DNA from: a virus
Length of the DNA: 25,459 nt
IMG/VR virus record: IMGVR_UViG_3300032156_001600
Span: 1-25,459 of that record
Direction: 5' to 3' (one strand)
Shown here: positions 1 through 25,459 of the stretch, piece after piece
Numbering within the stretch: the first letter of the stretch is position 1
Layout of the letters: every line of letters begins with the position of its first letter
The notes under the pieces: generated by a model
The model's database searches: none
The model's input: only the letters and a program-made list of their open reading frames with translations
What the model was told of the DNA's origin: nothing
Position numbers and translations under genes: made by a program

Positions 1-43
1 GCACGTACTCCCGCGGCACGTGCGGCGAGGATGGAGGTCAACA

Positions 44-322
44 ATGCCAGGCAGGACCCGACAAACCGAACAATATGTCAGTGTCTCGTGCTGGCGCCGA
101 ACCAAATGGCTCCTCGAGGCCATTCGGCGACGGCAAATAGGCACCTATAGTCAGATCCTGCATCATCTGGTGGCGGAACGGGCGGCCCAGTTGGGTATTG
201 CGATGGTGGAGCGGGGCATCATGCCCGAAGATGACTGTCCTGATCATAGGCCGGCCCCTGCGAAAAGGCAAGAGAAAAACCTCGGCCGGTCGGCCCGGAA
301 GAGGGCCGGCTCGGCCGGTTAG
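44..322 (+). CDS. small basic protein, unknown function
   Basis: A 92-residue basic protein that I do not recognise. The start at 44 is preferred over an upstream in-frame ATG at 20 because GGAGG lies at 33-37, six bases before it. The N-terminal half (about residues 9-51) alternates a short beta-like stretch (YVSVSCW) with two probable helices (RRTKWLLEAIRRR and SQILHHLVAERAAQLGI). This could be a ribbon-helix-helix or small HTH DNA-binding fold, but no diagnostic residues confirm that. The C-terminal tail is rich in Lys, Arg, Pro and Gly and looks disordered. It is the first gene in the window, and its stop is followed at once by a short GC-rich hairpin. The reading frame is probably real because of the ribosome binding site; the function is open. 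Confidence 0.55.
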   Translation: MPGRTRQTEQYVSVSCWRRTKWLLEAIRRRQIGTYSQILHHLVAERAAQLGIAMVERGIMPEDDCPDHRPAPAKRQEKNLGRSARKRAGSAG

Positions 323-338
323 ACCGCCTCAGGCGGTC
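322..338 (+). terminator. short GC-rich hairpin after the first gene
   Basis: A 7-bp inverted repeat, GACCGCC and GGCGGTC with a TCA loop, begins at the last base of the stop codon of the gene at 44-322. No U-tract follows, so intrinsic termination is doubtful; it may only stabilise an mRNA 3' end. The rest of 339-490 contains smaller GC-rich inverted repeats and no convincing gene. Confidence 0.3.
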
Positions 339-490
339 GAGGAGACCAGGAAACCTTCTTCCTTCGCGGTCGGGCGGGCCTGCCCATGGGCGGCGCCCCA
401 GCCCCAATGAGAGCCAGACCGGGGCGAAACGAATGCATGGGCCGCAACGGCAGGCGTTAGGGCCGTGACCGGCGGGAGAGACCGGCATGA

Positions 491-564
491 TGCGGGGTGG
501 CGCAGCAGGCAGCGCGGCGGGTTCATAGCCCGCAGGTCGGAGGTTCGAGTCCTCCCCCCCGCCA
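491..564 (+). tRNA. tRNA-like gene, anticodon CAT (Met, initiator-like)
   Basis: The stretch folds as a cloverleaf. The D stem pairs GCGC (500-503) with GCGC (512-515) around a loop with GG. The anticodon stem pairs GCGGG (517-521) with CCCGC (529-533) around TTCATAG, giving anticodon CAT at 524-526. The variable loop is AGGTC. The T arm pairs GGAGG (539-543) with CCTCC (551-555) around the canonical TTCGAGT. The acceptor stem pairs GGGG (494-497) with CCCC (556-559) and GC (492-493) with GC (561-562), leaving C560 bulged, T491 opposite C563 unpaired, and A564 as discriminator. CCA is not encoded. Three consecutive G:C pairs at the base of the anticodon stem and an unpaired 1:72 position are initiator-tRNA hallmarks. 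However, the 11:24 pair is C:G, as in elongators. The bulged C is irregular and could mean a decayed gene or a sequencing error in a C run. Confidence 0.75.
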
Positions 565-607
565 GTGGCGCGGCGGCGACGGCCGGGTCGGCGGGGCGAG
601 GATCGTA

Positions 608-913
608 ATGGCGGCGGACAGGCCGGAAACCACGGCGATGGAACAACGGCCCCGGCGGTTCGCCGCCTGGCGACATCCGGGTCACGGGGCCTGGTACCTG
701 GTGCAGGAGGTCGGCGGCGGTCGGATCATTCGGATCGCCCGGCTGGGCGAGGAACGCTGGGAGGCGAAAGGCATGGCTTGTTATCTCGCCGACGCCATAA
801 ACGCCTGCGAGCGACTGGGGGGGGAACTGACCGAGGCCGGCGAAAAGGTCGCGGCGGAGATGGCCGCCCGGGGAATGGACATCCGGTCGGCGCCGCCGCC
901 CGCAGACCAGTGA
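608..913 (+). CDS. hypothetical protein, 101 aa
   Basis: Unrecognised small protein. The start at 608 has GAGG at 597-600. The open frame reaches back through the tRNA, but that upstream part is tRNA sequence read as protein. Residues about 15-45 carry aromatic and beta-like segments (FAAWRHPGHGAWYLVQEV, then GRIIRIARLG), followed by a helical part (CYLADAINACERLGGELTEAGEKVAAEMAARG). This alpha/beta layout would suit a small single-domain protein. It ends in a TGA directly abutting the ATG of the next gene, so the two are probably translated together. Codon use is like the neighbouring genes. No function can be assigned. Confidence 0.6.
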   Translation: MAADRPETTAMEQRPRRFAAWRHPGHGAWYLVQEVGGGRIIRIARLGEERWEAKGMACYLADAINACERLGGELTEAGEKVAAEMAARGMDIRSAPPPADQ

Positions 914-1318
914 ATGGAGATCGTCGTGGACCATCAAGCGCTGGACGACCACCCCGATCAAGTGCCGGTGGATCGGCGGCGGATTCTGTGGCGGCGGCTG
1001 ACGGGGACGGCGGGCGCCCGGCCGGGGCGGCTGTGGCGGAGCTGGTGCCGGCTCAAAAAACTCATCCACCTGCAGGCGCCGCCGTTCTGCATCGACGGCC
1101 AGGTTGATATTTGCGACCGCTGCCTGCGGGAGTTCCTGGCCGCCGCCAGGAACGCCGCCCCGACAGGCATCAGCGCTGAGGAAGAACGGGCCCGTCGGCG
1201 GGAAATGGCGCAGTTGTTCGGCTCGGAAATCCTTTGGGAAAACCATCTCCCGCCGGTCCCGGCCGCGGCGATGGCGAAGGTTATCTCCCCTCCGGGCGGT
1301 CCCTGCGCCGGGAGCTAG
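914..1318 (+). CDS. hypothetical protein with Cys cluster, 134 aa
   Basis: Unrecognised protein whose ATG follows the previous stop without a gap, suggesting translational coupling; there is no strong ribosome binding site of its own. The middle of the protein has a basic, Trp-rich stretch (RRILWRRLTGTAG, LWRSWCRLKKLIHLQAP) followed by C-x8-C-x2-C (FCIDGQVDICDRC, about residues 79-91), which could be part of a metal-binding site, although a fourth ligand is not obvious. A helical, charged segment with EEERARRREMAQLFG follows. Codon choice supports this frame over the overlapping ones. An RNA- or DNA-binding role would fit the basic part but is only a guess. Confidence 0.5.
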   Translation: MEIVVDHQALDDHPDQVPVDRRRILWRRLTGTAGARPGRLWRSWCRLKKLIHLQAPPFCIDGQVDICDRCLREFLAAARNAAPTGISAEEERARRREMAQLFGSEILWENHLPPVPAAAMAKVISPPGGPCAGS

Positions 1319-1389
1319 TGATTCAGGCGGCCCGCGTCAAGATGATGCGGAGCCGGCGCAGCCAGGCCGCCTTCCGGGCGGCGGGGTAG
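1318..1389 (+). CDS. possible micro-ORF, 23 aa
   Basis: A GTG overlapping the previous stop (TAGTG) opens a 23-codon frame encoding a very basic peptide (IQAARVKMMRSRRSQAAFRAAG). It fills most of the gap before the next gene. There is no clear Shine-Dalgarno sequence, and the only support is the overlap and lack of another explanation for the gap. It may be non-coding. Confidence 0.2.
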   Translation: MIQAARVKMMRSRRSQAAFRAAG

Positions 1390-1402
1390 CGAGACGGGCG
1401 CG

Positions 1403-1870
1403 ATGAATATCGAGGACGTCGAACGATTGCGCGGGCAAAAACGGCTCATCCTGGAACGACTGGCGGCCGGGGAACGGCTCACCCCGCTGCAAGCCCTGCA
1501 GTGGGGTTGCCAGCGGCTGGGGGCGAGGATCTGGGACCTACGACAAATCGGCGCGCCGGTGCGGGACCACATGGTGCGAGTGCGCAAGGCCACCACCGGC
1601 CAGCAGGCGGACGTGAAAGAATATTGGCTGGAGGCGCCGGACGCCGCCCAGGCCCGGCAACTGCTGGCGGCGACGGCGGGCGGCCGGCGGCGGGGGCAAA
1701 CGGGCGGCGGACCGCCACAAACAGAAACATCCTCCAGTAGCGGCGGCGATTTGCCCGGCCGGGCCATCCCGGCCCGGCCGGGACGGCCGCCGCCGGCGGC
1801 GAAGAACGGCCCGGACCCGCGGCGCGGAGTGCTGTGGGAGGACGTGGACCGGCCTGTCGGCTACGGTTGA
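1403..1870 (+). CDS. HTH_39-like winged-helix protein
   Basis: 155 residues. The N-terminal 75 or so match the pattern of the phage/prophage HTH_39 winged-helix family: a helix (QKRLILERLAAG), the typical LTPLQALQWGCQRLGARIWDLRQ recognition part, then the wing (GAPVRDHMVRV and VKEYWLEA). Such proteins are common in phage early regions as small DNA-binding regulators or in degenerate replication genes. The C-terminal half is Gly/Pro/Arg-rich and probably disordered. The start is an ATG at 1403 with a weak upstream GAGACGGG. The domain call is based on motif recall and is fairly strong; the target DNA is unknown. Confidence 0.7.
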   Translation: MNIEDVERLRGQKRLILERLAAGERLTPLQALQWGCQRLGARIWDLRQIGAPVRDHMVRVRKATTGQQADVKEYWLEAPDAAQARQLLAATAGGRRRGQTGGGPPQTETSSSSGGDLPGRAIPARPGRPPPAAKNGPDPRRGVLWEDVDRPVGYG

Positions 1871-1875
1871 GGCGA

Positions 1876-1956
1876 ATGACGGCGGAGATGCCAGCGCCGC
1901 GGCGCTGGAGGTCAAAAAACAGCCGTAAATCCGGCGACACGAGGAGGAGCCCATGA
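1876..1956 (+). CDS. possible 26-aa basic peptide, coupled to next gene
   Basis: ATG at 1876 opens a 26-codon frame (MTAEMPAPRRWRSKN...) that ends in a TGA overlapping the ATG of the metallopeptidase gene (ATGA at 1953-1956). The overlap is the same device used between established genes in this window. Upstream TGAGGCGA is a weak ribosome binding site. The frame contains the perfect palindrome at 1891-1908, so the region could instead be a non-coding leader. Confidence 0.3.
   Translation: MTAEMPAPRRWRSKNSRKSGDTRRSP
1891..1908. repeat. 18-bp perfect palindrome
   Basis: CCAGCGCCG followed by CGGCGCTGG is a perfect 18-bp palindrome about 45 bases before the metallopeptidase start. It could be a protein-binding site or a leader hairpin; in GC-rich DNA a chance origin is also possible. 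Confidence 0.45.
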
Positions 1957-2633
1957 ATTGTCAGGAGATGAAGGATACGGAAGATCCCCGGCGGTTGGCG
2001 GCGGAAATCTGCGCGGCGGATCACCAGGCGTTCTGGCACCTCGCGGCGGCGAGGATCAAGTGGCTGTGGGAGACGGATACCCCGGCGCCCTCGGGACGAG
2101 TGTCCCTGGGCCGCGCTAAACGGCCCGGCGGGCTGCTGCGACACTTCAGCGGCGCCGACTTCATCATCACTCTCCGCGAGGATACCTGGGCGGATCTCAC
2201 CGACGGGCAGCGCTGGGCCCTGGTGCGGCACGAGCTGCTGCACTGCGGGGTCAAACTCAATAAGGCCGGTCAGCCTATGACGGCGGCGGGTCTGCCGCTG
2301 CCGAGGGGAGAGGGCGGCGAGTATGACGGCGAGGGCGTCCGCCTGGCATATATCGTCCGAAAGCACGAATTCGAGGGATTTCTGGCTGAGATTGATGCGA
2401 CGGGGCGGTGGACCCCGGAAATGGACGCCGCCCACCGCCGCTGGCGGCAGTTGATGCTGCCGCTGTCAGGCGAGATCGACAAGGACACCGGCGAGGTCCT
2501 CCCGGTCTCCGCGGCAGATCACCTCTCGGTGCGCATTCTGCGCGGCGAGGAAGCAATGCGCAGACGGTCGCCGAGGACCGGGCGAGGAACGGCAAGAATC
2601 GCAAAAAGGGATCGAGCCCGGGCGGGCGGGTGA
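1953..2633 (+). CDS. phage metallopeptidase (HExxH)
   Basis: 226 residues with a strong ribosome binding site (GAGGAGGAG, 1941-1949). The sequence ALVRHELLHC gives a zinc-binding HELLH at residues 93-97, and KHEFEGF with a His at about 138 corresponds to the third-ligand region typical of the putative phage metallopeptidase family (RKHD-x2-F followed by xGLW; here RKHEFEGF then GRW). These proteins occur in early phage gene clusters and are thought to act on an unknown cytoplasmic protein. Residues 25-90 supply the preceding helix and strand (SGADFIITLREDTWADLTDGQRW). The C-terminal 50 residues are very basic (RRRSPRTGRGTARIAKRDRARAGG) and probably a flexible tail. Active-site residues look intact, so it should be a working enzyme; the substrate is unknown. 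Confidence 0.8.
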   Translation: MNCQEMKDTEDPRRLAAEICAADHQAFWHLAAARIKWLWETDTPAPSGRVSLGRAKRPGGLLRHFSGADFIITLREDTWADLTDGQRWALVRHELLHCGVKLNKAGQPMTAAGLPLPRGEGGEYDGEGVRLAYIVRKHEFEGFLAEIDATGRWTPEMDAAHRRWRQLMLPLSGEIDKDTGEVLPVSAADHLSVRILRGEEAMRRRSPRTGRGTARIAKRDRARAGG

Positions 2634-2665
2634 GGTAAGGATAGGGGGAACTGGAGGCGCAGATC

Positions 2666-4501
2666 ATGGCAAGAGGCAAGCACCAGGCGGATCAGGCGGA
2701 TAAAGAGCGCATAATCGCGGCCCCGGGACGGCCCCGGCGGCGGAAGGAAGGGCAAGTCCCGGCGGGGAATAGCCCCACGGCGACCGGGCCAAGCGGAGAA
2801 GCCACGCCGAGGGCGACGAGCGAACAGCGCCCGCGGGCTGAATGTCGGCTCATCTGGGCGGCGGTGGCGGAAATCACGGTGTGCGAAGGCTGGAACCCCC
2901 GGCGCTGCGACGAGATGTCGCCGGAGTTCGGCGAACTCGTCGAGAGCGTGCGGAATAGCGGGGTGATCGTGCCGGTCCACGTGCGGCGGGTGGATGGGGC
3001 GATGGAACTGCTGGCGGGCGAGCGGCGGGTGAAGGCGGCGAAGGCGGCTGGGCGGGCGATCATCCCGGCCATCGATCACGGGGAGCTCGGCGACGAGGAA
3101 GGCTTCGAGATCACCTTCGTCGAGAACTATCAGCGGCGGGATCTCACGGCGCTAGAGGAGGCCCGGGCGGCGGCGCTGCTGTTGCAGCACTACCGCGGCG
3201 ATGCGGCGGCGGCCGCGGTGCGGCTGGGGCGATCCGTAACCTGGCTGCGACAAAGGGCGAGCATCGACGGGAACCTGACGGCCTGGTGGAAACAGGCCAG
3301 CTCGGCCTCGGCGCCGCGGCAATGGGGGAGCTTGGATTTGTCGGACTGGACGGCGGCGCACTTCGCCTTGATCGCCCGGTTGCCCAAGGACGAGCAGGAA
3401 AGGCTCGTGGAGGAAATGCCCGCTTATTTCGACAGCGTCGCGGTGGGCCAGCTGGCGAAATGGCTCGCCGAGCAGTTGCAGCTGCTGCGCGGGGCGCCTT
3501 GGCCGCTGGAGGATGAGTTGCTGGCGCCGGAGGCGGGGGCCTGCGCGACGTGCACCAGCCGAAGCGGGGCGCAGCCCATGCTGTGGGAGGAAATGATCGA
3601 CCCGGCGGCGATCAATCGCGCAGATCGCTGCCTGAAGCTGGCTTGTTGGCGGCAGAAGACCGCCGCCCACTTGCAGCGCCGACGGACGGAACTCCAGGCC
3701 AAATATGCCGGACTGGTGGACATCACGACGGAGGACTTCTACCCGGCTTCGCTGACCCGGATGCGCGGCCAGGCGCCGGGCAACGTGTTGACCCGTAATG
3801 CGTATGAGCTGGCGAGCAGGACGGCCAAGGGCGCGGTGCCGGCCCTGGTGGTCCACGGCAAGAGGGAAGGCAGTCTCCGCTGGGTGCGCCTGGCGCCCGC
3901 CCGCAGAGAGGGCGGCGGCGCGAAGGTCCGCGGCGCGAAGATGTCGCTGGTAGATCGCCAGCTGCGGCTTCAGGCGCGGCGCTGGGCTCAGGTCGGCGTC
4001 GAATTAATCGCGCAGATGGGGAAGGCGGGCGAGGGCGCCCTGGGCCGGCGGGGGATCGACTACCACCAGGAACTGAGGACGTTGGCGGCGCTGGCGGCGG
4101 TGTTCGGTACGGCCCTCCGCCGCAGCACGGTTGATGATGGGGACGAAAAGTGTTGGGAGGAGGTGGCGGCGCTGGCCGGCGAGGTTGGGGAACGGGATTT
4201 GCCGAATAGACTCTGGGAGCAAGTTCGCGGCACGCTGCAAGAGAGACTGCGCTCGTCGGCGGCGAGACAGTCCCGCTTGTGGTTGCATGATCTGAGCCGG
4301 GGGAACGAGATCGCGGCCGCCGAGGCGCAGCACATCGGGGAACTGCTGGGGACGGACGTCAAGGCCCTGCTGGCCGAGATCTCTCGGCGAAAAGGCTTCA
4401 CGGAGCCGAAGTCTTGGGCCGCGGTCGGGCCCAAGAAGAAGGCGGCGATAAGGCGAGGACCGGGCGCGGCCGCGGGCCGCAGAAAGGCTGAGGGCAGATG
4501 A
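2666..4501 (+). CDS. ParB-like protein with Cys cluster
   Basis: 611 residues. Residues 1-60 are basic and low-complexity. Residues about 65-165 form a ParB/Srx-type N-terminal domain: SPEFGELVESVRNSGVIVPV, then the box with LLAGERRVKAAKAAG (GERR at 118-121), then VENYQRRDLTALEEA, the ENxxRxDLxxxE box. In ParB proteins these boxes bind CTP. A helix-turn-helix-like segment follows (DAAAAAVRLGRSVTWLRQRASI, about 179-200). Near residue 290 are CATCTSRSGAQPMLW and RCLKLACWRQK, a Cys-rich region seen in many phage ParB-like proteins and plausibly a zinc site. The C-terminal half is helical and ends in a basic tail. GGAGG stands upstream of the start. No ParA accompanies it, so plasmid-type segregation is not shown; regulation, DNA organisation or nuclease function are alternatives. 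The stop overlaps the next ATG. Confidence 0.8.
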   Translation: MARGKHQADQADKERIIAAPGRPRRRKEGQVPAGNSPTATGPSGEATPRATSEQRPRAECRLIWAAVAEITVCEGWNPRRCDEMSPEFGELVESVRNSGVIVPVHVRRVDGAMELLAGERRVKAAKAAGRAIIPAIDHGELGDEEGFEITFVENYQRRDLTALEEARAAALLLQHYRGDAAAAAVRLGRSVTWLRQRASIDGNLTAWWKQASSASAPRQWGSLDLSDWTAAHFALIARLPKDEQERLVEEMPAYFDSVAVGQLAKWLAEQLQLLRGAPWPLEDELLAPEAGACATCTSRSGAQPMLWEEMIDPAAINRADRCLKLACWRQKTAAHLQRRRTELQAKYAGLVDITTEDFYPASLTRMRGQAPGNVLTRNAYELASRTAKGAVPALVVHGKREGSLRWVRLAPARREGGGAKVRGAKMSLVDRQLRLQARRWAQVGVELIAQMGKAGEGALGRRGIDYHQELRTLAALAAVFGTALRRSTVDDGDEKCWEEVAALAGEVGERDLPNRLWEQVRGTLQERLRSSAARQSRLWLHDLSRGNEIAAAEAQHIGELLGTDVKALLAEISRRKGFTEPKSWAAVGPKKKAAIRRGPGAAAGRRKAEGR

Positions 4502-4746
4502 AGAACTGGCGACAGGTCCTGCGCTGGCTGGCGGGACGATGGGGATGGGGGCGACGGAAGCCGGAGCAACCTTATTGGGAATTGTTCCGCGACGCCAAGG
4601 GTCGGCCGCGGCTGCGCCTGCGCGGGGCGAACCACGAGATCCTTATGTCGGGCGAGGAATATAGTTCTTTTTCCCAGGCCCGACGGACGGCGACGATGCT
4701 GGAGGCGGCGACCGGGTTGGCCGTGCGGGAGGAGCATGGTTGTTAA
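4498..4746 (+). CDS. DUF1508/YegP-like small protein
   Basis: 82 residues, start overlapping the ParB-like stop as ATGA. Residues 27-72 follow the DUF1508/YegP pattern: YWELFRDAKGRPRLRLRGANHEILMSGEEYSSFSQARRTATML, that is an aromatic strand, a K/G turn, an arginine-rich strand ending in xAN, a strand with the MSGEEYSS motif, then a helix. YegP-type domains are small alpha-beta folds of uncertain role. The first 25 residues are Trp/Arg-rich (NWRQVLRWLAGRWGWGRR). It overlaps the resolvase gene downstream and is probably co-translated with both neighbours. Confidence 0.7.
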   Translation: MKNWRQVLRWLAGRWGWGRRKPEQPYWELFRDAKGRPRLRLRGANHEILMSGEEYSSFSQARRTATMLEAATGLAVREEHGC

Positions 4747-5321
4747 CGGCGATGTCGGCGGATAAGTGCACGAGAGCGGGGAGCAGCCAGGTGGCGGGCA
4801 CGCTGCTGGCAATCGACCCCGGCGTGATCCGGACCGGCTGGGCGGCGCTCGACCCGGCGAGCGGGCAATGCCGGGCCTGGGGCGTGCTCCGGCCGCCCGG
4901 CGCGCTGGACCGGGACATACGAATAGCATGGCTGTGTTATTCGCTGCAGGAAATCTTGGCGATGCAGCAACCGCAGGACGTCGTGATTGAATGGACCAGC
5001 GGCCACGTCGCCGGGCGGCATGGTGGCGGCGGGGCAGGCCTGGCGACTTATGGCGTCGCCGTCGGGGCGCTGTGGGCTACGGCCTGGCACTGGACGATAG
5101 CGATGAACCGGGAATCGGGGGACCCTTTGCGGGCGCGCTGCCTGGTGGTCGAAGAGAATACCTGGACGCGGGGTCGGCCCAAGAGCGAACGGCAGCGCGA
5201 TGTCGCGCTGCTGCTCCGCGAGAGATACAGTGCGGCGGCGGATAGCGGCGGGGATGCGGCGGACGCGATCGGACTGGGCTGGTGGGTCGTCGAGCGGCGG
5301 CGGCTGCGACTCGACATATAA
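4740..5321 (+). CDS. RuvC-like Holliday-junction resolvase
   Basis: 193 residues. The RNase H-like core is visible: LLAIDPGVIRTGWAALD with the first catalytic Asp at about residue 26, VVIEW with the catalytic Glu at about 84, and a final DAADAIGLGWW with the paired Asp near residues 173-176. The basic stretch GRPKSERQRDVALLL before it fits the usual DNA-contacting Lys/Arg helix. The family cleaves branched DNA; in phages it resolves recombination or replication intermediates before packaging. The TTG at 4740 is chosen because GGAGGAG (4728-4734) is well spaced for it; an ATG at 4752 is the alternative and would remove four residues. All catalytic residues appear present. Confidence 0.8.
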   Translation: MLTAMSADKCTRAGSSQVAGTLLAIDPGVIRTGWAALDPASGQCRAWGVLRPPGALDRDIRIAWLCYSLQEILAMQQPQDVVIEWTSGHVAGRHGGGGAGLATYGVAVGALWATAWHWTIAMNRESGDPLRARCLVVEENTWTRGRPKSERQRDVALLLRERYSAAADSGGDAADAIGLGWWVVERRRLRLDI

Positions 5322-5343
5322 GGTATGGGGCAAGGAGGCGCAC

Positions 5344-6615
5344 ATGGCGGCGGACGCGATTCGGATCGTAAATTGGGAGCGGCACTACGAGGTGAACCGG
5401 GACGGCGGGGCCTGGAAGACAGGGCAAGCGAAACGGGTGGCGGCGTTGGAGTTTGTCCGCTGGCGGGCCTACGGGTTGCAACACTCGGAGGACTTCCGTG
5501 AGCTGGCGGGCCGGGCCGGGCCGGAGGGGGCATGCCGGGCGATGGGATTGTTCGGCAAACTTTTGGAAATCGCGGCGCAGAAAACGGCGGACAAGCGAGG
5601 TTGGATCCTTAGCGGGCGGGATGAGGCGATGGGAGCGGTGGAGATTGCGGCCAAGCTGGGTTTCGACGCCGCGCAGGTGGCGGTTGACCTGGCGATCCTG
5701 CACGCTGTCCGCTGGGTGGAGGCCGCGGCGTGCAGGTTCGCCGTGCGGCCCGGCGCGGTGAACCTGGCCGGGGCGGTGCTGGGGTTAACCTGTGAGCAAG
5801 CAGGGGAAGTATGCGAGCAGGGCGGGCAAGGTGGGCAAGATGGGGGGGCGTCGGAGTTCGCGGCGGCGGCGGCGACAACCCCGACGCTTTCAGAACAGAA
5901 CCAGAAGCAGAATATCAAGGTAAAAATAAACCAGAATCCAGAAGGCGCCGGCGACGACGGCGAGGTTGGATCCCACGTGGGAGGAGGAGAGAGGGAGGAA
6001 GGAGGCGGAAATCTTGAGGGCTTGCCCGTCGGGCCGCCCGGAACCCTGGGGTCTGGAGGTCTGGAATCCGGGCGATTGAAGTCTGAGGACTCTGGGGATC
6101 TGGTCGGAGGGAAATTGGACCCTGGGAATCTGACGCGGCGGCCCGACGGGCAAGGTGCCAAAGGCACGGTGGCTCTGGCAAGCCACCACGGGGCGGGCGG
6201 CGAGACAGAGCGGTGTTTATCGTGGGAGATGAGGCTGGAGGGGATGGACCTGGAGCGGGCGGACCCGGCGCTGATGCTGGAGGGGCTAAGCGTAAGGGAT
6301 GAGTGGCGGCGGGAGATGGTCATCGATCGGGCGCTGGCCTGGCTCGAGGCGATGGCGCCGGAATATCTCGCGCCGCCGCCGACGGCCGCGGAGGCGGTGC
6401 GCAGGGATGCAGCCGGCTGCCGGACGACCTGCGAGCGGAAGGCGAAGGCGCTCTATGAGCAGGGTGGGGCTGAGGCGGTGGCGTGGCTCGTGCGCATCGT
6501 GCAGCGGAAGCGCGAGGAAGCCAAGAGCAGCCGGGGTCGGTTGCGAAACGTCATGGCCCTGGCGATCGCCAAGGTGAATGAGCGGCTCATGCGGACGACT
6601 GCGCCGCCAGGTTAG
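5344..6615 (+). CDS. replication-initiator/replisome-organiser-like protein
   Basis: 423 residues; ATG at 5344 has AAGGAGG just upstream, so the longer open frame from 5200 is not used. Residues 1-125 look like a winged-helix region: an N-terminal motif with NWERHYEVNRDGGAWKTG, a helical stretch, then RGWILSGRDEAMGAVEIAAKLGFDAAQVAVDLAILHAVRWVE, the pattern of replisome-organiser or DnaD/O-type N-domains. Residues about 150-300 are a Gly/Ser/Glu-rich linker that contains an unusual palindromic insert (6022-6187). The C-terminal part (about 305-423) is helical (REMVIDRALAWLEAMAPEYL, CERKAKALYEQGGAEAVAWLVRIVQRKREEAKS). A phage replication-initiation role is inferred from position beside the resolvase and this architecture; I cannot name a family with certainty. 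Confidence 0.55.
   Translation: MAADAIRIVNWERHYEVNRDGGAWKTGQAKRVAALEFVRWRAYGLQHSEDFRELAGRAGPEGACRAMGLFGKLLEIAAQKTADKRGWILSGRDEAMGAVEIAAKLGFDAAQVAVDLAILHAVRWVEAAACRFAVRPGAVNLAGAVLGLTCEQAGEVCEQGGQGGQDGGASEFAAAAATTPTLSEQNQKQNIKVKINQNPEGAGDDGEVGSHVGGGEREEGGGNLEGLPVGPPGTLGSGGLESGRLKSEDSGDLVGGKLDPGNLTRRPDGQGAKGTVALASHHGAGGETERCLSWEMRLEGMDLERADPALMLEGLSVRDEWRREMVIDRALAWLEAMAPEYLAPPPTAAEAVRRDAAGCRTTCERKAKALYEQGGAEAVAWLVRIVQRKREEAKSSRGRLRNVMALAIAKVNERLMRTTAPPG
6022..6187. repeat. in-gene palindromic element with 17-bp inverted repeats
   Basis: TTGCCCGTCGGGCCGCC (6022-6038) is repeated in exact reverse complement as GGCGGCCCGACGGGCAA (6137-6153), 98 bases apart. Two further hairpins follow immediately: GTGCC-AAA-GGCAC (6155-6167) and GGTGGCT-CTGGCA-AGCCACC (6168-6187). 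The intervening DNA is a run of imperfect TCTGGGG-type repeats unlike nearby coding sequence. The whole lies in the linker of the replication-like protein and keeps the frame open. Confidence 0.7.
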
Positions 6616-6635
6616 GCGGCGGAAAGGAGACGGCG

Positions 6636-7463
6636 ATGAAGATGAGGCGTTGGTGGGTGAGGTGGGCGGCGGCGATGATGGTGGGAGGCGCAATGCTGGC
6701 GGCGGGCGGGTGCGGACGGGCGGGATCGAAGTCGCCGCCGCTGGAGCGAATCCAGGCGGCGACGGGCGAATTGCGAACGCAATTGCCCGCGATGAAGACC
6801 GAGGCGGCCGCCATCGGCAAGGAAACGGCCGAGCCGGTGACGCGGGTGCGGGCCGGGCGGATCGTGGGCGGGGCGGACGCCTGCCTGACGGCGGTCGGGC
6901 GGCTCGACCAGGCGACAGTGGCGGTTGGTAAAGAGACGGCGGATCTGCGCACGGCGAATGCGCGGCTCGCGGAAGGTAAGGACCGCGAGCGAGATAAGTG
7001 GCTGGTCTGGATGGGCTTGGCCGTCGTAGCTCTGGGACTGGCGATCGGGGCATTGCTCGCTTGGCGGAGGCGGCTCGGGACAGGCCTCACGGTGTGCGGC
7101 GCGGGCGTGGCGGCAGGGTTGTTGTTCTTTATTTTGCCAGACCTGGTGCAGGTGGTGCGGGACTTTCTCTGGATCGTACGGCTGGCGATCTGGGCGGTGG
7201 CAGCCGCGGTGGTCGCGGCGGCGGGGTATGGCGTTTATCGGCTGTGGAAGGCATGGCGGCAGCGGGGACAGGCCAACAGTGAGCTGGTGCGTTTTAACGA
7301 GGCGGTGAAGAAGTTGCTGCCGGATGGTATACGCGAGCAGGTGTTCGGCAAGCCGATGCCGCCGCCTGACAAGGGACTGGCGGGAACGATGCAGTCGGCA
7401 GTTACCGAGCATATTGTGGCGGCCGAACGGGAACTCCTCGGTGGGGCGGGAGCGGCGGGTTAG
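6636..7463 (+). CDS. lipoprotein-like membrane protein with coiled region and three TM segments
   Basis: 275 residues with an AAAGGAG ribosome binding site. The N-terminus has a basic start (MKMRRWWVRW), a hydrophobic core (AAAMMVGGAMLAAGG) and Cys26, resembling a lipoprotein signal, although the -3 residue is Ala rather than Leu. Residues 32-120 are helical and charged and could form a periplasmic coiled stalk. Three transmembrane segments follow at about 122-143, 149-168 and 178-203, and then a soluble, charged tail to the C-terminus. An envelope role is clear, and the position before packaging genes would fit a holin or spanin-like lysis protein or a superinfection-exclusion factor. No family is recognised. 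It is the last gene before the gene-poor junction. Confidence 0.6.
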   Translation: MKMRRWWVRWAAAMMVGGAMLAAGGCGRAGSKSPPLERIQAATGELRTQLPAMKTEAAAIGKETAEPVTRVRAGRIVGGADACLTAVGRLDQATVAVGKETADLRTANARLAEGKDRERDKWLVWMGLAVVALGLAIGALLAWRRRLGTGLTVCGAGVAAGLLFFILPDLVQVVRDFLWIVRLAIWAVAAAVVAAAGYGVYRLWKAWRQRGQANSELVRFNEAVKKLLPDGIREQVFGKPMPPPDKGLAGTMQSAVTEHIVAAERELLGGAGAAG

Positions 7464-7515
7464 GCCTCAAAGCCGCGCCCCCACCGCCTGTGGGTCCTTT
7501 CCGGTGGATTGAGGC
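7464..7515 (+). promoter_or_regulatory. nested inverted repeat after the membrane-protein gene
   Basis: GCCTCAA (7464-7470) pairs with TTGAGGC (7509-7515), and inside it CCACCG (7481-7486) pairs with CGGTGG (7502-7507). An alternative hairpin, CCCAC (7480-7484) with GTGGG (7490-7494), is exclusive with the inner one. There is no U-tract, so a plain intrinsic terminator is not supported. It lies directly after a stop codon at a module boundary. Confidence 0.45.
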
Positions 7516-7684
7516 GCGCGGTCGTTTTAAGAGGGCGCGCAAAGCGTGCACGAAATGTTTTTTTTGGCCATTTCGTCGCCTCTGGGCGGCGGCAGCCGCG
7601 GCGTTCGCGGCGGCGGGGAACGATATTATCGCGCGTGCGCGCGGTCCGATTATATGCGCGCGAACCTTAGAACCTGCGCGCGCG
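7514..7684. other. gene-poor module junction with five GCGCGC runs; candidate cos/pac or control region
   Basis: No supported gene lies here. GCGCGC-type runs occur at 7514-7520, 7535-7540, 7637-7643, 7656-7662 and 7676-7684, separated by AT-rich patches (TCGTTTTAAG, CGATATTATC, CGATTATATG). An 8-bp inverted repeat ACGAAATG (7550-7557) and CATTTCGT (7569-7576) encloses a T8 run. TATTAT (7624-7629) resembles a -10 box but no -35 box is clear. The position directly upstream of the small terminase matches where lambda-type phages place cos; this is an inference from layout. From 7685 to 7877 only short frames such as 7693-7743 (16 codons) are seen. Confidence 0.4.
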
Positions 7685-7877
7685 ATCAATAGATGCGGCC
7701 GAAAGCATCGGCGGCGGCGAATGCGAAAAAAACGAAGAGTTAGGCCGACCAGCAAGCGGCGAGTGAATCATGGCGACCGGCGGCGGGGTGACGGTAGTGC
7801 CCCGCCCCGATGCGTGAGGCGCATCGGCGAGGCCGGCGGCGAGCTGGCGGACGGCGTGGCGGCGGGCGCAGCGCCGG

Positions 7878-8078
7878 TTGGCGGCGGAAGCGGGCCTGGG
7901 GTCGGCGGCGGACCGGGCGGTGGCGCTGCGGCGGCTCAACGACCTTTACGGCCGCGCGGTGAAGGCGCAGGACCTGGACCTGGCGCTGGCGGTGCAGAAG
8001 GAAATCGACCGGATGGGCCGGCTGGATCGCGTTCCCGGCGGCGCCGAGGAAAGGCTGATGTTCGGCGGTGACGAGTGA
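7878..8078 (+). CDS. small packaging-operon protein; start uncertain, frame continues upstream past a TGA
   Basis: 66 residues if read from the TTG at 7878. The core, LNDLYGRAVKAQDLDLALAVQKEIDRM, is a convincing helical hairpin of the kind seen in short proteins next to phage small terminases. It ends in GAGTGA, overlapping the GTG start of the small terminase. Upstream, the same frame stays open to a TGA at 7815-7817, and the sequence before the TTG (WRTAWRRAQRR) also looks coding. Beyond the TGA, the frame continues to an ATG at 7770 (MATGGGVTVVPRPDA). The gene may therefore be a longer one (7770-8078) interrupted by a nonsense codon or a base error, or may use the TTG or an unusual start. 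There is no good ribosome binding site for the TTG. Confidence 0.5.
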   Translation: MAAEAGLGSAADRAVALRRLNDLYGRAVKAQDLDLALAVQKEIDRMGRLDRVPGGAEERLMFGGDE

Positions 8079-8749
8079 GCGGAGTGGACGAGAGGGCGGC
8101 GGAGCGGGCCGCCAGGGAAGCGCCGGGGCGATGCGGCCGGTACCTGGTCAACGGCCGGCAGTTGGCGGGTATCTTCGGCGTGACCCCGCGGACAGTGCAG
8201 AATTGGCGCGGCCAGCGGGGCCTGCCGGCGGTGGCGCGGGATCGCTACGACCTGGCGGAAATCATCCCATGGTACGTCAATTGGCAGGTGGCCGAGCGGC
8301 TGCCGGCCGGCGGCGACGAGGCCAGGCTGCTCAAGGCTCAGGCGGACGAACGCGAGGAGAAGGCGCTGCTGGTGGAGTTGCGGCGGCGGGAACGGGCGGG
8401 CGAGCTGGTGCTGACAGTGACGGTGGAGCGGGAATGGACGGAGCGAGTGTTGGCGGTGAAGGAGGCGCTGCTGGCCCTGCCGGTGAAAATCGGCCGGCAA
8501 ATGGTCGGGATGACCGAAGCGACGGAGGCGGAGCGGATCGTCCGCGGCGAGATCGTCGAGTGCCTGACGCACTTCGCCGCCGGCGAACAGCAGGCGGCGG
8601 CCGGGCGAATGTTCGCCCAGGTCCTGGCGGCGGCGCTGGCGCAACGGCTGGCCAAGGGTCAACGGGCCGCGGCGCTGCGGCGGCGGATCGCCGAGATATT
8701 AGGCGATGATCCCTGGTCGGCGGCGGAGGAAATAGCAGGATGTCATTAG
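8075..8749 (+). CDS. terminase small subunit, Nu1-like
   Basis: 224 residues starting with GTG that overlaps the previous stop (GTGA). Residues about 22-65 form a MerR/Nu1-type winged HTH: YLVNGRQLAGIFGVTPRTVQNWRGQRGLPAVARDRYDLAEIIPWYV, with the recognition helix VTPRTVQNWR and the wing-to-Asp-leu pattern used by lambda Nu1. The middle is a long charged helix (EARLLKAQADEREEKALLVELRRRERAGELV), the expected oligomerisation segment. The C-terminus would contact the large subunit. Small terminases recognise the packaging site, probably in the gene-poor stretch just upstream. The gene is followed by two inserted genes before the large subunit, unlike lambda where they are adjacent. Confidence 0.85.
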   Translation: MSGVDERAAERAAREAPGRCGRYLVNGRQLAGIFGVTPRTVQNWRGQRGLPAVARDRYDLAEIIPWYVNWQVAERLPAGGDEARLLKAQADEREEKALLVELRRRERAGELVLTVTVEREWTERVLAVKEALLALPVKIGRQMVGMTEATEAERIVRGEIVECLTHFAAGEQQAAAGRMFAQVLAAALAQRLAKGQRAAALRRRIAEILGDDPWSAAEEIAGCH

Positions 8750-9321
8750 CCGAGAGAACGGAACCGGGCGAGTCGGCGCTGCGCCTGTGTTATGAGCACG
8801 GCGCAACGCTGGAGATTTTCGTTGCCCGCGGCGAAGAGGGACACGTTCTCCGCCTGAGTTATGGGCGGGAAATGCTGGCGATAGAATTGCCGGCGGAACA
8901 AAGCGAATGGATCGGCAGGTTCCTGCTGGGCGGCGGATCAGCGCCGGCCCCGGCGCCCACGAATGGCGCGGCGGCCAGCGCGGTCGCGGATCGAATCGTG
9001 CAGGCCGTCGGCGCGACGACGGGTTTTAGTGGGGAAGATTTGCTTGGGCCGAGCAGAAAGCATTATCTTTCGGCGGCGCGCGCCATTGCGATGTATGTCC
9101 TGTGCCACCAGCAACAGATGTCGCAATCTCGCGTGGCGAGGATGTTCCACCGTCACCCGTCAGCGGCGCACCAAGCCTGTCGGCGGACCTCCGCTTGGAT
9201 TTCGCGGCGGTCGTTCCCTAAATGTGGCGGCGGCGGCAAAAAACTGGCGGCGGCGCTGGCGGCGGCATCGGCGGCCTGGGCGGCGGCCACGTGCGCGACG
9301 GCGGCAAACGGCAATCCATGA
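8740..9321 (+). CDS. DnaA domain IV-like DNA-binding protein
   Basis: 193 residues; the ATG overlaps the end of the small terminase gene. Residues about 97-150 match the DNA-binding domain IV of the replication initiator DnaA: DLLGPSRKHYLSAARAIAMYVLCHQQQMSQSRVARMFHRHPSAAHQACRR, including the DL-x-G-x-SR start, the ARxIAMYL helix and the F-x-R-HPSAxH signature-like segment that reads the DnaA box. No AAA+ domain is present. Residues 1-65 are beta-rich (LRLCYEHGATLEIFVARG, HVLRLSYGREMLAIELP). The C-terminal 40 residues are Ala/Gly-rich and low-complexity. Such stand-alone domains could bind host DnaA boxes, compete with DnaA, or direct packaging or transcription. The placement inside the terminase operon is unusual. 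Confidence 0.75.
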   Translation: MSLAERTEPGESALRLCYEHGATLEIFVARGEEGHVLRLSYGREMLAIELPAEQSEWIGRFLLGGGSAPAPAPTNGAAASAVADRIVQAVGATTGFSGEDLLGPSRKHYLSAARAIAMYVLCHQQQMSQSRVARMFHRHPSAAHQACRRTSAWISRRSFPKCGGGGKKLAAALAAASAAWAAATCATAANGNP

Positions 9322-9368
9322 GAACCAGGTCGGAGCGCCGCTGGCGATAGCGAGCCGAAGGACCCCGT

Positions 9369-9986
9369 ATGGCTGACTTCTGGCGAGAGCAAAGGCGGAG
9401 CGAAGTGATGAGCTTGATTCCGGATAGTCATTGGTGCCCGGTGCGCGACGGGGACGCGGCCGCGCGGGCGCTGTACCGGCGGCATTACTCTTGCCGATCC
9501 TATCGGGACTATCGCCGCCAAAAAAAAATTGTTGGGCCGGGAGAGTATGTGCTGATGATTACAGCGGATGAATCAGCCCTGTTTTGCTGGAAGCGTTTTA
9601 TCGACGGGTCGGGGCAGCGAGGAGTCTGCTGTTCGATATTTCGGAACGAAGGGCCGTGCCTATCGAGTGCGCTGATCCGGGAAGCGTGCGACATAGCTTG
9701 GCGACGCTGGCCGGGCGCCCGCCTCTATACCTACGTGAACCGGCGGAAAGTGCAGTCCCGGAATCCTGGATATTGTTTCCAATGCGCCAGCTGGCGGCGA
9801 GCGGGCCGGACCAAGGGAGGATTGCTGGTGTTTGAGATCCTGCCTCAGGTGTTGATGGATACCGGCCCCGGCGGCCCCGCCCAAGACTGCGACGACGCGG
9901 TTGAACGCCGGGCGGCGGAAGGCCGGCGGAGTCATCTTAAAAAATGGTGCAATGGACGGCGCGAGAGCGGGCGGCCTGGCGGGTGA
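9369..9986 (+). CDS. conserved phage protein, possibly GNAT/Mom-like
   Basis: 205 residues, preceded by AAGGA at 9358-9362; an internal ATG at 9408 with GGAG is an alternative start that begins at MSLIPDSHW. I recognise the pattern HWCPVRDGDAAARALYRRHYS, then GPGEYVLMITAD-SALFCWKRF, then GVCCSIFRNEG, SSALIREACDIAWRRWPGARLYTYV and NPGYCFQCASWRRAG as a widespread phage family of unknown function. The layout of an HY motif, a strand pair, a helix after SSxLIREA, and NPGxCFxxAxW before a Gly turn resembles acetyltransferase-fold proteins such as the Mu DNA modification protein Mom, but this resemblance is distant and unproven. It carries an A9 tract at 9520-9528. It overlaps the large terminase start by 43 bases. 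Confidence 0.6.
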   Translation: MADFWREQRRSEVMSLIPDSHWCPVRDGDAAARALYRRHYSCRSYRDYRRQKKIVGPGEYVLMITADESALFCWKRFIDGSGQRGVCCSIFRNEGPCLSSALIREACDIAWRRWPGARLYTYVNRRKVQSRNPGYCFQCASWRRAGRTKGGLLVFEILPQVLMDTGPGGPAQDCDDAVERRAAEGRRSHLKKWCNGRRESGRPGG

Positions 9987-11923
9987 CGGCGCCGCGGCCG
10001 GTGGCGGTCTGGGCGGCCGAGACCATTCGGTTGACCGGGAAGATGGGCCTGGCGGCGACGGGGATGTATGACGTGGAATTGACGCCCTGGGTCAAGCCGC
10101 TCTACGCGGCATATGAAGACGCGCGGGTGGAATCGATCACCTGGGTGGCGGCGGCGCAGATCGGCAAGAGTCTGTCCGTGCAGGTGCTCATTGGCTGGGT
10201 GATCGACCAGGACCCCAGCAACATTTTATATTTTTTCGACACGGACGCCAACGCCAAATACGCCAGCATGCACCGGATACAGAAGATGATAGACGGGCAC
10301 GCGGCCCTGCGGGCCAAGGTTGACCCGCCGCGCAAGCGACAGAAATTGGAGATCTGCTACGACGGGGGGGTATTGAGTTTGTGCGGGGCGAACAGCGTCT
10401 CGCAACTGGGCAACAAATCCGCCCCGCGGGTGATGCGCGACGAAACCAGCAAGTGGCGGGACAAACTGGGCATCGAGGCCGGGGCGCTGGACCTGGCCGA
10501 GCAGCGGCTCAAGGGCCAGTATCGCCGCAAGCTGGTTGATATCTCGACGCCGGTGCAGGAGGGCGACCCGATTCTCAAACAGTACGCCCAGAGCGACCAA
10601 GGGGTATGGATGGCGCCCTGCCCGCGCTGCGGGGAATACCAGACGCTGCGCTGGGAGCAGATGCGCTGGCCGAAGGATGAGACGGGCCGCAGCGCCGCCC
10701 CCGCGGCGGCGCGGGAGGGGGCCTGGTATGAGTGCCAGGGGTGCCGCGGCCGGATCGATGAACACGAGAAGCGCTGGATGACGGCCCGCGGCCGCCGGGT
10801 ATGCAGCGCTTATGAAGCGGCGCGGGTGCTGGGCGCCGGCGCCGGGGGGGCGGGGCCCGGCCAGGAGGATGAGCGGATCATGGTCCTGACCGAGGGCGAG
10901 CCGGCCGAAGAGGCCGACTGGAGGATTGATCTGCCAGACGGGCGGCGGCGGCGCTACCGGTTGCGGGACGGCGGGAGGCGGAGCCGGGCGTTCGGGCTGC
11001 ACCTGTCGCGGCTTTATTCGCCGTTCGAGAGCTGGGGGCAGATGGTCGAGGAGTTCCTGCACTGCCGCGACGACCTGTCGGCGCTGCAGGCGTTCGTCAA
11101 CGCCGCCTTGGTGCAGCCTTGGAAGCGACGGGCCGAGACCCTCGAGGTCGAGGAAATCACCGCTCATCTAGACGGAACGCTTCGGCTGGGCGCCGTGCCG
11201 GCGGGTTACGATTTGCTGACCATCGGCGTGGACGTGCAGCTTTCGTTCCTCGCCTACAGCGTCTGGGCCTGGCGGGAGGACCGGGCCCGCGCGCTGGTCG
11301 AGACGGCGCGGGTGGCGGGGTTCGAAGACCTGGCCGGGGTGATAGCGTCGCGCTGGCCCGCGGCCGGCGACGGCGAAGAACTGGGCGCGGCCATCGTGTT
11401 CATCGACAGCGGCTACCGTACGACGGAGGTCTATGATTTCTGCCGGGCGCACGCGGCGCAATGCCTGGCGATCAAGGGCGAGGCGACCAACGTGCGCGGG
11501 CAAGTATCGGTAAGCCGGCTGGACAAGTATCCCGACGGCAAGGTCATGCCCGGCGGTCTGCGGATCGGACTGGTGCACGGCGACACGTTCAAGAGCGAGT
11601 TTTTCGATTGGGCGGCGGACACGCGGCCGGAGGCCCGCCGCGGGGAATGGCCGGCCCGATCGGTGCGGCTGCCGAGCGATACGCCGGAGAGGTTCCTGGC
11701 GAGCCTGGGCAGCGAGCAGCGGGTGGAGGTGAAGGACCGGCGCGGCCGCGTGCGGCAGGAATGGCGGGTCCGGCGGAGGGAGCTGACGCACGAGTTGGAC
11801 AGCATGGTGTACGCGGCGGCGGCGTTCTGGCACATCTTCCATTGGTGGACGACCGGGAGACGTCAGCCGCCGCCGGCGGTCGGGCCCGTCGAGGCGGGCG
11901 GCAAGATACGAACGCAGTATTAG
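9944..11923 (+). CDS. terminase large subunit, gpA family
   Basis: 659 residues, close to lambda gpA length. The ATPase domain shows a variant Walker A, AAAQIGKS (residues 69-76), the Walker B-like VMRDE (163-167) and the adjacent STPVQEGDP coupling motif. A zinc-ribbon-like insertion follows, with CPRCG at 226-230 and a second CQGC later. The nuclease domain begins with TIGVDVQLSFLAYSVWAWRED, giving a catalytic Asp, and continues with VFIDSGYRTTEVYDFCRAH and the final HELDSMVYAAAAFWHIF segment typical of gpA. It pumps and cuts DNA into the procapsid, so packaging probably proceeds through cohesive ends as in the gpA family. The start overlaps the preceding gene. Confidence 0.95.
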   Translation: MVQWTARERAAWRVTAPRPVAVWAAETIRLTGKMGLAATGMYDVELTPWVKPLYAAYEDARVESITWVAAAQIGKSLSVQVLIGWVIDQDPSNILYFFDTDANAKYASMHRIQKMIDGHAALRAKVDPPRKRQKLEICYDGGVLSLCGANSVSQLGNKSAPRVMRDETSKWRDKLGIEAGALDLAEQRLKGQYRRKLVDISTPVQEGDPILKQYAQSDQGVWMAPCPRCGEYQTLRWEQMRWPKDETGRSAAPAAAREGAWYECQGCRGRIDEHEKRWMTARGRRVCSAYEAARVLGAGAGGAGPGQEDERIMVLTEGEPAEEADWRIDLPDGRRRRYRLRDGGRRSRAFGLHLSRLYSPFESWGQMVEEFLHCRDDLSALQAFVNAALVQPWKRRAETLEVEEITAHLDGTLRLGAVPAGYDLLTIGVDVQLSFLAYSVWAWREDRARALVETARVAGFEDLAGVIASRWPAAGDGEELGAAIVFIDSGYRTTEVYDFCRAHAAQCLAIKGEATNVRGQVSVSRLDKYPDGKVMPGGLRIGLVHGDTFKSEFFDWAADTRPEARRGEWPARSVRLPSDTPERFLASLGSEQRVEVKDRRGRVRQEWRVRRRELTHELDSMVYAAAAFWHIFHWWTTGRRQPPPAVGPVEAGGKIRTQY

Positions 11924-11938
11924 CAGGAGACCTAGGCG

Positions 11939-12157
11939 ATGAGTAAGAGCAGAAGACAGCAGGAGGCGGGCGACAAGCAGAGCACGGCAGCCGGCGCGGC
12001 GGCGACGGTCCGCTGGACCTTTCCTTCGGGCAGCCGGTGCCCTCGTTGCGGGAGCGCTCAGACGCGGGCGGTGAGCACCCAAGGCAGAGTGCAGTACCGG
12101 CAATGCCAGGCGCCCATTTGCCGACACCGCTACCACCAGTTTGGCCGGGAGATGTGA
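11939..12157 (+). CDS. small zinc-ribbon protein
   Basis: 72 residues with AGGAGA at 11925-11930. After a basic N-terminus, RCPRCGSAQTRAVSTQGRVQYRQCQAPICRHRYHQFG carries C-x2-C and later C-x4-C plus His residues, enough for a zinc ribbon, probably with a His contribution near the end. Such tiny proteins sit between terminase and portal in other phages, and are thought to be DNA-binding or transcription-type regulators (zinc ribbon, Ogr/Com-like). Com of phage Mu is a zinc-finger regulator of mom, and a Mom-like candidate is present just upstream, but homology is not shown. The stop codon lies inside the 34-bp palindrome. Confidence 0.7.
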   Translation: MSKSRRQQEAGDKQSTAAGAAATVRWTFPSGSRCPRCGSAQTRAVSTQGRVQYRQCQAPICRHRYHQFGREM

Positions 12158-12187
12158 AAAAGTTTACAACATTGTAAACTTTTTCAC
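12154..12187. promoter_or_regulatory. 34-bp AT-rich perfect palindrome
   Basis: GTGAAAAAGTTTACAA (12154-12169) and its exact complement TTGTAAACTTTTTCAC (12172-12187) flank a CA. It overlaps the stop codon of the zinc-ribbon gene and is strikingly AT-rich in a GC-rich genome. Read as RNA, the centre (GTTTACAA/TTGTAAAC) with A5 and T5 flanks resembles a weak bidirectional terminator. Read as DNA, each half with its flank resembles a Rex-type operator. I cannot choose between the two. Confidence 0.75.
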
Positions 12188-12338
12188 TTATGGGGGGGTT
12201 TTTCGTGGCGGCGTGAAAAAAAAGGCGCCTAGATTGCCGATGTCGGCCGGGATCGGACCGGTAGGCAAGGCGGCCGTGCAGGGGCCTGCATCCTCGGCAT
12301 GGCCGCCGCGCTCTTGGGACAAGGCCGGGAGTTGAGGC
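12188..12338 (+). other. non-coding gap between zinc-ribbon gene and W-position gene
   Basis: No supported gene. It contains a G7 run, an A8 run (12216-12223), and TGCAGG (12277-12282) and CCTGCA (12285-12290) as a 6-bp inverted repeat with a GG centre. A 64-codon frame crosses it but begins within the previous gene and shows no family pattern. Confidence 0.4.
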
Positions 12339-12605
12339 ATGGCGATCGGCAGCGCCAGCACACTGGCGGAGGTGCTGGTCCAGTACAACGGCAACCTGGA
12401 TTGGGATGGCGACCTGACGAAGGCGGCGGCGGCGCTGGAGGCGGTGCGCTGGTTGCTGGTGAATCGGCCGGCTTCGATGATCCGCGAGGGTCACCGACTC
12501 GATTACGCCGCGCTGGACGCCCAGCGGCAGGAACTGGAGAGGTTCGTGCGGGCTGGTCGGGCTACGGGTCGGGTGAGTTTCACGCAGGGGAGGGCCTTGC
12601 CATGA
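12339..12605 (+). CDS. small head protein at gpW position
   Basis: 88 residues. The protein is mostly helical: STLAEVLVQYNG, DLTKAAAALEAVRWLLVNRPASMIREG, DYAALDAQRQELERFVR. Lambda places gpW (a small head-completion protein) between terminase and portal, and this gene has that position and similar size, but its sequence does not show the gpW signature that I know, so the role is inferred from synteny. Its stop overlaps the portal ATG (ATGA), so production is coupled. The ribosome binding site is weak (TTGAGG). Confidence 0.65.
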   Translation: MAIGSASTLAEVLVQYNGNLDWDGDLTKAAAALEAVRWLLVNRPASMIREGHRLDYAALDAQRQELERFVRAGRATGRVSFTQGRALP

Positions 12606-14065
12606 AGCTCGGCGACGGGTCGGAAAACCGCCGTGGCATCTATACGAGCTTGGGGTATCGCTCGGTGCAAGTGGCGGAGCGCGAGGGCCGCGGGGCGACG
12701 GCGGCCTCCGGCGAGGCGCACGAGAGATACGACCGCGACCGGCTAATCGCGCAGAGCCGGCAGTTCTACCGCGACAACCCCCTTTATTACGGCATGATCG
12801 AACGGGCGATCAGCTACATCGTCGGCGACGGCTTCGACCTACAGGTCAAGACCGCCGACCAGACGTTCAACCAGAGCGTGGAGGCGCGCTGGCGGCGCTA
12901 TTGGCGGCGGCCGGACGTGCGCGGTCTGCTCTCCGGTCGGCGCGTGGAGAAAATGGTCTGCCGGGAGTTGCTCGTGGCCGGGGACGTCGGACTCCTGCAA
13001 GTCGAGCCGGGACTGCTGCAGATCATCGAGTCCGAGCAGATCACTGGCCCCAAGGCGGCTCGCGACGGAGTGGTTATGAACGGCGCGGGCCGGCCGACGA
13101 GTTTTTTCATTGCGCCCTACGGCCGGGGCGGGCGGATCGACGCGGCCCGGGCCAAGAGCTACCAGCCGGAGGAATTTCTGCTGCTAGGCAATCCCGATCG
13201 GCCCAGCAGCACGCGGTCCGTGCCGCCCTGCCAGGCGGCGTTCGCCATGCTGCACCGGGTCAACGATGTCTGCGACAGCGAGGCGATCGCCTGGCAGTTG
13301 CTGGCGCGACATGCGCTGCTGTTGACCCGCGAACAAGGGCCGGAGCGAGGCTTCGTGGAAAGCGCGGCGGCGGCCGACAAACCCGCCGCGGCCGTGGGGA
13401 ACCCCAGCGCGCGGGTGACGGAGATGGACTACGCCTTGATCTTCCACGGCGAGCCGGGCGACAAACTCGAGGGGGTGGGTCGCAATATTCCGGGGGCGAA
13501 CTTCGCCGAATCGATCCGGATGTTCCTGCGACTGCTGGGGCTGCCGCTGGGCCAACCGCTCGAAATCGTGCTGCTGGACTGGACGCAGAGCAACTACGCG
13601 CAGAGCCGCGCCGTTCTGCAGCAGGCCTATCAAACATACCTGGGGTACCAGGAGGTGATCGAGCACGCCCTGGACGAGCACCTGAGCTGGCAGGCGGAGC
13701 GCTGGACGCGCGGGCAAGATCTGCCGCCGGCGCCGGAGGGGGAGTGGAGCGACGTGCCCCGATTCTGGATCAAGCCGACCTTCCCGTGGCTCGACCAGCT
13801 CAAAGAGGCCGAGGCCTACGGCGTGCAGTTGGACCGCTGCCTGGCCACGCAGGGCGAGGTATGCAAGAGCCGCAACCGCGATCGCGACGAAGTGGTGGTC
13901 GGGCGCGAGCGGGAGATCCGCGACGCGATCGCGCGGGCCCAGGCCATCAAGGCGGAGACGGGCGTGGAGGTGCCGTGGGAATTATTCGCCGGGCTGGAGC
14001 CGCCGGGCCAGCGGCGGGATAAGATGGTCGATGCGACGGCGACCGATGGGAGGCCCCGGCCGTGA
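12602..14065 (+). CDS. portal protein, lambda gpB family
   Basis: 487 residues, start ATG at 12602 chosen because it overlaps the previous stop; a longer frame exists upstream but covers the W-position gene. The lambda-type portal pattern is clear: YDRDRLIAQSRQFYRDNPLYYGMIERAISYIVGDGF, the segment with RELLVAGDVGLLQVE, and the C-terminal half with ESIRMFLRLLGLPLGQPLEIVLLDWTQSNYAQSRAVLQQAYQTYLGYQ. The final helical wing has SRNRDRDEVV and IKAETGVEVPWELF. Twelve copies form the packaging channel and head-tail connector. The length fits gpB-like portals. The stop overlaps the GTG of the protease gene. Confidence 0.92.
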   Translation: MKLGDGSENRRGIYTSLGYRSVQVAEREGRGATAASGEAHERYDRDRLIAQSRQFYRDNPLYYGMIERAISYIVGDGFDLQVKTADQTFNQSVEARWRRYWRRPDVRGLLSGRRVEKMVCRELLVAGDVGLLQVEPGLLQIIESEQITGPKAARDGVVMNGAGRPTSFFIAPYGRGGRIDAARAKSYQPEEFLLLGNPDRPSSTRSVPPCQAAFAMLHRVNDVCDSEAIAWQLLARHALLLTREQGPERGFVESAAAADKPAAAVGNPSARVTEMDYALIFHGEPGDKLEGVGRNIPGANFAESIRMFLRLLGLPLGQPLEIVLLDWTQSNYAQSRAVLQQAYQTYLGYQEVIEHALDEHLSWQAERWTRGQDLPPAPEGEWSDVPRFWIKPTFPWLDQLKEAEAYGVQLDRCLATQGEVCKSRNRDRDEVVVGREREIRDAIARAQAIKAETGVEVPWELFAGLEPPGQRRDKMVDATATDGRPRP

Positions 14066-15390
14066 ACCCCCAACTGGCGCAATGGCGGACGCAGCCTTGG
14101 GCGATGGAGCCGGCCCGACTGGCGTCGTTCCTGGAAGAGGTGTCCCGCCTCGACGGGCGCAATGGCGCCGCCGACCGGCAGGCTTTCCTGGCGACGAGGC
14201 GAGAAGCGATGACGGTACGGGAAGGGATCGCCGTCGTCGCCATCCGGGGCGTGCTCCTGGCGAGCGTGCCGGCGTGGGTGCGACAGGAGGGCTTTGAGGC
14301 GACCGGCTACGATGAGATTGTCGCCGACGTGGCGGCCGCCCTGGCGGATGACCGGACGCGGCGGATTCGCCTGGAGGTGGATTCGCCGGGCGGGGAGGTC
14401 GCCGGCAGCCTGGAGGCGGCGGACGCGATCTTCGCGGCGCGCGCCGTCAAACCCGTCGAGGCGCGGGTGCGCAACCTGGCGGCCTCGGCGGCCTATAAAT
14501 TGGCCAGCCAGGCCCAGAGCATCGGCGCCGACCGCAACGCCATCATCGGCGCGATCGGGGTGTTCGGCGTATGGGAGGATTCATCGGCGGCGGCGGCCGC
14601 CGCGGGCGTGCGGGTTATAGTCATACGCAGTGGCGAACACAAGGGCATGGGCGTGCCCGGGTCGGCGATCAGCGAGGCGCAGACGGCCGCCTGGCAGGAG
14701 GTTATCGACGCCGTGGCGGAGAATTTTATCGCGGCGGTGGCGCGCGGGCGGAACCTGGCGGTTGAGACGGTGGCGAAATTAGCGAGCGGGCGAGTATGGC
14801 TGGCGGCGGCGGCGCAGGCGCTGGGCTTGGTGGACGAGGTTGATACGACGGCGGCGGCGGCCGAGCGCACGCCGCGTCGGGAGCAAGAAAGCGAGGCGAA
14901 GATGAGCGAGAAACAGCAGGAACGGGATGGACGCGACGGCGGCGCGGCGGACGCGACGGCGGCGCGGCGGGACGCGACGGCGGACGAGCGGAAACGGCTG
15001 GCCGACCTGGAGGCGGCGTTTCCCGGCGAGACGGCCTTCGTCCTGGCGCAGTTCAAGGGCGGCGCGACGCCGGACCAGGCCCGGTCGGCCTATGGCGAGG
15101 TGCTGGCGGGCAAACTGGCGGCGCGGGAAAAGGAACTGGCGGCGGTGCAGGCGGAGCTCGCCGCGCTGAGAAGTCAGGCCGAGGAGGCCAAGACCCGCCG
15201 GGCCGGGCCGGAGGCCAGGGGCGCAGCGCCGGTGCCGCACGGCGCGCCGGCCGCGGCGGCGCGGGACTTCCTCGAGACGGGGCGGGAGATCGCCCGCGAG
15301 GAGGGTATTTCCCTGACGGCGGCCATGCGGCGGCTCGCCCGCGAGCAGCCTGAATTGCACCGGGCGTTCGCCACCAGGGCCAACGGGTAA
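14062..15390 (+). CDS. S49 prohead protease with C-terminal scaffold (gpC-like)
   Basis: 442 residues, GTG start overlapping the portal stop. The SppA/S49 fold shows DSPGGEVAGSLEAADAI (residues 107-123, oxyanion region), the nucleophile Ser142 in NLAASAAYKLAS, and the catalytic Lys194 in SGEHKGMG. The C-terminal part, from about residue 280, is a charged, helical scaffold with KRLADLEAAFPGETAFVLAQF and a coiled AAREKELAAVQAELAALRSQAEEAK, ending in TAMRRLAREQPELHRAF. Lambda gpC has the same protease-plus-scaffold layout. It assembles inside the procapsid and processes head proteins before packaging. Confidence 0.9.
   Translation: MNPQLAQWRTQPWAMEPARLASFLEEVSRLDGRNGAADRQAFLATRREAMTVREGIAVVAIRGVLLASVPAWVRQEGFEATGYDEIVADVAAALADDRTRRIRLEVDSPGGEVAGSLEAADAIFAARAVKPVEARVRNLAASAAYKLASQAQSIGADRNAIIGAIGVFGVWEDSSAAAAAAGVRVIVIRSGEHKGMGVPGSAISEAQTAAWQEVIDAVAENFIAAVARGRNLAVETVAKLASGRVWLAAAAQALGLVDEVDTTAAAAERTPRREQESEAKMSEKQQERDGRDGGAADATAARRDATADERKRLADLEAAFPGETAFVLAQFKGGATPDQARSAYGEVLAGKLAAREKELAAVQAELAALRSQAEEAKTRRAGPEARGAAPVPHGAPAAAARDFLETGREIAREEGISLTAAMRRLAREQPELHRAFATRANG
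14902..15390 (+). CDS. nested scaffold protein (Nu3-like), internal start
   Basis: ATG at 14902 is in frame with the protease gene (codon 281) and preceded by GAGG at 14893-14896, five bases away. It would produce a 162-residue scaffold (MSEKQQERDG...) identical to the end of the protease, exactly as lambda nu3 lies within C. The protein is charged and helical and suits a removable core. Initiation is inferred from sequence. Confidence 0.65.
   Translation: MSEKQQERDGRDGGAADATAARRDATADERKRLADLEAAFPGETAFVLAQFKGGATPDQARSAYGEVLAGKLAAREKELAAVQAELAALRSQAEEAKTRRAGPEARGAAPVPHGAPAAAARDFLETGREIAREEGISLTAAMRRLAREQPELHRAFATRANG
14929..14983. repeat. short tandem repeat in scaffold gene
   Basis: A 20-base unit (GGACGCGACGGCGGCGCGGC) occurs at 14929-14948 and again at 14949-14968, with a shortened third copy after one extra G. 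The period is not a multiple of three, so the protein reads different residues (DGRDGGAADATAARRDATADE). It lies at the start of the scaffold, a flexible region. Confidence 0.7.
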
Positions 15391-15410
15391 GGCGGGCGGG
15401 GCCGCCCGCC
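15391..15410 (+). promoter_or_regulatory. strong GC hairpin between scaffold and decoration genes
   Basis: GGCGGGCGG and CCGCCCGCC form a perfect 9-bp inverted repeat with a GG centre (or a 7-bp stem with a six-base loop) directly after the protease stop. A second small hairpin, GGCGC-AACCGA-GCGCC, follows at about 15423-15438. No U-tract follows, so it is more likely an mRNA processing or stability element in front of the highly expressed decoration and capsid genes than a terminator. Confidence 0.55.
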
Positions 15411-15474
15411 GGTCGGTAAGCGGCGCAACCGAGCGCCGGACACCACACACCACTAACGGCACAGGAGTAAAAAT

Positions 15475-16206
15475 ATGAGCCAAGCATGTGGAACCCCCAA
15501 GACGTTCACGGCGACGGAGGTTCTGGCGGCCTTCCGCCGCGTCAAACTCACCGCCAGCAGCGGGTCGGCCGTGGAGTATTCCGACGCCGGCGAGAACTTC
15601 ATCGGCGCGACGCTGCAACCCGCCTTGACGATCGGCGACCTGCTGGCCGTCAAACTGCGGGGCGATTACGCCACCTTCAAGTTGACGGCGGCCGGGGTCA
15701 TCGCGGTCGGCGCCACGATCTACGCCGCCGCCGACGGAAAGGTCTCCGCCAGCGTCAGCGGCACGGCGATCGGCACCGCCCTGGCGGCCGCCGGCGCCGA
15801 CGGCGACGTGATCGAGGTCTTTCTGGACAATGGGGCGGCCGGCGCCATCGGGGCGACGGCCACTATCGACTACCAGGCGGCCAACGGCGGCATCCCGTTC
15901 CTCGTCAAGGCGTCGCTGACGGCCGCGGGCGCCGAGGACGAGAGCATCCTGGCGGCCCTGCCGCGCAAGGCGGAAATCACGCGGGCCTGGATGTTCGCGC
16001 GCGATACACAGGCGGCCAACGTCACCCTCAAGCAGGGCGGCAACGCCTTCACGGCGGCGACGGCCAAGGGCGGCACCGACGCGGCGCTGGTGAGCTTCAA
16101 CCTGATCGCCGCCTACAAGACCGTGGCGGCGGCGGCGGCCCTGGTGGCGACCTTCTCGGCGGCCGGGGCGGTGGACGTGTTTATCGAATTCGTGCCGGTG
16201 GCCTAA
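15475..16206 (+). CDS. capsid decoration protein, DUF2190-like with extra C-terminal domain
   Basis: 243 residues, AGGAG at 15463-15467. Residues about 24-120 follow the DUF2190 decoration pattern: EYSDAGENFIGATLQPALTIGDLLAVKLRGDY, GVIAVGATIYAAADGKVSA, GTAIGTALAAAGADGDVIEVFLD. DUF2190 proteins are small beta proteins that cap or trimerise on the head surface, the lambda gpD role. The usual length is about 110 residues; here an additional domain occupies residues 140-243 (ITRAWMFARDTQAANVTLKQGGN and the final AVDVFIEFVPVA). The same pattern recurs at the end of the fibre candidate at 23813-24616. It stands just before the major capsid gene, as in lambda D and E. Confidence 0.85.
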   Translation: MSQACGTPKTFTATEVLAAFRRVKLTASSGSAVEYSDAGENFIGATLQPALTIGDLLAVKLRGDYATFKLTAAGVIAVGATIYAAADGKVSASVSGTAIGTALAAAGADGDVIEVFLDNGAAGAIGATATIDYQAANGGIPFLVKASLTAAGAEDESILAALPRKAEITRAWMFARDTQAANVTLKQGGNAFTAATAKGGTDAALVSFNLIAAYKTVAAAAALVATFSAAGAVDVFIEFVPVA

Positions 16207-16277
16207 ATACCCGGCCGGTGGCGCGCTGGTGCAGGCGGGCGCTTGGCGAATGACATCATCACACAGGAGACAATGCA

Positions 16278-17237
16278 ATGGCGGTACAAACTGCGACTCA
16301 GGCGCGGGGGCGACTGGACCTCGGCGAGGCGTTCAAGGAATTCGACATCAACGCCGCCCGGTTCGCCGGCACGCAGATTTTGGCGACTTTTGCCACCGGC
16401 AAACGCGAGAGCACCTTCACCAAGCTCACGCGGGCCGGCTTGCTGGGGCGGGCGAAGACGGCCCGCGCGGTAGGCGGCGGCTACAACCGCGTCGATCTAT
16501 ACAAGACCGAAGACTCGTACAAGTGCCTCGAGAACGGCCTGGAGGGAACACTGGGCGACGATGACCGCGCCCTGTACGCCAGCGAATTCGACGCCGAGTT
16601 GGCCAGCGTGGAGAACGTCTTCGCCAAGGTCATGATCGAGCAGGAGATCCGCGTCAAGGACTTGATTTTCAACACTGCGACCTACACCGGGTCGGCGCTG
16701 TTCACCGACAACAAGGCGACGCCGTGGAGCACGATCACCACCGACATTATCGGACAGGTCATCGACGCGGCGGAAAAGGTCCGGCGCAACACGGGCGTGC
16801 CGCCTAACGCCCTGGTCATCGGGGCCACGTCCCTGGCTAACGTGTTGAAGAACACCAGCATCCGGGCCCAGTTCCCCGCCGTCACGATTGTGACGCTGGA
16901 GATGATCCGCAACGCGCTGGGGTCGATCTTCGGGCTGGAAAAGCTGATCGTCGGCGCGGGCGCTTACAACTCGGCCGCCGAGGGGCAGACCTGCGTGGTG
17001 GCCGACACCTGGCCCAAGACCTATGCCTGGATCGGCCGGGTGGCCGAGGCGGGCGACTCGTTGGTGACGCCGTGCGTGGGCCGGACGTTCCTCTGGGACG
17101 CCGACGCCGCGGATATCGTCATCGTCGAACAGTACCGCGAGGAGCAGGTGCGCGGCGACGTCTTCCGCTGCCGGCAGTATACGGCCGAGAAGATTTTCGA
17201 CGCGTATTTCGGCCATCTTTTGCAAATCGAGGTTTGA
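16278..17237 (+). CDS. major capsid protein (HK97 fold, gpE-like)
   Basis: 319 residues, AGGAGA at 16265-16270. The early part (GRLDLGEAFKEFDINAARFAGTQILATFATGKRESTFTKL) is an N-arm; the middle has YASEFDAELASVENVFAKVMIEQEIRVKDLIFNTATYTGS, the typical spine helix and loop; then IIGQVIDAAEKVRRNTGVPPNALVIGATSLANVLKNTSIRA and FGLEKLIVGAGAYNSA. The end (FLWDADAADIVIVEQYREEQVRGDVFRCRQYTAEKIFDAYFGHLLQIEV) matches the capsid domain that closes gpE-type shells. About 415 copies would build a T=7 shell if the lambda plan holds. A strong hairpin follows, setting expression apart from the next gene. Confidence 0.92.
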   Translation: MAVQTATQARGRLDLGEAFKEFDINAARFAGTQILATFATGKRESTFTKLTRAGLLGRAKTARAVGGGYNRVDLYKTEDSYKCLENGLEGTLGDDDRALYASEFDAELASVENVFAKVMIEQEIRVKDLIFNTATYTGSALFTDNKATPWSTITTDIIGQVIDAAEKVRRNTGVPPNALVIGATSLANVLKNTSIRAQFPAVTIVTLEMIRNALGSIFGLEKLIVGAGAYNSAAEGQTCVVADTWPKTYAWIGRVAEAGDSLVTPCVGRTFLWDADAADIVIVEQYREEQVRGDVFRCRQYTAEKIFDAYFGHLLQIEV

Positions 17238-17255
17238 CCAGGCGGGCTACCAATG

Positions 17256-17276
17256 CCGTCGGCCCGGCGCCGACGG
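17256..17276 (+). terminator. perfect 8-bp hairpin after major capsid gene
   Basis: CCGTCGGC (17256-17263) and GCCGACGG (17269-17276) pair around CCGGC. Only TTAAGG follows rather than a U-run, so it is at most a partial terminator or an mRNA 3'-stabiliser that keeps capsid transcript levels above those of the tail genes. Confidence 0.5.
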
Positions 17277-17291
17277 TTAAGGAAACATTAG

Positions 17292-17531
17292 ATGCCGCTT
17301 AACGAACAAGATCGGGAATGGGTGAGGTTGATGGCGGCGCAATTGGCTCGCGAAGTGAATCAAGAGGTGTTGCGGGTGCACGTACTGCAATGCCCGCATG
17401 GCCAATTGATACAGATGACTAAGTCGCGTATTCGCAGCGTCCTGCTCGGCGCCGGGCTGGGGATGGTGTTGGCGGGGCTCGTGGGCGGCAGCACGGCGGC
17501 GCTGTTGATGAAACTCTTGGCCACATTGTGA
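17292..17531 (+). CDS. small membrane protein between capsid and adaptor genes
   Basis: 79 residues, AAGGA upstream. Residues 1-48 are soluble and helical with a CPHGQLIQMTKSRIR segment (Cys-Pro-His-Gly), and residues about 49-77 form one hydrophobic helix (VLLGAGLGMVLAGLVGGSTAALLMKLLATL) with GxxxG-type small residues. This is the slot where lambda has FI. A membrane anchor there is unexpected for a structural protein; holin-like pore, host-membrane attachment of procapsids, or exclusion are alternatives. Function unknown. Confidence 0.65.
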   Translation: MPLNEQDREWVRLMAAQLAREVNQEVLRVHVLQCPHGQLIQMTKSRIRSVLLGAGLGMVLAGLVGGSTAALLMKLLATL

Positions 17532-17579
17532 CGACGACGCCGGCGCTGAAGCCGCCGGCGATCGCGCGAGGCGCGGGCG

Positions 17580-17936
17580 ATGACCTCGATGTTCGATACG
17601 GCGGCGGCGCCGGCGGACGCGGCCCTGCTGGCGAGCCTGGGCCGCGCGGCGGGCTACCTGGCGGAGGGCGCGCTGGAGGCGGCCGGAATAGTCTGCATCA
17701 TCTCAACTATCGAGACGGAGGCCGTGGAGCAGGAAGGCGGCTGCCTGCTGACGCAACGCTGCATCGTGCACCTGGCGACGCCGGCGGTCGCCCCGGCGGC
17801 CGGCCGCGATCGGATGGTCGTGGACGGCGAAGTCTATCTGGTCGAACGAATCGGGCGGGCGGGCGGCCTGACGCGGATCGCGCTGGCCCGCCGGACGTTA
17901 CTGGAACGGCACGCGACCGGCCAGCGGCGGACTTGA
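17580..17936 (+). CDS. head-tail adaptor, FII-like
   Basis: 118 residues. The frame is preferred over the overlapping frame at 17528-17989 because its end, RDRMVVDGEVYLVERIGRAGGLTRIALAR, matches the FII/head-tail attachment pattern (a DxVxIxGxxYxV strand, then a Gly turn, then a hydrophobic strand) and because the N-terminus starts with MFDTAAAPADAALLASLGRAAGYL. Start may be 17580 or the next ATG, 17589. FII-like proteins form the lower neck ring that receives the tail. Order after the capsid gene fits lambda. Confidence 0.7.
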   Translation: MTSMFDTAAAPADAALLASLGRAAGYLAEGALEAAGIVCIISTIETEAVEQEGGCLLTQRCIVHLATPAVAPAAGRDRMVVDGEVYLVERIGRAGGLTRIALARRTLLERHATGQRRT

Positions 17937-17961
17937 CCGGCGCCGGCGATGAGGCGACCCC

Positions 17962-18294
17962 ATGCGAGGAGCGACGGCCGCGACAATGATTCCGTTGAGC
18001 CTGGTCTTGGGTGCGGGCCTGGCCGAGGACTTGACGCGGCTGGCGGACTTTCAAAAAAGCTGGCTGTCGCCTAGGTACGTTATGACCATCGCGGCGTATA
18101 CCCGCCGGGCCGCCGATCCCAACTGGCGGCCGGCGGCCGCCGCCCAGGTGCGCTGGCCGGCGGCCCCGGCCGAGAAAGGCGCGTCGATAGACCTAGACCT
18201 GGGCGGGGGTATGGTGCTGACGGTGCAGTGCGGCTGGCGGGCGGACGGCCTGGTGAACTGGTTGGATTACGCCGAGGAGATGCGCGGTCGATGA
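17962..18294 (+). CDS. small tail-completion candidate, unknown
   Basis: 110 residues. No family is recognised. A first helical half (LSLVLGAGLAEDLTRLADFQKSWLSPRYVMTIAAYTRRA) is followed by RWPAAPAEKGASIDLDLGGGMVLTVQCGWRADGLVNWLDYAEEMRGR, an acidic beta hairpin and helix. The start at 17962 has GATGAGG nearby; an ATG at 17986 is possible. The last codon overlaps the tail-terminator start (ATGA), so a tail- or neck-assembly role is inferred from location between FII- and U-like genes. Confidence 0.6.
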   Translation: MRGATAATMIPLSLVLGAGLAEDLTRLADFQKSWLSPRYVMTIAAYTRRAADPNWRPAAAAQVRWPAAPAEKGASIDLDLGGGMVLTVQCGWRADGLVNWLDYAEEMRGR

Positions 18295-19421
18295 GCAGGG
18301 AGGTGGCGACAACGGCGAACAGCGGCTATTGGAGGGTCGGCGGCACGTGGGTAGGGGGCGTAGCGCCCGATCTGGACCTGGTTGACGCGCAGATTTTAGA
18401 CATGCATATGGTGACCATCGACGAAGAACTGATTATTCCTCCGGTCGCCGCGGTCATGGTGCGGGACGGCGGCACATTATCCACCAACTGCTTCCCGGCC
18501 GTCCGCCTGCGGGGGGCGCTGCTGGTGGAGGCGTTCGGCGCCGTGCAAAACAACGGGGGGATAATCGTCGAAGGCGGTCTTTTGTCGCTGCCGATCAACG
18601 CCTACTTCGCCAATGCTGGCGGCAGCTTGATTTGCAATGCGGCGGGGACGCCGCCGGCAGCGCCCACTTTAGCCGTCGCCCAACTAACCGCCACGAGCCT
18701 GCGGGCCGCCATCGACGGCGACGATGGGGCGACGAACCACCTTTTCCTGGCCGCCGGGAGCGGGGCGGCCTGGACGGCGGCCGGCGACTGCGCCGGCGAT
18801 GGCGATATAGACGTGATTGATTTGACCACGGGCCAGGTTTATCTGCTGGTCGCGGCAAGCAGTCTCGGCGGGGTTTATGGTCCGCCCAGCGCCGTGCAAG
18901 CGCTGATGCTCACCGTCGCCGACGACGGGACCCCGGCGGGATCGCTGAGCATCCCGCTGGCGTTGCTGCGGACGAGTCTGGCTAGTTGCCCGAGATTTCG
19001 GGCCTGGATCGGGGCGACGGGCGCGGAGGAGGAGCAACAGGCGTCGGCGCTGGCGCGGATTTACGTGGGCGCGGCGGAAACGTGGGCGCGGCCCTACATC
19101 CTGGTCGGCGAGATCGCCGACTACCAGGCGGTGGTCTCGGCGTCGGGCGTGAGCAACGTCTTCGATCATCGCGGCGGGCTGCGGGCGAGCTTCGAGGCGG
19201 ACGCGGGCGGCGGCGAACCCGGCGCCGAACTGCTGGCCTTCGCCAACGCGGTCGGGGAGATCCTGGACGAGCTGAAGGAGCGGGCGGGACTGGGCGGCTA
19301 TCTCAACGTGATCGGCGTGGGCCTGGACGAAGGGCCCGTGCGCTGCGCCCGCGACGAGACGGACGGGGCGGCCGAGCGCGAGGACTATTGGCAGGCGACG
19401 GCGCGGATCGAGTGGCGGTGA
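18291..19421 (+). CDS. tail terminator (U-like) fused to beta-solenoid and FN3-like domains
   Basis: 376 residues, ATGA overlap with the previous gene; the longer frame from 18228 is not used. Three parts are visible. Residues about 10-118 look like a right-handed beta-solenoid start (YWRVGGTWVGGVAPDLDLV, HMVTIDEELIIPPVAAVMVRDGGTL, VRLRGALLVEAFGAVQNNGGIIVEGG). Residues about 122-208 follow the FN3 pattern (PTLAVAQLTATSLRAAIDGDDGATNHLFL to GQVYLLVAASSLGGVYGPPS). Residues 215-376 follow the tail-terminator/U-like pattern: LALLRTSLASCPRFRAWIGATGAEE, ARPYILVGEIADYQ, and LLAFANAVGEILDELKERAGLGGYLNVIGVGL to YWQATARIEWR. U-like proteins cap the tail tube next to the neck. The added domains may decorate the neck or bind the host surface. 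Confidence 0.75.
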   Translation: MSREVATTANSGYWRVGGTWVGGVAPDLDLVDAQILDMHMVTIDEELIIPPVAAVMVRDGGTLSTNCFPAVRLRGALLVEAFGAVQNNGGIIVEGGLLSLPINAYFANAGGSLICNAAGTPPAAPTLAVAQLTATSLRAAIDGDDGATNHLFLAAGSGAAWTAAGDCAGDGDIDVIDLTTGQVYLLVAASSLGGVYGPPSAVQALMLTVADDGTPAGSLSIPLALLRTSLASCPRFRAWIGATGAEEEQQASALARIYVGAAETWARPYILVGEIADYQAVVSASGVSNVFDHRGGLRASFEADAGGGEPGAELLAFANAVGEILDELKERAGLGGYLNVIGVGLDEGPVRCARDETDGAAEREDYWQATARIEWR

Positions 19422-19457
19422 TACGACCCGCCGATCGGCGGGCAAACGAGGTGAAAC

Positions 19458-20360
19458 ATGGCGCATGATGTCTTTTACCCCTACGCCGCGAGTCTGGGCG
19501 CGACGCTCATCGACGCGATCGGCGAACAGGCCATCGACCCGGGCGTCGGCGAGCAGGTCCCCGAACTGGACGGCCAGGTCGATCCCAGCGTGATCTTCAC
19601 CTCGGCGGTCGATCCGACCGTGCGGATCTCGACGCAGTCGGTGAACAAGTTGCTCGCGGCGGTCGGCGGCGGCGGGCTGGTCCTGACGGCGATGGCGCCG
19701 GCGACGCTCTACTGCCAGAAGGCGGAGGCCTACGGCACCCGGGGCGGGGCGAGCAAACACCTCAAGCTGGTCATCAGCGCCGGTCTGGCGCTGCCCCTGA
19801 CGCTGCGGGCGGGGGTGGACGGTCCGGCGACGATGGAATGGCAGATCCTGGGCGCGGACAATGCCGGGAACCACCCCTTCGTGTTTACGCCGCTGCAGAG
19901 CCTGCCGGCGGACAACTTGCGGGCGACCACGCAGTTCTCCGCCGGGCCGGTAAAGCTCAACAACGTCGCCCTGGACGGCGTGCAGGAGATCAACGTTGAC
20001 TTCGGCCTGGCGCTCAACGTCCGCCGCAGCGGAGCGGCGGCGAGCGCCGCCCCGGCGCACATCTCGATTCGGCGGCGGCTCACCCGCATCCGCATCACCA
20101 CCGACGACGCGGCGGCGTCGGCGGCGTTCCTGAACCTAACGGCTATCGGCGGCAGCACGCTGTTTTATCTCCGCAAGGGGAGCCTGGCCGGGCGGGTGGC
20201 GGCGGGGACGGCCGAGCATGTCAAGTTTACCGTGGCGGCCGGGGGCATCGTGGCCCGCGGTATCAGCGGGGCCCAGCAGACGGGCATCATCGAGATCATC
20301 CCGACCTTCGACGGCACGAACGCCGCCCTGGTGATCGATACGGCGGCCGTGATCGCCTGA
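19458..20360 (+). CDS. major tail (tube) protein, V position
   Basis: 300 residues with GAGG upstream. Repeated beta structure dominates: VDPTVRISTQSVNKLLAAVGGGGLVLTAMAPATLYCQKAEAYGTRG, LKLVISAGLALPLTLRAGVDGPATMEWQILGADNAGN, VKLNNVALDGVQEINVDFGLALNVRRSG and a final TGIIEIIPTFDGTNAALVIDTAAVIA. The segment about the DGVQEINVDFG pattern is typical of tail-tube beta-barrels. Position between the U-like and the chaperone genes supports the tube role. Stacked hexameric rings of this protein would make the long tail. Identification rests on synteny plus fold pattern. Confidence 0.75.
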   Translation: MAHDVFYPYAASLGATLIDAIGEQAIDPGVGEQVPELDGQVDPSVIFTSAVDPTVRISTQSVNKLLAAVGGGGLVLTAMAPATLYCQKAEAYGTRGGASKHLKLVISAGLALPLTLRAGVDGPATMEWQILGADNAGNHPFVFTPLQSLPADNLRATTQFSAGPVKLNNVALDGVQEINVDFGLALNVRRSGAAASAAPAHISIRRRLTRIRITTDDAAASAAFLNLTAIGGSTLFYLRKGSLAGRVAAGTAEHVKFTVAAGGIVARGISGAQQTGIIEIIPTFDGTNAALVIDTAAVIA

Positions 20361-20390
20361 TGAGGGCGGCGACCGGGAAGGCAAGATGAC

Positions 20391-21143
20391 ATGGGCGGAT
20401 TTTTCTATTTCGCGGCCGAGGGAACCCGGCACGCGGGGCCGGGCGCCGAGGAGTTGCGGCGGCTGGGTCTGGCGCACCTCATCGGCGAGCCGTTGGCCTG
20501 GCGGGGCTGCGCCGCCGGGCCGGCGGGCCTGGCGGGCACGGTGCTCGCCGCGGGCGCCGAGGCGCAGGCCATCGGCTACTACCCGGACGAGCAGGAGTGG
20601 CGCGAGATCACCCCGGCCCTGGGCCGCGACGAGCAGGCCGGCCGCTGCTGGGTAGGCCGGCGGCGGGGCGAGGCGCCCGGACCCGAGGACCTGGCCCGGC
20701 GGGTGCGGCGGGCCGGTTATGAGGTCCGTTTGGGCGACGGCCGCGTCTGGACGATACCACCGGTGCGCTTCCTGCCCAGCAAATACGGCCTGAGCGAGAC
20801 GGGCGAGTTCCTGGCCGACCCGCTGCCGGAATATGCGCCCTTGACGCGGCAGGCGGAGGCGCTGCGGGCGGAGGTCCTGGAGACGGTGCACGCCGCCCTG
20901 GAGCGGCGGGCCGAACCGCCCACTCGACTAATCCAGGGGCGGCAGGTATATGAATTGTGCGCGGCCTTCTTGGCGATCAATTACCGCGTCGGGATCGTCG
21001 AGGTCTCGGCACTGGGGCTGCTGAACGACCAGACGCTGCCGGCCCTGATGGCGGCGATCCTGGACCTGCCTATCCTAGATGAGCTGCGGGCGGAACTGGC
21101 GGAAAAAAAAAGCGCCGTCTGCGCCGCTGGCGGGCCGGGCTGA
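20391..21143 (+). CDS. tail assembly chaperone, short form (gpG-like)
   Basis: 250 residues, located directly after the tube gene, where lambda has G and T. The N-terminus (GGFFYFAAEGTRHAGPGAEELRRLGLAHLIGEPLAWRG) resembles tube-binding or FN3-like folds used by phage proteins, and residues about 145-250 are helical (LPEYAPLTRQAEALRAEVLETVHAALERR, LIQGRQVYELCAAFLAINYRVGIVEVSAL). The zero-frame protein ends shortly after an A9 run with KKSAVCAAGGPG. The first part would be longer than usual gpG (about 140), so an extra N-terminal domain is fused. It would hold the tape measure for tail assembly. Confidence 0.65.
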   Translation: MGGFFYFAAEGTRHAGPGAEELRRLGLAHLIGEPLAWRGCAAGPAGLAGTVLAAGAEAQAIGYYPDEQEWREITPALGRDEQAGRCWVGRRRGEAPGPEDLARRVRRAGYEVRLGDGRVWTIPPVRFLPSKYGLSETGEFLADPLPEYAPLTRQAEALRAEVLETVHAALERRAEPPTRLIQGRQVYELCAAFLAINYRVGIVEVSALGLLNDQTLPALMAAILDLPILDELRAELAEKKSAVCAAGGPG

Positions 21144-21214
21144 TGCCGGAATATCACCCCACCTACGCGGAGCTGGCGCTGCTGGACGCGATGCTGGAGA
21201 TTGAGGCGCGATGA
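20391..21214 (+). CDS. predicted -1 frameshift product of the tail chaperone (gpGT-like)
   Basis: A -1 slip at the A-tract 21103-21111 replaces the tail KKSAVCAAGGPG with KRRLRRWRAGLMPEYHPTYAELALLDAMLEIEAR and ends at TGA 21212-21214, one base after the ATG of the next gene. Lambda-type phages make G and the elongated GT in a fixed ratio in this way. The extension contains the typical acidic-basic helical end. An alternative is re-initiation at the ATG at 21143 (TGATG) as a separate 23-residue peptide. Confidence 0.65.
21103..21111 (+). promoter_or_regulatory. A9 slippery sequence for -1 frameshift
   Basis: Nine A in the zero frame GAA AAA AAA AGC form an A-AAA-AAA slip site, conspicuous in this GC-rich DNA. 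In the -1 frame the sequence reads on as AAG CGC CGT. Downstream GCGCC and GGGCC segments could fold into a stimulatory hairpin. Confidence 0.7.
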
Positions 21215-21711
21215 TCACCGGCATGAAGATCACCAGCGTGGGGATGCCGACGGAGATTCTTTCGGGCCGCGGGCTGGCGGCGCCGATCCGTCTGGCCCTG
21301 ACCGAGGCGATCGAGGTCTGGCACGGCAAGATGCTGCCGCGACACTTCCGCGGCGGCGCGGCCGAGCGCTACGGCTATCGGCCGCGGAAGGCGGCGACGG
21401 TCAAACGCAAGTACCGCTTCGCGGCCGCGACGGGCAATTACGAGGCCCGGCTGCCGCTGGTGTGGACGGGCCGGCTACGGCGAATGGTCACGTCCGCCGT
21501 CTGCGTGACGACCTCGCGGGCGAAGGGCCGAGGCCACCTCAGGGCGCCGGGGTATGCGCACATGTATAGCCGGGGCGGGAATCGGCCCTACCTGGCCGGT
21601 GAAGTCCTCACCGTGATCGACGATGAGGCGGAGGCCCTGGGCCGGGTCGTGGAGTGGACGCTGACGGCGCTGCTGAACGGCAACCGGCGGCGGCGCGTGC
21701 TGCGGGTGTGA
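21211..21711 (+). CDS. phage virion morphogenesis-type protein
   Basis: 166 residues, start overlapping the end of the frameshift product (ATGA). It has WHGKMLPRHFRGGAAERYGYRPRKAATVKRKYR, then ATGNYEARLPLVWTGRLRRMVTSAV, then YAHMYSRGGNRPYLAGEVLTVIDDEAEALGRVVEWTLTALLNG, a pattern I recognise from phage morphogenesis proteins of the HK97 gp10/Mu G class (helix, positively charged stretch, PLVxTGxLRR turn, final long helix). They complete or join the neck and tail. A Z-type minor tail role is an alternative. Confidence 0.7.
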   Translation: MITGMKITSVGMPTEILSGRGLAAPIRLALTEAIEVWHGKMLPRHFRGGAAERYGYRPRKAATVKRKYRFAAATGNYEARLPLVWTGRLRRMVTSAVCVTTSRAKGRGHLRAPGYAHMYSRGGNRPYLAGEVLTVIDDEAEALGRVVEWTLTALLNGNRRRRVLRV

Positions 21712-21759
21712 GCCGGCCGGGCCCGGCGGGATGCCGGCGGCCGGGTGGACGGAGAAACA

Positions 21760-23370
21760 ATGGGCGATCTGCAGTTTGACATTTTGGTGGAGCACTCTAA
21801 GGCGATCGCCGCCCTGGCGAAGGTGGTGGAGGCCCAGACCCGCGCCGAGCAGGCGGGCCGGCAGATCGGCGAGGAGGGTCGGAAGTCGCAAAGCGCCTGG
21901 GAGCGGTTCGGTCGGGCGAGCGGGCGGGAACTGATGGGCATGGTGACGGGATTGGTATCCGTCTCGGCGGCGGTGGGCGGCATCAAGACGATCTGGGAAA
22001 AGGTGGTGGCCGAAATCACCAAGGCGCACGGTGCCCAGATGAAGCTTGGCGAGGGGAGCTACGAACTCGGCGCGGCCGTCAAGCGGATCAGGGCGCACAC
22101 GGGCTACCGCGGCACCGAGGAGCAAAGCGAGGCGCAATTGCGGGCGGTTTACGCCGCCGGGAAGTTCATGGACGTACAGAAGGCCGCCGACTTCACCATC
22201 GCCGGCGAGACCGCCTTCCGACCCTTGGGGGAGCAGCAGGCGCAGGGATTGACCGTTCAGGCGGCGCGGTTCCTGCAGACGTTCGGGGGGCAGGAGGCGG
22301 GCGAGGAGTTCCTGGAGTTGGCCGGGCGGACCGGCGTGAAGACGAAGGAACAAATGGACATCTTGGGCGGCCAAATGATGACGGGATATCGGCAGGCCCG
22401 TTACCGCGACCCGGCCGAATATATCCGCAGCGTGGGCAGGCTCCTACCCGAGTACAAGGCGGCGGGCGCGAGCCTCCCCCAAGTCATGGCTACGCTGTCG
22501 CAGGCCCGCGCGGCGTCCGAGAGCGGCGAGGAGGCGGAATCGCTGGCGGAGCAAAACCTGAGACTCTTGGAAGACAAGAAGCTGCAAACGGCGGCGGCGA
22601 AGCGGGCCGGCCTCTCGCGGCGGCAATATCTGGCGCAGCCCTTCGCGCGGCGGCAGGAGCAGATGGGGGAATATGTTAGCGCCGAATTGCAGACGGAGGC
22701 CGGGCAGATACGTCTGGGTGAAAAAATCGACAGGCGACGGATCGTGCCGACGAGGACGATGTACAAGGAGGGCGGGGGCGCGGCTTACGCCGTCGCGGCG
22801 GAACCCCTGGAGCAGATCGGTCCGGCGGAGGTGCAGGCAACGGCGGCGGAGGCGGAGGCGGGCGCATTTGAGCCGCGGGAGGCAGTGCGCTCCGAGGCGG
22901 CGCTGCTGAACCGGACGGCGTCGCGCCGGATCGAGATCGGCGAGGATCTCTTGCTACGCTCGGGGGCGATAGTGACGCAATTGCAGGCCGGCCAGGAGGT
23001 GGAGGAGTTCGCGACGGAGACGGGGAAACCGCCGCGCCGCGAGATCTGGGCGGCGGAGGAGGGTCGCGGAAAGCAGATGGCCGTCGCCCGGCAATTGCTG
23101 CGGCAGAAATGGGAGAAGCAATGGGAAGGACCCCTTGAGCGCGGGGAAATAGTCGGGCAGGACCTGGAGAGATATAGGCGGGGTCTCGTCCTCACCAGTC
23201 CGGCGGCGCTATCCACCGGTTGGATGCCCGGCTCGGCGCCGTCTACGGCGGGCGACCTGGGCAAGGTGGTGGAAAGTTTGGACGCCCTCGCCGGGTATAT
23301 GAGCGAGACGGCGAAGAATACCCGCGGGGGCCTGGCGCCGCCGCCGGCCAGTCCACACGCGATGCCGTGA
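21760..23370 (+). CDS. tape measure protein (short)
   Basis: 536 residues; the ATG at 21760 has GGAG five bases upstream, so the GTG at 21745 is not used. It starts with a beta-strand and coiled helix (DLQFDILVEHSKAIAALAKVVEAQTRAEQAGRQIGEEGRKSQSAW), then a hydrophobic segment at about 58-80 (LMGMVTGLVSVSAAVGGIKTIW), then long helical stretches, as expected of tape measures, which set tail length and go through the membrane on injection. The C-terminus is Pro-rich. At roughly 1.5 angstroms per residue it implies a tail around 80 nm. No muramidase or peptidase domain is seen. Lambda gpH is larger, so the tail is shorter than lambda. Confidence 0.8.
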   Translation: MGDLQFDILVEHSKAIAALAKVVEAQTRAEQAGRQIGEEGRKSQSAWERFGRASGRELMGMVTGLVSVSAAVGGIKTIWEKVVAEITKAHGAQMKLGEGSYELGAAVKRIRAHTGYRGTEEQSEAQLRAVYAAGKFMDVQKAADFTIAGETAFRPLGEQQAQGLTVQAARFLQTFGGQEAGEEFLELAGRTGVKTKEQMDILGGQMMTGYRQARYRDPAEYIRSVGRLLPEYKAAGASLPQVMATLSQARAASESGEEAESLAEQNLRLLEDKKLQTAAAKRAGLSRRQYLAQPFARRQEQMGEYVSAELQTEAGQIRLGEKIDRRRIVPTRTMYKEGGGAAYAVAAEPLEQIGPAEVQATAAEAEAGAFEPREAVRSEAALLNRTASRRIEIGEDLLLRSGAIVTQLQAGQEVEEFATETGKPPRREIWAAEEGRGKQMAVARQLLRQKWEKQWEGPLERGEIVGQDLERYRRGLVLTSPAALSTGWMPGSAPSTAGDLGKVVESLDALAGYMSETAKNTRGGLAPPPASPHAMP

Positions 23371-23374
23371 GGGA

Positions 23375-23773
23375 ATGATGACGCTGACCTACGACACCTT
23401 CGCCGGGGTGAATATTTTAGTGCCGACGCGCGGGGTGCCGAATCCGGGCACGCCCCAGGAGGTCCAGATCGAGCGAGTCCCCGGCTGCGAGGGGACGATC
23501 TCGATCATGCACGGCCGGGGCGGACGGCGGATTCAGCTGGTGGGGTTCGCGGTGGCGCAGAGCGGCGCCCTGCTGCTGGCGAGGGAGGCGGCGATCAAAC
23601 AGATGATCGGCGCCACCGGGACGCTGGTGCACTGGTTGGCAGGCTGCGCGACGGCGTACGCGTATTGTCGTATGGAAAACTACTACCTCACCGGCGATAC
23701 GGGCGTGACCCCGACCGGTTGGGTCGATAGCGGCGTGGCGGCGGAGTTCTGGCAGGACTATTGGAGCTATTGA
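23375..23773 (+). CDS. tail-tip/distal tail candidate (M position)
   Basis: 132 residues, with the ATG doubled (23375 or 23378). A beta-rich protein: MTLTYDTFAGVNILVPTRGV, then VQIERVPGCEGTISIMHGRGGRRIQLVGFAVAQSGALLLAREAAIKQMIGATGTLVHW, then YCRMENYYLTGD. The GxxG-x-GGRxIxLxGF motif resembles the distal tail/DNA-circularisation N-terminal or gpM-type ring folds used at tail tips. It follows the tape measure exactly as gpM follows gpH in lambda. No further tip genes (L, K, I, J) are recognised before the fibre candidates, and the protein is short for a complete tip. Confidence 0.6.
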   Translation: MMTLTYDTFAGVNILVPTRGVPNPGTPQEVQIERVPGCEGTISIMHGRGGRRIQLVGFAVAQSGALLLAREAAIKQMIGATGTLVHWLAGCATAYAYCRMENYYLTGDTGVTPTGWVDSGVAAEFWQDYWSY

Positions 23774-23812
23774 AACGAAGATCCGTAAGAAACGAGCAGA
23801 GAGGAGCCGGGC

Positions 23813-24616
23813 ATGGCGGAAGTGTATCCCAGCGATAGCTATCTGGAGCAATCTTTTGTAGGGAACGAACTCATCGGCGCGACGCTGGTGGCGTATGAGG
23901 CGGTGGGTATCCTGCCCTGGCAAAAGCTCTTCTGGCGGCTCTTTGCCGCGCTGGCGCCGGCCGCGGGGCTGCGGGTCTTCGATGAGGGCGGGCTGCTCAT
24001 CGGCGTCAAGGCCGGGGCCTACCGGCTGGGCGGGCAGATACTGACCTACGCCGGCAGCACGGGCAATGCGCTGGCCGACAACAAGGCCGCTATCTATCTG
24101 TATCTCGACGGCGCCGGGGCCCTGGTGGCGACCGAATATTCGGCCTGGCCGACGACGCCGCACCTGCGGCTGGCGGTGGCGACGACCAGCGGCGGGGACA
24201 TCACCGCGATCGTCGATGCGCGGACCGCGGCCCTCTACGCGGCCTTGGGCGGCGAGGCGGGCGATGGCGCCGCGGTGCAGGCCAACGCGACGGGCGGTCT
24301 GCTGATACTATTCACGGCCACGCTAGTCGCCGGCAATACCGTGGCGATCCATACGGCGAACGCCCCCTACAAATATCGCATACTTGACGCCTGGAGCGTG
24401 GCGACCAGCGCCGACGCCGGGACCTGGAAGCTCAGCAATGGGACGAACGATATCACCAACGCCGTGGCCGTGACGGCCGCCGACAAGACCGTCAACCGGG
24501 CCGGGACCATCGACGACGCCTACCACGAGATCGCCGCCGGCGGCACACTGAGCGTGGTCGGCGATGGGACGCTGGCCGACGTGATCGTGTATATCCTGGC
24601 GATGCGGGTGGCGTAA
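23813..24616 (+). CDS. tail fibre/receptor-side structural protein
   Basis: 267 residues with GAGAGGAG just before. N-terminal and middle parts have fibre-like repeated turns ([54 protein letters not shown], then [26 protein letters not shown], a pattern common in phage tail-fibre proteins). Residues about 165-267 form a separate domain ([33 protein letters not shown] to [12 protein letters not shown]) whose layout repeats the extra domain of the capsid decoration protein: K-x-x-I-x-x-AW, G-x-N-x-x-T, AY-x-x-(A)AAG/AAA-x-L, then a closing DV-x-V strand. A host-binding or spike-tip role is inferred. Confidence 0.65.
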
Positions 24617-24626
24617 GGAAGCAAAT

Positions 24627-25459
24627 ATGAATCGCACGCAGATACTGCTGGAGCAGAATTACTGGTTTCAGTCCACCGATACCGGCAACCGCCGCGGAAT
24701 GTCCATCTGGACGCCGTTGCTCGGCGGAGCGGATAACGAGTGGCTGGTCTGGCAACTGGTGCAAGCCGAAGTATCGACGCGGATGGTCTTGCAGGCGGTG
24801 TATTACGCTCGGACGCTGGCGGGAACGTATTTTCACGCCGGCACGGGGGGGGGCATGACTTTCACGGATATGTCAACCACGTTAAACGCCTATGGTTGGC
24901 GGGGGATTTATGGCGCAAAGGCGGCCTATGAGAAGAGTTACAGCATCACGGTTCCGGCGGGTACGACGCGGCTCTATGTCATTGGTCGTCCGCTGAACGA
25001 TCTGACTACTTCGGGCACGGGGACGGTGACCTTATCGGCCGGTACCCTGGTCAAGAGCACTTTGTCGTTCAAGGCGGCGTCGGAAGGCGGCGGCGACTTC
25101 GGGGCGGGCTATAACGATATTGACTGGACGAAATACGCCGTGCTGATCGGCACGAATTGCGGCGGCGCCGCCTGTAAGGTCGAGATTCTCACGGATAGAA
25201 TTCCGGGCATTGGTTTCATCGCCATTAACGACAACGCGGCGGGCGACCCGGAAACGGGTGTTTATGACCCGGCAAGCCTCCAGCCGCTGACGTACTTGCC
25301 CACGCCGCAAACCGGTTGCGGACCGCTGGCCCTGCAAATCGGGGCCGGCGCCGCCTTCTTCTGGGGCGAGGGCCACTGGACGGGACAAATCAACCTCATC
25401 AATCAGGCTTCCACCCATACCTACGGCAACAATACGGCGTGGGCGCCCACCGCCGCCAC
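24627..25459 (+). CDS. large structural/receptor-binding protein, 3' truncated by window end
   Basis: At least 277 codons remain open to the last base; no stop is present. The ATG at 24627 is preceded by AAGGAAGC. The protein starts MNRTQILLEQNYWFQSTDTGN and is rich in Gly, Thr, Tyr and Trp with many short beta-like stretches (TRMVLQAVYYARTL, TVTLSAGTLVKSTLSF, YAVLIGTNCGGAACKVEIL), consistent with a beta-structured fibre or spike. I do not recognise a family. Codons end in A or T more often than in the core genes (many TAT, GAT, ATT, GGT), which suits a recently exchanged host-range gene. It follows the fibre candidate by ten bases and is probably co-transcribed. Confidence 0.65.
   Translation, partial: MNRTQILLEQNYWFQSTDTGNRRGMSIWTPLLGGADNEWLVWQLVQAEVSTRMVLQAVYYARTLAGTYFHAGTGGGMTFTDMSTTLNAYGWRGIYGAKAAYEKSYSITVPAGTTRLYVIGRPLNDLTTSGTGTVTLSAGTLVKSTLSFKAASEGGGDFGAGYNDIDWTKYAVLIGTNCGGAACKVEILTDRIPGIGFIAINDNAAGDPETGVYDPASLQPLTYLPTPQTGCGPLALQIGAGAAFFWGEGHWTGQINLINQASTHTYGNNTAWAPTAA

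Follow-up and report, generated by a model that had tools for sequence, protein, structure and literature searches.

Introduction

The question raised by this locus is whether one viral gene gives two proteins, a shorter one that ends at the zero-frame stop and a longer one reached by a change of reading frame at a run of nine adenines (A9). The viral contig that carries it, 25,459 bases long with a GC content of 68%, was analysed over its whole length and is called the window below. The gene sits between the probable tail tube and tape measure genes, one further gene intervening before the latter, and both of these neighbours were assigned by weak matches (Table 1). The precedent for a tail chaperone recoded in the -1 direction is the G/GT pair of phage lambda, for which the roles of the two products have been described (PMC5009743).

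It was concluded that the gene very probably encodes a tail assembly chaperone in two forms by -1 recoding at A9. The run and the open -1 frame behind it are present in the window, and both are conserved among homologues; the recoding itself, its rate, its mechanism and its role in assembly are what we infer, as follows. Most translation would stop at 21143 and yield a G form of 250 residues, while in a minority of events the frame would be set back by one at A9, giving a GT form of 274 residues with a C-terminal domain of 34 residues, KRRLRRWRAGLMPEYHPTYAELALLDAMLEIEAR. The shift would be made by tandem slippage of the ribosome on A_AAA_AAA, by an RNA polymerase that adds one A, or by both. 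By analogy with lambda G/GT, both forms would coat the tape measure protein through their common part, and the T domain would serve to bring in the tail tube protein.

Layout of the locus

The sequence was re-read, and the position and phase of the A9 run, together with all other coordinates of a preliminary description, proved to be right. From the ATG at 20391 the zero frame reads GCG GAA AAA AAA AGC across the run, with its stop ten codons past it. The -1 frame stays open, as had been described, for 34 codons to a TGA that overlaps the next ATG as ATGA, a device said to be used by the neighbouring genes as well, of which another instance was found at 18291-18294.

Table 1. Positions of the features at the proposed recoding locus, numbered in the window
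Feature	Position	Strand	Basis	Remark
Zero-frame ORF, 250 aa	20391-21143	+	72 homologues, AlphaFold2, synteny	Putative 'G' form, tail assembly chaperone
A9 run, putative slip site	21103-21111	+	A-run at the equivalent place in 55 other homologues	
In-phase heptamer A_AAA_AAA	21104-21110	+		P-site AAA 21105-21107, A-site AAA 21108-21110
-1 open frame	21083-21214	+		Post-slip part 21110-21211 (34 codons), putative 'T' domain of the GT form
-1 frame stop TGA	21212-21214	+		Within the ATGA overlap
Zero-frame stop TGA	21141-21143	+		Overlaps the -1 frame ATG 21143-21145 (TGATG)
ATGA overlap of the -1 stop and the start of the next gene (ATG 21211)	21211-21214	+	Sequence	
Next gene, 166 aa	21211-21711	+	Relative in L030	L053 and L061 have genes of similar length here
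Probable tape measure protein, 541 aa	21745-23370	+	Location; profile from proteins at the equivalent position	
Probable major tail (tube) protein, 300 aa	19458-20360	+	Phage_tube_2, E=0.07 (below cut-off); relative in L030	

A chance A9 had been considered unlikely in DNA so rich in GC. In dinucleotide shuffles of the window, A/T runs of at least nine arose 0.02 times per 25 kb, but the window holds a second A9 at 9520-9528; the run by itself is therefore weak evidence for recoding, and the strong evidence is comparative.

Homologues and their slip sites

Scans with the chaperone as a single protein against viral contigs, genome contigs and isolated phages found no relatives. They were reached by way of the major capsid protein, and from there with alignments of two to four zero-frame proteins. 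Most capsid relatives carry a different tail module, but one of them, L030, shares that of the window; its gene at the chaperone position encodes a protein 27% identical, with an A9 in the phase of the window and a -1 tail that can be aligned to that of the window. Searches with alignments added L052, then L053 (a Planctomycetota MAG), then 10 more Planctomycetota genomes, and later ones gave more members in two classes, followed by 26 further viral loci. One locus (L121) that repeats another (L120) was excluded from the set. The family thus comprises 72 further homologues, or 73 members with the window, from viral contigs and Planctomycetota genomes, about 20-40% identical. Since the queries were zero-frame proteins only, neither the slip site nor the tail was selected for. 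No match was found in the isolated-phage collection for the three members tried, and searches with the tail tube protein and with an alignment of the subgroup L064-L066 returned no relatives.

Of the 73 members, 56 have a run of A7 to A10 that contains A_AAA_AAA in phase, 55 of them homologues other than the window. The run is A9 in 46 of these 56, A10 in five, A8 in four and A7 in one, so that exactly nine adenines stand in 45 of the 55 other homologues with a run. Three of the 73 members have GGGAAAN heptamers instead (G_GGA_AAA in L060, G_GGA_AAC in L072 and L086), and C_CCA_AAA occurs in four weak, distant members, L104-L107. The most efficient heptamers in E. coli are C_CCA_AAG, G_GGA_AAG and A_AAA_AAG (PMC4066793). 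A usable site is absent in the remaining ten members (L067, L077, L078, L087, L093, L097, L099, L100, L101 and L103).

The four members with C_CCA_AAA have a conserved -1 tail of a different kind, RWLR...NG...MLV..GRA.PP..W, and probably represent another family of recoded tail chaperones, as far as their sequences indicate. In L098 the run is A8 rather than A9 and the conserved tail lies in the +1 frame, by natural loss of one base or by an assembly error. No clear pattern emerged from the lengths of the tails in the +1 frame.

It was also considered whether the A9 of the window is itself an error of sequencing or assembly, or a mark of decay, in a gene that is truly one continuous frame. Homopolymers are error-prone, and L098 has its tail where a lost A would put it. 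However, 54 further homologues with an A-run, each assembled separately, show the two-frame layout, as do three GGGAAAN members that have no homopolymer, and none of the homologues examined gave a hint of G and tail fused in a single frame; this explanation can be given hardly any weight.

The -1 tail as a conserved domain

The -1 tail is, to judge from the alignment, conserved as protein, with the consensus RW..RWRRGL.P.YRPT.AD.W.L, in which a Pro is kept in 54 of 54 tails, T/S in 52, D/E in 51, G in 49 and W in 48. A leave-one-out profile, built without the window, recovered its -1 frame with E=7e-13, the next best of 519 open frames having E=0.2, and the tails behind GGGAAAN scored about 2e-8 in the -1 frame. 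The tail is kept in genes from 32% to 78% GC. It matched nothing in PHROGs and Pfam.

These figures bear on the rival view that GC-rich DNA has left the -1 frame open by chance and that the gene has a function other than that of a tail chaperone. Accidental long frames are indeed common in this window of 68% GC, and the second A9 at 9520 speaks on the same side. As to the tail, chance is refuted by the leave-one-out match and by conservation across so wide a range of base composition, and the rival as a whole is very unlikely.

The site A-AAA-AAA and the extended C-terminus, which had been proposed as something to look for in homologous phages, are thus present in most homologues, together with a conserved -1 domain. 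No member was found with the opposite arrangement, a destroyed site and an extension that survives as a gene of its own; the ten that have no site have no extension either, and the profile found no tail in any of them.

The -1 frame could alternatively encode a separate small protein made by re-initiation at TGATG (21143), and in the window and in L058 an ATG does overlap the zero-frame stop. The conserved tail residues RW..W..G, however, stand before the re-initiation ATG. In 24 of 55 members the PT motif itself precedes the zero-frame stop, and a start codon close to the stop but ahead of this motif is available in no more than 15 of the 55. As conserved residues precede the zero-frame stop, re-initiation is not the general route; it would, moreover, leave the conserved A-run unexplained, and is considered extremely improbable. 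The preliminary description had named it as the sole alternative use of this frame, a list to which transcriptional slippage on A9 has to be added.

Probable identity as a tail assembly chaperone

No match for the chaperone family was found in Pfam, PHROGs or NCBIfam with 29 members searched; tail chaperones are very diverse, so that the missing match leaves room for such an identity. Its assignment therefore leans on position and fold. A relative of the tube-position protein of the window stands upstream of the chaperone gene in L030 (E=5e-26). On the other side, PF10145 matches the gene directly after the chaperone in L052 and the gene after next in L053, and the 541-aa protein of the window matches a profile of same-position proteins with E=2e-10, a value to be read with its strong composition bias. 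An unnamed gene of 155-187 aa separates the chaperone gene from that of the tape measure in the window (21211-21711), L030 (20093-20632), L053 (5554-6117) and L061, while L052 and L058 have no such gene and the tape measure follows the chaperone directly. A Pfam search of the 166-aa product in the window gave no match.

In the confident AlphaFold2 model of the 250-aa protein (pLDDT 90.8, pTM 0.85), an alpha/beta part at the N-terminus, about residues 1-145, is followed by a helical C-terminal part, about residues 146-245. The best fold match among viral models bears the annotation 'Tail assembly chaperone', with E=2.7e-3 and a probability of 1.00 but weak TM-scores of 0.28/0.48. When the C-terminal part was searched alone against viral models, ranks 2 and 4 carried chaperone names, with E about 0.1. 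Fold searches of the PDB with the whole model and with the C-terminal part gave no significant match, and a sequence search found no solved structures.

The fold matches and the position are supportive of a tail chaperone, though short of proof. The identity given in the preliminary description is thus upheld by synteny and a weak fold match, but no family library recognises the protein. The gene would belong to an unrecorded family of tail chaperones with G/GT recoding like that of lambda, placed upstream of the tape measure gene.

Ribosome or RNA polymerase

The event had been described as a programmed -1 frameshift. The -1 recoding is supported by the conservation of site and tail in homologues, whereas the mechanism may be slippage by the RNA polymerase, alone or together with ribosomal slippage. 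According to one alternative, it is chiefly the polymerase that changes the frame at A9, and a fraction of the mRNAs, carrying A10, is translated conventionally into GT; we give it nearly an even chance.

The length of the run speaks for it. Nine adenines are found in 46 of 56 runs and in all three phases, although an in-phase heptamer needs only seven. The adenines in excess upstream and downstream of the heptamer compensate each other (r=-0.78), the variance of their sum being below that in all 100,000 permutations; the pair (upstream, downstream) is (1,1) in 22 runs, (2,0) in 15 and (0,2) in nine. Selection for the heptamer alone would leave the flanking adenines independent and seldom totalling two, so that the compensation points to a lock on length beyond the heptamer. 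On the tree the codon phase of the run changes at least 23 times and its length 10 times, but well-supported branches supply no more than four independent pairs that bear on the length lock, all in the expected direction and too few for significance. Nine adenines are the length at which RNA polymerase slips efficiently, and such runs are selected against in many bacteria (PMC5009743, PMC1088944).

That no ribosomal stimulator was detected points the same way, with neither stem-loops nor internal Shine-Dalgarno motifs enriched beyond controls. Predicted RNA structure upstream and downstream of the site had mean z of -0.05 to -0.4, the same as in control stretches. An apparent enrichment of Shine-Dalgarno-like motifs upstream (18/56 against 2-7/56) was gone when a synonymous-codon control was used. 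For the recoded tail chaperone as such, this missing enrichment is a point on the opposite side, as are the extra gene before the tape measure in the window and the ten homologues that have neither site nor tail.

Against a leading role of the polymerase stand the ribosomal heptamers that are poor polymerase sites, G_GGA_AAA/C in three lineages and C_CCA_AAA in the distant group. The site for polymerase slippage is thus not kept throughout the family, and as seven members (L060, L072, L086 and L104-L107) have no homopolymer, it is at most the A-run members that could use it. In addition, the five runs shorter than nine all keep an in-phase A_AAA_AAA, which would be expected in about 7% of cases if phase were irrelevant.

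RNA polymerase slipping at A9 may therefore have a share in the recoding, or the larger part of it, whereas the GGGAAAN members speak for the ribosome; on present comparisons the chances for a polymerase share in the A9 recoding appear about even. It is tempting to speculate, with somewhat less than even confidence, that in this family it is mainly RNA polymerase, slipping on an A9 of locked length, that determines the G:GT ratio, and that ribosomal heptamers substitute for such a run in some lineages. The control of tail assembly would then have switched between transcriptional and ribosomal recoding. The open-licence papers covered by the literature search describe tail-chaperone recoding only as ribosomal and gave no case of transcriptional slippage, which is weak evidence.

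Comparison with known systems

Lambda G and G-T and their counterparts in other long-tailed phages are the closest parallel, and the GGGAAAN sites of three members are of the lambda type. The family differs from lambda in that it usually has A9 in place of a mixed heptamer, in the lack of a detectable sequence relation and in that a stimulator was not found. The lambda protein gpG has about 140 aa, whereas the G form here is longer, at about 250 aa, and has an additional N-terminal domain; in the window an extra gene precedes that for the tape measure. In an HK97-like GeneTack cluster of tail chaperones the frame transition is likewise conserved, in a different protein family that resembles an HK97 protein, and reporters gave 6-7% frameshifting (PMC3711429).

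The other parallel is dnaX, which is served by both ribosomal and transcriptional mechanisms in different species (PMC3711429). The Thermus thermophilus gene, like that of the window, has exactly nine adenines in its coding sequence and two products per gene (PMC1088944, PMC5009743). There the slip leads to the shorter product, at 1:1, whereas here it would give the longer one, and unlike T. thermophilus dnaX some members of the family have sites that are not homopolymers. With the ribosomal -1 frameshift at A_AAA_AAG in E. coli dnaX the family shares the tandem lysine site and the -1 direction, but the upstream Shine-Dalgarno-like element and the downstream stem-loop of E. coli are not enriched in it.

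Recoded tail chaperones are already well known. The novelty lies in the family and its hidden domain, in the Planctomycetota setting and in an A9 of locked length. In this way a family unnamed in the public libraries searched can be annotated as probable tail chaperones, with a C-terminal domain that had been hidden in the -1 frame. Few phages of the phylum Planctomycetota have been isolated, the three members tried had no match in the isolated-phage collection, and no study of a Planctomycetota tail chaperone was found among open-licence papers, again weak evidence. The phase-independent A9 makes it testable whether phage tail chaperones can be recoded by polymerase rather than by ribosome, and whether the two have been exchanged in evolution as in dnaX.

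Other features of the window and its relatives

The second A9 (9520-9528) also has an in-phase A_AAA_AAA (CAA AAA AAA ATT) and lies inside an ORF at 9369-9986 (205 aa); a stop is reached after 14 codons in its -1 frame and after eight in its +1 frame, and a slip there would truncate the product. Between the terminase and portal genes a palindrome, GTGAAAAAGTTTACAACATTGTAAACTTTTTCAC, was found at 12154-12187, possibly an operator or a terminator, with an A8 run soon after it at 12216. Upstream of the major capsid gene, a 243-aa protein (15475-16206) has two neighbouring matches in several capsid relatives, L003, L004, L006 and L008, which look as if a decoration-like gene or domain had been duplicated there. 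Three capsid relatives, L006, L008 and L028, encode several proteins with long C-terminal poly-serine tails.
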